A stretch of 64,000 nucleotides of DNA, from the NCBI GenBank assembly GCA_021781455.1, contig JAJXWV010000037.1, positions 1 through 64,000 of the forward strand, given 5' to 3'. This DNA is from Acidobacteriota bacterium. Lineage in GTDB: Bacteria > Acidobacteriota > Thermoanaerobaculia > Gp7-AA8. Positions 1 to 64,000 of the stretch are shown here, one piece after another; positions within the stretch are counted from its first letter, which is position 1, and each line of letters starts with the position of its first letter. A program made the position numbers and the translations under genes. The notes beneath the pieces are model-generated. The model did not search any database. It saw only the letters and a program-made list of their open reading frames with translations, and was not told the origin of the DNA.

Positions 1-177
1 GTCTCGACGCCGTGAGCTTCGTTGCGCCTCCTCAGCATAGTCACCGCTATGCCTGCGTCGGCGCGCCTCGCTCACGTCGCCGATCCCGGCGCCACTGGTA
101 CCAATTCAACCAATACAGGCCACTAGTTGCGGACGCGCTGCTGCGCGTCCCTACCCGCTACCCGCTACCCGCTCGAA
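1..177. other. Intergenic region with hairpins, no gene seen
   Basis: No convincing coding sequence is seen. At 35-52 there is a perfect 6-bp stem (GCATAG / CTATGC) around a 6-nt loop. At 131-150 there is an 8-bp stem (GGACGCGC / GCGCGTCC) around TGCT, related to palindromes at 39461 and 43798. At 151-171 three exact copies of the heptamer CTACCCG follow. The region lies downstream of the minus-strand cupin gene, so the hairpins could end its transcript, but no T-run follows. Confidence 0.5.
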
Positions 178-567
178 TCAGCGCCTCGCGTATGCCTGCT
201 CCTCGGCGAGCGCCTCGCTCTTCGTGTGGTGCACGGTGCCGGGCGCGTGGGCGGGGGGCGAGTAGATCGTGATCAGCTTCAGCGAATCGGTCGTGTCGCC
301 GTTGATCAGGTTGTGCCGCGCGCCGCGCGGAACGAAGATGATGTCGTCGGCTTTGATCTTCACCACCGTGCCGTCGATGGTGGCCGCGCCGAGACCCTCC
401 ACCACGAAGAAGATCTGGTCGACCTCGTCGTGCACTTCCTCACCGATTTCCTCCCGCCGCGCCAGGTCCATCAGCACCAGCTGGCTGTTCGGGCCGGTGT
501 AGAGCACTCGGCGGAAGTCGCCGTTCTCGCGTGAGAGCTGCCGGACGTCCGCAGTGAAGAACTTCAT
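178..567 (-). CDS. Small single-domain cupin protein
   Basis: 129 residues, the size of a one-domain cupin. The first cupin motif lies around residues 41-60 (His46 in EEVHDEVDQ, then the conserved E-G turn) and the second around 75-88 (DDIIFVPRGARH, with His85). These would form the metal-binding jelly-roll pocket of the family. No signal peptide, so it should be cytosolic. The C-terminal tail is charged and rich in His and Glu. Small cupins act as sugar isomerases, dioxygenases or ligand sensors, and neither the sequence nor the neighbours choose between these. It reads the same way as hutU upstream, but 270 bp of repeats separate them, so co-transcription is unlikely. Confidence 0.85.
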   Translation of the reverse strand: MKFFTADVRQLSRENGDFRRVLYTGPNSQLVLMDLARREEIGEEVHDEVDQIFFVVEGLGAATIDGTVVKIKADDIIFVPRGARHNLINGDTTDSLKLITIYSPPAHAPGTVHHTKSEALAEEQAYARR

Positions 568-697
568 CAGCGCCTCCCCCGGGACCGCGATCCACCGCGG
601 GCCCTCGAGTCAGTAGTAAGGCCGCCTCCGCTGACGAACCGGCGCCGCGGTCACCCCGAGTCGGGTGGCGGGACACGGGGGGGTGTGCTTCTCTTGA

Positions 698-774
698 GAC
701 CACGGACCGCAGACCGCAGACCACAGACCACAGACCACAGACCACAGACCGCAGACCACAGACCGCAGATCGCA
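698..774. repeat. Heptamer tandem repeat, GACCACA/GACCGCA
   Basis: Eleven consecutive 7-nt units (GACCACG, then GACCGCA/GACCACA variants, ending GATCGCA) with no spacers. No complementary second arm is visible nearby, so this is a one-armed member of the window's short-repeat class. Open frames across it are low-complexity artefacts. Confidence 0.9.
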
Positions 775-781
775 GGCTCTC

Positions 782-828
782 GTCATCCCGAGCACTCGAA
801 TCGCGCAGGCTGCGCCCTACGCAATGAC
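782..828. repeat. Short element with GTCATCCCGAGC end
   Basis: Begins GTCATCCCGAGC and ends with CAATGAC, giving GTCAT/ATGAC termini. Its left 28 nt recur almost exactly at 26549-26576, and the same terminal motif bounds the element at 54276-54384. It lies just downstream of hutU. Confidence 0.55.
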
Positions 829-840
829 CAGGCCGGGGAC

Positions 841-2511
841 TCACTTCATCATCGGCACATCCACGCCCCGCTCCTTCGCCACGGCAATCGCCTCGGGATA
901 GCCGGCATCGACGTGGCGCATGACACCGGTGCCGGGATCGGTCGTGAGCACGCGCTGCAGACGCTCCTCCGCCCCCGCCGTGCCGTCCGCGACGATCACC
1001 ATCCCCGCATGCAGCGAATAGCCGATGCCCACTCCGCCGCCGTGGTGGAACGACACCCACGTCGCCCCCGCCGCCGTGTTGAGGAGGGCATTGAGGATCG
1101 GCCAGTCGGCGATGGCGTCCGAGCCGTCGCGCATTCCTTCGGTCTCACGGTTCGGCGAGGCCACCGATCCCGCGTCGAGGTGATCTCTGCCAATCACGAT
1201 CGGCGCCTTCACCTTTCCCTCGGCGACGAGGCGGTTGAACGCCAGCCCCGCCTTCGCCCGCTCGCCGTAGCCGAGCCAGCAGATGCGCGCCGGCAGCCCC
1301 TGGAACTCGACACGCTTCTGCGCCATGCGGATCCAGCGGTGCAGCGCCTCGTCTTTCGGGAAGAGCTCGAGGATCGTCTCGTCGGTGACGAAAATATCGT
1401 TCGGATCGCCCGACAGGGCGGCCCAGCGGAACGGCCCCTTGCCTTCGCAGAAGAGCGGACGGATGAACAGCGGCACGAATCCCTCGATGTCGAAGGCGTT
1501 CTCCACGCCGGCCTTCTGCGCCTGGCCGCGGAGGTTGTTGCCGTAGTCGAAGGCGATCGAGCCGCGCCGCTGCAGCTCGATCATGGCGCGCATGTGCCGG
1601 GCCATCGTCTCGTAGGACATGGCCACGTACTTCTTCGGATCGCGTCTGCGAAGGTCGATGGCGTGCTCGTAGCTCAGGCCGGCCGGGACGTAGCCATTGA
1701 GCTCGTCGTGCGCCGAGGTCTGGTCGGTGAGGACGTCCGGGACGATGTTGCGGCGGAGCAGCGACTCCAGAAGATCGACGGCGTTGGCCACGACGCCGAT
1801 CGAGACCGCCTCGCCGGTTTCGCGCGCATGGACTGCCCGGTCGATGGCGGCGTCGAGCGAGGGCGCAAGCTCGTCCAGATAGCGCTTCTCCAGGCGGCGC
1901 TGAATGCGCGTGTGATCGACTTCCGCGATCAGGGCCGCCGCTTCGTTCATGGTCGCGGCCAGCGGCTGGGCGCCGCCCATCCCGCCTAATCCGGCGGTTA
2001 CGACCAGCTTTCCGCGAAGGGTGTTGCCGTAGTGCCGGCGCGCCAGCGCGGCGAAGCACTCGTAGGTCCCCTGCAGGATTCCCTGGGTGCCGATGTAGAT
2101 CCACGACCCGGCCGTCATCTGTCCGTACATGGTCAGCCCCATGGCGTCGAGGCGGCGGAACTCGTCCCAGTTGCCCCAGTGCGGCACGAGATTGGCGTTG
2201 GCGATCAGGACGCGGGGCGCGTTCTCGTGAGTCTTGAACACGCCCACGGGCTTGCCGGACTGGATCAGCAGCGTCTCGTCGTTGCCGAGGCGCTCGAGGG
2301 TGGCTACGATGGCATCGAAGCACTCCCAGTTGCGGGCCGCCTTCCCGATCCCGCCATACACGATCAGCTGCTCGGGCCTCTCGGCGACCTCGGGATCGAG
2401 ATTGTTCATGAGCATGCGCAGGGCCGCTTCCTGCTGCCAGCCGCGGCAGCGGAGCGCCGTGCCGCGGGGGGCGTGGATGGTGCGGGCAGTTGGGGCGGTG
2501 GTGGCGGTCAT
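841..2511 (-). CDS. hutU: Urocanate hydratase
   Basis: 556 residues, the standard length of urocanase. It converts urocanate to imidazolone propionate in the second step of histidine degradation in the cytosol, using NAD+ as an electrophilic cofactor. The NAD-binding glycine motif [11 protein letters not shown] is present near residue 175, and the conserved C-terminal active-site block [16 protein letters not shown] near 495-515. The ATG start follows a stretch free of other genes. No hutH, hutI or hutG lies in the window, so the rest of the pathway must be elsewhere. The identification is secure. Confidence 0.97.
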
Positions 2512-2550
2512 GATTCCCGAATCTTATGTCCGTCCGCGGAGGTCAGAATG

Positions 2551-2615
2551 GAGAATTGAAAATTGAAAATTGAAAATGAATTCAGACGGCAGAATTCGGA
2601 ATTTAGAACTTAGAA
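2551..2615. repeat. Heptamer tandem repeat, AATTGAA
   Basis: Three exact copies of AATTGAA at 2554-2574, then a degenerate stretch with an 8-nt rhythm (GAATTCGG, AATTTAGA, ACTTAGAA). AT-rich in a GC-rich genome. It lies between the divergent hutU and nth genes, so it may overlap their promoters. Confidence 0.75.
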
Positions 2616-2639
2616 AACGGTAGCTGATACGCTTCGATC

Positions 2640-3305
2640 ATGCCTGCCAAACGTGCAAAGCCTTCCAAAAAACAGGAGCGCGCGCTCGACATCGTCGACC
2701 GGCTGCGGCGGATGTACCCGAAGGCGAAGTGCTCGCTCGACTTCACGAATGCCTTCGAGCTCCTCATCGCCACGATGCTGTCGGCGCAGTCGACCGACGC
2801 GCGGGTGAACATCGTCACGAAATCGCTGTTCCGCAAGTACCCGGGGCCGGAGGCATTCGCCAGGGCCAGCCAGGTGGAGATGGAGCGCGAAGTCAAGCAG
2901 ACGGGCTTCTTCCGCAACAAGGCCAGGGCCGTGATCGCGGCGTCGAAGGCCATCATGGAGCGGCACGGCGGCGAAGTGCCGCAGTCCATGGAGGATCTCA
3001 CTGCGCTCCCCGGCGTCGGGCGCAAGACCGCCAACGTGGTGCTCTCGAACGCCTTCCAGAAGCCGGCCGGCATCGTCGTCGACACTCATGTCTCCCGCGT
3101 GGCGGCACGCCTCGGCCTGACAGAGAACTCCAACGCCGAGAAGATCGAGCAGGACCTCATGGCGCTCATTCCGCAGAAGGAGTGGACGCCGTTCTCGCAT
3201 CGCCTCATCGAGCACGGCCGCAGCGTTTGCATCGCCCGCAAGCCGCTCTGCACGGAATGCCGCCTCAACGAGCTGTGCCCGAGCGCGGAGGCGACCGAAG
3301 AGTAG
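2640..3305 (+). CDS. nth: Endonuclease III
   Basis: 221 residues. Bifunctional DNA glycosylase/AP lyase that removes oxidised pyrimidines in base-excision repair. The helix-hairpin-helix LPGVGRKTANVVL (around residue 125) contains the catalytic lysine; the conserved aspartate follows in VDTHVSRVA. The C-terminal [4Fe-4S] cluster has the canonical spacing C-X6-C-X2-C-X5-C (CIARKPLCTECRLNELC). The Lys/Arg-rich N-terminus (PAKRAKPSKKQER) is usual for the family. It is transcribed alone and its stop codon touches a repeat hairpin at 3304-3433. Confidence 0.96.
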   Translation: MPAKRAKPSKKQERALDIVDRLRRMYPKAKCSLDFTNAFELLIATMLSAQSTDARVNIVTKSLFRKYPGPEAFARASQVEMEREVKQTGFFRNKARAVIAASKAIMERHGGEVPQSMEDLTALPGVGRKTANVVLSNAFQKPAGIVVDTHVSRVAARLGLTENSNAEKIEQDLMALIPQKEWTPFSHRLIEHGRSVCIARKPLCTECRLNELCPSAEATEE

Positions 3306-3433
3306 ACGGCAGATGGCAGATCGCGGATCGCAGGTGGTCCCGCGACGATCCACGAGTTGAGCCTCTGGCCAAAAGCCCTGAGCTGCCAGCAGCGTAGAAC
3401 CGCCTGCGATCTGCGATCTGCCATCTGCGATCT
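3304..3433. repeat. Two-armed heptamer hairpin (GCAGATC/GCAGATG type)
   Basis: Left arm 3304-3333 consists of GCAGATG/GCAGATC/GCGGATC units. Right arm 3403-3433 is its near complement (CTGCGAT, CTGCCAT units). A 69-nt loop separates them. It sits exactly between the convergent nth and yidD-like genes, where a bidirectional terminator would be expected. The same unit family recurs at 34167-34238. Confidence 0.85.
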
Positions 3434-3437
3434 CCGG

Positions 3438-3749
3438 TCAGGGCGGATCGACCGTGCCCATCGGCGTCCAGGGGTTGCAGCGGGCGATGCGCCAGACGGC
3501 GCGGGCGCCACCGACGAGGAGCCCGTACTTGCGGATCGATTCGCGGCCGTAGGCGGAGCAGGTGGGAGTGAAACGGCAGTAGACGACGCCGCGAAGGCGC
3601 GGCGAGACGTGCGCGCGGTACTGGTCGATGGCCGCAAGCACCGCCCGAGCGCCAAAAGCGCGCTGCGGCGGAACCGCGAAATCGTGGACGGCGAGCAGGA
3701 CGAGTGCCACGAGGAGGAGAGCGGCGAGTTGTCTTCGGGTCGCTCGCAT
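3438..3749 (-). CDS. yidD: YidD-family membrane insertion factor, paralogue
   Basis: 103 residues. YidD assists insertion of inner-membrane proteins by YidC. The core is clear: a membrane-associating N-terminal helix (LLLVALVLLAV), then CRFTPTCSAYGRESIRKYG and RCNPWTPMG near the C-terminus, matching the family pattern C-R-F-x-P-T-C-S-x-Y and R-C-x-P. It is longer at the N-terminus than the canonical copy at 58006-58215 and is not next to yidC or rnpA, so it is a second, dispersed paralogue. The genes on either side (nth, mazG) give no functional clue. Confidence 0.85.
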   Translation of the reverse strand: MRATRRQLAALLLVALVLLAVHDFAVPPQRAFGARAVLAAIDQYRAHVSPRLRGVVYCRFTPTCSAYGRESIRKYGLLVGGARAVWRIARCNPWTPMGTVDPP

Positions 3750-3756
3750 GGAGGTT

Positions 3757-3865
3757 GGTCACGAGGTTTCGAGGTTTCGGGGTCTCGAGGTCTCGAGGGC
3801 GAGTGCACACAAGACTCGCAAGTTGAACCCACCCCGTGACCTCGTAACCTCGTGACCTCGAAACC
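3757..3865. repeat. Two-armed octamer hairpin (CGAGGTTT type)
   Basis: Left arm 3757-3798 is built from 8-nt units CGAGGTTT/CGAGGTCT. Right arm 3836-3865 carries the complement (CTCGTGAC, CTCGTAAC, CTCGAAAC). The element fills the gap between mazG and the yidD-like gene, both on the minus strand. Related units occur at 45479-45541 and 57188-57223. Confidence 0.85.
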
Positions 3866-3874
3866 ATCCTCTCC

Positions 3875-4654
3875 TCATCGTTCCTCCGCCTTCGCCTCAT
3901 CCCACAGCGCGTCCATCTCCTCGAGCGACAGCTGGTCGATGTTGCGGCCGCTGGCATGCACCTTCGACTCCATGGCCTGGAAGCGGCGGGAGAACTTCCG
4001 GTTGGTCGACTGCAGCGCCTCCTCGGCATTCACTTCGAGCTTGCGGGCGATGTTGGCGATGGTGAAGAGGAGGTCGCCGAGCTCGTCGTGGACGTTCGAC
4101 TTGTCGCCGCCGGCGATGGCCTCGTGGAGCTCGCCGAGCTCCTCGTCCAGCTTCGCGAAGACGTCTTCAGTGCGCCTCCAGTCGAAGCCGACGTGCGCCG
4201 CTTTTTCGGTGAGCCGCGAGGCTTTCAACAGCGCGGGCAGCGACTGCGGCACGCCGGAGAGCACGCCCTTGTTCTCCGCCTTGCGCTCAGCGCTCTTGAG
4301 CTTTTCCCAGTTCACGAGCACCTGCTCGGCGTCGTGGGCCACCACGTCGCCGAAGACGTGCGGATGCCGTCGCACCAGCTTGTCGTGGATCGCGGTGATG
4401 GAATCGTAGATGTCGAACGACCCTTCCTCGCGGGTGATCTCGGCGATGAAGACCGCCTCCAGCAGGAAATCGCCGAGCTCCTCGAGCAGCGCCGCCCGGT
4501 CGTCGCGGTCGATGGCGTCGACCACTTCGTAAGACTCCTCGATCACATAAGGCTTGAGGTCGGGCAGCGTCTGCTTGCGGTCCCACGGGCAGCCGCCGGG
4601 AGCGCGGAGCGTCTTCATCAGATCGACGAGCTCGTCAAAGGTTCGCTTGGGCAT
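3875..4654 (-). CDS. mazG: Nucleoside triphosphate pyrophosphohydrolase MazG
   Basis: 259 residues from the ATG at 4654 (MPKRTFDELVDLMKTLR), the usual start and length of tandem-domain MazG. An upstream in-frame extension would translate a palindromic repeat and is rejected. Two MazG folds are visible: the first with EESYEVVDAI and LLEELGDFLLEAVF, the second with LDEELGELHEAI and HDELGDLLFTI; the acidic E-E-x-x-E/E-x-x-D residues bind Mg2+. The enzyme hydrolyses NTPs to NMPs plus pyrophosphate, clearing aberrant nucleotides. It is transcribed away from the small gene at 4897. Confidence 0.95.
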   Translation of the reverse strand: MPKRTFDELVDLMKTLRAPGGCPWDRKQTLPDLKPYVIEESYEVVDAIDRDDRAALLEELGDFLLEAVFIAEITREEGSFDIYDSITAIHDKLVRRHPHVFGDVVAHDAEQVLVNWEKLKSAERKAENKGVLSGVPQSLPALLKASRLTEKAAHVGFDWRRTEDVFAKLDEELGELHEAIAGGDKSNVHDELGDLLFTIANIARKLEVNAEEALQSTNRKFSRRFQAMESKVHASGRNIDQLSLEEMDALWDEAKAEER

Positions 4655-4674
4655 GGGGCATTCTAAGAGCAGGA

Positions 4675-4762
4675 GTGCCGGCTTCCAGCCGGCCGGCGGC
4701 CGGGCATCCTGCCTGGCCGCTTTTTTCGTGCGATCAGAAGTCGCCGGGCTGGAAGCCGGCAC
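4675..4762. repeat. REP-like palindromic element 1
   Basis: Sixteen-base perfect inverted repeat: GTGCCGGCTTCCAGCC at 4675-4690 and its complement at 4747-4762. The interior has a GGCATCCTGCC-like block and six Ts at 4721-4726. Related GCCGGCATCCTGCC / GGGCTTCCAGCCC modules occur at 40267-40342 and 47105-47217. Confidence 0.75.
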
Positions 4763-4789
4763 CACCTCTTTGCGTCCACCGCAAATTCC

Positions 4790-4838
4790 GGTGAGCCAGC
4801 TCACAAAACGGGCTCGGCGGATCGTGAGCTGACTCACC
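4790..4838. promoter_or_regulatory. 15-nt inverted repeat between mazG and small gene
   Basis: GGTGAGCCAGCTCAC (4790-4804) pairs with GTGAGCTGACTCACC (4824-4838) with one mismatch. Each arm also contains a GTGAG/CTCAC half-palindrome. It sits between divergent genes, so an operator is possible; a plain hairpin is the alternative. Confidence 0.4.
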
Positions 4839-4896
4839 GCCACGAGGCGCGCCCATCCATAGGATATAGATCGTTCGATTGGAGGGAAGCCGCGTC

Positions 4897-5133
4897 ATGC
4901 CCAGGCTTGTCTGGCTGGTTCTCAATGACGGCCGGTCGGTCGTTGCCGGATGCGGAAGTACCACCAGGGAGACGATGGCGTCTGCCCTGGCACAACCCGA
5001 TAAGACCCTCACCTTCACCTCCGACGACTCGGTCGAGCACATTCCCAGCACGTTCGTCCGCGACTTTGTCCTCTTTGAAGCGAAGTCGAGGATCCCTCCG
5101 GCAACGGCGATCTATCGCCTCGTGCAAATGTAA
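4897..5133 (+). CDS. Hypothetical protein, 78 residues
   Basis: Not recognised. The ATG at 4897 is preceded by GGAGGG at 4881-4886, a good ribosome binding site; this decides the start over a TTG six codons upstream. The protein begins MPRLVWLVLNDGRSVV and reads as a small alpha/beta domain with no signal peptide or membrane helix. A single cysteine occurs near the N-terminus (VAGCGS). It stands alone between mazG (divergent) and the large sensor kinase (same strand, 114 bp downstream). Base composition by codon position looks coding, but without homologues it stays tentative. Confidence 0.5.
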   Translation: MPRLVWLVLNDGRSVVAGCGSTTRETMASALAQPDKTLTFTSDDSVEHIPSTFVRDFVLFEAKSRIPPATAIYRLVQM

Positions 5134-5247
5134 CGGCCGGCCGCAACCCGCCCCGGTTCGCCACCCGACACCCGACCCCTGCGGACTGCGGTCTCATCCA
5201 TTCACATCTGCTACGATTTCCTGCTCTCGGCGGATACCGAGCATCCA

Positions 5248-8200
5248 ATGCCATATCAGGTCCTCATCGTCGCTGCGGAGACGATTGCGCGGACGCCTGC
5301 CAGAGTGGTGCGTTCTCTCCGGTTCGAGCCGGTCGTTGCCACGACCGCAAACGAAGCGGTCGAGCTGATTGGCCGGCAGCCGTTCAGCCTGATCGCGGTC
5401 AGCGAGGAACACGGCTCGCAGCGCGTGCGTGAGGCCGCCGAGCAGAAGGAGCCGCGGACGCGGGTCGTGGTTCTTCCCGAAGAAGCATCGGATGAAGCGG
5501 CGGTGCGCCGCCTTCTGACCCGCTACCTCGATCCGGCGGTCACGATCGAGCGTCCCCGCCTTTCGGAAGAGCGGTACCGCACACAGATCCGGATCCTGGA
5601 GTCGTTCGCGGCGACGCTGGATGTCCGGGAGATCGTGCGCCGGATCGTAACGATCACGCGCGAGGAATTCGGCGCCGACCGCGCCTGGCTTCTCCATCCC
5701 ATCACCGAGGATGCGGAGTACGCCAAGGTGGCTGTGGCCGTGGCCGGGCCGGCCATGGAGGCCTCGACCGCGAACGAAAATCTCATTCCGCTGGGCGGGT
5801 CGCGCGACCTGATCCGCCGGGCCATGGAATCGCCGCTGCCGATCGTGGCCCATCGGGGAGAGGGCGAGCTGGACGAGAACCTGGCCCGGCACTACGGCAT
5901 CAGCTCCGAGCTGCTGCAGATCCTCCGCCCCACCGACGGCGAGCCGTGGGCCTTCGGCCTCGATCAGTGCACGGCCAGGAATCAGTGGTCGAGCGAAGAG
6001 ATCGCGCTCTTCCACGAGATCGGGCGCGTGGCCACGCTGGCGCTGAACAACACCATCCTTCACGCCCGCGCCGTTCGCGACATCGCCAAGATGAACGCCA
6101 TCCTCGACCAGATCCCGGAATCGGCGGCCATCTACGACGCCAGGGGCGTGCTGGAGCGGATGAACAGCGCCGCGCAGCGCGAGCTCTCATCGCTGTTTCT
6201 GGCCGAGCCGGAGGTGCGCCTGCGCTCGAATCAGCACCGCCATCCGGACGGCAGGCCGCTCACCACGCCGGAGCTGCCGAGCGTCCGCGCGGTCCATGGC
6301 GAGACCGTCAAGGCGGACTACGTGGTCCACGACACACGGTCGGGCGACGACCGGGTGGTCAACCTCAAGGCCGCTCCGATCCGGGACGAAAAAGGACGCA
6401 TCGTCGGATCGGTCGTCCTTGCCCGCGACGTCACCGATGAGCGCCAGAACGCGGAACGCGAGGCATTGCGCCGCCGCCGCGCGGAGTGCCTGGCCAACCT
6501 CGGGGTGGAAACCCTGACCGTGCAGCCGGCCTTCGACAACCTCGATGCCCCGGCCCGCCGCGTCGCCGAAGCGATCGCCGGCACGGCCATGATCTACCTC
6601 TACCACCCCCCTACCGGCGAGCTGCACATGGCCGGAATGGCCAGCGTCGGGCCGACCGCCGCGCACGTGAAGGCCTATCGTGAATACATGAGCCGGAGGC
6701 CCTATCGCACGGGCGAAGGCGTGCCCGGGACCGTGTTCCAGATCGGACGCCCGCTGTTTTTTTCGGATGTCCGCGGCACGGCCGTCCTGGATTTCGCGCG
6801 CGCCGACGAAGACCGTGCGGTGGTCGCGGAGATGTCCGAGCAGAGCCTGATCGCCTGTCCGATCGAATCGTACGGAGACCGGATCGGCGCGCTCGTCATC
6901 GCGCGCAGCGACGAGCGGCGCAACCTCGACGCCGACGATCTGGAGTTCGCGCAAACCGTCGCGGACCGGATCGGCGCGGCCGCGCACATCCACAAACTGA
7001 CGCGCATGTCGCAGGAAGGCCACCGCGCCGCGGAAGAGCTGGCGCGCCGGGAGGTGGACGCGCGCGTCCGCCTGGAGGCTGTGTTGGAGACCGCGCCGGT
7101 GGGCGTCGCCGTCGTCTCGGCCGACGAGCTGCGCTTCGAGCTGGCCAACGCCCGCTTCCTCGATTTCGCGGCGGAATTCGGCAAGATCTCGCCGGACGCG
7201 AAAGCCATCGGCCTGCACGTGGCGGATGTCCTTCCCGGCTTCGACCGCACGCTGAAGGCGGTGGCCGAGAGCGGAGAGACGCGCTTCGACGAAGCGTGGC
7301 AGGTAGGGTCGCTCTCCGATCCGCGTTACATCAACCGCATCATCTCGGCCGTGCGCGGCCGCTTCTCCGGCATCACGCAGAGCATCACCGTCCTGTTCCA
7401 GGACGTGACCGACCAGGTCAAGGCCAAGCGCGAGATCGAGGCCCTGGCCGACATGATGGCCGAGCGCTCGGCACGGCTCGACTCCATCCTCTCGTCGATG
7501 ACCGACGGCCTGTGGGTCTACGACGCCGCGGGGCGGGTGGTCGACGTGAACCAGGCGGCCCTGACGATGTTCGGCTTCGGCTCGAGAACGGAGGCCGTCG
7601 AGCAGGGATCGTTCGATCGCGTGCAGCTGCGCTATCTCGACGGCCGGCCCATTCCGCCGGCCGATTTCCCGCAGGCCCGTGCGCTGCGCGGCGAGATCGT
7701 CCCGGACTACCTGGGCATGGGCCGGCACGCCATCAGCGGAAAGGATCTCGATCTCTCCATCGCCGCCGCGCCGATCGAGAGCGCAGGCGTCGTGGGAGCG
7801 GTGCTCGTCATCCGCGACATCACTGCCCTGCAGGAGCTCGACCGCAAGAAGGACGAGTTTCTTTCCGTGGCCTCGCACGAGCTGCGCACGCCGCTGACCA
7901 CGATCAAGGGCTACACGCAGCTCCTGGCGCAGACGGTCAACGAGCTTCCGCCGGAGGAGCGGGCGACGTACCTGACCGCGGTGTTAGGCGAGATCGATCG
8001 CATGATGGGGTTGATCTCGGAGCTTCTCGACGTCTCCCGCATCGAGACGAACCGCCTGCAGATCCACCCGCAGACCATCCGCTGGCGCGAGTTCCTGGAG
8101 CGCCGGGCCTCGGCCTTCCGCGTGCAGAACGCCGGCCGGAACATCCGTCTGGAGAGCGACATGCCGGAAGCGATCGTCGTGGCCGTCGACCCCGACCGCA

Positions 8201-8532
8201 TGCGCCAGGTCATCGACAACCTGCTGTCCAACGCCGTGAAGTACTCGCCCGAGGGAAGCGACATCGAGGTCTCCGCGGCCCTGGAGGACGGGACCATGAT
8301 GACTTCAGTGACCGACCACGGAATCGGGATCCCCAAGGACGAGCTGCCGCAGCTGTTCGAGCGATTCCACCGGGCGCGCAACGTCTCCAGCCGCTACTAC
8401 GGCGGCCTCGGGCTCGGGCTGTACATCTCCAAGGCGATCATCGAGGCGCATCACGGCTCGATCTCGGTGGCCAGCGAAGAGGGACGAGGGACGAAGGTCA
8501 CCATCCGCGTTCCGCTGCCGCAGCCGGCGTGA
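5248..8532 (+). CDS. Multi-sensor histidine kinase (pseudo-receiver, GAF, PAS)
   Basis: 1094 residues, no membrane helices, so a soluble sensor. Order: a receiver-like N-terminal domain (1-100) lacking the phospho-acceptor Asp (FSLIAVSEEHG at that position); a GAF domain (about 110-270); PAS (about 280-400); GAF (about 415-590); two PAS domains (about 610-730 and 745-865); HisKA with His877 in SVASHELRTPL; and an HATPase with N box DNLLSNAVKYS and G boxes DHGIGIP and GGLGLGLYI. The kinase core is complete, so it should autophosphorylate, but no partner response regulator is adjacent. Signals are not identifiable; GAF/PAS stacks usually read small ligands, redox state or light. A GC hairpin at 8678 lies downstream. 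Confidence 0.93.
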   Translation: MPYQVLIVAAETIARTPARVVRSLRFEPVVATTANEAVELIGRQPFSLIAVSEEHGSQRVREAAEQKEPRTRVVVLPEEASDEAAVRRLLTRYLDPAVTIERPRLSEERYRTQIRILESFAATLDVREIVRRIVTITREEFGADRAWLLHPITEDAEYAKVAVAVAGPAMEASTANENLIPLGGSRDLIRRAMESPLPIVAHRGEGELDENLARHYGISSELLQILRPTDGEPWAFGLDQCTARNQWSSEEIALFHEIGRVATLALNNTILHARAVRDIAKMNAILDQIPESAAIYDARGVLERMNSAAQRELSSLFLAEPEVRLRSNQHRHPDGRPLTTPELPSVRAVHGETVKADYVVHDTRSGDDRVVNLKAAPIRDEKGRIVGSVVLARDVTDERQNAEREALRRRRAECLANLGVETLTVQPAFDNLDAPARRVAEAIAGTAMIYLYHPPTGELHMAGMASVGPTAAHVKAYREYMSRRPYRTGEGVPGTVFQIGRPLFFSDVRGTAVLDFARADEDRAVVAEMSEQSLIACPIESYGDRIGALVIARSDERRNLDADDLEFAQTVADRIGAAAHIHKLTRMSQEGHRAAEELARREVDARVRLEAVLETAPVGVAVVSADELRFELANARFLDFAAEFGKISPDAKAIGLHVADVLPGFDRTLKAVAESGETRFDEAWQVGSLSDPRYINRIISAVRGRFSGITQSITVLFQDVTDQVKAKREIEALADMMAERSARLDSILSSMTDGLWVYDAAGRVVDVNQAALTMFGFGSRTEAVEQGSFDRVQLRYLDGRPIPPADFPQARALRGEIVPDYLGMGRHAISGKDLDLSIAAAPIESAGVVGAVLVIRDITALQELDRKKDEFLSVASHELRTPLTTIKGYTQLLAQTVNELPPEERATYLTAVLGEIDRMMGLISELLDVSRIETNRLQIHPQTIRWREFLERRASAFRVQNAGRNIRLESDMPEAIVVAVDPDRMRQVIDNLLSNAVKYSPEGSDIEVSAALEDGTMMTSVTDHGIGIPKDELPQLFERFHRARNVSSRYYGGLGLGLYISKAIIEAHHGSISVASEEGRGTKVTIRVPLPQPA

Positions 8533-8677
8533 GGTCGAAGGCGGCGGAGCAGCGGGCACCATTGGGCGGCAGCCAACCCGGCGTCCGCGCATGAAGCGCA
8601 CGACACATCCCTGTGTCTGTTCCACCATCCCTCTGTCGGGCGCTTCGCGCCCTCCTACGCTGATGCGATCGTCGCTC

Positions 8678-8697
8678 CGGCGGCCTGACGGCCGCCG
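8678..8697. terminator. GC-rich hairpin downstream of sensor kinase
   Basis: Perfect 8-bp stem CGGCGGCC / GGCCGCCG around TGAC, followed by AAATTCTT rather than a clean T-run. It lies 146 bp after the kinase stop. The rest of 8533-8791 shows no gene. Confidence 0.35.
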
Positions 8698-8791
8698 CTA
8701 AATTCTTACGGCAGCTCCGCCGTCTGTCGGCCTTGCGACGTGATCAAGGGCGCCGTATGCGGATCTCGTCACTCCATTAGACTCTCCCGGC

Positions 8792-9829
8792 GTGAAATCC
8801 TCCGTGGTGCTCCTCCTTGCGTTGCTTGCGGCCAGTGCGGTTGCCCAACAGCCTGCAAAGAACGACGACACGCCCTCGATCAAGGTCGGAGCGCAGATCT
8901 TCGCCGACTACACGTACGGGCAGGAGCCGCTGCTGCTCGACGCGGATGGAAACCGCGTCCATCCGAGCGCGTTCAACGTCACGCGCGCCTACATCAATGT
9001 CACCGGAAACCTGACCCGCTCGATCGCCTACCGCGTCACGCCCGACATCTCGCGTGAGAGCGGTGCAGGGACGTCGCTCGCGGGCAGTCAGCTCTTCCGC
9101 CTCAAGTACGCCTACGCCCAGTTCAATCCCGCTGAATGGGCGCCGAAGGGAACGTGGCTGCGGTTCGGCATGCAGCCCACCCCGTTCATGGAGTACGCCG
9201 AGCCGATCTACCGCTATCGTTTTCAGGGGCAGCTGTTCGAGGACCGCGAAGGCTTCGAGTCGACCGCCGACACCGGCATCGCCGCCCGCACGACGCTGCC
9301 CGGGGGTGTCGACCTGCAAGGCGGCATCTTCAACGGCGAAGGTTTTTCGCGAGCGGAGACCAACAATGAGAAGTCCGCGCAGCTGCGCGCGACGTGGACG
9401 CCGTTCCGCACCGGCATCGCCAGCGGGTTGCACCTGACCGGCTACGTGCACGACGACCACTACTTCGAGCGCGCTCCGCGCCGGCGCCTGATCGGCCAGG
9501 TGGCGTTCACCCACCCGCGCTTCACCGCCGGCTTCGACTACCTCGCCACCAGGGATCAGAAGAGCACGTCATTGCCGGAAATCGAAGGGCGCGGCTTCAC
9601 GGCCTGGGTGGTGCCGAAGTTAGGCGGCGGATGGGAAGTGCTGCTGCGCCACGACCAGTTCCGGCCCGATTCGCGCTCCAGCATCGTCCGCAGGCGCGAC
9701 ATCGAAGGCCTCGCTTACTGGTTTCCCCTTCCCAAAGGCCTCTCCACCGCGCTGATGCTCGACCGCGACTCCACACGCGACACCGCGCGAACGACAAACT
9801 GGGGCGTGAAGATGATGGTGGCCTTCTGA
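8792..9829 (+). CDS. Outer-membrane porin, phosphate-selective O/P-like
   Basis: 345 residues with a GTG start (MKSSVVLLLALLAASAVAQ) and a clean signal peptide cleaved near residue 19. The rest alternates polar and hydrophobic residues as in a beta-barrel and ends in a hydrophobic strand (GVKMMVAF), as outer-membrane barrels do. Blocks RAYINVTGNLT, YRVTPDIS and LRFGMQPTPFMEYAE resemble the Porin_O_P family. The substrate cannot be read from sequence; the phosphate genes 11 kb away are only suggestive. It converges on the electron-transfer operon, separated by a repeat hairpin, and need not belong to it. Confidence 0.7.
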   Translation: MKSSVVLLLALLAASAVAQQPAKNDDTPSIKVGAQIFADYTYGQEPLLLDADGNRVHPSAFNVTRAYINVTGNLTRSIAYRVTPDISRESGAGTSLAGSQLFRLKYAYAQFNPAEWAPKGTWLRFGMQPTPFMEYAEPIYRYRFQGQLFEDREGFESTADTGIAARTTLPGGVDLQGGIFNGEGFSRAETNNEKSAQLRATWTPFRTGIASGLHLTGYVHDDHYFERAPRRRLIGQVAFTHPRFTAGFDYLATRDQKSTSLPEIEGRGFTAWVVPKLGGGWEVLLRHDQFRPDSRSSIVRRRDIEGLAYWFPLPKGLSTALMLDRDSTRDTARTTNWGVKMMVAF

Positions 9830-9830
9830 C

Positions 9831-9983
9831 GAGTGCTGAGTACTGAGTGCTGAGTACTGAGTAAAGGCAGTCTTCCAGCGTTGGGCGCTCAGCTGCTGGC
9901 TCCTGGCGGGCCATGAAGTGCTGAGTGCTGAGTCCCATGAGCCAGGTTCTTACTCAGTACTCAGCACTCAGTACTCAGCACTC
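9831..9983. repeat. Multi-armed heptamer hairpin (AGTGCTG/AGTACTG type)
   Basis: Left arm 9831-9862 and an extra block 9917-9933 contain AGTGCTG/AGTACTG units; the right arm 9951-9983 carries the complement (CAGTACT, CAGCACT). It fills the gap between two convergent genes (porin stop 9829, cytochrome stop 9989). The same unit type recurs at 24262-24339. Confidence 0.9.
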
Positions 9984-9988
9984 CATCG

Positions 9989-10396
9989 CTACCGCTTCAA
10001 CGACCTGACGTAAACGACCACGGCATCGATCTGGCGGTCGTTCAGGGTATGGCCCCAGGGCGGCATCAGGGCGGAGAGGCCGACGCCGGAGCCGCCGCGG
10101 CGGATGGCGTCGGCGAGATCGGCGTCGCTCTTTTTCTTCTGGAAGGCGGGATCGCCGAGGTCCCGGGGATGCGGATCGAGGTTGAAGGAATTCGATCCGT
10201 CCCCCGCGCCGGTGTCGCCATGACAGGCTTGGCAGTCGTGCTTGTAGATCGTCCTGCCGATCTCCACCTGATATTGCGTAGGCCTGGGTGGTGCCGCGGC
10301 GACCGTGTGCGCGGCCCGGTGACATCCCGGGACGATCAGCACGACGAGCAGCGCGGCGAGCAACAGGAATCGACGGGCGTGCGCTGACGCGTTCAT
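9989..10396 (-). CDS. Monohaem lipoprotein cytochrome c
   Basis: 135 residues from the ATG at 10396 (MNASAHARRF); longer in-frame starts would overlap the upstream cytochrome gene. A lipoprotein signal ends in the lipobox VPGC near residue 25, so the mature protein should be lipid-anchored in the periplasm. One haem c site, CQACH, in the pattern of small class I cytochromes with a C-terminal Met ligand (LMPPWGH). It is the last gene of the electron-transfer operon, 23 bp after the octahaem cytochrome. It probably passes electrons between the Rieske/b complex and a terminal acceptor or donor; direction is not shown by sequence. Confidence 0.9.
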   Translation of the reverse strand: MNASAHARRFLLLAALLVVLIVPGCHRAAHTVAAAPPRPTQYQVEIGRTIYKHDCQACHGDTGAGDGSNSFNLDPHPRDLGDPAFQKKKSDADLADAIRRGGSGVGLSALMPPWGHTLNDRQIDAVVVYVRSLKR

Positions 10397-10419
10397 GTCC
10401 CGATCTCTTTCTGGTCGTC

Positions 10420-12441
10420 TCATCGTGCGCTCCGTTGTTCGGCCGTGGCAGTGGGCGCAGCGGGCGCGGCGACAAGGGTCTCGAGGTACGCGGTCAGCCG
10501 CAGCGCATCGGTGTCGGTCAGCCCGTAATTCGGGCAGCGGATGTCGGCGCGCCACTTCTGCGGGTTCATCAGGTACGAATAGACCCAACCCGGTTTGAGC
10601 CGGGTGTGCGTGTCCGTCAGCGGTGGTCCGTAGTAGCCGCCGCTCGATCCGATGATGTGGCACGAGCGGCAGCCGAGGGTCGTGTAGAGCCGCTCTCCTT
10701 CCTTCGGATCGGCATCGGCGGCGGGTCGCCCGGCGAAGGGATTCTCCGGAATCGAAGGATCGACGTAGAAAGTCTCGATCGCGTCGGCGAGCTTCTCGGC
10801 CTCCGGCTTCGAGATCTTCATGATTGGCATGCGCTCGGGCAGGAGCGGCCGGATCGACGTCGGCAGCATGAGGTAGCTCACGAGCCAGTCGCGATTGACC
10901 TTGCTTCCTTCGAAGGTCAGCGGCGCGGTGGAAATGTCTCCGCCGCGGCTCCCGAACTGGTGGCAGCTGAGACAGCGGTAGCGGTCGACGATCTCCCCGA
11001 CCTGTCCGGCGGGAACGACGCTCGCCTGTTGGGGCGGGATATAGCGATAGGGCTCGGGAACCGGCGCAGATGACATCGAGAGCAGCGCGGTCACGATGGC
11101 CCGCCGCTGCTCGGGATCGAAGCTGAACTTCGGCATCTTCAAGCCGTCCGCGAACGAGCGGGGCGCGCTGATCTTGGCGGCCAGCCAGGCGTCGAGCGTG
11201 TGCGGCAGGTCCGTCCGTTTTCCGAAGTCGAGCGAGGAGGCACGGCGATCGCCGATGCCGTCGAGGTCCGGCCCGAACCGCTCGCCGCCCCTCTCCGTGC
11301 CGACGTGGCAGGAGAAGCAGCCGTAATTCTTGAAGAGCTCGTGGCCCTTGTCCGCGAGGGTCTGGTTGACGCGGAGCGGGTCGAGAATTTCCTTCGGCGC
11401 GTCGAAGTCACGCAGCTCGTCCTCGAAATAGGCGACCAGGTCACGCACATCCTGATCCGAGAAGGAGTACTGCGGCATCTTCGTCTTCGGATTGAAGGCG
11501 TGGGGATTGCGGATGAAGGCGATGAGCCAGCCTCGCGTTGCTCGCGTGGCAATGTGGTTCAACTCCGGCGCCGAGCCGTTACCCTTCCCGTCGACGGTGT
11601 GGCAGGTGATGCACATCGACTCCCGGAACAGGACCTTCCCATTGGCAGAGTTGCCCGCCGGCTCCGCCGAAGCCTGCTCCACGGCCTGTTCGAGCTGCGG
11701 AGGCACCGGCAGCGAGAAGAGGTAATTCGCGAGCTCGGTGATGTCGTCCTTGCTCAACTGGAAGTTGGGCATGGTGGCGTTCGGATCGACCTTCTTCGGA
11801 TCCGCGAGCCACTGCTCCACCCATGCGCCGCCGGTCTTTGAGGCAATCGACACGAAGGGAGGCGCGTCCGAGCGGAAGTCCTCGTGCCCGCGCACGGCGT
11901 GACAGGCATAGCAGCCCGCCTTGGCCATCGTGGCGCGGCCGTACGAAAGCGTAGGCGCCTCGTCCACCGTTTCCGACTGATGGCAGCGGCCGCAGCCTGA
12001 CTCCATGTAGGCGGCCGGCCGCATCGGCGCGGACGAATCCGGCGAGGTGCCGTGAGCGTCGTCTTTCGATGTGGCGAGCCCTTCGCCGGCATGGCACGCC
12101 GTACATCCAAAGCGCGGGAAGTCGCCCGGCGTGTGGTACGTGGCGACGTGCATCCGGAACGGTTCGGGCGCCCCGGCCATGACCGTGTCGGAAACGCCGA
12201 GGTGGCAGGTCGTACAGCGATCGACACGGTTGTCGAACTTCGGAATCCAGATCTGCTGGATCGCGATCTGCCGATCGGCATACACGCTGGCGGCCTTCAT
12301 GCTCGTGGCGCGCGCCAGGCCGAGGGCCTTGTACTGCGCCTGAATCGAGCGGTAGGGACGCAGCGCGTTCTTCACCGGCGAGACGGCCAGCACGGCGAGA
12401 AAGGCGAGGCTGGAGAGGGCGAAGAGTCGTCGAAGTGGCAT
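10420..12441 (-). CDS. Membrane-anchored octahaem cytochrome c
   Basis: 673 residues with an N-terminal hydrophobic helix (residues 5-22) that exports and probably anchors it. Eight CXXCH haem sites are visible in order: CTTCH, CTACH, CGRCH, CYACH, CITCH, CFSCH, CLSCH and CRSCH. The first four are close together; the last four each sit in a separate cytochrome-c-like domain with a downstream MP-containing loop (MPNF, MPQY, MPKF, MPIM) that could supply distal Met ligands. Its gene follows the subunit-IV-like gene by 10 bp, so it is likely a c-type subunit replacing cytochrome c1 or f in this Rieske/b complex. Not a known OmcS, Hao or nitrite reductase arrangement. Confidence 0.9.
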   Translation of the reverse strand: MPLRRLFALSSLAFLAVLAVSPVKNALRPYRSIQAQYKALGLARATSMKAASVYADRQIAIQQIWIPKFDNRVDRCTTCHLGVSDTVMAGAPEPFRMHVATYHTPGDFPRFGCTACHAGEGLATSKDDAHGTSPDSSAPMRPAAYMESGCGRCHQSETVDEAPTLSYGRATMAKAGCYACHAVRGHEDFRSDAPPFVSIASKTGGAWVEQWLADPKKVDPNATMPNFQLSKDDITELANYLFSLPVPPQLEQAVEQASAEPAGNSANGKVLFRESMCITCHTVDGKGNGSAPELNHIATRATRGWLIAFIRNPHAFNPKTKMPQYSFSDQDVRDLVAYFEDELRDFDAPKEILDPLRVNQTLADKGHELFKNYGCFSCHVGTERGGERFGPDLDGIGDRRASSLDFGKRTDLPHTLDAWLAAKISAPRSFADGLKMPKFSFDPEQRRAIVTALLSMSSAPVPEPYRYIPPQQASVVPAGQVGEIVDRYRCLSCHQFGSRGGDISTAPLTFEGSKVNRDWLVSYLMLPTSIRPLLPERMPIMKISKPEAEKLADAIETFYVDPSIPENPFAGRPAADADPKEGERLYTTLGCRSCHIIGSSGGYYGPPLTDTHTRLKPGWVYSYLMNPQKWRADIRCPNYGLTDTDALRLTAYLETLVAAPAAPTATAEQRSAR

Positions 12442-12451
12442 CGTCGGCTCC

Positions 12452-13153
12452 TCAGGCTCGGAACTGTTCCCACGGCCAGACCCACGACCAGCCCGGCCCG
12501 CGGAAGAACACGCCGATGATCGTGAGCAGGGCGGCGATCACGACGAACCACGTCATGATCCACTCCGGAAGGGTGACGCGCCACAGCGCCCGCCGCCAGG
12601 GGCTGGCCTGTTCGCCGTTCCTCGCTGCCAGCATCGCCGCGCCGATGATCAGCGTCGGAATGACGATCGGCCAGCAGCTGAACGCGCCGAACAGAAGCGA
12701 GAGCGCCAGGACCACCAGCGTGAGCGACGCCAGTTTGCCGCGGGAGTGCGTGGCCCACAGAGGTCCCGCTTCGAGATTGACCCTGGCGTAGGGAATCACC
12801 ACCAGGCCGATGACGACCAGCGCCGGCATGAGCACCCCCGCCACGACCGGCGGGAAGTAGTGGAGAAGCTCCTGAAGGCCGAGGAAGTACCACGGTGCCT
12901 TGGCCGGATTCGGCGTCTCGACGGGGTTGGCGATGCTCTCCAGTGGGGCGTCGAAGAAGATCGCCGCCAGCGAGAGGCCGATGACGACGAGCTGGAACAT
13001 GATGATCTCGCGCACGATCAGGTGCGGAAACGTCATCACGTATTTTTCGTCGCTCTCGCGGACAGCGGGCCGGCTGTCGCGGCGCATCAGCGCCACACGC
13101 CACGGCACGGCCACCGGATCGTTCGATTCGATGAGCTCGATCGGGGCACTCAT
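12452..13153 (-). CDS. Cytochrome b C-terminal half (subunit IV-like)
   Basis: 233 residues from the ATG at 13153, one base after the stop of the b6-like gene. It has several transmembrane helices, as expected for the C-terminal half of split cytochrome b. The quinol-oxidation (Qo) motif usually PEWY reads APWY in NPAKAPWYFLGLQELLHYFPP, so the glutamate position is proline. The N-terminal 50 residues are soluble and charged. It should form the Qo site together with the b6-like subunit and the Rieske protein. Such motif variants are known in low-potential (menaquinone) bc complexes. The split arrangement is b6f-like, not fused as in mitochondrial bc1. Confidence 0.92.
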   Translation of the reverse strand: MSAPIELIESNDPVAVPWRVALMRRDSRPAVRESDEKYVMTFPHLIVREIIMFQLVVIGLSLAAIFFDAPLESIANPVETPNPAKAPWYFLGLQELLHYFPPVVAGVLMPALVVIGLVVIPYARVNLEAGPLWATHSRGKLASLTLVVLALSLLFGAFSCWPIVIPTLIIGAAMLAARNGEQASPWRRALWRVTLPEWIMTWFVVIAALLTIIGVFFRGPGWSWVWPWEQFRA

Positions 13154-13154
13154 G

Positions 13155-13886
13155 TCATTGCCTCCCCTCTTCCGGCGGCCCCTGCACGCCGCCGTCTTTC
13201 CGCACGCGCCAGATGTGAATGGACACGAGCAGGAGCAGGGCGACGGGAAGGACGACACAGTGGAGGACGTAGAACCGCAGCAGGGCGTTCTCGGAGACGA
13301 TGTTGCCGCCGAGGAGGAAGAATCGGATTCGCTCGCCGATCAGCGGCGCCTGCTTGGCCATGTTCGTTCCCACCGACACGCCCCAGAAGGCCAGCTGGTC
13401 CCACGGCAGCAGGTAGCCGGTGTACGACAACAGCAGCGTGACCAGCAGCAGCACGACGCCGATCACCCAGTTGAACTGACGCGGCGGCCGGTAGGCGCGG
13501 TGGTAAAAGACGCGCAGCATGTGCAGGACGGCGGTGAACACCATCAGGTGTGCCGCCCAGCGGTGAAGGTTCCGGAGGAACACGCCGTCATCGACGACAT
13601 ACTGCAGTTCCTTCATGTCGCGATAAGCCTGCGGAACCGACGGGTGGTAATAGAACATCAGCAGGATCCCGGTGGCGATCAGCACGAGCATCGAGGCCAG
13701 CGTGATTCCGCCGAGCCAGAACGTGTGCGTGAAGCGGAGGCTGCGCTCGCGCACCTTGACCGGGTGCACGTGCAGAAAGAGATTCTCGAAGATGATCAGC
13801 GACCGGTTGCGGTTGGTGTCCTCCAGCCCGTGCCGGATGACCGATCGGTAGACGGACGTGCCGCGAATCCACTCTCCGGTGGTCAT
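13155..13886 (-). CDS. Cytochrome b N-terminal half (b6-like)
   Basis: 243 residues from the ATG at 13886, which overlaps the Rieske stop codon by four bases (ATGA). Both haem b ligand pairs are present with b6 spacing: H-X13-H in [16 protein letters not shown] and H-X14-H in the C-terminal helix beginning [10 protein letters not shown]. The conserved [12 protein letters not shown] block follows the first pair. Four membrane helices. It transfers electrons across the inner membrane between the Qo and Qi sites. Translational coupling to the Rieske gene shows they form one complex. Confidence 0.95.
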
Positions 13887-14377
13887 GGCCTGAACACCTT
13901 TCCACGGGCGATGACGATCCCGGTGTCGACGACGAGATTGCCCGCTGCGTCTTCGGTGATGTCGAGCCAGGGGAGAGGGCGCGGCGCCGGTCCGTGGGTG
14001 ACGTTGCCCTCCAGGTCGTATCGGCTGCCGTGGCAGGGGCAGGCAATGGCCTTCTCGTCGGACTTGTATCGGGTGATGCAGCCGAGGTGCGTGCACACCG
14101 CGGAGAGCGCGTAAACGCCGGTGGGGCCGCCGATGACGAAAGCCTTGTTGTCCTTGTAAAAGCGGACGACGCCGTCGGAGTAGTCGAGAGGCGAACCGGC
14201 CACGAAGGTGGTGGGCGGCTCGAACAGGACCTTGGGCTTGAGGTAGTCGAGAGTGACGATTCCGGAGCCTGCGGCAGCGACCGCGCAGGCGGCCACGCCA
14301 GCCTGGACGAAGAAGTCGCGGCGCGTCGGCTTTCCCTCGTCATCCTCGATGTCGAGTGTGGTGTCGAGATCAGGCAA
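13883..14377 (-). CDS. Rieske [2Fe-2S] protein of cytochrome bc-type complex
   Basis: 164 residues. A twin-arginine-like signal ([17 protein letters not shown], residues 19-35) provides export and the membrane anchor. The cluster motifs are complete: CTHLGC and CPCHGS. It ends soon after the cluster domain. It overlaps the upstream oxidoreductase gene by eight bases and the downstream b6-like gene by four, so all three are translationally coupled. It takes the first electron of quinol oxidation (or delivers it when running in reverse) and passes it to the c-type subunit. Confidence 0.96.
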
Positions 14378-16199
14378 CGACGTTCTCCTTTCGATGGAAG
14401 CTGCGCATGGTGATGGTTCCGACCGGGCAGCGCGCGGCGCAGAGGCCGCAACGGATGCAGACTTCTTCGTTCTTGAGCATGACCGCGCCGACGCGGTGAT
14501 CCTCGATCAGCACCGGAGCGAGCTCGCGCGAGTTAGGCGGCAGCAGGGCGATCCGCGAGGCGGGGACGATCTCGATGCAGTTCTCCGGACAGATGTCCTG
14601 GCAACCGCCGCAGAGAATGCACTCGCTGCCGAGGGACGGTTGCTGGTCGAAGATCGTGTTGACCCAGCAGCGCAGGCAGCGGCTCCCCTCCTTGCGGGCC
14701 TGCTTCTCGCTGAAGCATTCCTCGACCTCGGCGATGCCGATGCGCCTCGCCAGCGGGCGTGCCGGCGGCTTCTGCCGGGGAATGGCTTCGAAATCGAGCT
14801 CGCGGTCCCAGCGCGGCTCGATGACCACTTCCACCTGCTCCCGCTCGGAGAGGCGGGGCTCGCCGCGCAGGAACTCGTCGATCGACTTCGCGGCGCGTTT
14901 TCCGTCGGCGACGGCGTTGATGGCGATGCGCGGCCCGAACGCCGCATCTCCGCCCGAGTAGATGCCGGGCGCCGTCGTGGCCAGCGTGTCGGGGTCGATG
15001 GTGATGCGGCCGCCGCGCGAGGCTACTCCATCTTCCGGCCGCAGGAACGACAGGTCGCCGGTCTGGCCGATGGCCATGATCACGCTGTCGGTGTCCACCA
15101 CGAACTCGGATCCCGCAACGAACTGAGGATCGAACCGCCCGTTCTCGTCGAAGACCCGTGCCACCCGCAGAAACTCGATGCCCGTGACCTTGCCGTCGCT
15201 GCCGACGATCCGCTTGGGACCGACGTGATACTGAAAGTGAATTCCTTCGATGGAAGCCTCGTCGACTTCGTCCTTCGCCGCCGGCATCTCGGCTTCCGAC
15301 TCGAGGCAGCAGACGGTCACGTCGCGCGCCCCGAAGCGAACGGCACTGCGGGCGACGTCCATGGCCTGGACGATCGAGAGATTGCGCTGCAGGTTCGTCT
15401 GCTCGCCGCCGCGGGCGGCCGTGCGCGCCACGTCCAGCGCTACGTTGCCGCCGCCGATGACCACCACGCGGCGGCCCATCTCCACCCGGTATCCGAGATT
15501 CACGTTGAGCAGGTAATCGATGCCGCGCAGAACGCCGTCGTACTCCACGCCCGGGATCGACAGGTCGCGGCTCTTCATCGAGCCGACGCCCAGAAAAATT
15601 GCGCCGTAGCCCTGAGCCTTCAGCTCCGAGAGCGTCACATCCTTGCCGATGCGCACTCCCGTCCGCAGCTCCACTCCCAGTGAGAGGATGGCGTTGATCT
15701 CCAGCTGAATCAGCGCTCGCGGCAGCCGGTACTCCGGGACCCCGAGCCGCAGCATCCCGCCGGCCACCGGGGCCGCCTCGAAGATCGTCACCCCGTAGCC
15801 GAGCAATGCCAGGTCGTGGGCACACGCGAGCCCGGCCGGGCCCGAGCCGATCACTGCGACCTTCTCGGGGTACCGGCCGGTGCGATCACCGTAGATCTCC
15901 GAAAGCACCGAGAAGTCGACCATGCTTTCCACGCCGAACCTCTCGGTGACGAAGCGCTTGAGCGCGCGAATCGACACCGGCGCGTCGAGCTCCCCGCGCC
16001 GGCACACCGCTTCACACGGAGCAGCGCAGATGCGCCCGCAGATCGACGCCAGCGGATTGGGCCGCCGCGCCACTGCGTAGGCCTCGCGGAACCGCCCCTC
16101 GGAAATGAGGGTCACGTACTTGCCGGCTTCCGTGTGAACAGGACAGGCCTGCTTGCACGGGAAGTTCCGCTCCAGCCATTCCTCGTTGAGCTCGGCCAT
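14370..16199 (-). CDS. GltD-type NAD(P)/FAD oxidoreductase with ferredoxin domains
   Basis: 609 residues from the ATG at 16199, four bases after the cupredoxin stop. N-terminal [4Fe-4S] region of the GltD/DPD type (FPCKQACPV, then CGRICAAPCEAVCRRG), an FAD-binding Rossmann fold (VAVIGSGPAGLACAHDLA, about residue 115), an NAD(P)-binding fold (VVVIGGGNVALDVAR), and a C-terminal pair of [4Fe-4S] ferredoxin motifs (CILCGGCQDICPENC and CIRCGLCAARCPVGT). There is no signal peptide, so it faces the cytosol. GltD relatives move electrons between NAD(P)H and Fe-S partners. No glutamate synthase large subunit is nearby, and overlap with the Rieske gene suggests it is the NAD(P) module of this respiratory complex; anammox Rieske/b complexes with an NAD(P) oxidoreductase subunit are a precedent. 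Confidence 0.9.
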   Translation of the reverse strand: MAELNEEWLERNFPCKQACPVHTEAGKYVTLISEGRFREAYAVARRPNPLASICGRICAAPCEAVCRRGELDAPVSIRALKRFVTERFGVESMVDFSVLSEIYGDRTGRYPEKVAVIGSGPAGLACAHDLALLGYGVTIFEAAPVAGGMLRLGVPEYRLPRALIQLEINAILSLGVELRTGVRIGKDVTLSELKAQGYGAIFLGVGSMKSRDLSIPGVEYDGVLRGIDYLLNVNLGYRVEMGRRVVVIGGGNVALDVARTAARGGEQTNLQRNLSIVQAMDVARSAVRFGARDVTVCCLESEAEMPAAKDEVDEASIEGIHFQYHVGPKRIVGSDGKVTGIEFLRVARVFDENGRFDPQFVAGSEFVVDTDSVIMAIGQTGDLSFLRPEDGVASRGGRITIDPDTLATTAPGIYSGGDAAFGPRIAINAVADGKRAAKSIDEFLRGEPRLSEREQVEVVIEPRWDRELDFEAIPRQKPPARPLARRIGIAEVEECFSEKQARKEGSRCLRCWVNTIFDQQPSLGSECILCGGCQDICPENCIEIVPASRIALLPPNSRELAPVLIEDHRVGAVMLKNEEVCIRCGLCAARCPVGTITMRSFHRKENVVA

Positions 16200-16203
16200 G
16201 GCC

Positions 16204-16779
16204 CTATTTCGAGATCGTGAAATCCGCTGCCGTAGCACCCTTGACGGTTACGCTCTTCTGCGCGCCCTTCAGCGTCGGATGCCACACCTTGACCGTGTAG
16301 CTGCCGTCAGGAACGTCCTTGATTTCGTACGAACCATCGGCGGACGTCACGGCGTGGTAGGGAGTTGGGATGACCGCGACGTATCCCTCCATTTCCGGAT
16401 GAACCTTGCACAGCAGAGCCGCAAAGCACTGCTTCTTGAAGGTGTAGCTCTTGGACTGACCCTGCGGCCAGGTGCCGAGGTTGAAGTGATCGGCGCAGGC
16501 ATCGGGAGAGAAGACGTTGTGAAGAAGGGCGTCGGAATTGAGAAAGTCGACGGTCGTCCCGGTCTGGACGGCCAGCACATGCGGGACGAACTCCATGTTC
16601 TTCTGGTTCATTTTGGCGTGCGCCGCGGGTGCCGCGAAGGTCTTCCCGGCGATGCTGTCGATGTAGACGACGGCATCGGCGGAGTTGCGCACACCGTGAG
16701 CGATCACTTTGCCGTGAATGTCGCCGGCGAAGATCGGTGCGGCGACGAGAAGAACGAACAGGGGAATCAGTCGTTTCAT
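16204..16779 (-). CDS. Periplasmic cupredoxin with carboxypeptidase-like regulatory tail
   Basis: 191 residues from the ATG at 16779, with a strong ribosome site (GAGGAGG) seven bases upstream. Signal peptide LIPLFVLLVAAPIFA. The first domain (about 20-125) has type I copper ligands: His in LLHNVFSP, then Cys, His and Met in CKVHPEMEGYV (C-X2-H-X2-M). The rest (about 130-191) is a carboxypeptidase-regulatory-like beta domain (ADGSYEIKDVPDGSYTVKVWHP). Often labelled plastocyanin-like or methylamine-utilisation-like. In this operon, between a porin-cytochrome and a cytochrome b complex, it is best read as a periplasmic electron shuttle, in the position rusticyanin takes in acidophilic iron oxidisers. 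Confidence 0.85.
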   Translation of the reverse strand: MKRLIPLFVLLVAAPIFAGDIHGKVIAHGVRNSADAVVYIDSIAGKTFAAPAAHAKMNQKNMEFVPHVLAVQTGTTVDFLNSDALLHNVFSPDACADHFNLGTWPQGQSKSYTFKKQCFAALLCKVHPEMEGYVAVIPTPYHAVTSADGSYEIKDVPDGSYTVKVWHPTLKGAQKSVTVKGATAADFTISK

Positions 16780-16866
16780 TGAATGCCTCCTCAGGATGCG
16801 AATGGCAGAGTCATTGAGAGGGCGTAACCAACGTCGTTGCGCCATGCGATGAAGAACGAAAATCGA

Positions 16867-18264
16867 TCAGAACAGGAACGAGGCGGACAGATATGTGGAG
16901 TTGTTCGCGCTCGCGTTCCGGCCCGAACCGTCGTAGTTGGTCTTTGCGCCGTTGAACTTCGTGTAGCCCGTGTATTGCGCTTCGAGACCGATGTTCATGG
17001 TCGGCCACCAGGAGAGATTCAGGATGTACCCGTTGCTTTGCGGAGAGCCGTTGTTGCTTCCACTCACTTCTGCCGGCGCGTAAAGCACAGCGTCTGTGGT
17101 CCCGGTGGTGTTGAAGAATCCGACGGCAGTCGAAACCTTGTTGCCGAAGTGGTACTCAGCGTTCGCTTGCAGCGTGTTGAGGTGATGCGAGGATTGCGAT
17201 GCACCCTCAGCGCCAAAGGTGGCATCGAGCTTTGAGGTTTCGCGGATGTACGTACCGCGGAATGAAAGAACGTTGCTGCAGGGCGGCTTCTGGCAGAAGA
17301 AGTCGGGTGCGACGCGGGGCAGCGTGGCGTCGTATTGAAAGTCTGCGGCCACGTCGGTGTAAGTGTCCTTGGGGCCGGTGACGGACCCGGGCGTCGCGCT
17401 GACGTGGATGCCGTAGGTTCCGATCTCGAAGTAGTTGTTCTTGCTCGGGTGCTGCCAGGCCACGCGCCAGTAAGGCGCGACGCCCTGAATGTTGAGGCTC
17501 GAATCTTGTCCCGTCAGGGGTTGTGAAGCGCCCACGTGGTCGGAGCGATAGAGCGTCGCCGCCGCGTACAGCTGGTTGTTCCACAGTCCATATCCGCCGA
17601 GTCCCACGACGTCCTGTGCAAGACCGCCGTTGATGACCGCCGAGGCCATCGGCGTCGGCGCAACGTCGCTGGCGAAAAATGGGAAGCCCCAGGCCGGCGT
17701 GCTGTTCCAGAGGTCCTCGACCGTTGGATTGTTGTTCAGTGTGATTCCGTAGTTGAAATTCTTCCCGAGAAGCCTCGACTGATTCGCATAGCGGATATCG
17801 GTGTTGTCCATGCTGAAGTGGTCGTCGACTGCGCTGTAGGTAACCTGCAGAAAACTTCCTACGTTGGTCGCCCACGCACCCGAGAGGAAGAAGGAAAGCG
17901 TCTGTGGAAACTCGACGCTGCCGTTCTGGGTTCCGGGCTGTGGCGACTTCGTCGAGGTGAGCGACGACTGGAACCACACCGACAGCGGCAGGGTCGATAG
18001 AAGATCGAGTGCCGCCGTCTTCTTGTTCGATTCCGCGGTGATCGACGGGGCGGCTTTCAGCACGTAACCGTTGAGCTTGAAATCGCGCCCTTCCGCGGTC
18101 AGTTCGGGCGGGGTCGTGTGGCATTGGCTGCAGGAATAGCCCGTCTGGCGCGCATAACTCGGAACCGCGAACGCTGTCGGCCGGTAGAGCGCAATCACGC
18201 AAAGCACGAATACGAAACGGGTGAGCGGGGGCAACAAGGATCCCTGTCGCGGACGACTCCTCAT
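16867..18264 (-). CDS. Fused monohaem cytochrome-porin, Cyc2-like
   Basis: 465 residues from the ATG at 18264 (AAAGGAG eight bases upstream). The signal peptide ends near ALYRPTAFA; the mature protein opens with PSYARQTGYSCSQCH, one haem c site, and continues TPPELTAEGRDFKLNGY. This opening matches the plug-like cytochrome domain of Cyc2 and its relatives. The remaining ~400 residues are alternating beta strands with a terminal aromatic strand (SASFLF), as in an outer-membrane barrel; one barrel loop carries an extra Cys pair (FFCQKPPCS). Such fusions move electrons across the outer membrane, and Cyc2 itself oxidises Fe(II). Many relatives are uncharacterised, so substrate and direction are inference. 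First gene of the operon. Confidence 0.8.
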   Translation of the reverse strand: MRSRPRQGSLLPPLTRFVFVLCVIALYRPTAFAVPSYARQTGYSCSQCHTTPPELTAEGRDFKLNGYVLKAAPSITAESNKKTAALDLLSTLPLSVWFQSSLTSTKSPQPGTQNGSVEFPQTLSFFLSGAWATNVGSFLQVTYSAVDDHFSMDNTDIRYANQSRLLGKNFNYGITLNNNPTVEDLWNSTPAWGFPFFASDVAPTPMASAVINGGLAQDVVGLGGYGLWNNQLYAAATLYRSDHVGASQPLTGQDSSLNIQGVAPYWRVAWQHPSKNNYFEIGTYGIHVSATPGSVTGPKDTYTDVAADFQYDATLPRVAPDFFCQKPPCSNVLSFRGTYIRETSKLDATFGAEGASQSSHHLNTLQANAEYHFGNKVSTAVGFFNTTGTTDAVLYAPAEVSGSNNGSPQSNGYILNLSWWPTMNIGLEAQYTGYTKFNGAKTNYDGSGRNASANNSTYLSASFLF

Positions 18265-18378
18265 GCAATCACTCCTTTCAACACGGAGCGATCCTGCTAT
18301 GACGAGCGAGCCCGAACCATCCTGCAAACGCTGCGAATCGGCTCGTGCATCTGCAGGAGGGGGCCGGGAGAACCCCGG

Positions 18379-18446
18379 GATTTGAGATCTGAGATTGATG
18401 ATTTATGAACCGCAGAATGCCGAGCTCATCGGTTCATCAATCATGG
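18379..18446. repeat. Two-armed AT-rich heptamer hairpin (ATTTGAG/ATTTATG type)
   Basis: Left arm 18379-18412 has ATTTGAG, ATTGATG and ATTTATG units; right arm 18430-18446 (CGGTTCATCAATCATGG) is a shorter partial complement. It lies between the PAS-LuxR gene and the cytochrome-porin gene. The same unit family recurs at 26655 and 62192. The rest of 18265-18467 shows no gene. Confidence 0.75.
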
Positions 18447-18467
18447 GTCCTCCGACTACGAGCCACG

Positions 18468-19133
18468 TCAGATCAAGTTCTTCTGGAAGGCGAACGCCAC
18501 CGCTTCGGCCTTGGAGTGAACTTCGAGCTTCTCCAGGATGTTCTGGATGTGGCTGCGGGCCGTCAGCTGCGAAATGTGCAGCCGTTCGGCGATCTCGGGC
18601 GTGGTGCGGCCGGCGGCGATCATCCCCAGCACTTCCACTTCCCGTCCCGTGAGCTTTCTGGCACGCACGTCCGCGGAGTCGCGCACCGCCACCAGGTGCG
18701 GCCGCGGCGGCTGCTCAGCTGCCGGTTCGACGGCGGCGGCCCGACTCTCCGTCCCGGCTGGCCTGACCATATGCACCAGGTAGTAGCCGTCAGCACCTCG
18801 AAGCTGGAGCACGTTGATATCGGTCATCACCGGCTCGCGCTCGCGCGTCTCCAGCGTCAGACCGAAGTGCCGGACGGTCTCGCTCCGATTGGCAAGGTTC
18901 ATCACCGGGCAGTTGGTCGTGCAGTAGCGGTTGCCCCAGGCGTCGGTGCCGCGGAGAAGCTCCGAGCAGAGCGTGCCGACCGCCTCGTCGGAGTCGAATC
19001 CGAGGACGCGGCGGGCAGCCTCGTTCCAGAACACGACGCGGTTCGAGCGATCGGTAATGAAGACCGCGTCGGGTGACGCGTCCAGCGAGCGGAACAGCGG
19101 AACGAGTTCTTCTTCGATGTCGCGGCGAAACAA
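18468..19133 (-). CDS. PAS-LuxR transcriptional regulator with cysteine cluster
   Basis: 221 residues, starting at TTG with GAGGGA about a dozen bases upstream. PAS domain (about 8-125) containing Cys56, Cys71 and Cys75 in a loop (GNRYCTTNCPVMN); C-terminal LuxR-type helix-turn-helix (about 160-215: LTGREVEVLGMIAAGRTTPEIAERL). There is no receiver domain, so the PAS fold is the sensor. The cysteine triad could bind a metal or Fe-S cluster, or act as a thiol switch. It is on the same strand as, and 203 bp upstream of, the electron-transfer operon, so it is the obvious candidate regulator, though no binding site was identified. Confidence 0.88.
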   Translation of the reverse strand: MFRRDIEEELVPLFRSLDASPDAVFITDRSNRVVFWNEAARRVLGFDSDEAVGTLCSELLRGTDAWGNRYCTTNCPVMNLANRSETVRHFGLTLETREREPVMTDINVLQLRGADGYYLVHMVRPAGTESRAAAVEPAAEQPPRPHLVAVRDSADVRARKLTGREVEVLGMIAAGRTTPEIAERLHISQLTARSHIQNILEKLEVHSKAEAVAFAFQKNLI

Positions 19134-19337
19134 AAGGTGTTCCCTCGTCCCTGTTTCGAAAACGCCTCGTACCGAGACGTTCGATCAGCTCCGGGCGAGT
19201 GAGAAAGCTGCGGGCTGGGCAGCAATGGCTCGTGGACCGGAGGTAAACACCGCGGATTGTACGCTCGATCACATGACAGGGGCGATCGGGCGGCAGTTAC
19301 AGTATTCACACGGTCCAAATGCCTGAGGCGCTTGCCC

Positions 19338-19859
19338 TTATTCCGATAGACGCCGCAGGATCCGCGGCGAGAGCATCCATTCGAGCACGGCATCGCGCTC
19401 ACCGCGCAACCGCAGCGCGTAGCAGGCGCCCTTCTTCAGCTCCAGGCCCTGATGAGCGTTCGTCAACCCCAGCAGCGCCACCGCATTCTGCGTGAGCACC
19501 GGCTCATGACCCACCGCGATGATGCGCCGCTCGGGCACGCTGCGGAGAAACTCGATGAAGGCCTCGGGGGTCGTGCCCGGAGCGAGCGCCTCGGTCTGAT
19601 TGATCTTGACCCGCGAGCGATAGGCCTTGGAGACCCACTGCGCGGTCTGCGTCGCCCTGACCAGTGGACTGGAGTAGATGATCTGCGCCTTGGGAAAGGC
19701 GCGTTCCAGCCCGCCCGCGAGTTTCATCATGCGGGCATGCCCCTCAGGGGTCAGGGCCCGCTCCTCGTCCGGCTTGCCGGCCGTTCGCTCCTCGGCGATT
19801 CCGTGCCGCAGCAGCACGACGACCCGATCGCGTGATTCTTCTTCCTCGTCATGTGGCAT
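19338..19859 (-). CDS. sixA: SixA-type phosphohistidine phosphatase
   Basis: 173 residues, histidine-phosphatase superfamily. The catalytic RHG motif is in VVVLLRHGIAEE (about residue 18), with a second active-site His in VGHEPVLTQ (about 117) and substrate Arg in IIYSSPLVRATQTA. No signal peptide. SixA removes phosphate from phosphohistidine on signalling or PTS-related proteins. It is divergently placed next to a two-component phosphate module, and members of this family commonly sit near phosphate or polyphosphate genes. It runs slightly longer at the N-terminus (acidic PHDEEEESRD) than E. coli SixA. Confidence 0.85.
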   Translation of the reverse strand: MPHDEEEESRDRVVVLLRHGIAEERTAGKPDEERALTPEGHARMMKLAGGLERAFPKAQIIYSSPLVRATQTAQWVSKAYRSRVKINQTEALAPGTTPEAFIEFLRSVPERRIIAVGHEPVLTQNAVALLGLTNAHQGLELKKGACYALRLRGERDAVLEWMLSPRILRRLSE

Positions 19860-20017
19860 GGCTGTCGTTTCTCACGTTCTGGTGGTGAGCAGTGTACCTG
19901 CGGGAGGGCAGGGGCGCGATTTCGGGGCGTGCGGAAGGTCGCGACAGCGAGCGTTTTTTCGGCGTAGAGTGCCGTTCGGCAACGGTGCCGAGGCTCCGCG
20001 CCGTAGGCCGCGAGCGT

Positions 20018-20707
20018 GTGAAGCAAGTGGAAAAACTGCCGAAGATCGCCATCATCGAAGACGACGCCGATCTGGCGTTCACGATGCGCTTGAACATCGA
20101 GCGGCAGGGTTACTACGTCAGCGTCTTCGGCAACGGCCGCGAAGGTCTGCAGGGCGTGCAGAACGGGAACTTCGACCTGCTGGTGCTCGACTTGAACCTT
20201 CCCGACGTGGACGGGCTGACGATCTGCCGCGAGATCCGCCGCGACCCAGCCACGGCATCGCTGGCGATTCTCATGCTGACCGCCCGCGCCTCGGAACAGG
20301 ACCGCATCACGGGCCTCGAGCTCGGCGCCGACGATTACCTGACCAAGCCGTTCAGCGTCCGTGAGCTCGTGGCGCGGATCGGCGCGATCCTGCGCCGCTC
20401 ACGCAACGTCGGAGCGGACAATGTCTACGACGACGGCGTCCTTCGGCTGGACCCGGCAGCCCTGCGGGTCAGCGTGAACGGCGAAGAAGTGAAGCTGGCC
20501 CGAAAGGAATTCGAGCTGCTGCAGACGCTGGTCAGGGAACAGCCGGCGGTCGTTTCCCGCGAGCGGCTGCTCGCCCAGGTCTGGCAGATGTCGGAGGACG
20601 TCGAGACGCGGACGATCGACGCCCACATCCGCAACGTTCGCAAGAAAATCGGCAAGGACCGGATCGAAACGGTGATCGGGTTCGGATACCGGTATAAGAG
20701 CGGGTAG
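20018..20707 (+). CDS. OmpR/PhoB-type response regulator
   Basis: 229 residues from the GTG at 20018 (KQVEKLPKIAIIEDDADL). A GTG 126 bases further upstream would add a tail unlike any receiver and is less likely. Receiver domain with acidic pocket IIEDD, phospho-acceptor Asp in LLVLDLNLPDVDG and Lys in YLTKPF; then an OmpR-type winged helix (about 130-225, RKEFELLQTLV, TRTIDAHIRNVRKKIG). Followed by a sensor kinase, a PhoU-like protein and Pit, so it is most likely a PhoB-like regulator of phosphate uptake. Its 3' end runs into a repeat hairpin. Confidence 0.93.
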   Translation: MKQVEKLPKIAIIEDDADLAFTMRLNIERQGYYVSVFGNGREGLQGVQNGNFDLLVLDLNLPDVDGLTICREIRRDPATASLAILMLTARASEQDRITGLELGADDYLTKPFSVRELVARIGAILRRSRNVGADNVYDDGVLRLDPAALRVSVNGEEVKLARKEFELLQTLVREQPAVVSRERLLAQVWQMSEDVETRTIDAHIRNVRKKIGKDRIETVIGFGYRYKSG

Positions 20708-20771
20708 CGGTCAGCGGGTAGCGTGTAGGTCCCAGCGATCCTACGTCCTACCCGCTAACCGCACCCGCTGC
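20698..20771. repeat. Two-armed heptamer hairpin (AGCGGGT type)
   Basis: Left arm 20698-20729 (GCGGGTAGCGG units) overlaps the last codons of the response regulator gene. Right arm 20740-20769 (CCTACCCGCTAACCGC) is its complement. The CTACCCG units at 151-171 belong to the same family. It separates the regulator from the histidine kinase gene. Confidence 0.8.
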
Positions 20772-20781
20772 TCGCTTCGCA

Positions 20782-22173
20782 ATGCATCCGCTTCGTCTCT
20801 GGCTGTACGTCTCGCTGGCGATCGCGATCGCGGTCGGTGCCGGGTTCGCCGCGGCGTTGCTGCACGCGCACGTTCCGGCCATCGACGCCTACGTCCTGGG
20901 CGTGGTCGTGTTCGTGCTGTTCATGCTGCCGTGGAGCGGCGTGTTCGTCTGGGCGATCCGCAGGGCCGAGGGGCTGGAACAGCTGATCGTACGGACGCGC
21001 GGTATCGCCACGGGCGAGAACGAGAGCCCCGTCGACGAGTCGATCTACCGCGAAGAGGTCGGGGACCTGGCCCGCGCCGTCGAGGAAGTGCGGGTGCTGA
21101 TCATGCGCGAGCGGGCCTGGTCGGAGGAGCAACGGGCCACGATGCAGCAGATCGCCGGCGCGCTCAGCGAAGGGCTGCTCGCGTTCAGCCCGCGCGGCCG
21201 CATCGTTCTGGCCAACGACCGCGTGCGCCAGATGCTCGGCTCGCGCGGCGACATCGTCGGCCGGCCGCTGGTCGAAGTGCTGCGCAACCAGCGCCTGATC
21301 GCCGCCTTCGAGCGCGCCGTCAAGGGCGAGGCGTCGACCGACCGGATCGCCATCGAGGCCGGCGGCGCCGAGCGCCACATCGAGCTGCGAGTCTCGCCGG
21401 TCATGAGCTCGACGGACGTGGCAGCGGTGGCGCTGTTCATCGACGTCACCGACATCGAGCGCCTGCAGCGCATCCGAAAGGACTTCCTGGACGACTTCTC
21501 GCACGAGGTGCGCACACCGCTGGCGGGATTCCGCTCCGCCGCCGAGACGCTCGAGCAGGGCGGCCTGGCTCCGCAGGAAGAGCATCAGCTGCGCGAGATC
21601 ATGCTGCGCCAGCTCAGCCGCATCGAACGGCTGGTGCGCGACCTCTCCGAACTGAGCCGCATCGAGTCGGGCGAGCTTGTGCTCAAACGCGAGATCATCG
21701 ACATGCGCAACCTTCTCGGCCAGCTCTGCCGCGAGTTCCGCGAGCGCATCCCGCCGGGCGCCGTCAAGATCACCGTGCGCGGCGAGCACGCGGCGGCGGA
21801 CGTCGATTCGCTGCGCATCCAGCAGATCTTCTCGAACCTTCTCGACAATGCCTGGAAACACGGCGGCGGCCGCGGCGAGATTCTCGTGGAAGTGGCCGCG
21901 GAAGGCGGCGAGGCGGTGATCCGTGTCTCCGACGAAGGAGAAGGAATCCCGGCTGCGGAGCTCGACCGCATCTTCAACCGCTTCTACCGTGTCGACAAGA
22001 GCCGTTCCCAGAACGTCCCCGGAACCGGGCTTGGCCTCGCCATTACGCGGCACCTGGTGCTGCTCCACGGCGGCACGATCCGGGCGTACAACCGCTCCGG
22101 CGGCGGAGCAACGTTTGAAGTGCGCCTGCCCGCGGCCGAGCTGCCAGCCACTGCCGCGCAGAGCCTCCCCTGA
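20782..22173 (+). CDS. PhoR-like sensor histidine kinase
   Basis: 463 residues. Two adjacent N-terminal membrane helices (about 5-30 and 37-57) with almost no periplasmic loop, as in PhoR; then a HAMP-like linker, a PAS domain (about 120-225), HisKA with the phospho-accepting His in DDFSHEVRTPLAGF (about 242), and HATPase with NLLDNAWKHGGG and GTGLGLAITRHLV. With the regulator just upstream this is a classical pair. The lack of a sizeable periplasmic sensor fits PhoR, which senses through the Pst/PhoU system. The substrate class is inferred from context. Confidence 0.92.
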   Translation: MHPLRLWLYVSLAIAIAVGAGFAAALLHAHVPAIDAYVLGVVVFVLFMLPWSGVFVWAIRRAEGLEQLIVRTRGIATGENESPVDESIYREEVGDLARAVEEVRVLIMRERAWSEEQRATMQQIAGALSEGLLAFSPRGRIVLANDRVRQMLGSRGDIVGRPLVEVLRNQRLIAAFERAVKGEASTDRIAIEAGGAERHIELRVSPVMSSTDVAAVALFIDVTDIERLQRIRKDFLDDFSHEVRTPLAGFRSAAETLEQGGLAPQEEHQLREIMLRQLSRIERLVRDLSELSRIESGELVLKREIIDMRNLLGQLCREFRERIPPGAVKITVRGEHAAADVDSLRIQQIFSNLLDNAWKHGGGRGEILVEVAAEGGEAVIRVSDEGEGIPAAELDRIFNRFYRVDKSRSQNVPGTGLGLAITRHLVLLHGGTIRAYNRSGGGATFEVRLPAAELPATAAQSLP

Positions 22174-22243
22174 GAGCGCCACAGCAGCTGTCACAACCGG
22201 GCCCGGCTGCTGAGATAGAATCCCGCCGCCTTTTGGAGGGGAC

Positions 22244-22864
22244 GTGGCGCGATTCAGCCTTTTACCGCACGAAGAGAAGTTCTACGAAGACTTCAAGACG
22301 ATGGCCGATCAGCTCAAGGTCGGTGCGCGCCTGCTGCAGGAGTTGTTCGCAAACAACCCTCCGGACGCGAACAAGGTGCACGAGATCAAGGAATCCGAGC
22401 ACAAGTGCGATTTCATCACGCACGACATCATCCAGCGCCTGAACAAGACCTTCGTCACCCCCATCGACCGCGAGGACATCCACGAGATCGCGCGCACCCT
22501 CGACGACGTCATGGACGCCATCGATGACGCCGCGGCGCTGATTCCGCTGTATCGCATCACCACCATCCGCTTCGGCGCGAGCGAGCTGGCCGTCGTCATC
22601 GCCGCGCAATGCGACGAGCTGCGCAAGGGCATCGAGGCCCTGGAAAAGAAGGACGGCGTGCTCCCCTCGACCGTCGAGATCAACCGCCTCGAGAACGAGG
22701 CCGACCGCATCCACATGCAGGCCATGGGGCAGCTCTTCGACGAGGAGCGCGACGCCATCATGGTCATGAAGTGGAAGGAGATCCTCGACCTGCTCGAGGA
22801 CGCAACCGACCGCTGCGAGGACGTCGCCAACCTCCTCGAAAACGTGGTCGTCAAACACAGCTGA
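22244..22864 (+). CDS. DUF47/PhoU-like phosphate accessory protein
   Basis: 206 residues from a GTG preceded by TTGGAGGGG, a strong ribosome site. All-helical protein of the DUF47 family (also called Pit accessory protein), recognisable from LLPHEEKFYEDFKTMA, HEIKESEHKCDFITHDI, PIDREDIHEIARTLDDVMD and the C-terminal KEILDLLEDATDRCEDVANLLENVVVKHS. These acidic repeats bind metal in PhoU relatives. The stop overlaps the pit start codon (TGATG), so the two are coupled. It probably modulates Pit and possibly the upstream kinase. Confidence 0.93.
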   Translation: MARFSLLPHEEKFYEDFKTMADQLKVGARLLQELFANNPPDANKVHEIKESEHKCDFITHDIIQRLNKTFVTPIDREDIHEIARTLDDVMDAIDDAAALIPLYRITTIRFGASELAVVIAAQCDELRKGIEALEKKDGVLPSTVEINRLENEADRIHMQAMGQLFDEERDAIMVMKWKEILDLLEDATDRCEDVANLLENVVVKHS

Positions 22865-23868
22865 TGTCGTCGCAACTCCTCATCGTCGTCGGCCTCATCG
22901 CCGTGGCTCTGTCGTTCGACTACATCAACGGCTTCCACGACGCTGCCAACTCCATCGCCACGGTCGTCTCCACGCGCGTGCTCTCACCCGGCCAGGCTGT
23001 GATCTGGGCGGCGTTCTTCAACTTTGTCGCGGCGTTCGGATTCGGAACCGCGGTGGCCAGCACCATCGGCCACGGCATGATCGACATCTCGGCCGTCACT
23101 TTCGGCGTGATCTTCGCCGGACTGGCTGGCGCCATCATCTGGGACCTCATCACCTGGTACTTTGGCCTGCCGACGAGCTCGTCGCACGCATTGATCGGCG
23201 GCTATGCCGGCGCTGCCGTGGCGCGCACGATGTCCTTCTCGGTCATCATCCCGAGCGGCTGGACCAAGACGCTGGTCTTCATCGTGGTCTCACCCCTGAT
23301 CGGCATGGTGGCAGGCCTGTCGCTCATGACCGCCACCTTCTGGACCTTCCGCAAATTCACGCCCAAGCGGGTCGACAAGTGGTTCCGGCGGCTCCAGCTG
23401 TTTTCGGCAGCCCTCTTCAGCCTCAGCCATGGCACCAACGACGCGCAGAAAACCATGGGCATCATCGCCGGCGTGCTGGTCACGGCCGGATATCTGAAAA
23501 CCTTCTCAATCCCGCTCTGGGTCATTCTCGCAGCACATGCTGCGATCGCCCTCGGCACTCTCGCGGGGGGATGGCGGATCATCCACACCATGGGTGCGCG
23601 AATCACCAAGCTGCAGCCCGTCAGCGGATTCGCCGCCGAGACCGGCGCCGCGATTGCCATCTTCACCGCCACTGCATTCGGGATCCCCGTCTCGACCACG
23701 CACGCGATCACCGGCTCGATCGTCGGCGTCGGCGCCACGCGGCGGCTCTCGGCCGTGCGCTGGGGCGTGGCCAGCCAGATCGTCTGGGCCTGGGTGCTGA
23801 CCATTCCGATGGCAGCCATGATCGGCGCCGGCGTCTTCTGGATCGCGAAGATGTTCGGCTTCCACTGA
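22864..23868 (+). CDS. pit: Low-affinity inorganic phosphate transporter Pit
   Basis: 334 residues from the ATG at 22864, overlapping the previous stop. About ten membrane helices, with the duplicated Pit signature: FDYINGFHDAANSIATVV near the N-terminus and FSLSHGTNDAQKTMGII in the second half, plus TSSSHALIGG and VSTTHAITGS. These repeats form the metal-phosphate pathway of PiT/PHO-4 symporters. Inner-membrane protein importing phosphate with protons. A repeat hairpin begins two bases after the stop. Confidence 0.96.
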   Translation: MSSQLLIVVGLIAVALSFDYINGFHDAANSIATVVSTRVLSPGQAVIWAAFFNFVAAFGFGTAVASTIGHGMIDISAVTFGVIFAGLAGAIIWDLITWYFGLPTSSSHALIGGYAGAAVARTMSFSVIIPSGWTKTLVFIVVSPLIGMVAGLSLMTATFWTFRKFTPKRVDKWFRRLQLFSAALFSLSHGTNDAQKTMGIIAGVLVTAGYLKTFSIPLWVILAAHAAIALGTLAGGWRIIHTMGARITKLQPVSGFAAETGAAIAIFTATAFGIPVSTTHAITGSIVGVGATRRLSAVRWGVASQIVWAWVLTIPMAAMIGAGVFWIAKMFGFH

Positions 23869-23870
23869 CC

Positions 23871-23960
23871 AGAGCGCAGAGGGCAGGGGCAGGCAGGCTG
23901 TGTTGCCGCGATGGGAACAACCGTTGAGTTTCCTGTACCAGCCCTGCGCTCTGCCCTCTA
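23871..23960. repeat. Two-armed heptamer hairpin (AGAGGGC type)
   Basis: Left arm 23871-23891 (AGAGCGCAGAGGGCAGGGG) pairs with right arm 23941-23959 (CCCTGCGCTCTGCCCTCT). It starts two bases after the pit stop codon. Between it and rpmE lies an AT-rich leader (23961-24032) with no gene. Confidence 0.8.
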
Positions 23961-24032
23961 ATGAAGGCAATTTTTCGTCTATACTCGCCGTTTTGTCGTC
24001 TCCAAGGCTAGACTCGAAATCGAGGTAAGTTC

Positions 24033-24257
24033 ATGAAACCAGAGATTCATCCGAAGTATCAGCAGGTCAACGTCCACTGCGCGTGCGGCGAGACCTTCAC
24101 GACCGGATCGACCCGCAAGGAGCTCCGCGTCGAGATCTGCTCGAAGTGCCACCCCTTCTTCACCGGTAAACAGAAGCTGGTCGACTCGGCAGGCCGCATC
24201 GACCGGTTCAAGACCCGCTACGCCAAGAAGGAAGCGCCCAAGGTCAAGAAGGCGTAA
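24033..24257 (+). CDS. rpmE: 50S ribosomal protein L31
   Basis: 74 residues with GAGGT eight bases before the ATG. The zinc-binding form: cysteines in HCACGETF and CSKCHPF make the C+ ribbon. Lysine-rich tail ([10 protein letters not shown]). It attaches at the central protuberance of the 50S subunit. Zinc-type L31 can serve as a zinc store and is often controlled by Zur, but no Zur box was recognised. It heads a same-strand run rpmE, DUF1385, prfA, with a repeat hairpin in each gap. Confidence 0.97.
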
Positions 24258-24261
24258 GAAC

Positions 24262-24339
24262 CAGTGCTGAGTGCTGAGTACTGAGTACTGAGTGGGCGAG
24301 AACAGACACTCAGTACTCAGCACTCAGTACTCAGCACTT
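24262..24339. repeat. Two-armed heptamer hairpin (AGTGCTG/AGTACTG type)
   Basis: Left arm 24262-24294 is four and a half units of AGTGCTG/AGTACTG; right arm 24307-24339 is nearly its exact complement with a 12-nt loop. It lies between two same-strand genes, so it cannot act only as an end-of-operon terminator if rpmE and DUF1385 are co-transcribed. Confidence 0.92.
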
Positions 24340-24351
24340 CAGATCGAGCCC

Positions 24352-25374
24352 ATGAATCGAATCACGCAAGTCTGGACGGGAGCCGCGAGGCTCATCGCCG
24401 GCACCCTCGGCGCGGTGACCAACGGGCTCACCTCGTCGATGCCTGCGGCCACGGCCGACCGCAATGTCGACATGCTCATCGGCGGTCAGGCGGTGATCGA
24501 GGGCGTGATGATGCGCTCGCTCGGGGGCTATTCAGTGGCGGTGCGCCAGCCGGACGGCGGCGTCTCAATCAAGAAGGACAAGCTCGTCTCGATCACGAAG
24601 AAGTACCCGTTCCTGCGCTTCCCGGTCCTGCGCGGCTCGGTGGTCCTGATCCAGTCGCTGATCCTCGGCATGCGCGCGCTCAACTACTCGGCGAGCGTCG
24701 CCACCGAAGGTGAGGAAGGACAGCAGGAGATCTCGAACTGGGCCATCGCCGGGTCGATGCTCGTCGCGCTCGTCCTCGGTATCGGCGTCTTCATCCTCGC
24801 TCCACTCGGGTTGACGAACCTGATCCGGCACTACCTCGCTCCCCAGATGGGCAACATCGCCTACAACGCCATCGACGGAGTGATCCGGGCGGTGTTCTTC
24901 TTCGTCTACATCCTCTCGATCTCGTTCATGAACGAGATCCGGCGGGTGTTCCAGTACCACGGCGCCGAGCACAAGACGGTGTTCACGTTCGAGGCGCACG
25001 AAGAGCTGACCGTGGAGAACGCACGCGGCAAGTCGACGCTCCATCCTCGGTGCGGAACGAGCTTCCTCATGTTCGTGATGGCGATCTCGATCGCGGTCTT
25101 CTCGCTCGTTCCTTCGACTGCTCCGTTCGCGGTGAAGGTCGGCGCACGGGTGGTGCTGATCCCGCTGATCGCCGGGCTGGCCTACGAGGTCATCCGCTTC
25201 TCGGCCCGCCACCTCGACAACGGCTTCTGCCGCATGCTGGTCCAGCCGGGCCTCTGGCTGCAGCGGATCACGACCAAAGAGCCGGACGACAAACAGCTCG
25301 AAGTCGCCCTGATCGCGCTCAAGGAAGCGTTGATGTACGACGCCGTCGAGCCCGAACAGGCCGCGGTCGCCTAG
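24352..25374 (+). CDS. DUF1385 membrane protein (YqhQ-like)
   Basis: 340 residues from the ATG at 24352; the upstream in-frame extension would translate the repeat. The family core is clear: GGQAVIEGVMMRS, YPFLRFPVLRGSVVL, FQYHGAEHKTVFTFEA and HPRCGTSFLMFVMAISI, followed by FSARHLDNGFCRMLVQPGLWLQ. Four or so membrane helices. The function is not known biochemically; the family is recurrently found beside rpmE and prfA, as here. An extra ~40-residue N-terminus precedes the core. Confidence 0.92.
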   Translation: MNRITQVWTGAARLIAGTLGAVTNGLTSSMPAATADRNVDMLIGGQAVIEGVMMRSLGGYSVAVRQPDGGVSIKKDKLVSITKKYPFLRFPVLRGSVVLIQSLILGMRALNYSASVATEGEEGQQEISNWAIAGSMLVALVLGIGVFILAPLGLTNLIRHYLAPQMGNIAYNAIDGVIRAVFFFVYILSISFMNEIRRVFQYHGAEHKTVFTFEAHEELTVENARGKSTLHPRCGTSFLMFVMAISIAVFSLVPSTAPFAVKVGARVVLIPLIAGLAYEVIRFSARHLDNGFCRMLVQPGLWLQRITTKEPDDKQLEVALIALKEALMYDAVEPEQAAVA

Positions 25375-25379
25375 CGCAG

Positions 25380-25457
25380 CTCCTGGCCATTAGCTCTTGG
25401 CTCTCGGGCAGCGCTTTGCCCCCTGAGAGCCAAGAGCCAACAGCCAAGAGCCTCCAG
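25380..25457. repeat. Two-armed heptamer hairpin (GAGCCAA type)
   Basis: Left arm 25380-25409 (GCTCTTGGCTCTCGGG) pairs with right arm 25422-25457, which has GAGCCAA, GAGCCAA and CAGCCAA units. The right arm ends two bases before the prfA start, so any prfA ribosome site lies inside it. Confidence 0.8.
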
Positions 25458-25459
25458 CC

Positions 25460-26539
25460 ATGTACGACAAACTCGAAGAAATCGAACGCCGTTACGACGA
25501 GCTTCAGAGGAAGATCGGCGATCCGGACGTCGTCCGCGACGTGAAGCAGTACCGCGACGCGATGAAGGCCATCTCCGAGATCGACGAAGTCGTGGCCAAG
25601 TACCGCCAGCTCAAGAGCGTCCGCAAGCGCCTGGCCGACACGCGCGAGATGCTGCAGACGATCAGGGGCGAGGAGGAGCTGCGCGAGCTCGCCGAGCTCG
25701 AGCTGGCCGAGCTCGAACAGCAGGAGCCGCCGCTCGAACAGCAGCTCCAGGTCCTGCTCCAGCCGAAGGACCCCAACGACGACAAGAACGTCTTCGTGGA
25801 AATCCGCGCCGGCACGGGCGGCGACGAGGCTTCCCTGTTCGCCGCCGAGATCATGCGCATGTACATCCGCTACGCCGAATCGAAGCGGTGGAAGTGCGAC
25901 ATTACCGACGCGAACTACTCGTCGGTGAACGGCATCAAGGACGCCACGCTGCAGATCGAAGGGGACAAGGTCTACTCACGGCTGAAGTTCGAGTCGGGCG
26001 TTCACCGCGTGCAGCGGGTGCCGCAGACCGAGACGCAGGGCCGCATTCACACGTCGGCGATCACGGTGGCCGTGCTGCCGGAAGCGGAAGACATCGACAT
26101 CCAGATCGCAGAGAAAGACCTGCGCATCGACACCTTCTGCTCGTCGGGTCCCGGCGGCCAGTCCGTGAACACGACGTACTCGGCGGTCCGCATGACCCAC
26201 CTCCCCACGGGCGTGGTCGTGTCGTGCCAGGACGAGAAATCGCAGATCAAGAACCGGGCGAAGGCGCTGAAGGTGCTCAAGGCGCGGCTGTACGACATCG
26301 AGCGCCTCAAGCGCGAAGCCGAGCTCTCGGCCACGCGCAAGGGGATGATCGGCAGCGGCGACCGTTCCGAGAAAATCCGCACGTACAACTTTCCGCAGGA
26401 CCGGGTCACCGATCACCGCATCGGCCTGAGCGTTCATAACCTCCCCGACATCATGAACGGCAACCTCGACGTGATCATCGACCCGCTGATCGGCCACTTC
26501 CAGGCGGAGAGGCTGCGCGAGGCGGTGGAGTCGCGCTGA
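25460..26539 (+). CDS. prfA: Peptide chain release factor 1
   Basis: 359 residues. Recognises UAA and UAG and triggers peptide release. The GGQ catalytic loop is in [17 protein letters not shown] (about 230). The upstream domain-2 segment [18 protein letters not shown], with the family's P-x-T-type anticodon-reading region, supports RF1 rather than RF2; there is no programmed frameshift. A ribosome binding site is not obvious because the leader is the repeat hairpin described at 25380. Last gene of the rpmE-DUF1385-prfA run. Confidence 0.97.
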
Positions 26540-26547
26540 CCCTGCAG

Positions 26548-26576
26548 TTCATCCCGAGCACTCGAATCGCGCAGGC
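26548..26576. repeat. Copy of TCATCCCGAGCACTCGAA repeat
   Basis: About 28 nt identical to 783-810 (TCATCCCGAGCACTCGAATC and on to GCGCAGGC). It begins nine bases after the prfA stop. Dispersed intergenic repeat of unknown role. Confidence 0.7.
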
Positions 26577-26654
26577 GACACCGGAAAGAAGAAGCGTTCG
26601 ATCGTTCCCCGGGGTGAGGGGTGGAGGTCGAGCGCGCGTTTCCTCGCGCGCGTT

Positions 26655-26746
26655 TAAATTTATGATTTGAGATTGATGATTTATGAACCGATAATACTTA
26701 CTCTGATATTAACTTCATAAATCATCAATCTTAAATCATAAATTCG
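26655..26746. repeat. Two-armed AT-rich heptamer hairpin (ATTTGAG/ATTTATG type)
   Basis: Left arm 26655-26690 and right arm 26713-26746 are complementary over about 31 positions with one or two mismatches; units are ATTTATG, ATTTGAG, ATTGATG. It lies between convergent prfA and the glycosyltransferase fusion, and its right arm supplies the last codons and the stop of the latter gene. Confidence 0.92.
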
Positions 26747-29700
26747 AACCCTCCAGCCCCGGCTCCGGAATCAGCTCCACCGTCCCCTTCCGCTCCAGCT
26801 TGCCCCAGCCGGTGCGCATCCCCGAGATCGCCGTCTGCACCGACTTCAGGAGCACGGCGTACATCAGCTGGCGGTACAGGAATCGCTGCCAGAAGAGCCA
26901 CACCAGCACCCGGCCGTCCTCGCGGTCGAGGCGGAAGGCGATGGCCGATCCCACCAGCTCGATCACGAAGAAGAACGCGTACATGAACAGCACCACATAC
27001 AGCGAGTCCATGGCCGCGGGGAGCGTCTGCATTTCGTGCGTGTGCCGTCCCAGGAGATAAGCCTGGAGAACCGTGCCGAGGGTCCAGAGGATCTGCAGGT
27101 CGACGAGCGGCGAGATGGCCTGGTAGAAGATCTGGAACAGCCAGAGCGCCGGCAGCATCACGCGTCCGAACCAGCCGTAGCGGCCCACGGCGCGGCGGTG
27201 CTTCCAGAGGCACTGCAGCGTTCCGAATGCCCAGCGGAAGCGCTGCCTGAAGAGCGATCGGAACGAATCCGGCGCCTCCGTGTAACCGATGGCATCGGTG
27301 TCGGTCGCCACCCTCCAGCCGATCCGCCGGATGCGCCAGGTCAGGTCCATGTCCTCGGCCATGGTGTCGGTGGTGTAGCCGCCGGCCTGCATGACGGCTT
27401 CGCGCCGCCACGCTCCGACCGCTCCCGGCACGACCGTCACGGAGTTGATCACCGAGTAGGCCCGGCGATCGAGATTCTGGCTGGTGATGTACTCGATGGC
27501 CTGCCAGTAGGTCAGCGGGTTGATGCGGTTGCCAACCTTGACGTTGCCGGCCACGGCGCCGACGAGCGGATCGGCGAAACGGCGCACGAGCTTGGCGATG
27601 GTGTCCCTGGCGAAGATCGTGTCGGCGTCGAGGGCGATGATGATGTCGCCGCTGGCCTGAGCGAAGCCGCGATTCAGCGCAGCCGCTTTCCCGGCGTTCT
27701 CCTGCCGCAGCAGCCGCACGGCGGAGTTGCCACCGAAATTCCGGGTGATTTCGCCCGAAGTGTCGTCCTGCGATCCGTCGTCGACGACGATCACCTCCAG
27801 AGCGGGATAGTCGTTGGCCAGGACCGCGGCGATCGTGCGGGCAATGACCTTCTCCTCGTTGAAGGCCGCGACGACGACGCTCACCGGCGGACGGAAGGTC
27901 TCGTCCAGATGCTCCCGGCCGTGGCGGACCTTCTCCACGATGGCCAGGATCGTCACGAACACCACGCGCAACGTGCCCAGGATGATTCCGGAGATGAAGG
28001 CGACGGTGAGAAAGACCTCCAGCAGGTACATGGCCTCGAAGACGATGCGGTCGCTGGCCAGCATGATCGTGTCACTGCCCTTGATCGGCGGATTGACGTC
28101 GTCACGCGTGGCGCCCAGAAGATCGGAGACGTTGACGAACTTGTAGCCCATCTGCTGAAGCTTCGGGATGAGCATCTTCATCAGGCGCACGGTTTCGGTG
28201 CGATCGCCCCCGCCGTCGTGCATGAGGATGCAGCTGCCGTGTTCGCTGTCGAGCTGCGCCAGGATCGACTGCATCATCTCTTCCGCGGTGCGGTGGCGCC
28301 GTGAGCCGTCGGGCATCCGCTCTTCGGTGTTCCAGTCCTGCGGATCGATGAACTCCAGCACGGTGATGTAGTTCATCTCCGTGGCCAGGACGATCGGCTT
28401 CACTTCTTCTTCGGTGGTGGGCTCGGCGTCGGCGTTGTACGGCGGCCGGAACAGCAGCGTGGAGCGATGGAGCAGGCTCTGAAACACCCGTTGCGTGGCG
28501 TTCAGCTCGAAGCGCGCGCGGCGCTCGGGGATGGCGCCCGTGTTCGGGTGCGTGTACGTGTGGTTCCCGATCTCGTGTCCTTCCGCCCAGATGCGGCGCA
28601 CGAGGTTGGGGTAACGCTCGGCGTTCTGCCCGATCAGGAAGAAAGTGGCCTTGATGTTGTACTGCTTGAGCACGTCGAGCATCTCGCCCGTGTATGGCTC
28701 GGCCGGACCGTCGTCGATGGTGAATGCGAGTTCCTTCGGGTGATAGCCGGTGCGGTCGATGACGTACGAGGTGGGGAACTTCTGGTACTGCTCGTCGACG
28801 ATCAGCCCGGTAGCCGGGTCGACTTCCAGGGTCCGCGAGCCGTCGCTGGGCTTCGCGCCGATGTGCGTGATCTCGCCGTCGCCGACGAACTCGATGTCGT
28901 AGGGAAAATGCACGCGTTGCAGGACGGTGGGATTCGGCCGAGTCAGCTGATCGCTGCGGATGTAGGTCCAGATCGACGGGTCCGTCGATCCCAGGACCCA
29001 CACGGCCACGCCTCGCACGCCGAAGTTCTGGGCGATCATCCACTGGTTCGCCGCCGTGACGGCGTCGAGGAACCACACCTCGTGGTTCTTGCCGGCTTCG
29101 TCCTGGTACACGAACGTCGGGTTCATGAACTCCGGGTCGAAGTCGATGATTTTGTCGGCCGCCTCTTCGGGCCGGTTGCGGGCCGCCTCGACCAGCGCGC
29201 CCTGATACGTCAGCGGGTCCGGCCAGTCCTGCCCTTCCGTCCAGTCGTAGGCGTAGTTCGCGAGCCCGATCACGAATTTTTCGCGCGGCACGTAGCGAAT
29301 GGCGTCGACGAGCACGCGCTGGTACCAGCCGATGGACGCGATCGGGCCCGGCGCTCCGGTGGAGTGCTCGTCGTATCCCATGATCACGATGAAGTCACAG
29401 GCGCGGTCGATGGCCCGCCAGTCGAGGTGGTTCTGCCGCGTGAAATCAGGACTGACCATCTTGGCCTCGATGTCCACCGAGACCAGAAGCTTGTGCGGCG
29501 CAAAGGCAGCGTGCATCCGCTGCAGGAACGGGATCAGCAGCCGCGTGTCTCCCTCGCTGAGGTTCTCCAGGTCGACGTTGATCCCCTGGAAACGGTTGGC
29601 GAGCACCCAGTTCTGCAGCTGCAGGATGATCTGCTCCTGCACGGCCGGGTCGTTGAGCAGGACATGGGCGCGAACCGGGTCGAAATCGCTCTGCTGCGCG

Positions 29701-30248
29701 TTGCTGAAGACCGGAACGATGTTGAGGTTGTTCGAGCGCGCGATCTGCAGCACGTCGTTGTTGTGCGGGACGGTGGCCGGATCCCAGTCCGCCCAGTTCA
29801 GGCTGCGGCCGTCGGGACGGAGGTGGACCCAGGCCGGAAGAAGGTGGGTCATCCGCGGCGCGTACGCGCGCAGCGAGTGCAGTCCCGTCTCCTGCCACGG
29901 TGCGTAGAACGCCGCCACGATGCGCGGCGACTTGACCGGCCCCTTCGCGATGCGGGCCGCCTGCGCCTTCTGTTCGCGCGCGATCTCGGAGAACAGACGA
30001 TCGCGCCACCGCTTCAGAAGGAACTGTTGCATCCGCGTCTGATGAGGAACGATGCGGATGGCGCGCTTCAGCGCCTTACGCACGCTGTTGATTCCCGGCA
30101 CGTTCGGCAGCAGCGGCGTGGCCACGAAGACGCTGACCAGAAAAACGCTCACAATGATGACGGACAGCAGGCCGACTACGGTGCTGATCCTTTTGACCCA
30201 TGACCAACGGCGTTGCGACGGGTCGAAGAAAACTGCCTGATCCGACAT
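26736..30248 (-). CDS. Three-domain GH18 / polysaccharide deacetylase / glycosyltransferase-2 fusion
   Basis: 1170 residues from the ATG at 30248. N-terminal membrane helix (about 15-42); a GH18-like domain (about 110-470) with FQGINVDLENLS, where the catalytic Glu is kept but the first Asp of DxxDxDxE is Asn; a NodB deacetylase domain (about 495-740) with FTIDDGPA and HEIGNHTYTHP metal motifs; a membrane helix; then a processive GT2 domain (about 810-1080) with VVVAAFNEE, ALDADT, AEDMDLTWR and QRFRWAFG (QxxRW), and C-terminal helices. It looks like a one-gene machine that makes and trims an exported N-acetylglucosamine-type polysaccharide. No obvious ribosome site. Confidence 0.9.
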   Translation of the reverse strand: MSDQAVFFDPSQRRWSWVKRISTVVGLLSVIIVSVFLVSVFVATPLLPNVPGINSVRKALKRAIRIVPHQTRMQQFLLKRWRDRLFSEIAREQKAQAARIAKGPVKSPRIVAAFYAPWQETGLHSLRAYAPRMTHLLPAWVHLRPDGRSLNWADWDPATVPHNNDVLQIARSNNLNIVPVFSNAQQSDFDPVRAHVLLNDPAVQEQIILQLQNWVLANRFQGINVDLENLSEGDTRLLIPFLQRMHAAFAPHKLLVSVDIEAKMVSPDFTRQNHLDWRAIDRACDFIVIMGYDEHSTGAPGPIASIGWYQRVLVDAIRYVPREKFVIGLANYAYDWTEGQDWPDPLTYQGALVEAARNRPEEAADKIIDFDPEFMNPTFVYQDEAGKNHEVWFLDAVTAANQWMIAQNFGVRGVAVWVLGSTDPSIWTYIRSDQLTRPNPTVLQRVHFPYDIEFVGDGEITHIGAKPSDGSRTLEVDPATGLIVDEQYQKFPTSYVIDRTGYHPKELAFTIDDGPAEPYTGEMLDVLKQYNIKATFFLIGQNAERYPNLVRRIWAEGHEIGNHTYTHPNTGAIPERRARFELNATQRVFQSLLHRSTLLFRPPYNADAEPTTEEEVKPIVLATEMNYITVLEFIDPQDWNTEERMPDGSRRHRTAEEMMQSILAQLDSEHGSCILMHDGGGDRTETVRLMKMLIPKLQQMGYKFVNVSDLLGATRDDVNPPIKGSDTIMLASDRIVFEAMYLLEVFLTVAFISGIILGTLRVVFVTILAIVEKVRHGREHLDETFRPPVSVVVAAFNEEKVIARTIAAVLANDYPALEVIVVDDGSQDDTSGEITRNFGGNSAVRLLRQENAGKAAALNRGFAQASGDIIIALDADTIFARDTIAKLVRRFADPLVGAVAGNVKVGNRINPLTYWQAIEYITSQNLDRRAYSVINSVTVVPGAVGAWRREAVMQAGGYTTDTMAEDMDLTWRIRRIGWRVATDTDAIGYTEAPDSFRSLFRQRFRWAFGTLQCLWKHRRAVGRYGWFGRVMLPALWLFQIFYQAISPLVDLQILWTLGTVLQAYLLGRHTHEMQTLPAAMDSLYVVLFMYAFFFVIELVGSAIAFRLDREDGRVLVWLFWQRFLYRQLMYAVLLKSVQTAISGMRTGWGKLERKGTVELIPEPGLEGSNL

Positions 30249-30331
30249 ATTGTTATCTGTAGTAACTGGAAAACGGGCCCGGCCATTCTGCCGTAAACCC
30301 ATCGTGCGCTTCCACCGTACTACAAGCCAGC

Positions 30332-31285
30332 ATGGGCCAGAACGTAGTCGTCGTCCGCGGTCTGCGGAAACTGTACCGGTCGTCCTTCGGCCGCCCTCCC
30401 ATCAGGGCGCTCGACGGGATTTCCTTCGACATCGCTGCCGGTGAGCTGTTCGGCCTTCTCGGCCCGAACGGCGCCGGCAAGACCACCACCGTCAAGATCC
30501 TCCTCGGGCTGACACACGCCACCGAAGGCGAGGCCGGAATTCACGGCCTTCACGTCTCCGATCCCGAGAGCCGCCGGCACGTCGGCTACCTTCCGGAGGG
30601 CCACAAGATCCCCGGCTATCTCACCGCCCGGCAGACGCTGTCGATCTTCGCGCGCATGTCAGGCATGGAGAAGCCCGCCATCGCGCAGCGCACAGCCGAA
30701 CTGCTCGAGCGCGTTCACCTGGCGCCGTGGACCGACGTCCGGGTCAAGAAGTTCTCGAAGGGCATGACCCAGCGCCTGGGCCTGGCATGCGCGCTGATCC
30801 ACAGGCCCGACGTCCTGCTGCTCGACGAGCCGACCGACGGAGTCGACCCGGTCGGGCGCCGGGAGATCCGCGATCTGCTGATCGACGAGGCGCGGACGAA
30901 CGGCACGACCGTGCTGATCAACTCGCACCTTCTCTCCGAGATCGAGCTGACCTGCGACCGCGTGGCGGTCCTGCGCAACGGCCAGGTGGCGGCGGCCGGA
31001 ACGATCGACGAGCTGACGCGCAAGAGCGCCAAGTACCGGATGGTGGCCTCGCCCGTCGACGACGCGCTCGTGGCCTCGTTCCGCGAGAGCGGCGCCGGGG
31101 TGGAGCGGGTGAACAGCCATCTCGAGCTCTCGGTGACCGATCCCGCGCACCTGAACGCGCTGATCGACAAGCTGCGATCGCGCGGCTCGATGCTGACGGA
31201 GCTCTCGCCGGTGCGATCGACTCTCGAAGACGTGTTCGTCGATCTGATCAAACTTCATCCGGAATCGGTGGAGCAACCGCGATGA
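30332..31285 (+). CDS. ABC transporter ATP-binding protein
   Basis: 317 residues. Walker A GPNGAGKTTTV (about 46), signature FSKGMTQRLG (about 145), Walker B DVLLLDEPTDGVDP, H-loop INSHLLSE. About 80 residues follow the nucleotide-binding domain, as in CcmA/NatA-type exporters. It is the first gene of a three-gene run with an ABC-2 permease 42 bp downstream and a secreted protein. The cargo is unknown. It diverges from the polysaccharide fusion gene with only 83 bp between starts, so shared control is possible. Confidence 0.95.
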   Translation: MGQNVVVVRGLRKLYRSSFGRPPIRALDGISFDIAAGELFGLLGPNGAGKTTTVKILLGLTHATEGEAGIHGLHVSDPESRRHVGYLPEGHKIPGYLTARQTLSIFARMSGMEKPAIAQRTAELLERVHLAPWTDVRVKKFSKGMTQRLGLACALIHRPDVLLLDEPTDGVDPVGRREIRDLLIDEARTNGTTVLINSHLLSEIELTCDRVAVLRNGQVAAAGTIDELTRKSAKYRMVASPVDDALVASFRESGAGVERVNSHLELSVTDPAHLNALIDKLRSRGSMLTELSPVRSTLEDVFVDLIKLHPESVEQPR

Positions 31286-31327
31286 ACCCGGCCATGAAGA
31301 CGAGCATTGCGAGGCGGTGAGCAACCC

Positions 31328-32182
31328 ATGAAAGTCCTGGCAGCCAACATCGAAGACGTCATGCGCGAGGCCGCGGCCCGCTGGACGCTGATCGCGTACT
31401 TCCTTCTCTCCACGATCTTCATCATCATCTTTGCCTTCGCCGTGAACCTCGACATCGTGCAGGGAACGCTCTCCGGGGCCAAGCTCTTCGGCAAGCAAGT
31501 GGAGATGCACGGCAGCTCGATCAGCATCGAGCAACTCGTCCTGGGGTTCGAGTCCGGTTTTTCCGGCTTCCTCTATTTCCTCTGCACGTTCCTGGCGATC
31601 TTCGCCACCGCGCACCTCGTGCCGCGCATGCAGGAGAAGGGGACGATCGACCTCTATCTGTCGCGTCCCGTCGGCCGCGTCAAGCTGCTGCTGTCGCGGT
31701 ACGTCGCCGGACTGATTCTGGCCGGCTCGAACATCCTCTATCTGATCGGCTCGATGTGGCTGATCGTCATCTGGAAGACGCACGTCGTCCACCCGCGGTT
31801 CCTCATGGCGGGCGTGATCATCTTCTTCATGGTGGCAACGCTGCTGGCTTTCGCGTTCCTGGTCGGCGTCGTCACCTCTTCGACGGCCGTGTCGATCATG
31901 ACCAGCTACGGCCTGTTCTTCTTCGGCCTGATGCTGGCGGGGCACAATCGTTTCGCAGCGGTCGTGTCGCGCGAATGGGAGGCCGGCCTGATCCAGACGC
32001 TGTACTGGGTCATCCCGAAGAGCGCCGAGCTTTTCGGCGCGGTCGTCTCCTTCGTCTCCGACAAGATGCTGCCGAGCGAACTCGCCTCCTCGCTCACTCC
32101 CCCACCCTTTCTGAGCACGGCGGCCTTCGCCATCGGCTGCCTGGCCCTCGCTTCCTGGCTGTTCCAACGAAAGGAGTTCTGA
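31328..32182 (+). CDS. ABC-2 type transporter permease
   Basis: 284 residues from the ATG at 31328. Six predicted membrane helices: near residues 20-42, a long one at about 75-95, then four more up to about 265. A large extracytoplasmic loop after the first helix (NLDIVQGTLSGAKLFG) and the sequence MQEKGTIDLYLSRPVGR fit the ABC-2/NatB family, in which the latter is a coupling element. It partners the ATP-binding protein upstream and is followed after 3 bp by a secreted-protein gene, indicating one operon. Confidence 0.9.
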   Translation: MKVLAANIEDVMREAAARWTLIAYFLLSTIFIIIFAFAVNLDIVQGTLSGAKLFGKQVEMHGSSISIEQLVLGFESGFSGFLYFLCTFLAIFATAHLVPRMQEKGTIDLYLSRPVGRVKLLLSRYVAGLILAGSNILYLIGSMWLIVIWKTHVVHPRFLMAGVIIFFMVATLLAFAFLVGVVTSSTAVSIMTSYGLFFFGLMLAGHNRFAAVVSREWEAGLIQTLYWVIPKSAELFGAVVSFVSDKMLPSELASSLTPPPFLSTAAFAIGCLALASWLFQRKEF

Positions 32183-32185
32183 CCC

Positions 32186-33166
32186 ATGAAGAACCGTGCC
32201 CTGGTTGCACTCGCACTTGCTTTCGCACTCGCTCCCGCCGCATTCGCGAAGAACGGGGCGATGTCGCTGATTCCGAACGATGCCGTCACGGTCGGCGTGG
32301 TGCATCTCGCCGACATGCGATCGAGCCCGCTCTCCTCGATGCTCTTCCGGCACACCGACAGCGTCACGACGAACGGAGACGCCGCGCGCTTTCTGGACGA
32401 TGCCGGGCTGCAGCCGGCGAAGGACGTCGACCTCGTCGTCGTGGCCACCTCGCCGCAGACGAACCTCGGCACCGACGCGAATGTTCTGATCGCGGCCGAG
32501 GGTCGCTTCAACGTCGACCGCCTGACGAGCGCTCTCGTCTCGCGCGGCGCGACGAAGAAGAACGGTTACTTCGTCCTTCCCGATTCGAAGAACGCGGAAC
32601 ACCGGCAGGGAGTCGTCGCCTTTCCCGATTCTCATCTGGTCCTGATCGGATCCGAAGAGTCCGTCGCTGCCGCGCTCACCAATTACGCCGGCGGGGGAAC
32701 TACGTTCCTCACGGCCAGCGGGCTGGGACGCGAGGTGGCCCGCATCGACCCGAAGGCCACCGCCTGGGCGATCATCGACGTGGCGCGCGCTTCGCGCCTC
32801 GCCAATGCGCCGCACGCCCCTTCGCATGACTCGGGCGCCGCACTCGGCAACGCGCTCAAGAGCATGTCGACGATCGCGCTCTGGGCCACCGACACCGGCG
32901 ACTCGCTCGAGCTCAACGGCCTGGGTGTGGGCCACGATCCCGAGACGCTGCAGCTCGTCGAGGACACCGTCCGCGGCGCGCTCGCGGCCATGCGCCTCGC
33001 CGTCCAGGACAAGTCGCCCGATCTGGTCAACGTCCTGCGGAAGTTCGAAGTGAGGCACTCGACCGACACCGTCTCGATCAGCGGCACGATTCCGGCCGAC
33101 ACGCTGAAGACGCTCATGGCCCAGAAGCATCAGGCGCACGCCGCGCACGTGGACGGGATGAAGTAG
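32186..33166 (+). CDS. Secreted hypothetical protein in ABC operon
   Basis: 326 residues, not recognised. Signal peptide LVALALAFALAPAAFA cleaved near residue 21. The mature protein repeats an alpha/beta pattern with phrases such as VTVGVVHLADMRSSPL and AWAIIDVARAS, reminiscent of DUF3352-like proteins that compare two halves of one fold, but this is a weak impression. No cysteines and no lipobox, so probably soluble in the periplasm. It follows the permease by 3 bp, so it is likely made together with the exporter. The tail is His- and Lys-rich (QKHQAHAAHVDGMK). Confidence 0.8.
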   Translation: MKNRALVALALAFALAPAAFAKNGAMSLIPNDAVTVGVVHLADMRSSPLSSMLFRHTDSVTTNGDAARFLDDAGLQPAKDVDLVVVATSPQTNLGTDANVLIAAEGRFNVDRLTSALVSRGATKKNGYFVLPDSKNAEHRQGVVAFPDSHLVLIGSEESVAAALTNYAGGGTTFLTASGLGREVARIDPKATAWAIIDVARASRLANAPHAPSHDSGAALGNALKSMSTIALWATDTGDSLELNGLGVGHDPETLQLVEDTVRGALAAMRLAVQDKSPDLVNVLRKFEVRHSTDTVSISGTIPADTLKTLMAQKHQAHAAHVDGMK

Positions 33167-33251
33167 CCGATCGCTCTCTCGCTTGCCCCCCACCGTCATC
33201 AACGAGCGGCGGAACCGCGGTCTCCGTCCCGAGCGGCGAACCGCGGTCTTC

Positions 33252-33413
33252 GTCACTCTGAGCCGGCGCAACCGCGTGGGCGGTGGAGGGGCGGGAGCGG
33301 TGGAGCGCGGCGAAGAGTCTTTACCGGGACGATCAGCAGGTTTGAGACTCTTCGCCGCGCTTCGCCGCTTCCACCCGCCCAACCTCCCCGCGGCTCCGCC
33401 GGCTCAGAGTGAC
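33252..33413. repeat. Hairpin element with GTCACTCTGAGCC inverted ends, copy A
   Basis: 162 bp bounded by GTCACTCTGAGCCGGCG and its complement. A perfect 16-bp internal stem (GCGCGGCGAAGAGTCT at 33305-33320 with 33345-33360) encloses a 24-nt loop. Copy B at 37990 is the same element in opposite orientation, judged by the loop. There is no coding capacity, so it resembles a MITE. The rest of 33167-33425 has no gene. Confidence 0.85.
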
Positions 33414-33425
33414 GGGGGCGCGCGC

Positions 33426-34133
33426 CTACACGAACCTTCGCAGGTTCTCGCGCCACCACTGCCAGTCGTGCCCGAATACGCCCGGCCAGATCTCCAGGTG
33501 GTTGCCGATTCCCTTCGACCACAGCATCGCCGAGAAATCGCGGTTCTGCTGGACGAGCGTGTCGAACTCACCCGTAGCGATGATCCACTCGATGTGCGAC
33601 AGCCTGGCCACCCATTCGCCGCTCATGTTCGGCACATACGCGGTCGGGCAGTTGAAGTAGCAGTTGTCGTCCCAGTAGCCGTCGATGAACCGGTGGATGT
33701 CGTAGATCCCGGAGAAGCAGACCGTGCGGCTGACCACGTCGGGGTGCTTGCCGGCGAAGTTCGCCGCGTGATAGGCGCCGAAGCTCGCGCCGTACACCAC
33801 CAGATCGCCGCGTTCGGCCCGATTGAAGACGTACGGCACCATCTCGTTGCGGAGATACGCGTCGTACTGAACGTGTCGCGCAGCCCTGACGGCCGGCGCC
33901 ATGGCGTGGTTGTACCAGCTCTCTTCGTTCACGCTGTCGACGAGCACGAGCTGAATCTGTCCGTGATCGACCTTGTCGGCCAGCGAGCCTGTCAGCCCGA
34001 AGTTCTCGTTCTCGTAAAAACGGCCGGCGGAGGTCGGGAAGAGCATCACCGGGCGGCCGAACTGGCCGAACCAGAGGAACTCCATCTCACGGCCGAGGGA
34101 AGGACTCCACCACTTGCCGTACTCGCGATACAT
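33426..34133 (-). CDS. Esterase D-like alpha/beta hydrolase
   Basis: 235 residues from the ATG at 34133 (MYREYGKWWSPSLGREMEF); a GTG eight codons upstream is the alternative. The nucleophile elbow G-A-S-F-G occurs in VVYGASFGAYHAANFA, with the catalytic acid near GEFDTL and His in PGVFGHDWQWWRENL. This is the putative-esterase family (PF00756-like). No signal peptide. The substrate is unknown. It lies inside the region bracketed by the two inverted hairpin elements. Confidence 0.85.
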   Translation of the reverse strand: MYREYGKWWSPSLGREMEFLWFGQFGRPVMLFPTSAGRFYENENFGLTGSLADKVDHGQIQLVLVDSVNEESWYNHAMAPAVRAARHVQYDAYLRNEMVPYVFNRAERGDLVVYGASFGAYHAANFAGKHPDVVSRTVCFSGIYDIHRFIDGYWDDNCYFNCPTAYVPNMSGEWVARLSHIEWIIATGEFDTLVQQNRDFSAMLWSKGIGNHLEIWPGVFGHDWQWWRENLRRFV

Positions 34134-34166
34134 GGCTCGATGCGGAAATGCTAGCACCGGGACTGG

Positions 34167-34238
34167 ATCGCAGATGGCAGATCGCAGGTAAACGCCTGCG
34201 GAGCTCGACTCCGGCTATCTGCGATTTGCCGTCTGGGA
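34167..34238. repeat. Two-armed heptamer hairpin (GCAGATC/GCAGATG type)
   Basis: Left arm 34167-34188 (GATCGCAGATGGCAGATCGC) with right arm 34215-34237 (CTATCTGCGATTTGCCGTCTGG). Same unit family as 3304-3433. It lies upstream of the esterase and downstream of the toxin gene. Confidence 0.75.
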
Positions 34239-34306
34239 CCGCTGCGATGAAGACCCGGAAGGCCATCGAGTCGTCGCCAGCACGATCCGATTGATGCGTA
34301 CAGCGG

Positions 34307-34567
34307 CTACGAGGAACCCAGCAGTCGTTCGTACTCTCGGTGCGAACCGATCCATCCCCAAAGAATCCCACCATCGACCTCTTTCCCGAGGGCACGAAAG
34401 GTGCGGCCCACACGGACAGACCAATATCCGCTGGTTTTCTTGAGTCGAAGTGAGGGATGGCGCGGGGTGCTCTTCAGAAGTTCGAAATTCGCGCGAGCGA
34501 CCTTCTGAATCTCGGGCGGCAGGTCGTCGAAGAGAGCCCAGAAATCGGGACTCGTGAAGTGTTTCAA
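34307..34567 (-). CDS. RelE/ParE-type toxin
   Basis: 86 residues. Small basic protein with the RelE/ParE fold pattern: FWALFDDLPPEIQKVARANFELLK helices, then strands YWSVRVGRTFRALG and ILWGWIGSHREYERLL. The conserved Arg in the third strand and the terminal H-x-E-Y motif fit ribosome-dependent RelE-like nucleases. Its start overlaps the antitoxin stop by four bases (ATGA), a typical toxin-antitoxin arrangement with the antitoxin first. Whether it is active is not known. Confidence 0.85.
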   Translation of the reverse strand: MKHFTSPDFWALFDDLPPEIQKVARANFELLKSTPRHPSLRLKKTSGYWSVRVGRTFRALGKEVDGGILWGWIGSHREYERLLGSS

Positions 34568-34764
34568 AGCTTGCGGCTCTTCCCGTTCTCGTGATCGGCT
34601 ACGGAGCGATCGAACAGCCGATCCAGCTTTCCTGACGCGGCATCATGTTCGATTTGCCGGTCCCAGACTTCCTCGTCTCGTTCGAGAAGCCAATCGCGGA
34701 GCTGCGCAAATTCCGCAGCAGAAAGTTTCTTGACCTCTTCGAGAAGTGCCTCAACCTTCGTCAT
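34564..34764 (-). CDS. Antitoxin of the RelE/ParE-type pair
   Basis: 66 residues, acidic, no clear DNA-binding fold. Pattern LSAAEFAQLRDWLLERDEEVWDRQIE followed by GKLDRLFDRSVADHENGK matches the short partner often encoded before RelE/ParE-like toxins. The C-terminal part probably wraps the toxin. Coupled to the toxin by the ATGA overlap. Confidence 0.8.
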   Translation of the reverse strand: MTKVEALLEEVKKLSAAEFAQLRDWLLERDEEVWDRQIEHDAASGKLDRLFDRSVADHENGKSRKL

Positions 34765-34809
34765 CTCAAACCTCGAAACGTGCCATTTGGAGGAGGTATT
34801 GCCCGAGCC

Positions 34810-37800
34810 CTACTTCTCCAGCTTCGGCGGCTGCGTGGCCATGAACTCGCGCAGATCCGCGCGTGCGTCCTCGGCCAGGCCGGTGAGGTTCGCCCGCGAA
34901 TAGCAGTCCACGCGGGGGCGCAGGACGTTCTCGCGCCAGGGCGGCCACGGCTCGAGATCACCGAGCGCGCGCAGCATCGCCGGCCCGCACGGACGCAGGG
35001 CCTCGGCCACGAAGACCCGGTAGTACTTTCGCGCATCCTCCCACTGACCCGCCGCGAACGGCTTATCGAGCGCTGCGAACATCTCTGCGGCCATGGCCGG
35101 GCTGCGCCGCGCCAGCGCGGTGGCGACATCGAAGTTCCGTCCCATCAGGTCCGCGGTCGGCCAGGGATCTGTCCTGTAGGCGACGTAGGAGTTGTAGATG
35201 TGCGCGGCGGCCTCGTCGTACTTCCCCTCGCGCATGCGAAGGCGGCCGAGAATGGCTTCCGATTCCGCGAGGTGGGCGCGGCGCAACTGCATGGCCATCG
35301 GCACCGCCACTTCGCGGCCGGCATCGGCGTTCACTTCGGCGAGCTCGACGAGCTCCTGGCTGTTGATCGGCGCGAAGTGCGTGGAGTCCCAGATGGCGCG
35401 AGCGGCGTTGAGGTCGCGATTGCCGTAGGCCCGGGCGAACTGATGATGAACCGCGTACAGCGGGAGATTGACCGGCGGGGGCGTCTTCACCGCCGGATCC
35501 GAGGCGCGATGCAGGAGCACGAGGCCCCAGTTGATGACGCCGCGAATGTGCTCCGGCACGAACTCGTGACGCTTCTGGGCGAGAGCGATCAGACGGTCGG
35601 TATCGAAGCCCGCTGTCTCGCTTCCCAGGCCACGCGCGAATCCGAATTCGATCGGCGTCCGATCGTCAGTGTTGATCTCGGTGGTCGTCGCGGCGATCGC
35701 CTTCGCCGTCGTGTCGCGGCAGACGTAATGGGAGAAGAAGCCCTCCAGCCCTTCGGTGCGCCACGCGTACGAAAGAGCGGCGCCGAGCGGAACGTGCAGG
35801 ACGCGATTCCTGATCAGGTCCGCGTCGTAGACGATGGGCTCACGCGCCGCCACGAGAAGAAGGTCGCCCCACTCCCCGCGCCAGGTCTCCACGTGCGGGA
35901 AGACGGAAGTCATCGTCCGGTAGATCGTGGCAATCGTGCGGCTGTCGACGTCGTACGCCTGCACCCACTGCACGAACATGCCGCCGGGCGCGAGCCGCTG
36001 TGAGACGCCCTGGTAGAACTCCTGCGTGTAGAGGCTGGCGATTCCGGCGCGGAACGGGTTCGACGGCTCGGAGAAGATGATGTCGTAGTGCTTGCGCGAC
36101 GTGAGCAGCACTTCGCGCGCGTCGGCGATCTGGATGTGCACCTTGGGGTTCTTCAGGACGTCGTGGTTGACGGCCGCGAAGTCGTGCGCCACGCGCAGGA
36201 CGACGGGCTCGAGCTCGACCACGTCGACGCGCTCCATGTTCGGCACGGCCCCGAGCCAGCCGGCGGTGCTGCCCGTCCCGAGGCCGATCACGAGCGCACT
36301 GCGCGGATTCGGGTGAATCGTCGACGCCAGGATGCCGCTCATGACCTGAGTCCCGGCATCGCCGCGCGCGCTTCCGTCGGCCTTGCCGTTGACGATGAAG
36401 CCGTAGTCGTCGCCAGCGGTCACGGCGATGCTGCTCTCCCGCCCGTCCTCGCCCCAGACCAGGGTCCGGCGTGCAGAGTTTTCCCATTCGCGGATCTCTG
36501 CCTTCGAATCCGGCAGCGGCGAACGGCCAGCGCCGATTCCCGATTGCCGCCACACCGCGGTGGGGCCGAGGGCGAGTGTGCCGGCGATCGCAAAGACGGC
36601 GGCGGCGATCGCCAGCGCCGAGAAGGCGTATTGCCGCGACCGCGCGCCGAGGATGATCGCCGCAGCTCCGATCGCGATCAGGAGCATCGAGGCCAGCACC
36701 CAGCATCCCGGTGCCGACAGCAGCGGGATCAGCCCGAATCCGCCGGCCAGCGATCCGACGATCGCGCCGCCCGTGTTGAAAGCGTAGGCCAGGCCGACGT
36801 GCCGGCCGACTTTCTCGCGTCCGCGTCCGAGCAGCCCGATCAGCAGCGGAAACTGGATGCCGGCGATGAACGCCGCCGGGAACACGGTGACCAGAGTGAT
36901 GGCGGTCCAGCCGAGGATGTACCCGTCAAAGCCGATCCGTCCGACGGGCCGCAGCAGATTCGTGACCACCGCGATGCGGTCGCCGAGCGCGTACGGCAGG
37001 ATTATGGCCGCCGCCTCGAGCGTGCAGGTCAGCGCGAATCCGCCGGCGGTCGCGCCCGCCGCCGCCCCCCGCAATGAGTAGGCGGCGCCGCCGAGCCCGA
37101 TGCCGAGCAACGCAATCGCCAGGATCAGGCCGAACATGAACGTCGTCCCGCCCAGCAGTGGCGAAAGCATTCGATACCAGACCAGCTCCATCAGCAGGAA
37201 CGCGAAGCCGACGACCGCTGCGGCCGTCAGCACGAACGCCGGAGGAGCAACGCTTTCGCGTTCCTCGGTCGCGGGCGCCTCGACCGTCACGTCCGTGGCG
37301 ATCGCCCGCGCCGTCAGGCCGACGATCACGTTGACGGCCATCGCGGCGAAGAGCGTGTTTCGGTTGCCGAAGTGCTCGAGCATCCAGAAGGTCGCCACGA
37401 GCGTCCCGGCGACTGCCCCGAGCGTGTTCACGGCGTAAAGCGCGGCCAGATTGCGGCGGCCTGCGTCGTCGGCCGTCTCCACGGCCCTCGCCGCCGCCGG
37501 CAGCGTGCCGCCCATGAGGAATGTCGGAATGGCGAGGACGATCGCCGCCAGGATCAGCCGGACGATCGTGGCCCCGCCGGTGCCGAGCGTCGTCGAGCCG
37601 CCGAGGACGATGTAGATCTTCGCTACCAGCCACAGCAGCGGCTGTGAAAGCGCCGCCGCAGCGGCGATCATCAGCTCGAGACCGCCATAGAAAGCCAGCG
37701 GACGAGGATGGGCATCGGCGCGCTTACCGAGGACGATGCTGCCGATGCCGAGCCCGCCCATGAAGATCGCCAGGACGGCGGCGGTGGCGAAGGTGGAGGC

Positions 37801-37902
37801 GCCGAAGATCAGGCGGAACTGGCGAAACCAGGTTGTCTGATAGGCGAGGGCGCAGGCGCCGGAGAAGAACAGGAGCGTCGCGGCAGACTGCGTTCGGCGC
37901 AT
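34810..37902 (-). CDS. Fused MFS-like membrane / spermidine-synthase-like protein
   Basis: 1030 residues from the ATG at 37902 (MRRTQSAATLLFFSGACALAYQ); a longer frame upstream would translate the hairpin element. About 12-14 membrane helices (residues 1-470), an aminopropyltransferase-like Rossmann domain (about 480-720; VIGLGTGSTAGWLG near 536, VVELEPVVLRVA), and a helical C-terminus (720-1030) that may be TPR-like. The active-site D-x-x-D-P of true spermidine synthases reads SEPSNPFRAG, so polyamine synthesis is doubtful. This fusion family is widespread but uncharacterised. It lies inside the region bracketed by copies A and B. Confidence 0.85.
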   Translation of the reverse strand: MRRTQSAATLLFFSGACALAYQTTWFRQFRLIFGASTFATAAVLAIFMGGLGIGSIVLGKRADAHPRPLAFYGGLELMIAAAAALSQPLLWLVAKIYIVLGGSTTLGTGGATIVRLILAAIVLAIPTFLMGGTLPAAARAVETADDAGRRNLAALYAVNTLGAVAGTLVATFWMLEHFGNRNTLFAAMAVNVIVGLTARAIATDVTVEAPATEERESVAPPAFVLTAAAVVGFAFLLMELVWYRMLSPLLGGTTFMFGLILAIALLGIGLGGAAYSLRGAAAGATAGGFALTCTLEAAAIILPYALGDRIAVVTNLLRPVGRIGFDGYILGWTAITLVTVFPAAFIAGIQFPLLIGLLGRGREKVGRHVGLAYAFNTGGAIVGSLAGGFGLIPLLSAPGCWVLASMLLIAIGAAAIILGARSRQYAFSALAIAAAVFAIAGTLALGPTAVWRQSGIGAGRSPLPDSKAEIREWENSARRTLVWGEDGRESSIAVTAGDDYGFIVNGKADGSARGDAGTQVMSGILASTIHPNPRSALVIGLGTGSTAGWLGAVPNMERVDVVELEPVVLRVAHDFAAVNHDVLKNPKVHIQIADAREVLLTSRKHYDIIFSEPSNPFRAGIASLYTQEFYQGVSQRLAPGGMFVQWVQAYDVDSRTIATIYRTMTSVFPHVETWRGEWGDLLLVAAREPIVYDADLIRNRVLHVPLGAALSYAWRTEGLEGFFSHYVCRDTTAKAIAATTTEINTDDRTPIEFGFARGLGSETAGFDTDRLIALAQKRHEFVPEHIRGVINWGLVLLHRASDPAVKTPPPVNLPLYAVHHQFARAYGNRDLNAARAIWDSTHFAPINSQELVELAEVNADAGREVAVPMAMQLRRAHLAESEAILGRLRMREGKYDEAAAHIYNSYVAYRTDPWPTADLMGRNFDVATALARRSPAMAAEMFAALDKPFAAGQWEDARKYYRVFVAEALRPCGPAMLRALGDLEPWPPWRENVLRPRVDCYSRANLTGLAEDARADLREFMATQPPKLEK

Positions 37903-37989
37903 GGGTCGCGCGAATTGTAGGGCATGCGGCTCGCCGAACCGCCACTGATCGACGTCTTCACTCTGAGCCGGCGCAGCCTCACGCCCCCC

Positions 37990-38136
37990 GTCACTCTGAG
38001 CCGGCGCAGCCGCGGGGAGGGTGGTCGGGTGGAAGCGGCGGAGCGCGGCGAAGAGTCTCAAACCTGCGGATCGTCCCGGTAAGAGACTCTTCGCCGCGCT
38101 CCGCCGCCGGAGGCGGCTCCGCCGGCTCAGAGTGAC
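37990..38136. repeat. Hairpin element with GTCACTCTGAGCC inverted ends, copy B
   Basis: 147 bp, reverse orientation relative to copy A, with the same perfect 16-bp stem (38043-38058 with 38084-38099). Additional end motifs CACTCTGAGCCGGCG at 37960-37974 and CGCCGGCTCAGAATGA at 38150-38165 flank it, as if one copy were nested in the remains of another. Confidence 0.85.
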
Positions 38137-38239
38137 GGGAGTGCGGTTACGCCGGCTCAGAATGATGAACAGCCGCACGCTACAACTGGTGGAGTTTTCG
38201 CCCTTCCCGCCCGAATTTCTCCCTCGTTGCGCGCGTTCC

Positions 38240-38268
38240 TTGACCGCGGAAAACACGGGCCCTACACT
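38240..38268 (+). promoter_or_regulatory. Probable sigma-70 promoter of recA
   Basis: TTGACC (38240-38245), a 17-nt spacer, TACACT (38263-38268). Transcription would start near 38275, giving a leader of about 105 nt before recA. No LexA operator was recognised over it. Confidence 0.6.
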
Positions 38269-38380
38269 CGACCCACCACACGAATGTCCGATCGAAACGT
38301 CCTTCCCACGCGCCGCTCCTCAAGGCGTCGAGCTTCCTGGACGGATCCACTGAATCACAACTGATAAAGGAGCAGGCAGA

Positions 38381-39454
38381 ATGGCCACCATGACCATCCC
38401 CACGGACAAACTCAAAGCGGCGGAAACGGCGCTGACGCAGATCGAGCGGCAGTTCGGCAAGGGCTCGATCATGCGCCTCGGCGCGAAGGAGTTCGCCGCC
38501 GTCAGCGCCATCTCCACCGGTTCGATCGGCGTCGACGCAGCCCTCGGAGTGGGCGGCGTTCCCCGCGGCCGCGTCATCGAGATCTTCGGCCCGGAATCGT
38601 CGGGCAAGACCACCCTTTCGCTGCACATCATCGCCGAGGCCCAGAAGACCGGCGGGCTGGCGGCGTTCATCGACGCCGAGCACGCTCTCGACGCGGAATA
38701 CGCCAAGAAGCTCGGCGTGGACATCGACAACCTGCTGGTGTCGCAGCCCGACAACGGCGAGCAGGCGCTGGAGATCGCGGAAGTGCTGGTGCGCTCCGGA
38801 GCGATCGACATCATCGTCATCGACTCGGTGGCGGCGCTGGTCCCACGCGCCGAGCTGGACGGCGAGATGGGCGACGCGCAGATGGGGCTGCAGGCCCGGC
38901 TGATGTCTCAGGCCCTGCGGAAATTGACAGCCGTTATATCGAAGTCAAAAACATGCATGGTTTTCATTAACCAGATTCGCGAGAAAATTGGTGTCATGTT
39001 CGGGAATCCAGAAACGACCACCGGCGGACGCGCGCTGAAGTTCTACTCGTCGGTGCGCCTCGACATCCGCCGCACCAACCAGATCAAGGAAGGCGAAGAA
39101 GTCGTCGGCTCGCGCGTCAAGGTCAAGGTCGTGAAGAACAAGGTGGCGGCGCCCTTCCGCCAGGCCGAGTTCGATGTCGGCTACGGCGAGGGCATCTCCA
39201 AGACCGGCGAGCTCATCGACTACGGCATCGAGCACAAGATCATCGAGAAGTCGGGATCGTGGTTCTCCTACGGCGACATGCGCCTCGGCCAGGGACGTGA
39301 GAACGCCAAGCAGTTCATCCGGGAGAATCCCGAGCTCTTCGCCGAGCTCGAGGGAAAAGTGCGCAAGGCTCTCGGCATCGGCGGTCCCGAGCTGACCGTG
39401 ATCGAAGGCGGCGATGCCGCGGCTGGCAAGCCGGAGCGGGTCGCCCGGAAATAG
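38381..39454 (+). CDS. recA: Recombinase RecA
   Basis: 357 residues with AAAGGAG before the ATG. Walker [11 protein letters not shown] (about 70), Walker [14 protein letters not shown]2 loop and the invariant [17 protein letters not shown]. Forms the nucleoprotein filament for homologous recombination and SOS signalling. No intein. The C-terminal tail is short. Codons 181-210 (38921-39010) are strikingly AT-rich and use rare codons (ATA, TCA, ACA, TTG), unlike the rest of the gene, while the protein sequence there is normal. A hairpin at 39461 and a terminator at 39501 follow. Confidence 0.98.
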
Positions 39455-39460
39455 GAACCG

Positions 39461-39488
39461 GTAGGGACGCGCTGCTGCGCGTCCCTAC
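39461..39488. repeat. Perfect 12-bp palindromic hairpin after recA
   Basis: GTAGGGACGCGC, TGCT, GCGCGTCCCTAC. It starts six bases after the recA stop. Copies of the core palindrome occur at 131-150 and 43798-43821. Confidence 0.85.
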
Positions 39489-39500
39489 ACAGCGCACGGA

Positions 39501-39541
39501 GCGAAGAGGGACGGGCAGAAATGTCCGTCCTTCGCTATTTT
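39501..39541 (+). terminator. Intrinsic terminator of recA
   Basis: Stem GCGAA...GGACGG with CCGTCC-TTCGC (a 3-nt bulge on the left side), 10-nt loop, followed by TATTTT. It lies between recA and the pseudouridine synthase gene, whose start is 10 bp further on. Confidence 0.6.
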
Positions 39542-39551
39542 GTGCGGCAGC

Positions 39552-40262
39552 ATGCGACTCGACCTGGCCATTGCCGCCCGTTTTCCCGACATCTCGCGCC
39601 GGAAGGCGCGGGAGCTGATCGCGCAGAAACGCGTGCTGGTCAATGAACGCCGGGTGGCGGTGGCCTCACGCGAAGTCGCCGACGCCGACCGCATCGCCAT
39701 CGTCGACGAGGGAGCGGCCATTCCGATCCTTGCCTCGTCTGACGATTGGATCGCGATCAACAAGCCCGCCGGCATACCGACGCAGCCTCCGCGCGACCGG
39801 AAGGTGCGCTCCGCCGAGGAGCTGCTGCGCGTCGAGCACGGCGAGATCTACCTCGTGCACCGCCTCGATACGCCCACCAGCGGCGTGGTGCTGTTCGCGC
39901 GAACGCGCGCCGCGGCGGCTCGTTTTTCCGAGCTGTTCGCCAGCGGCGCAATGCGCAAGGTCTACCTCGCCGTCGCGGACGGCGTGATCGACGAGCAACA
40001 GCGGATCGAGTCGCCGATCGAAGGACGTGAAGCGGCGACGATCATCCGCCCACTGCGGCGAGCCGGCGATCGGACGGTCGTCGAGGCCGAGATCCTCACC
40101 GGCCGTACCCACCAGATCCGCATTCACCTCGCCTCGATCGGCCACCCGGTGGCCGGCGACCGCCGCTACGGCGGCTCGCGAGCTTCCCGCCTCATGCTTC
40201 ACGCCTGGAAGCTCGAACACCCGAGCATCGGTACGCTCGAAGCGCCGCCGCCATTCGTTTAG
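39552..40262 (+). CDS. RluA-family RNA pseudouridine synthase
   Basis: 236 residues from the ATG at 39552. N-terminal S4 RNA-binding domain (about 1-55, [18 protein letters not shown]), then the catalytic domain with the RluA motif [17 protein letters not shown], whose Asp is the nucleophile, and [25 protein letters not shown]. It isomerises uridine in rRNA or tRNA; the exact target cannot be told from sequence. Shorter than RluC or RluD, closer to small RluA-like members. A REP-like element follows. Confidence 0.92.
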
Positions 40263-40266
40263 GAGA

Positions 40267-40342
40267 GCCGGCATCCTGCCGGCCGGTCGACGGGCTTCCA
40301 GCCCGGCGACAATCGCCCGAGCGCCGGCGGGCAGGAAGCCCG
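40267..40342. repeat. REP-like palindromic element 2
   Basis: Contains GCCGGCATCCTGCCGGC (40267-40283), CGGGCTTCCAGCCCG (40291-40305) and CGGGCAGGAAGCCCG (40328-40342), each a short palindrome. It fills the 113-bp gap before hslV. Confidence 0.75.
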
Positions 40343-40375
40343 CACTCCCTGCGTGCGCGATACACTTCGCCTCCC

Positions 40376-40915
40376 ATGGATCAGACGATTCACGCCACTA
40401 CCGTGGTCTGCGTCCGGCGCGACGGGAAGGTTGCCATGGCGGGCGACGGACAGGTCACCGTCGGCAACACCGTCATGAAGCACGGCGCGGCCAAGGTTCG
40501 CCGCCTCTATCACGACAAGATCATCGCCGGCTTCGCCGGGTCGGCCGCGGACGCCTTCGCGCTCTTCTCGCGATTCGAAGCGAAGCTCGAGGAGTACCGC
40601 GGCAATCTCGACCGCTCCGTCGTCGAGCTGGCCAAGGACTGGAGGTTGGACAAGTACCTGCGCCAGCTTCAGGCCATGCTCATTGTGGCCAACGAAGAGA
40701 AGTCGTTCCTCGTTTCGGGCACCGGAGACCTGATTCAGCCGGATGAGGACGGCATTCTGGCAATCGGCTCCGGCGGCCCCTTCGCTCTCGCTGCCGCGCG
40801 GGCGCTGATGAAGCACACATCGCTCACGGCCGAGCAGATCGCCAGAGAGGCCATGCTGGTTGCGGCCGGAATTTGCATCTACACGAACGAGAACATCACG
40901 GTCGAGAGCCTCTGA
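40376..40915 (+). CDS. hslV: ATP-dependent protease subunit HslV
   Basis: 179 residues. The catalytic N-terminal threonine is exposed after removal of a seven-residue leader (MDQTIHA | [21 protein letters not shown]). HslV forms two stacked hexamers that degrade proteins unfolded by HslU. The usual C-terminal region [17 protein letters not shown] is present. It is followed after two bases by hslU. Confidence 0.97.
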
Positions 40916-40917
40916 TC

Positions 40918-42315
<1,398 letters not shown>

Positions 42316-42388
42316 TCCGGCACTCCTTCACAATTCCTTGGTGAACGGTGGGACGCCGGATGCGAGAAGAGAGCACGGAGGTTTTTCG

Positions 42389-43759
42389 ATGAGCATCGCC
42401 ACAGTGAACCCGTCCACCGGGGAGACGCTCCGTGTTTTCGACCCGCTCACAGCCGTGGAGATCGAGCAGCGCCTGGCTCGGGCGGGGGAAGCCTTTCACG
42501 TCAACCGCGGCCGCTCGTTTGCCGATCGCGGACAGCGGATGAAGCGCACCGCAGAGCTCCTCGAGGAACGGAAGAACGACTACGGCCGGCTCATGACGGT
42601 GGAAATGGGAAAGCCGATCAAGGCCTCCATCGCCGAAGTCGAAAAGTGCGCGAAGGTCTGCCGCTACTACTCGGAAAACGCCGAGGGCTTTCTCGCGGAC
42701 GAGCACGTCAGGACGGAGGCAGCCGACTCGTTCATCCGCTATCAGCCGCTCGGGCCCGTGCTGGCCGTGATGCCGTGGAACTTCCCCTTCTGGCAGGTCT
42801 TCCGTTTCGCTGCGCCGTCTTTGATGGCCGGCAACGTCGGCCTGCTCAAGCACGCCTCGAACGTGCCGCAGTCGGCGCTGGCGATCGAGGAAGTCCTCCG
42901 CGATGCCGGCTTCGATCACGGCGAGTTCCAGACCCTGCTGATCGGCGCCGGGCAGGTGCCCGCGATCCTCGAGGACGAGCGCGTCCGAGCCGCGACGCTC
43001 ACCGGAAGCGAGCCCGCCGGCGCGAGCGTCGCCAGCACGGCGGCCAGACGGATCAAGAAGTCGGTCCTCGAGCTCGGCGGCAGCGATCCATTCGTGGTCA
43101 TGCCTTCGGCCGACCTCGAAGAGGCCGTGAAGATCGCGGTGAAGGCGCGCATCGTCAACAACGGCCAGTCCTGCATCGCGGCGAAGCGCTTCATCGTCCA
43201 CGAGGCGATCTTCGACGAGTTCGAATCGCGCTTCGTGGACGCCATGAAGAAGCTCAAGGTCGGCGACCCGCTCGACGAGTCGGTCGACGTCGGCCCGTTG
43301 GCGATGCCGCAGATCGTGAACGACCTCGAGAAGCAGGTGAAGGCGTCCGTCGAAGCCGGCGCAAAGCTGCTGACCGGCGGCAACCGCCGCAGCGGCCGCG
43401 GCAACTTCTACGAGCCCACCGTGCTCTCGAGCATTCCGCCGTCGGCACCGGCCTTCGCAGAGGAGACGTTCGGACCGGTGGCATCACTGTTCCGCGCAAA
43501 GGACACCGCCGACGCGATCCGCATCGCCAACGCCACACCCTTCGGCCTCGGCGCCAGCATCTGGACGAGCGATCGCGACGAGGCCGAGCGCTTCATCGAC
43601 GGAATCGAGAGCGGGCAGGTCTTCGTCAACGCCATGGTCGCCTCGGATCCCCGCGTTCCTTTCGGCGGCGTCAAACATTCCGGATTCGGCCGTGAGTTAG
43701 GCGTACACGGCATCCGCGAGTTCGTGAACATCAAGACGGTCTGGATCGCCCTCGTGTAG
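42389..43759 (+). CDS. NAD(P)-dependent aldehyde dehydrogenase, succinate-semialdehyde type
   Basis: 456 residues from the ATG at 42389 with a strong site (CACGGAGGT). Catalytic Glu in VLELGGSDPF and Cys in NNGQSCIAAKRF; cofactor-binding PWNFPFWQVFR and TGSEPAGASVAS. The short length and the sequence FGGVKHSGFGRELGVHGIREFVNIKTVW point to the GabD1/SSADH-like branch, which oxidises succinate semialdehyde. No gabT or gabP nearby, so the role is by family only. Its stop codon lies in a 10-bp hairpin. Confidence 0.9.
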   Translation: MSIATVNPSTGETLRVFDPLTAVEIEQRLARAGEAFHVNRGRSFADRGQRMKRTAELLEERKNDYGRLMTVEMGKPIKASIAEVEKCAKVCRYYSENAEGFLADEHVRTEAADSFIRYQPLGPVLAVMPWNFPFWQVFRFAAPSLMAGNVGLLKHASNVPQSALAIEEVLRDAGFDHGEFQTLLIGAGQVPAILEDERVRAATLTGSEPAGASVASTAARRIKKSVLELGGSDPFVVMPSADLEEAVKIAVKARIVNNGQSCIAAKRFIVHEAIFDEFESRFVDAMKKLKVGDPLDESVDVGPLAMPQIVNDLEKQVKASVEAGAKLLTGGNRRSGRGNFYEPTVLSSIPPSAPAFAEETFGPVASLFRAKDTADAIRIANATPFGLGASIWTSDRDEAERFIDGIESGQVFVNAMVASDPRVPFGGVKHSGFGRELGVHGIREFVNIKTVWIALV

Positions 43760-43821
43760 GACAGGCTTTCCAGCCTGTCCTGCGCGGACCGCTCTTCGTA
43801 GGGACGCGCAGCAGCGCGTCC
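43758..43821. repeat. Two adjacent hairpins after aldehyde dehydrogenase
   Basis: 43758-43781: AGGACAGGCT, TTCC, AGCCTGTCCT, a perfect 10-bp stem starting inside the stop codon. 43798-43821: GTAGGGACGCGC, AGCA, GCGCGTCC, a copy of the 39461 palindrome. They lie between convergent genes. The rest, to 43921, has no gene. Confidence 0.75.
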
Positions 43822-43921
43822 GCAGCCTTCGTGGGCGGGCGAATACCCGAACGGGGCGAACGGGAGTTGCGGACGCGCAGGTGCTCGTCCCAACAGGACA
43901 GAACCCCGCCACACCTCCCGC

Positions 43922-44614
43922 TCAGGCCTTCGTCCGCGGCTCCAGCACAAACGGCAGAGGATCGCCGTCAACCGGCCGGTTCGCGTGCACGTGGAACGAG
44001 CAGCGGCCGTCGCCTTTCTGGAAGGACTCTTCGCGCTCGACGCGCGCCCCGGCCAGCCGCGTGAGCGCGTGGACCGTGACGCTGCAGATCGCCGGACGGC
44101 TCATGGCCGCGTTGTAGAACGGGCAGTTCCGTTCCACCAGCGAGAAACCGTCCGATCGCGGCTCGATCGACATGTAAGCGTCGCCGTCGCTGTAGAAGCT
44201 CTTCAGCGCCTCGACTCGCTGCTCGATCGGCAGATTGCGAGTCGACGGCTCGAGCCTGGCGACCATCTGGTCGGAGATCCTCGAGAACATCCGCAGGGTG
44301 GCCTCAGGACCGAGCTCGGCGACGGCTGCGTCGAGAAACGAAACAAGCAGATTGTCGTAGCGCTTGGGAAAGAGGTGGTCGCCTTCGACGGTGAGGCGGT
44401 AGGTGGCCGCAGGTCTGCCAATGTGCGATTTTTCGGCCTGGCTCGTCTCGACCCAGCCATCCCGGCGCAGCTGCAGGAGTTGCTGGCGGACGGCTTCGCC
44501 GGTCAATTCGAGCTCGGCAGCGAGGCGGGAGATCGTCGCCGCACCGCGTTGTTTCAGCGTCTCGAGAATGGCACGACGGCTGTCGGGGATTTGATCGATT
44601 CGCAAAATCGCCAC
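43922..44614 (-). CDS. SufR-like Fe-S winged-helix repressor
   Basis: 230 residues from the GTG at 44614; no ATG is available and a TTG ten codons upstream would run into the inverted repeat. N-terminal winged helix (about 8-75: RRAILETLKQRGAATISRLAAELELTGEAVR). Three cysteines, 164, 177 and 205, with spacing C-X12-C-X27-C (NCPFYNAAMSRPAIC ... RCSF), the spacing I recall for actinobacterial SufR. SufR binds an Fe-S cluster and represses suf genes. There is no suf operon in the window, so it is an orphan here. A perfect inverted repeat lies just before the start codon. Confidence 0.82.
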   Translation of the reverse strand: MAILRIDQIPDSRRAILETLKQRGAATISRLAAELELTGEAVRQQLLQLRRDGWVETSQAEKSHIGRPAATYRLTVEGDHLFPKRYDNLLVSFLDAAVAELGPEATLRMFSRISDQMVARLEPSTRNLPIEQRVEALKSFYSDGDAYMSIEPRSDGFSLVERNCPFYNAAMSRPAICSVTVHALTRLAGARVEREESFQKGDGRCSFHVHANRPVDGDPLPFVLEPRTKA

Positions 44615-44620
44615 CCCTGT

Positions 44621-44639
44621 TTTTGCGGAAATAGCAAAA
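44621..44639 (-). promoter_or_regulatory. Probable autoregulatory operator of the SufR-like gene
   Basis: TTTTGC, 7 nt, GCAAAA: a perfect 6-bp inverted repeat with a one-turn centre spacing, six bases upstream of the GTG start. A further ATTTTGCG occurs just inside the gene. Position and symmetry suit repressor binding over the promoter or leader. Confidence 0.5.
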
Positions 44640-44710
44640 TACAAGGATTTGCCTCGCTTGGCGAGCGAGTCGGGAAAAACCGATTGTCGCGTCGGATTCC
44701 GGCAGGGACG

Positions 44711-44732
44711 AAAAAAGCCGCCTCGCGGCGGC
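44711..44732 (-). terminator. Intrinsic terminator of tRNA-Asn
   Basis: On the minus strand GCCGCC, GCGA, GGCGGC, then TTTTTT. It lies 18 bp past the tRNA 3' end. A textbook terminator. Confidence 0.9.
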
Positions 44733-44749
44733 CGTGTCGGGTCTCGAAA

Positions 44750-44825
44750 TGGCTCCGGCAGTAGGACTCGAACCTACGACCCACGGATTAACAGTCCGTT
44801 GCTCTACCAACTGAGCTATGCCGGA
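44750..44825 (-). tRNA. tRNA-Asn (anticodon GTT)
   Basis: 76 nt including an encoded CCA. Acceptor stem TCCGGCA / TGCCGGA; D-arm with AGCTCAGTTGGTAGAGC; anticodon stem-loop ACGGACTGTTAATCCGT with anticodon GTT; T-arm GTAGGTTCGAGTCCTAC. A promoter lies upstream at 44848-44876 and a terminator at 44711-44732, so it is a single-gene transcript. Confidence 0.97.
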
Positions 44826-44847
44826 GTACTCCGCAAAAAGGCGCCGC

Positions 44848-44876
44848 AAAATACCAACTGGGCCCCCTCGCGTCAA
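44848..44876 (-). promoter_or_regulatory. Promoter of tRNA-Asn
   Basis: On the minus strand TTGACG (44876-44871), a 17-nt spacer and TATTTT (44853-44848). The -10 lies 22 bp before the mature tRNA 5' end, leaving a short leader. Confidence 0.7.
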
Positions 44877-44928
44877 CAGCACCGGCCCTTAACCCGGCCC
44901 GGAGCATGTTTATTCGCGGAAGGATGGG

Positions 44929-45399
44929 CTACGCGTGGGTCGCGGCGAGGCGGGATTCTTCGATGGCTCGGACCGCGTGGACGAGGCGGTTCAGCATCCA
45001 GTCGAGCGTCTCATCGGTGTACTCGATCATGTCGATCCCCTGATCGCCCGCGACCATGGCCGTGCAGCGCTTCGTGTATTTCGGCCGATAGAGGCAGACC
45101 ACGGGGATGTCGTGCTGATACCGCGCTGTGGCGATCTCGTATCCGACGCCTGTGGACGGCTGTGAGACCTCCGCCACGACCAGACCGCCAGCAGCCGCGA
45201 CCTCGGCGATCCAGGCCATGTCGCGCTCGAAGATCGAGGTCGAGTCGCGCGGCTCGCCGGCGTCGCCGACGTCGGTCGCCGCAACGACACCGGCAAACAT
45301 GCGATGGCCTTCCGATTCGAGCGTCTCGACGATCCGCCGATAGAGCGGCACGTCACCTCGCCCACCCGTGATGGCTCCCGAAAAATAGATCGCGGCCAT
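44929..45399 (-). CDS. Nucleoside 2-deoxyribosyltransferase-like protein (DNPH1/RCL type)
   Basis: 156 residues from the ATG at 45399 (MAAIYFSGAITGGRGD). The opening IYFSGAITGGR is the substrate loop of the family, and the acidic residues in FERDMAWI and VAEVSQPSTGVGYEI correspond to its catalytic positions. Such enzymes hydrolyse or exchange the N-glycosidic bond of deoxynucleoside monophosphates, a salvage or clean-up reaction. Cytosolic. No nucleotide-metabolism neighbours; it is transcribed alone. Confidence 0.85.
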   Translation of the reverse strand: MAAIYFSGAITGGRGDVPLYRRIVETLESEGHRMFAGVVAATDVGDAGEPRDSTSIFERDMAWIAEVAAAGGLVVAEVSQPSTGVGYEIATARYQHDIPVVCLYRPKYTKRCTAMVAGDQGIDMIEYTDETLDWMLNRLVHAVRAIEESRLAATHA

Positions 45400-45478
45400 G
45401 GGTGCAGTGTATAGCGACTCTGCAAACGCCACGTGAGGCAGCTGAGAATTCGGCGCAAATCGCCACAAGGCTGCGACG

Positions 45479-45541
45479 TTCGAGGTCACGAGGTCCCACC
45501 CGGGACACCTCGCGACCTCGAAACCTCGTGACCTCGCGACC
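45479..45541. repeat. Two-armed octamer hairpin (CGAGGTCA type)
   Basis: Left arm 45479-45502 (CGAGGTCACGAGGTCCC) and right arm 45506-45541 (CTCGCGAC, CTCGAAAC, CTCGTGAC units). Family of 3757-3865. It lies between the divergent deoxyribosyltransferase-like and ribonuclease genes, 64 bp before the latter. Confidence 0.8.
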
Positions 45542-45604
45542 GTGCGGCCCCCTGAGTCATATACCCGCCGGCCGCGAGCCCTCAGCCATTACAATCCCCG
45601 CCAC

Positions 45605-47098
45605 ATGTCGAGGGAAATCGTCATCAATGCGACGAAGCACGAGTCGCGCATCGCCGTACTGGACGAGGGGCAGGTCGTCGAGCTATGGGTCGAGCGCACT
45701 CGCCATCGCACCATCGTCGGCAACATCTACAAAGGGCGGGTGACCAAGGTCCTTCCCGGGATGCAGTCGGCCTTCGTCGAGCTCGGGCTGGAGCGCGATG
45801 CCTTTCTCTACGTCTCCGACGTCATCGAGGATCTCGAAGAGTACGAGAGCGAGACACCCGACGAGCTGCACCTCGAGGACGTGCCTCAACGGATCGAGGC
45901 CTCCATCTCCGACCTGCTGCGCGAGGGGCAGGAGATCGTCATCCAGGTGTCGAAGGACACCATCGCCGGCAAGGGTGCGCGCATCACCAGCCACATCACG
46001 CTTCCGGGGCGCTTTCTCGTCTACATGCCCACCGTCTCGCACATCGGCGTCTCGCGGCGCATCGAGGATGAAGCGGAGCGCACGAGGCTGAAGGAGATCC
46101 TCGAGCACATCCGGCCACCGGGTCAGGGCGGCTTCATCGTCCGCACCGCCGGCGAGGGGCACAACGAAGACGACTTCGTCTCCGACCTGAAGTACCTCAC
46201 CGAGTTGTGGGAACAGATCAGGCGCCGCGCCGAGAAGGTCTCCGCCCCGTCGGTGGTCCATCACGATCTCGACCTGGTGCTGCGGACGATCCGCGACGTG
46301 CTCTCGCCCGAGTTCAAGAGCGTGTGGGTCGATTCCGTCGAGCAGTACCAGCGCATCGTCGAGTTCCTCGATCACATCCAGCCGGCGCTCGTCTCTCGAG
46401 TGCGCCTCTTCCGCCGCGACGAGCCGATCTTCGACGAGTTCGGCATCGAGCCGGAGATCGGCAAGGCGCTGAAGTCGAAGGTGTGGCTCAAGTCCGGCGG
46501 CTACATCGTCATCAACCAGACCGAGGCGCTGGTGGCCATCGACGTCAACACCGGGAAATACGTCGGAAAGAAGAACCTCGAAGAGACCGTGTTCCGGACC
46601 AATCTCGAAGCGGCGAAGGAGATCGTCCGGCAGATCCGCCTGCGCGATCTCGGCGGGATCATCGTGCTCGACTTCATCGACATGGAGGACCTGGCCAACC
46701 GCGCCAGGCTCTTCGAGACGCTCGAGAACGAGATCAAGAAGGATCGCTCGAAGACGAAGATCCTGCAGATCTCCGAGTTCGGACTCATCGAGATGACCCG
46801 CAAGCGAGTGCGCCAGAGCCTGGAGCGCTCGCTCACGCAGGCCTGCCCCTATTGCGGCGGAAGCGGTCGCATCAAGTCGAACACCACGATCGCGCTCGAG
46901 ATCTGGCGCGAGCTGATGAAGGTCCGCGACTTCCACGAGGGGCAGGACGTCATCGTGCGCGTCAACCCCATCGTCTACGGCACTCTCCACACAGGCGACC
47001 CCATCTTCGAGGAGCTCGAGCAGAACCTCGGCATCCACCTGGTCTTCAAGCCCGATGACTCGCTGCATCACGAGCAGTTCGACGTCATGACCATTTGA
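45605..47098 (+). CDS. rng: Ribonuclease G/E family protein
   Basis: 497 residues from the ATG at 45605. Starts SREIVINATKHESRIAVLDEG, then an S1 RNA-binding domain (about 35-120), the 5'-sensor and DNase-I-like catalytic domain with YIVINQTEALVAIDVNTG and GGIIVLDFIDM (the two metal-binding Asp), and the Zn-link CPYCGG. It ends soon after, without the long scaffold tail of RNase E, so RNase G is the better name. It processes rRNA and turns over mRNA. Confidence 0.94.
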   Translation: MSREIVINATKHESRIAVLDEGQVVELWVERTRHRTIVGNIYKGRVTKVLPGMQSAFVELGLERDAFLYVSDVIEDLEEYESETPDELHLEDVPQRIEASISDLLREGQEIVIQVSKDTIAGKGARITSHITLPGRFLVYMPTVSHIGVSRRIEDEAERTRLKEILEHIRPPGQGGFIVRTAGEGHNEDDFVSDLKYLTELWEQIRRRAEKVSAPSVVHHDLDLVLRTIRDVLSPEFKSVWVDSVEQYQRIVEFLDHIQPALVSRVRLFRRDEPIFDEFGIEPEIGKALKSKVWLKSGGYIVINQTEALVAIDVNTGKYVGKKNLEETVFRTNLEAAKEIVRQIRLRDLGGIIVLDFIDMEDLANRARLFETLENEIKKDRSKTKILQISEFGLIEMTRKRVRQSLERSLTQACPYCGGSGRIKSNTTIALEIWRELMKVRDFHEGQDVIVRVNPIVYGTLHTGDPIFEELEQNLGIHLVFKPDDSLHHEQFDVMTI

Positions 47099-47104
47099 GC
47101 GGGG

Positions 47105-47217
47105 TGCCGGCATCCTGCCGGCCTGTCGGCGGGCTTCCAGCCCGACGACTTTCCTCTACGGCAACGAAGCGAACGGGCAAGATGCCCGTTCGCCAGCGGG
47201 CAGGATGCCCGCACTCC
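47105..47217. repeat. REP-like palindromic element 3
   Basis: GCCGGCATCCTGCCGGC, GGGCTTCCAGCCC, GAACGGGC...GCCCGTTC and CGGGCAGGATGCCCG follow one another, each palindromic. It fills most of the gap between rng and the zinc-ribbon gene. Closest relative is 40267-40342. Confidence 0.75.
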
Positions 47218-47261
47218 TGGTCGGCACGTCCTGTGCAGTTTTGAGGGTCCGAGCAGCAGCA

Positions 47262-47573
47262 ATGCCCCTGGAAGACACATTTCAGAATCTTGCGTCGTTT
47301 CTCAACAGTCTCGACGCCGAGGCGGAGCAGAAGTTCGAGCTCTCGCACTCGCTGGTCATCATCTGCCCCGACTGCGGAAAGAACATCGCCTTCCGCGGCC
47401 GCTGCCCGAAATGCGGTGGCAACAGCTGGATTCCTGCCGGTCACGCCGGCGGCATTTTTGAGCGGATGAAGGCGCAGCAGCGGCGCGAGATGATCAGCGT
47501 CGAGGACGACACGGGATCGTTCCTCCGGCGGGAAGCGACGGCCGGGAGCGGTGAGCGCGTCGAGCAGCGTTAG
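47262..47573 (+). CDS. Zinc-ribbon hypothetical protein
   Basis: 103 residues from the ATG at 47262; longer frames would translate the repeat. A four-cysteine zinc ribbon (CPDCGKN ... CPKCGGN) sits at about 44-64 after a helical N-terminus (LEDTFQNLASFLNSLDAEAEQKF). The C-terminal third is basic and charged. The function is unknown; it could bind nucleic acid or protein. It follows rng on the same strand and overlaps the tail of the DUF507 gene by four bases. Confidence 0.7.
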   Translation: MPLEDTFQNLASFLNSLDAEAEQKFELSHSLVIICPDCGKNIAFRGRCPKCGGNSWIPAGHAGGIFERMKAQQRREMISVEDDTGSFLRREATAGSGERVEQR

Positions 47574-47854
47574 GTGTCGAGGCCCTCGCGAACGTACTCC
47601 TGCTCCATCATCTGGCGGAACAGTTGCTCCCATTCGCGGGATCCGGCGGGCGGTCCTTTTTTCATCGCCGCGAGGCGCTGCCGCACCGTCTCCTCGCGCT
47701 CTTCCTCGCGTTTGAGCTCGTCGCCGAGCGCGTGCGCGATGGCCTGCAGGACCACGTCACGATCCTTCAGCAGAGTGATCGTCCGGCCACGCAGCATCGA
47801 CTCGAGCAGGTCGTGCGCGAGGCGGTTCACCCGTTCGCGCGAGACGGAGCGCAT
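47570..47854 (-). CDS. DUF507 family protein
   Basis: 94 residues from the ATG at 47854 (MRSVSRERVNRLAHDLLESML), the usual DUF507 opening; a start 17 codons upstream is less likely. All-helical, with KDRDVVLQAIAHALGDELKREEEREETVRQRLAAMKK then WEQLFRQMMEQEYVREGL. The family is of unknown function and often occurs as tandem genes; only one copy is here. It ends tail-to-tail with the zinc-ribbon gene (4-bp overlap) and is followed, after 52 bp, by the gyrA stop side of the origin cluster only in coordinate order. Confidence 0.82.
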   Translation of the reverse strand: MRSVSRERVNRLAHDLLESMLRGRTITLLKDRDVVLQAIAHALGDELKREEEREETVRQRLAAMKKGPPAGSREWEQLFRQMMEQEYVREGLDT

Positions 47855-47906
47855 GACCCGATTGTAGAGCGGGGTCATCGCGCGCCAACGTGAGCGGTCG
47901 CGCAAC

Positions 47907-50570
<2,664 letters not shown>

Positions 50571-50575
50571 ATTCT

Positions 50576-53041
<2,466 letters not shown>

Positions 53042-53168
53042 CTAAGAGGCCACAACGGTGTTGCTGCGGCTGGTTTTGCGGTGGTGTGCGGGCGCCGTCA
53101 CGGCGGCCGGAAAACACGAGATTTTCACTGCCCGATCAAACACTGAATTTTACCGCATTATTGCGGTT

Positions 53169-54269
53169 TCAGGCGAAATCTCGGGCAGAGGTAACTCGCC
53201 CGTTTTCAATGGTTAACCGGCGATGCGGACCGGTCTCGAGCGCGTGCAGAAACGACTCCTTCGCGGAGGTCGCAAAAACCTGCGTGGAAGTCGGCAGACG
53301 GACGAGCAGACGCTGCAGAACTTCGAGGTCCAGCTCGGCGTCGATGTCGTCGAGTAGAAACAGCGGCGGCTCGTCGAAACGGCGGCGAAAAAGATCGACT
53401 TTGGCGAACTTCAGGAAGAGCACGATCATCTTCTGCTCGCCCCCCGAGAGCACCTCCGGAGCCGGCCGGCCGTCGACGAGAAATTCGACCGTGTCGCGCT
53501 GCGGGCCAACCAGCGAGACATGGGCCCGCAGCTCCGCGCGCCGCAATCCGGAAAGCGTGGCGCGCAGCTGATCTTCGCCCCCGCTGCCGCGGTAGTCGAC
53601 CTCCAGGTTCGAGACGTGGTAGCCATGCTCGGCCACGATGCGCGTGAACTCCGCGCTGATCTCGCTGGCATACGCGCGCCGGGCCCGGTCGATCACCGCC
53701 GCCGCCTGCACGAACTCGTCGGTCCAGGCGTCGAGCGACGAACCGGCGGCATCGCCGACGGCAATGGCCTGGAGCAGGGCATTCCGCTGCTTCAGGACGC
53801 GCGTGTAGCGGGTGAGCTGCTCGAGGTAGCCGGGGTTGATGCTGGCGATCCCGCGGTCGAGAAAACGCCGTTTCTCCTCCGGCGCGCCGCGCAGGATCTC
53901 CAGGCGCGCCGACGAGAACGCGAAGACGCTCATGGCATTCAGATAGGCCGGGAGCGCGACCTTTTCGCCGTTGATCATCAGCACCCGCCGGCGGCTCTCC
54001 CCTGCTTCCAGGCCGACCGAGAGCGTGCGCGTCATCGCCTCGCGCTCCAGCGTGCCCGAGACGTACACGCTCGGCGAATCGAAGCGGAACAGGCTCGCCG
54101 CACGCGACGTGCGGAACGATTTCGTGGTCGCCAGGAAGTAGATGGCCTCGAGCAGGTTGGTCTTCCCCTGCCCGTTCCGGCCGACCAGGATGTTCGCTGC
54201 CGAGTGAAAGGCGTGCTCGCCGGCGGCGAGATTGCGGAAGTTCTCGGCAATGAGACTGTGCAGGATCAC
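53169..54269 (-). CDS. recF: DNA replication and repair protein RecF
   Basis: 366 residues. SMC-like ATPase: Walker A GRNGQGKTNLLEAIYFL (about 32), signature VLSGGEQKMIVLFLKFA (about 285) and Walker B PLFLLDDIDAELD. It loads RecA at gaps with RecO and RecR. Position between dnaN and gyrB is ancestral. A 118-bp spacer containing an inverted-repeat element separates it from dnaN. Confidence 0.96.
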   Translation of the reverse strand: MILHSLIAENFRNLAAGEHAFHSAANILVGRNGQGKTNLLEAIYFLATTKSFRTSRAASLFRFDSPSVYVSGTLEREAMTRTLSVGLEAGESRRRVLMINGEKVALPAYLNAMSVFAFSSARLEILRGAPEEKRRFLDRGIASINPGYLEQLTRYTRVLKQRNALLQAIAVGDAAGSSLDAWTDEFVQAAAVIDRARRAYASEISAEFTRIVAEHGYHVSNLEVDYRGSGGEDQLRATLSGLRRAELRAHVSLVGPQRDTVEFLVDGRPAPEVLSGGEQKMIVLFLKFAKVDLFRRRFDEPPLFLLDDIDAELDLEVLQRLLVRLPTSTQVFATSAKESFLHALETGPHRRLTIENGRVTSARDFA

Positions 54270-54275
54270 GCCCGT

Positions 54276-54384
54276 GTCATCCTGAGCCGGCGGACGGCGC
54301 GGTCGCCGATGGATCGAAGGTGAAACGAACTACGCCTCACGCCATGCCCAACCGCCGCGATCCCTCGCTCACGCTCGGGATGAC
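54276..54384. repeat. Element with GTCATCCTGAGC / GCTCGGGATGAC ends
   Basis: 109 bp between recF and dnaN with inverted terminal motifs GTCATCCTGAGC (54276-54287) and GCTCGGGATGAC (54373-54384), two mismatches allowed. Related to the ends of copies A and B (GTCACTCTGAGC) and to 782 and 26548. Confidence 0.6.
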
Positions 54385-54387
54385 ATC

Positions 54388-55518
54388 TCACGCCAGGCGC
54401 ATGGGCATGACCACGTACAGGTAGTCGTACGGCAGGTCTTCGGCCGTCGAGGCCGGTCGTCCGATGCACTGGCTGTTCTCGTCCTTCAGATCCAGCGAGA
54501 CGCTGGGTGTGTCGACGGCACTGAGAAAGTCGGTGACGTACGCGGCGTTGAGGCCGACGAAGAAGGGGTTGCCGGCATAGTCGATCGGCACCGTCTCGCG
54601 CGCGTCGCCGAGCTCCGGATTCGTCGACGACACGGTGAGCTTGCCCGGCGCGAAGTCGAAACGGACGGCGCGCGTCCGCTCGTTGGCCACCAGCGAGATC
54701 CGGCGAATCGTGGATAGCAGCCGCTCGCGGTCGATCATGACGTGACGGTCGTTGTCGCGCGCGATCACTTCCATGTAGTTCGGGAAGTTGACGTCGATCA
54801 TGCGCGCCAGCAGCCGCCGCTCGCCGGCGTCGAAGAAGAGCTGGTTCTCGGACACGCCGAACCGCACGTTGCCGTCCTCCCCCGCTTCGAGCCTCAGGAT
54901 CTCGTCCAGAGCCTTGCGCGGGATGAGGATGGTCAGCTCCTCGCCCTTTTTCGCTTTCCCGTTTCCTTCCTTGGGGAAGTTGATCAGCGCCATGCGATGA
55001 CCGTCGGTGGCCACCATCTCCAGCTTGTTAGGCTGAACCTTGAGCAGGGCGCCGTTGAGCTGGAATCGCGTTTCCTCGTGCGTGATCGCGAAGCGGACCT
55101 TCCCGACCATCGTCTTCAGCTCCTCGAGCGGGATGCTGTTGGACTCCGAAATGTCCACGGTCGGCAGGGTTGGGTAATCCTCGGCCGGCAGACCGAGCAG
55201 CCGGAACTTCGCCGTCCCCGATTCGACGAGGAGCGAGTTGTTCTCCTGCATCGTGATGTGAACGTCTTCGTCGGGGAGAGACCGGATGATGTCGAAGAGT
55301 CGTCTGGCCTCGATCGTCACTCCGCCGGGAGTGGTGACCCGAGCCGGACAGGAACTGACAATCGTGACGTCGAGGTCGGTCGCGGCGATCTGAAGCTTTT
55401 CGTCAGCGGCCTTCAGCAGAACGTTCGACAGAATCGGAATCGTCGAACGTTTCTCGACAACGCCCTGGCAAAGCTGCAGTTCTTTTTGAAGATCGGCTTT
55501 TGCGACCGTCAGCTCCAT
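54388..55518 (-). CDS. dnaN: DNA polymerase III beta sliding clamp
   Basis: 376 residues, three tandem clamp domains (about 1-120, 125-250, 255-376). Recognisable blocks: ELTVAKADLQKELQLCQGVVEKRSTIPILSNVLL, GRPASTAEDLPYDYLYVVMPMRL at the C-terminus (the family's M-P-x-R-L end). The ring tethers polymerase to DNA. Second gene after dnaA in the same direction, but with a 242-bp gap that itself carries structured motifs. Confidence 0.97.
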   Translation of the reverse strand: MELTVAKADLQKELQLCQGVVEKRSTIPILSNVLLKAADEKLQIAATDLDVTIVSSCPARVTTPGGVTIEARRLFDIIRSLPDEDVHITMQENNSLLVESGTAKFRLLGLPAEDYPTLPTVDISESNSIPLEELKTMVGKVRFAITHEETRFQLNGALLKVQPNKLEMVATDGHRMALINFPKEGNGKAKKGEELTILIPRKALDEILRLEAGEDGNVRFGVSENQLFFDAGERRLLARMIDVNFPNYMEVIARDNDRHVMIDRERLLSTIRRISLVANERTRAVRFDFAPGKLTVSSTNPELGDARETVPIDYAGNPFFVGLNAAYVTDFLSAVDTPSVSLDLKDENSQCIGRPASTAEDLPYDYLYVVMPMRLA

Positions 55519-55760
55519 GTCTCTTCCTTAAAACCGATTTCTTTGTTTGGTAGTAGTAGCAGTAGATCCTCGCGGAAAAAGCGCGGATGGGCTGCAAAGG
55601 TTTCAAAAGTATAGCAGTTCACTGCATCACCAAACTGCGGGTTTCGCTGAGGAAAAGCGCCGGAGAACTCAGCCGTTTTCCGCAGTTCCATCGAAGTCGT
55701 CACTGCTCGACTGTTTCTTCCGCAGCTTTTCCATGGATCTTTCCGCAGGCTCTGCGGAAA
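55519..55760. other. dnaA-dnaN intergenic region with repeated TTTCCGCAG motifs
   Basis: 242 bp, less GC-rich than its surroundings. Copies of a TTTTCCGCAG-like motif occur at 55676-55685, 55715-55725 and 55740-55748, plus a reverse copy CTGCGGAAA at 55752-55760. The last two make a 9-bp inverted repeat with a 3-nt centre right after the dnaA stop. These resemble degenerate DnaA boxes (TTTTCCACA) with CGCA for CACA. No gene is seen. Confidence 0.5.
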
Positions 55761-57059
55761 TCATCGGAACTGCTTCGTCAGCATCTCGATCGTGCGCGCA
55801 ACCTGCTGATCATCCTGGATGAGCTGATCGATCTTTTCGACCGAGTACATCACCGTCGAATGGTGCTTGTTGTTGAAGAGCTTTCCGATCTCGGGATAGG
55901 AGAGATCCGTCAGCTCCTTGCACATGAACATGGCCACCTGTCGCGGGTACGAGATGGGGCGCGCGTTGGATTTCGACTTGAGGTCCGAGACCTTGATGCC
56001 GTAGTGCGCGGCGACGACCTTGAGGATCTCGTTCGGCGTGATGGGCTTGTCTTCCTTCGCCAGAAGATCCTTGAGTGCTTCCTTGGCTAGGTCGATGTTC
56101 AAGGCGTGACCAGTCAGCGAGGCGAAGGCCGTCACGCGGTTCAGATGTCCCTCGAGCTCCCGGATGTTCGAGCGCACGCGCTCGGCAATGAAGAGCGCCA
56201 CGTCATGGGGAAGGTCGATGCGTTTCTCTTCCGCCTTCTTGCGGATGATCGCCACCTTGGTCTCGAGGTCGGGCGGCTGGATGTCGGCGATCAATCCCCA
56301 CTCGAATCGCGAGCGGAGCCTTTCCTCGAGCGTGGGAATGTCCTTCGGCGGGGCGTCGGACGTGAACACGATCTGCTTCTGTGCTTCGTACAGCGCGTTG
56401 AACGTGTGGAAGAACTCTTCCTGTGTTCGCTCCTTGCCGGCCAGGAACTGGATGTCATCGAGCAGCAGCGCATCGACGGTGCGGTAGCGATCGCGAAAGT
56501 TCTGCATGCGGTCGTAGCGGATCGAGGCGATGAGCTCCGTGACGAATGAGTCGGCCGACATATAGACGACCTTCATCCGCGGATTGGCTTCGCGAATGTG
56601 CTGACCGAGCGCCTGGATGAGGTGGGTCTTGCCCAGACCGGCACCGCCATAGATGAACAAGGGGTTGAACGAGCCGCTGGGGTTCTCGGCGATCGAGAGC
56701 GAGGCAGCGTAGGCAAGCTGATTGGAGCTGCCGACCACGAACGTTCCGAAGCGGTAGCGAGGGTTGAAAACGGCTGTCGGCAGGTCGTCCCGGGGCGGCG
56801 CCGCCGTCGGAATGTCGTCGAGGCTGCTGTCGACGACGAAGTGGACCTGGATGCGATCGGGAGAGATCTCGCCGAGGACCGAGCGGATCTGGGTGCCGAA
56901 GCGCTCGCGGATTTCGTCGACGAACCGCTGCGAGGGCACACTGACGTCGATCGTGTCACCTTTTTGCGCGACAAACCGGGTCGGCGCGAACCAACTCTCA
57001 TACTCCGTGCTGTCAATGACTTGCTCGAGGCGGGAGAGGACTTGGTTCCAGGCGTTCAT
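55761..57059 (-). CDS. dnaA: Chromosomal replication initiator DnaA
   Basis: 432 residues from the ATG at 57059 ([16 protein letters not shown]), the usual opening. Domain I (1-85), linker, AAA+ domain with Walker [16 protein letters not shown] (about 138) and [21 protein letters not shown], then domain IV with the DnaA signature [15 protein letters not shown] that reads DnaA boxes. A trio of DnaA boxes lies 26-75 bp upstream of the start, suggesting autoregulation. Confidence 0.98.
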
Positions 57060-57096
57060 TGACGGGGCGGACCGTATGTCTTTGAAAATCCACAGC

Positions 57097-57116
57097 TTTT
57101 CCACAGTTGTGGAAAA
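57097..57116. promoter_or_regulatory. Inverted pair of DnaA boxes
   Basis: TTTTCCACAGTTGTGGAAAA: two 9-mers one base away from the TTATCCACA consensus, facing each other across GT. A third box, AAATCCACA, is 2 bp to the left. Confidence 0.7.
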
Positions 57117-57187
57117 TCGTTCTGGGGATTGGGGGAGGGAGTCTACTTGGAAAACAGCGTGCGGCGCAACAGCCTTGAGCATGGTTT

Positions 57188-57223
57188 GGAGGTCGCGAGG
57201 TTTCGAGGTTTCGAAGTCGCGAG
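57188..57223. repeat. One-armed octamer repeat (CGAGGTTT type) in oriC
   Basis: GAGGTCGC, GAGGTTTC, GAGGTTTC, GAAGTCGC units in a row. Family of 3757 and 45479. No complementary arm is visible within the origin spacer. Confidence 0.75.
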
Positions 57224-57400
57224 CAAGTTACATATTTCCAGCAGTAATGAACGTGATCGGCGATCCCGCTCGCTCTCCCTTCAGCCTGACCGCGTGCCAT
57301 CGCGGCCGCGCAACCGCGCAACCGCCTGTCACGCAGTCCGACACTCGTGGAATATCCATCAGATCGCCCGCCGTTTGGCCCGTTGCCCTGCCGCTGTCGT

Positions 57401-57429
57401 TTGACCACCCGTGGCACCACGACTATACC
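57401..57429 (+). promoter_or_regulatory. Promoter of rpmH
   Basis: TTGACC (57401-57406), 17-nt spacer, TATACC (57424-57429). Transcription would start near 57436, about 20 nt before the rpmH start. Confidence 0.65.
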
Positions 57430-57456
57430 CACCGCTTTCTTTTCAGAGGGTTAGAC

Positions 57457-57591
57457 ATGAAGCGCACTTTTCAGCCAAACAACCGCCGCCGCAAGCGCAC
57501 GCACGGCTTTCTCGTTCGCATGCGGACCAAAGATGGTCAGGCGGTCCTTTCGCGGCGTCGTCGGAAGGGGCGCAAGCGCCTGGCCGTCTAG
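57457..57591 (+). CDS. rpmH: 50S ribosomal protein L34
   Basis: 44 residues, [20 protein letters not shown] at the start and [15 protein letters not shown] at the end; the invariant highly basic L34. AGAGGG lies upstream of the ATG. First gene rightward from the origin, with its own promoter, and followed after 14 bp by rnpA. Confidence 0.98.
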
Positions 57592-57605
57592 GCGTCGACC
57601 TCCCC

Positions 57606-57995
57606 GTGGAAGCACCTGCAGTCGCCGGATCTCGGTCCGAGGCGCTGCCGAAACCGAAGCGACTGGCAAAACGCCGCGAGTTCCTTCGAGTCTACGAAAC
57701 GGGCCGAAAACTCTTTTCCCGGTACGCAGTGCTGTTCTTCGCCGCGAACGATTTAGACCATTCCCGCATCGGCATCACCGCGACGAAGAAACTCGGAAAA
57801 GCCAACGTCCGCAACCGTTTTAAACGCTGGACACGTGAGGTGTACCGGCGTCAGCGCGAGCCCCTCGGCCTCGACGGCCGCCGGCTCGATATCGTGGTGA
57901 ATGTGAAGCCGAACGCCCTGGGCGTCTCGTTTGCCGACTATCGCGATGACCTCTCGCGCGTTCTCCGCCGCCTTGCCGAAGAGAGCAGGCCGTGA
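57606..57995 (+). CDS. rnpA: Ribonuclease P protein component
   Basis: 129 residues from the GTG at 57606. Core [32 protein letters not shown] and the RNR motif [27 protein letters not shown] are diagnostic. Binds the RNase P RNA to process pre-tRNA 5' ends. The first ~20 residues are weakly conserved, so the start could be a few codons later. The rnpB RNA is not in this window. Confidence 0.95.
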
Positions 57996-58005
57996 GGCGG
58001 ACTTC

Positions 58006-58215
58006 ATGCGCGCACTGGTCCTGCTCCTGCTCCGCGTCTACAAGCGCATCATCTCGCCGCTGCTCCCGCCGATGTGCCGCTTCGAGCCGACCTGCTCGGT
58101 TTACATGATGCAGGCGATCGAAAGGCACGGCCTCGTCCGCGGTGCATGGCTCGGCATCCGCCGGCTCTCGCGTTGTCACCCGTTCAATCCTGGAGGCTGG
58201 GACCCGGTCCCGTGA
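58006..58215 (+). CDS. yidD: YidD membrane insertion efficiency factor
   Basis: 69 residues from the ATG at 58006. Amphipathic N-terminus [20 protein letters not shown], then [19 protein letters not shown] and [14 protein letters not shown]. The canonical copy between rnpA and yidC. The yidC start lies 3 bp past its stop codon, and a GTG within the stop overlap is an alternative yidC start. Confidence 0.96.
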
Positions 58216-58217
58216 AG

Positions 58218-59897
58218 ATGGAAAAGCGAATTTTCGTTGCCGTCGTGATCTCGATCGCGCTGCTCTGGACCTGGGCGGCGATCGCTCCGAAGCTCTTTCC
58301 CGATCTCGTCAAGAAACCGGTGCCGCAACAGAGAGCCGTCTCCAGATCGACGGCGTCGAAGTCAACGGCGACCACCACCACGGCCGCGGCAGCGAAGACG
58401 GCCGGGGCGGAGACGCCCTCTGAGGCTGCCGCTGTGCCAGCGGCATCAATGGCTCCAGTCGAAGCAAAGTCCGAGGAACAGAGCCGCATCGACAGTCCCC
58501 TGTTCTCCGCGGTTTTCTCGAATCGCGGCGCCGAGCTGATCTCGTTCCAGCTCAAGCAGTATTCGATCGACGACCCGACGAGCAAACAGAAGTTTCCGGT
58601 CGAACTGGTCAAGGCGCGCGACCCGCGGCGGAGCGATTTCCCGTTCGCCATCGAGTCGAAGAATCCCAGGCTCGACGAACAGCTGAACACGGCGCTCTTC
58701 GCCCTTACCCAGCGGGAGGAGAACGGCGTCCACGTCCTGGAGTACCGCTACTCCGCGAACGGGGTCAGCGCCACCAAGACCTTCCGCATCGGAAACGACT
58801 ATCTGTTTGATTTCGCCGTGACTCTGGCTCCGGCCGTTCCGTATCGCATCGTGATCGGTCCGGGGATCCGCACCCTGGCACCGGACGAGCGCGACAGCCA
58901 GTTCATCATCACGGGCAACGGCATCGTCGAGACGAACGGCAAGCTCAAGATCCTGGCCCGCGAGAAGACCGATCGGATCAGCATCATCAACGACGTGCAG
59001 TTCATCGGCGTCGAGGACAACTACTTCATGTCGGTGCTGAAGCCGGTGAAGGCGGGCGAGGGAATCATCCGCCGGGTGGAGATCAAGTCGTCGGATCCGA
59101 AGGCGCCGGCGCGCAAGGAGCTTTATGCAGGCCTGAATGCCACGCCCGATGGCGCCGTGGTGGGACAGGCCTTCTTCGGCCCGAAGCAGACCACGGTCCT
59201 CGAGAAGTTCGGGCTCGAGGCGGCATTGCAGTTCGGCTTCTTCGGGTTCATCGCCAAGTTCCTCCTGCAGGTGCTGATCTGGATCAACAAGTTCACCAAG
59301 AACTACGGGTTCGCCATCATCGTGCTGACGATCCTGATCAAGGTGGTTCTCTATCCGCTGCAGCACAAGAGCATCGTCTCGATGAAGAAGATGCAGAAGG
59401 CGCAGCCGAAGGTCGAGTCCATCAAGAACAAGTACAGGAAATCGAAGACCGACCCTGAGCAGCGGCAGAAGATGAACGTGGAGATGATGAAGCTGTACCA
59501 GCAGGAGGGCATCAACCCGATGGGCGGCTGTCTGCCCATCGTGCTGCAGCTGCCGATTCTCTGGGGCTTCTACGGACTGCTGGGGCGGGCCATCGAGCTG
59601 CGCGGCGCACCGTTCATCTGGTGGATCCACGATCTCTCGGCGAAGGACCCGTACTACATCACGCCCATCCTGATGACGATCACGATGTTCATCCAGCAGG
59701 CCATCACGCCGACCTCCGTCGACCCGGCTCAGAAGAAGATGTTCATGATCATGCCGCTGGTGTTCGGATGGATCTTCAAGGAATTTCCGAGTGGCCTGGT
59801 GCTCTACTGGTTCGTGCAGAACATCTTGACGATCGTTCAGCAGATGATCATGAATAGGTACTGGAAAGATCACCCTGCGGAGCTGAACAAGGACTGA
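58218..59897 (+). CDS. yidC: Membrane protein insertase YidC
   Basis: 559 residues from the ATG at 58218 (MEKRIFVAVVISIALLWTW). N-terminal helix, an Ala/Thr-rich linker (about 40-80), the large periplasmic beta-sandwich domain (about 85-330) of gram-negative YidC, and the five-helix core with YGFAIIVLTILIKVVLYPLQ, the cytoplasmic coiled hairpin (MKKMQKAQPKVESIKNKYRK) and GINPMGGCLPIVLQLPILWGFY. Presence of the periplasmic domain supports a diderm. It inserts membrane proteins alone or with SecYEG. Confidence 0.97.
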   Translation: MEKRIFVAVVISIALLWTWAAIAPKLFPDLVKKPVPQQRAVSRSTASKSTATTTTAAAAKTAGAETPSEAAAVPAASMAPVEAKSEEQSRIDSPLFSAVFSNRGAELISFQLKQYSIDDPTSKQKFPVELVKARDPRRSDFPFAIESKNPRLDEQLNTALFALTQREENGVHVLEYRYSANGVSATKTFRIGNDYLFDFAVTLAPAVPYRIVIGPGIRTLAPDERDSQFIITGNGIVETNGKLKILAREKTDRISIINDVQFIGVEDNYFMSVLKPVKAGEGIIRRVEIKSSDPKAPARKELYAGLNATPDGAVVGQAFFGPKQTTVLEKFGLEAALQFGFFGFIAKFLLQVLIWINKFTKNYGFAIIVLTILIKVVLYPLQHKSIVSMKKMQKAQPKVESIKNKYRKSKTDPEQRQKMNVEMMKLYQQEGINPMGGCLPIVLQLPILWGFYGLLGRAIELRGAPFIWWIHDLSAKDPYYITPILMTITMFIQQAITPTSVDPAQKKMFMIMPLVFGWIFKEFPSGLVLYWFVQNILTIVQQMIMNRYWKDHPAELNKD

Positions 59898-59910
59898 GGC
59901 CGGAGCCTGC

Positions 59911-60831
59911 ATGAGCCAGCGTTTCGAAGGTCACAATCTCGAGGAGGCCCTGAACCGCGCTGCGTCGGGGCTGGGCGTCGAGCGGTATCAGATCTCGCAC
60001 CGAGTCATCGTCGAGAAGCGCGGCTTCCTCGGCGGCATCAAGCGTGTCGTCATCGAGGCGGACGTCAACCCCGATGCCACGGAGCCGGTCGCGTCCGTGG
60101 CCGCGGTGGCGATGATTGAACCGTCCGCGCCGGCGCCGGCGATGCGCAGCGCACGGCCGCCGCGCAGTGGCGGTGGCGGACGACGCGACCGCGGAGATCG
60201 GGAAGGTCGCGGCGGCGCGCGTCGCGGCAACGGCGGCGAGCGCGGAGGACGCGGTGGTGGAGGTCGTGATCGCGATCGTCGTCCGCCCCATTCATCCGAC
60301 GAGCTGCGGCCGGGCGACTTCGAGAAGTTCACCGGCGAGATTCCGGAGCAGGGAGCGGAGACCGACGTGACCCGCGCGGTTCGGGAATGGTGCGAGCGAC
60401 TGCTGTCGCTGGCGCGCATCGAAGTCGTGGCGCGCACGGAAGAGAAGGCCGAGCAGATCTTCGTGCGCTTTTACGGCGCCGACGGTCGGCGGCTGATCGA
60501 GCGCAACGGAGAGCTGCTCGACGCGCTGCAGGTTCTTGCCAACAAGGCCCTGGTCGGGCGTCAGACCGAAAAGGAGATCGAGTTCGATTGCGAGCAGTTC
60601 AAGGAGCGCCGCAACGAGGAGCTCGGTCAGCAGGCGCGCGAGGTTGCCGATCGCGTGCGTCGTGACGGCCGTGAGGAGCTGCTTCCGGCCATGAGCCCGA
60701 TCGAGCGGCGGATCGTGCACCTGGCGTTGCGCGACGACCCGCAGGTCACGACCCAGTCGCGGGGCGAGGGCTTCTACAAGCGGGTGGCGATCATTCTGCG
60801 GCAGCCTGCGGACGGCAGCAGCGAATCGTGA
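59911..60831 (+). CDS. jag: RNA-binding protein Jag/KhpB with Arg-Gly-rich linker
   Basis: 306 residues. Jag_N domain (about 1-55, EGHNLEEALNRAASGLGVER), an unusually long Arg/Gly/Asp linker (about 75-130, with GGGGRRDRGDREGRGG), a KH domain (about 155-230; RFYGADGRRLIERNGELLDAL contains the GxxG-like loop) and an R3H domain (about 235-305; MSPIERRIVHLALRDD). Binds RNA and, with KhpA, affects cell shape in other bacteria. Standard position between yidC and mnmE; its stop overlaps the mnmE GTG start. Confidence 0.94.
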   Translation: MSQRFEGHNLEEALNRAASGLGVERYQISHRVIVEKRGFLGGIKRVVIEADVNPDATEPVASVAAVAMIEPSAPAPAMRSARPPRSGGGGRRDRGDREGRGGARRGNGGERGGRGGGGRDRDRRPPHSSDELRPGDFEKFTGEIPEQGAETDVTRAVREWCERLLSLARIEVVARTEEKAEQIFVRFYGADGRRLIERNGELLDALQVLANKALVGRQTEKEIEFDCEQFKERRNEELGQQAREVADRVRRDGREELLPAMSPIERRIVHLALRDDPQVTTQSRGEGFYKRVAIILRQPADGSSES

Positions 60832-62162
60832 GCAGCGGCGCCGCGACCGACACGATCGTCGCCCCGGCGACGCCGGTCGGCCGCAGCGCGCTGGCGATCC
60901 TGCGCATCGACGGCCCGCGCAGCGCGGAGATCCTTTCGCAGCTCGCTGGAATTCATGCGGAAGAACGTGTAGCAACCCTTACACATATCCACAATTCCGG
61001 AGATGTTCTGGACGAGTGCGTAGCGGTCCGTTACGCGTCGCCGCGCTCCTTCACCGGCAACGACATGGTCGAGCTGACACTCCATGGGAATCCCGTGCTC
61101 ATCGAGCGCGTGCTCCGCGCGGCCCTGGAGCTCGGCGCGAGATTGGCCGAGCCGGGGGAGTTCACCGAACGGGCCGTGCTCAACGGGAAGATGGACCTGG
61201 TTCAGGCGGAGTCGATCGCCGACCTGATCGCCGCGCGGACGCCGCTGCAGGCAAAGCTGTCGCTGCACAATCTCGACGGGCTGCTCAGCCGGACGGCGAG
61301 CCGCATTCGAGAGAGTTTGTTGAGCGTCATCTCGCGGCTGGAAGCCGCTCTCGATTTTTCGGACGAGGGCTACGAGTTCATCGGCCGCGACGAGGTGACG
61401 AAGACCGTCGAGTCCGCGATCGATTCGTGCTCCACGCTGCGGGAGACCTTCCGGCGCGGGCGCGCCACGACGCGCGGGCTCAGCGCCGTCATTCTCGGCC
61501 GGCCTAACGCCGGAAAGTCGGCACTGCTCAATCGCCTGGTCGGCAGCGATCGCGCCATCGTCACGCCCATTCCGGGAACGACGCGAGACATCGTCCGGGA
61601 GACCATCGAGATTGGCGGACTTCCTGTGACGCTCGCCGACACGGCCGGGCTGCGCGACTCGACCGACGCCGTCGAAGAAATGGGAGTGGAGAGAGCACGC
61701 CAGGCTGCGGGCGGAGCGGACCTGGTCCTTTACCTCGTCGATGCCGCGGCAGGCCTGACGAGCGAAGATCGCGAAGAGCTCGCGCGGCTGGAAGGCAACG
61801 ACGTGCTCGAGGTCTTCACGAAGATCGATCTCGCCGCTGCGCCGGCGGGCGAGACCGGCATCAGCGTCGCCACGGGAGCGGGCGTGCGAGAGCTCCTGAC
61901 GATGCTCGACGGGATCGTGCGCGAGCGGTTCGCCGTGCCCGAGGAGGCGCCGACGATCGTCAACGAGCGGCAGAGCCAGGCGGTGGGGGAGTGCCAGTCG
62001 GCACTCGACGAAGCGCTCCATTCGCTGCGCGAGGGCCTCGACGATCAGATCGTCCTGGTCGATCTCTACCGCGCCGCCAACGCGCTCGGCATTCTGGTCG
62101 GCGCGATCACGCGCGACGAAATTCTCGACGCGATCTTTTCGAAGTTCTGCATCGGAAAATAG
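60828..62162 (+). CDS. mnmE: tRNA-modifying GTPase MnmE
   Basis: 444 residues from the GTG at 60828, which overlaps the jag stop. N-terminal folate-binding domain (DTIVAPATPVGRSALAILRI), helical middle, G domain with GRPNAGKSALLNRLVGS and DTAGLRDS, and the C-terminal CIGK that holds the catalytic cysteine. With MnmG it makes the 5-carboxymethylaminomethyl modification of wobble U34. Codons at about 60965-61010 are AT-rich and contain ATATCCACA. Confidence 0.97.
   Translation: MSSGAATDTIVAPATPVGRSALAILRIDGPRSAEILSQLAGIHAEERVATLTHIHNSGDVLDECVAVRYASPRSFTGNDMVELTLHGNPVLIERVLRAALELGARLAEPGEFTERAVLNGKMDLVQAESIADLIAARTPLQAKLSLHNLDGLLSRTASRIRESLLSVISRLEAALDFSDEGYEFIGRDEVTKTVESAIDSCSTLRETFRRGRATTRGLSAVILGRPNAGKSALLNRLVGSDRAIVTPIPGTTRDIVRETIEIGGLPVTLADTAGLRDSTDAVEEMGVERARQAAGGADLVLYLVDAAAGLTSEDREELARLEGNDVLEVFTKIDLAAAPAGETGISVATGAGVRELLTMLDGIVRERFAVPEEAPTIVNERQSQAVGECQSALDEALHSLREGLDDQIVLVDLYRAANALGILVGAITRDEILDAIFSKFCIGK
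60986..60994 (+). promoter_or_regulatory. DnaA-box-like site inside mnmE
   Basis: ATATCCACA, one base from TTATCCACA, inside a short AT-rich patch (44% G+C over 60961-61010 by hand count) of an otherwise GC-rich gene. May titrate DnaA or be chance. Confidence 0.4.
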
Positions 62163-62191
62163 ATCGGCGTCGCTGGAGCACGGCCAGTGAC

Positions 62192-62269
62192 GATTTGAGA
62201 TCTGAGATTGAGGATTTATGAAGCAAGGCGGCTTCGGTTCATAAATCATCAATCTCAGATCTCAAATCC
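62192..62269. repeat. Two-armed AT-rich heptamer hairpin (ATTTGAG/ATTTATG type)
   Basis: Left arm 62192-62222 and right arm 62238-62269 are complementary over about 30 positions, with a 15-nt loop. Units GATTTGA, GATCTGA, GATTGAG, GATTTAT. Same family as 18379 and 26655. It lies between mnmE and parS/mnmG. Confidence 0.92.
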
Positions 62270-62308
62270 ATCGTCTCCTCGATCCGGGATGACGCTCCGG
62301 GACACTTC

Positions 62309-62324
62309 TGTTCCACGTGGAACA
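62309..62324. promoter_or_regulatory. parS centromere site
   Basis: TGTTCCACGTGGAACA, a perfect 16-bp palindrome matching the ParB-binding parS consensus (TGTTNCACGTGNAACA). Its last base is the A of the mnmG ATG. About 5 kb from the putative oriC, as usual for parS clusters. parA and parB normally follow mnmG and rsmG, beyond the window. Confidence 0.93.
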
Positions 62325-64000
62325 TGAATGACCACCACTACGACGTGATCGTCATCGGCGGAGGGCATGCGGGCGCCGAAGCGGCGCGCGTCTGCGCTCG
62401 CGGCGGGGTGCGAGTGGCGCTCGTCACCATGCTCCGTCAGGCCATCGGACGCATGTCGTGTAATCCGGCCATTGGCGGCCTCGCCAAGGGCAATCTCGTC
62501 AAGGAGATCGACGCCCTCGGCGGGCTCATGGGCGAGGCCACGGACCGTGCGGGCATTCAGTTCAAGGTCCTCAATCGCTCGAAGGGCCCCGCCGTTCAGG
62601 GACCTCGCGCCCAGTGCGATCGCGATCTCTACGCGGCCGCGGTCCAGGACATCCTCGCTGCCGAGGTCAACCTGACGGTCGTGGAGAGCTCGGTTGCCGG
62701 GCTCATCCATGACGGCCGTGTGGTCCGCGGGGCGATCCTCGCAGATGGCTCACGGCTGACCAGCACCGCCGTGATCGTCACAACCGGAACCTTCCTCCGC
62801 GCGCTGATGCACTCCGGCGAAGTGAGGACTCGCGGCGGCCGCTTCGGCGAGGCCGCCGCCGAGTCGCTGTCGGACTCGCTGACGGCACTCGGACTGAAGC
62901 TCGGACGACTCAAGACCGGGACGCCGCCGCGCGTCGGCCGCGACTCGGTCGACTTTTCGAAAATGGAGCCTGCACCCGGCGACGAACGGCCGCGCCCCTT
63001 CTCGATCCTCACCGACAGGCTGCCCCTGCCGCAGGTCCTCTGCCACCTGACGTACACCAGCGCGCCCGCTCACGACCTCATCCGCGCGAATCTGCATCGC
63101 GCGCCGATGTACTCCGGCCAGATCAAGGCCACCGGCCCGCGATACTGCCCGTCGATCGAGGACAAGGTTGTCCGCTTCGCCGATAAGGAGCGGCACCACG
63201 TCTTCGTCGAGCCGGAAGGACTCGAGCATCCGTGGCTCTATTTGAACGGGATCTCCACTTCGCTGCCCGCCGACGTCCAGGACGGAGTCGTCCGGTCGCT
63301 GCCTGGATTCGAAGCGGCGACGATCGCGCGCTACGGCTACGCGGTCGAGTACGACTTCGTGAATCCCGAGCAGCTCGAGCCGACCCTGCAGGTGAGGGGA
63401 ATCGAGGGACTCTTTCTCGCCGGACAGATCAACGGGACGTCGGGCTACGAAGAGGCGGCGGCCCAGGGTCTCATGGCGGGCATCAACGCTCTCCAGCAGA
63501 TCCGCGGTGGCGAGCCCGTCGTGCTGCGCCGCGATACGGCGTACACGGGCGTCATGATCGACGACCTGGTCACCCTCGGGACGGAAGAGCCGTACCGGAT
63601 GTTCACCTCACGCGCGGAGCATCGGCTCCTGCTGGGGTGCGATTCGGTCTACGAGAGGCTCTCGCCGATTGCGGAGGGGCTCGGCATTCTCGACGACGCG
63701 CGAAAAGAGCGAATCAACTCCCGGGTGGCGCGAAGCCGGCGAGCGCGCGCGGCGGCGTCTCTGACGGTGAATCCCGATCGCGAGACGCAGGAGTGGATCG
63801 CCGAGGCCGGCCTCGAAGTGTCGTCGCAGACCACGATCGCGAAGCTGATGCAGCGGGTCGATTTCGAGATCGACCGGCTGGTGGCGGCCTGCGAGAAGCG
63901 CGGCGTACACGAGGAGCTCGTCGCCGCATTTCGGAGTCTCAGCGAAGAGGAAAGCGAAGGGGTCGTGAATCAGCTGAGGTACGCCGGCTACATCGAGAGG
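62324..64000 (+). CDS. mnmG: tRNA modification enzyme MnmG, 3' end cut by window
   Basis: 559 residues are visible of an expected ~620; the frame is open at the window end. FAD motif YDVIVIGGGHAGAEAARVCA, then the MnmG signatures CNPAIGGLAKGNLVKEIDALGG, RLKTGTPPRV and GQINGTSGYEEAAAQGLMAGINA. Works with MnmE on tRNA wobble uridine. The start ATG is at 62324, embedded in parS, with no clear ribosome site between the repeat hairpin and the start. Confidence 0.96.
   Translation, partial: MNDHHYDVIVIGGGHAGAEAARVCARGGVRVALVTMLRQAIGRMSCNPAIGGLAKGNLVKEIDALGGLMGEATDRAGIQFKVLNRSKGPAVQGPRAQCDRDLYAAAVQDILAAEVNLTVVESSVAGLIHDGRVVRGAILADGSRLTSTAVIVTTGTFLRALMHSGEVRTRGGRFGEAAAESLSDSLTALGLKLGRLKTGTPPRVGRDSVDFSKMEPAPGDERPRPFSILTDRLPLPQVLCHLTYTSAPAHDLIRANLHRAPMYSGQIKATGPRYCPSIEDKVVRFADKERHHVFVEPEGLEHPWLYLNGISTSLPADVQDGVVRSLPGFEAATIARYGYAVEYDFVNPEQLEPTLQVRGIEGLFLAGQINGTSGYEEAAAQGLMAGINALQQIRGGEPVVLRRDTAYTGVMIDDLVTLGTEEPYRMFTSRAEHRLLLGCDSVYERLSPIAEGLGILDDARKERINSRVARSRRARAAASLTVNPDRETQEWIAEAGLEVSSQTTIAKLMQRVDFEIDRLVAACEKRGVHEELVAAFRSLSEEESEGVVNQLRYAGYIER

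Follow-up and report, generated by a model that had tools for sequence, protein, structure and literature searches.

Cyc2 proteins combine a signal peptide, one CXXCH haem site, a PxL motif and a 16-strand porin (Keffer et al. 2021, PMC8406198). The function of most homologues beyond cluster 1, especially of those in cluster 3, to which Leptospirillum Cyt572 has been assigned (PMC7029218), is an open question (PMC8406198, PMC7029218). Acidobacteria have been named as possible donors of Cyt572 (PMC10654088), and EET genes have been counted earlier in acidobacterial MAGs, for example 0–3 "oxiEET" genes in Terracidiphilus (PMC12285243). In the Acidithiobacillus rus and pet (bc1) systems a Cyc2-type conduit is found together with a cupredoxin carrier and a bc complex for uphill electron flow. 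The octahaem cytochrome bc operon of Nitrospina gracilis, Kuenenia and Methylomirabilis encodes a Rieske protein, a split cytochrome b and an octahaem cytochrome c together and has been discussed for both forward and reverse electron transport (PMC3578206). Here we describe a locus in a 64,000-nt stretch of an Acidobacteriota genome (the window) that joins elements of these systems. Its cytochrome-porin is a new member of an extended Cyc2 kind, and what is new is an operon with a swappable porin slot, of which, as of slot replacement, we found no published account in the open-access library searched.

The cytochrome-porin gene runs on the minus strand from an ATG at 18264, with AGGAG just upstream, to 16867 and encodes a secreted protein of 465 aa. 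A preliminary description had placed a Cyc2-like fused cytochrome-porin at these coordinates, which hold, while the strand had to be corrected to minus; both peptides that it quoted, PSYARQTGYSCSQCH and PPELTAEGRDFKLNGY, occur in the translation. The signal peptide is followed by AVPSYARQTGYSCSQCHTTPPELTAEGRDFKLNGY and then by the predicted barrel, and the only CXXCH is CSQCH at residues 45–49, the presumptive site of haem attachment. Cyc2 proteins have been defined as having at least 365 aa, one CXXCH near the N-terminus and a PxL motif just downstream of it (PMC8406198), and the protein has each of these, the last as CHTTPPEL, in which P53 and L55 are invariant (alignment A1). The strict motif upstream of the haem site, AxPxFAR[QK][TY] (PMC8406198), reads AVPSYARQT, so that the protein has YARQT where Cyc2 has FAR[QK][TY] and departs from it by one conservative residue, F to Y. 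The YAR variant is present in 16 of 100 aligned sequences, and many close relatives have F. Because the strict motif is missed by one residue, we file the protein as Cyc2-type and not as strict Cyc2. No Pfam or NCBIfam model matches it or its distant cousins, PDB searches with the single sequence and with profiles returned no match, and viral contigs contained no relative.

An AlphaFold2 model built on 22 relatives (mean pLDDT 67.9, pTM 0.71) predicts exactly 16 long strands between residues 94 and 464, the strand number of the Cyc2 outer-membrane porin (PMC8406198). The haem domain, which plugs the pore in Cyc2 (PMC8406198), has a pLDDT below 50 here (residues 26–54 and 71–91). The closest structures to the model in the PDB are OmpF, OmpC, OmpU and OprO, with Z of 19–22 over 276–319 residues, and hydropathy alternates along the strand residues to an extent that only 16 of 2,000 shuffles reach. 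The remainder of the protein had earlier been called barrel-like, with a prediction lacking a closed barrel named as evidence to the contrary; the 16 strands and the porin matches bear this reading out, and the model gives no open barrel. An extra cysteine pair (FFCQKPPCS) in a barrel loop had also been singled out. The pair, C324 and C329, is real; apart from the window protein only its closest homologue (L004) has it, and this periplasmic CxxxxC insert sets the two apart from Cyc2. In the model it lies in a turn of 12 residues between strands 10 and 11, whereas the other even-to-odd turns have 2–5 residues and the odd-to-even connections, on the outside, are mostly long. Because the connection of strands 10 and 11 is an even-to-odd turn, the pair is predicted to face the periplasm and not to lie in an extracellular loop.

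A scan of 84,980 GTDB genomes yielded 23 relatives in Acidobacteria, Gammaproteobacteria, Rhodopila, Nevskia and others, and CXXCH is kept in all of those that are readable across the motif. Further relatives are encoded on plasmids of Caballeronia, Acidiphilium, Acidithiobacillus ferrooxidans, Methylocystis, Polymorphobacter, Paraburkholderia and Ideonella, and among 369 gammaproteobacterial genomes a profile search told full-length matches apart from those confined to the N-terminus. Phylogenies of 100 and of 48 cytochrome-porins resolve three blocks: a CHFQHFP type, a block that contains the window protein (100/99 support) and a remainder of FARK[Y] type. L080, from genome G340, falls inside the block of the window protein with the same 100/99 support, and its gene precedes those for COX1, CtaA, a rusticyanin-like cupredoxin and two SCO1 proteins, which is a rus-type operon. 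Equating the blocks by motif and operon context, we infer that they correspond to the published clusters 1, 2 and 3. The window protein appears most like the rusticyanin-operon type of Cyc2 (Acidithiobacillus, cluster 2), and placement among haem-free porins, named beforehand as evidence against a Cyc2-like protein, is not seen. It differs from that Cyc2 in belonging to an acidobacterial subclade without a characterised member and in its linkage to a bc/NAD(P) operon where that Cyc2 has a rus/cox operon. The cluster-3-like porins, hereafter FARKY type, have architecture and operon slot in common with the window protein but form a separate supported clade; profile homology between the two types extends over 369 columns (probability 99%) at about 20% identity.

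Beside many of the relatives outside Acidobacteriota, in gammaproteobacteria and on plasmids, are genes for c-type cytochromes, a cupredoxin or a HiPIP. In two gammaproteobacterial loci (L013 and L015) HemN-like and Crp/Fnr-type genes flank the porin, and L013 also has cytochrome-bd-like genes, neighbors that hint at low-oxygen regulation. On Acidiphilium cryptum pACRY03 (L042) and a plasmid of A. ferrooxidans YQ-N3 (L048) the homolog lies beside a transposase and a c-type cytochrome in equal local gene order, showing that cytochrome-porin genes travel on plasmids.

The preliminary description had presented the protein as lying outside known iron oxidisers, which understates the case because it heads a conserved electron-transfer operon of eight genes, all on the minus strand. 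The porin gene is followed by genes for a periplasmic cupredoxin (Cup, 16204–16779) with a carboxypeptidase-regulatory-like domain and the type-1 copper ligands H...CKVHPEM; a cytoplasmic GltD/PRK12771-like NAD(P)/FAD oxidoreductase (14370–16199) with Fer4_20 and a C-terminal 2x[4Fe-4S] domain; a Rieske [2Fe-2S] subunit (13883–14377); the N-terminal (13155–13886, cyt b6/ExtP-like) and C-terminal (12452–13153, subunit IV-like) halves of cytochrome b; an octahaem c-type cytochrome (10420–12441) with an N-terminal membrane anchor and eight CXXCH; and a monohaem c-type cytochrome lipoprotein (9989–10396, lipobox LIVPGC, CQACH), the start of which could be 10423. Gaps are about 10 bp or less, or genes overlap, except for 87 bp between porin and Cup and the uncertain start of the last gene. 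The cytochrome b halves remain below the NCBIfam cut-offs for Geobacter ExtP (268 of 290 bits) and ExtQ (50 of 150 bits). A PAS-LuxR regulator (18468–19133, minus strand) is linked to the operon in most related loci. After the operon lies a convergent homolog of the phosphate-selective porin O/P (8792–9829, plus strand), and 19892–23868 holds response regulator, sensor kinase, PhoU-like and phosphate-transporter-like genes; an Rfam scan of the window found only a tRNA.

With its Rieske protein, split cytochrome b and octahaem cytochrome c encoded together, the locus has the defining content of the octahaem bc operon and, compared with the published description of the latter (PMC3578206), adds the cytochrome-porin, the cupredoxin and the GltD-like NAD(P) Fe-S flavoprotein. 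It differs from the rus and pet systems in having no oxidase genes and in joining the porin to bc and NAD(P) proteins in one operon. The operon recurs across Acidobacteriota, with nearest kin 66–91% identical; the module is present in L006, L007, L008, L012 and L017, and L004 carries the portion that lies on its contig. A cytochrome-porin fills the slot in every inspected locus with an intact operon, and at L009 the porin instead neighbors another Rieske protein and a cytochrome b with four haem sites fused to it. Among related loci the porin is placed first or last relative to the core genes, so the linkage withstands rearrangement.

Given this architecture, clade and linkage, we consider it likely that the window protein is a Cyc2-type cytochrome-porin and provides a conserved electron-transfer operon of Acidobacteriota with its electron conduit across the outer membrane, through which, by analogy with Cyc2, electrons probably pass inward from Fe(II). 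Fe(II) would enter the barrel and reduce the single haem on the periplasmic side, and electrons would pass on to the cupredoxin, the monohaem cytochrome c or both, as the gene linkage suggests. A downhill branch could then end at either of the genome's two haem-copper oxidases, which are encoded away from the operon, and an uphill branch could lead through the octahaem cytochrome and the Rieske/cytochrome b complex to quinone and further to NAD(P)+ by way of the NAD(P)/FAD/4Fe-4S protein. The genome has no match to RuBisCO, so iron would supplement a heterotroph and not support Calvin-cycle autotrophy; together with the two oxidases this favors a heterotroph that uses Fe(II) facultatively.

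The bc and NAD(P) genes fit outward electron flow equally well, and the operon encodes a complete path by which electrons from NAD(P)H and quinone could reach the periplasm. Electrons from quinol and NAD(P)H might therefore leave through the bc/octahaem proteins and periplasmic carriers to the porin and on to extracellular Fe(III), humics or another acceptor, or the conduit might be reversible. The missing RuBisCO would suit such a role too, and a Cyc2 isoform has been discussed for Fe(III) reduction in acidithiobacilli (PMC10715153). However, in each of the three clusters the Cyc2 that has been assayed biochemically oxidises Fe(II) (PMC8406198), and the same study reasons that one haem in a small pore suits dissolved Fe2+ and not solids. 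The nearest operon-anchored relative of the window protein, moreover, lies in a rusticyanin/oxidase operon; we regard outward or reversible flow as rather unlikely. A different donor, such as Mn(II), Cu(I) or As(III), or a role in metal sensing or detoxification and not in energy metabolism, appears improbable. It would agree with the two further haem-porins of the genome, which are encoded on contigs with heavy-metal RND efflux genes, and a paper on manganese-oxidising Manganitrophaceae reportedly treats Cyc2-type proteins, but in all intact operons seen the slot gene is linked to genes for the bc, octahaem and NAD(P) proteins and not to efflux genes. Inward flow from Fe(II) is the direction that we prefer.

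No orthologue of the window porin is present in the one same-genus and 16 same-family genomes searched, three of which have a cytochrome b orthologue at 90–91%. In G001, G005, G014 and G048 the equivalent operon instead carries a FARKYETSCQTCH-type (FARKY) cytochrome-porin in the slot, as do G030 and G006 as far as their contigs extend, and a set of 396 evenly drawn Acidobacteriota genomes added 16 FARKY-type slot loci and one of window type (G452). We reconstructed an operon tree from the concatenated other operon proteins of 33 loci (2,057 columns), in which supported branches force at least six changes of slot type. In this tree the window is sister to G001, which has the FARKY type, and G021, with the window type, is sister to G048 (FARKY type) and G024 (type unknown). 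The porin tree conflicts with it in placing the window porin as sister to that of L004, a locus with only 51% identity to the window in Cup and the GltD-like protein, and a constraint that groups the window, G021 and G033 porins, so that the porin follows the operon tree, is rejected by the AU test (p = 8e-5). The FARKY-type gene of the window lineage was thus replaced in place by a window-type gene acquired separately from the rest of the operon, and similar slot replacement has happened repeatedly elsewhere.

The breakpoints can be located at the nucleotide level. G021 and G048, which belong to the same genus, are 90% identical over 818 bp reaching 13 bp into the slot gene, identity resumes at 89% at the stop codon, and the gene between is the sole difference. 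Homology between the window and its same-genus counterpart G001, at 82% DNA identity, ends at 16820, a position between the start of Cup and the porin stop codon at 16867. At 16791–16829 on the minus strand, just before the Cup ATG, 39 nt including a stop codon read GYALSMTLPFAS and match the FARKY-type end NYQLSTILRFAF at 23 of 36 nt with G001 and 24 of 36 with G006 in fixed register, a match equaled by none of 20,000 random 36-mers of the window. Shuffles without the fixed register gave a weaker result, with 5 of 1,000 (G001) and 12 of 1,000 (G006) reaching the score, and the other four sequences gave no signal in this unconstrained test. Because the register was noticed post hoc and the unconstrained shuffles are weaker, we regard the 36-nt stretch as a probable leftover of the 3′ end of the displaced FARKY-type gene. 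The porin gene is low for the region in G+C (0.600) and GC3 (0.773), but Cup is equally low (0.592 and 0.781) and yet related to the same-genus copy, so composition was not used as evidence of transfer.

The slot difference could in principle stem from chimeric assembly, or from neutral recombination between porin types that are not functionally equivalent, since many of the genomes are MAGs and the remnant is just 36 nt. Both appear very improbable, because the window contig is 107 kb long and its genome has ratings of 100% completeness and 0% contamination, the slot change recurs at least six times, and the G021/G048 breakpoints both fall at gene ends. Repeated replacement in place therefore makes it likely that the two porin types are functional equivalents, and they may perhaps be tuned to different conditions. 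The mutual replacement of cluster-2-like and cluster-3-like proteins amounts to natural complementation evidence for a shared job, and the operon names the cupredoxin, the octahaem bc complex and the NAD(P) flavoprotein as likely partners. Acidobacteriota, which are abundant in soils, become candidates for iron-linked electron uptake or release, and the operon can serve as a marker in transcriptomes. A broader reading, which we put forward tentatively and somewhat doubt in full, is that Acidobacteriota widely carry an unrecognised electron-uptake operon feeding a bc complex and NAD(P)+, the conduit of which is a swap locus where recombination in conserved flanks exchanges porins of different Cyc2 clusters, the other operon genes staying in place, and cluster-2-like and cluster-3-like forms are interchangeable and donor-tuned.

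Elsewhere in the genome, a second cytochrome-porin (IPAFARMHKTTCQTCH; contig C12, 7335–8882, locus L002; 7344–8882 in L188) groups as sister to its family's FARKY slot proteins and adjoins RND heavy-metal efflux genes (AcrB-type and HlyD/CusB-type) with no bc operon. A third haem-porin-like protein of 374 aa (VPMWSRRYSVPCSTCHAYP; L189, 8150–9271, minus strand) is encoded on contig C15, which also carries an AcrB-type efflux gene and other small genes. A second cupredoxin copy, 72–75% identical to Cup (contig C24, 15441–16007; L227, 8780–9508), adjoins a c-type cytochrome, and neither a porin nor bc genes lie close to it. Several nearly complete genomes of a single genus, g69 (L228–L231; G630, G543, G603 and G567), carry the operon in its FARKY form; this genus may be cultured and hence suited to genetics.
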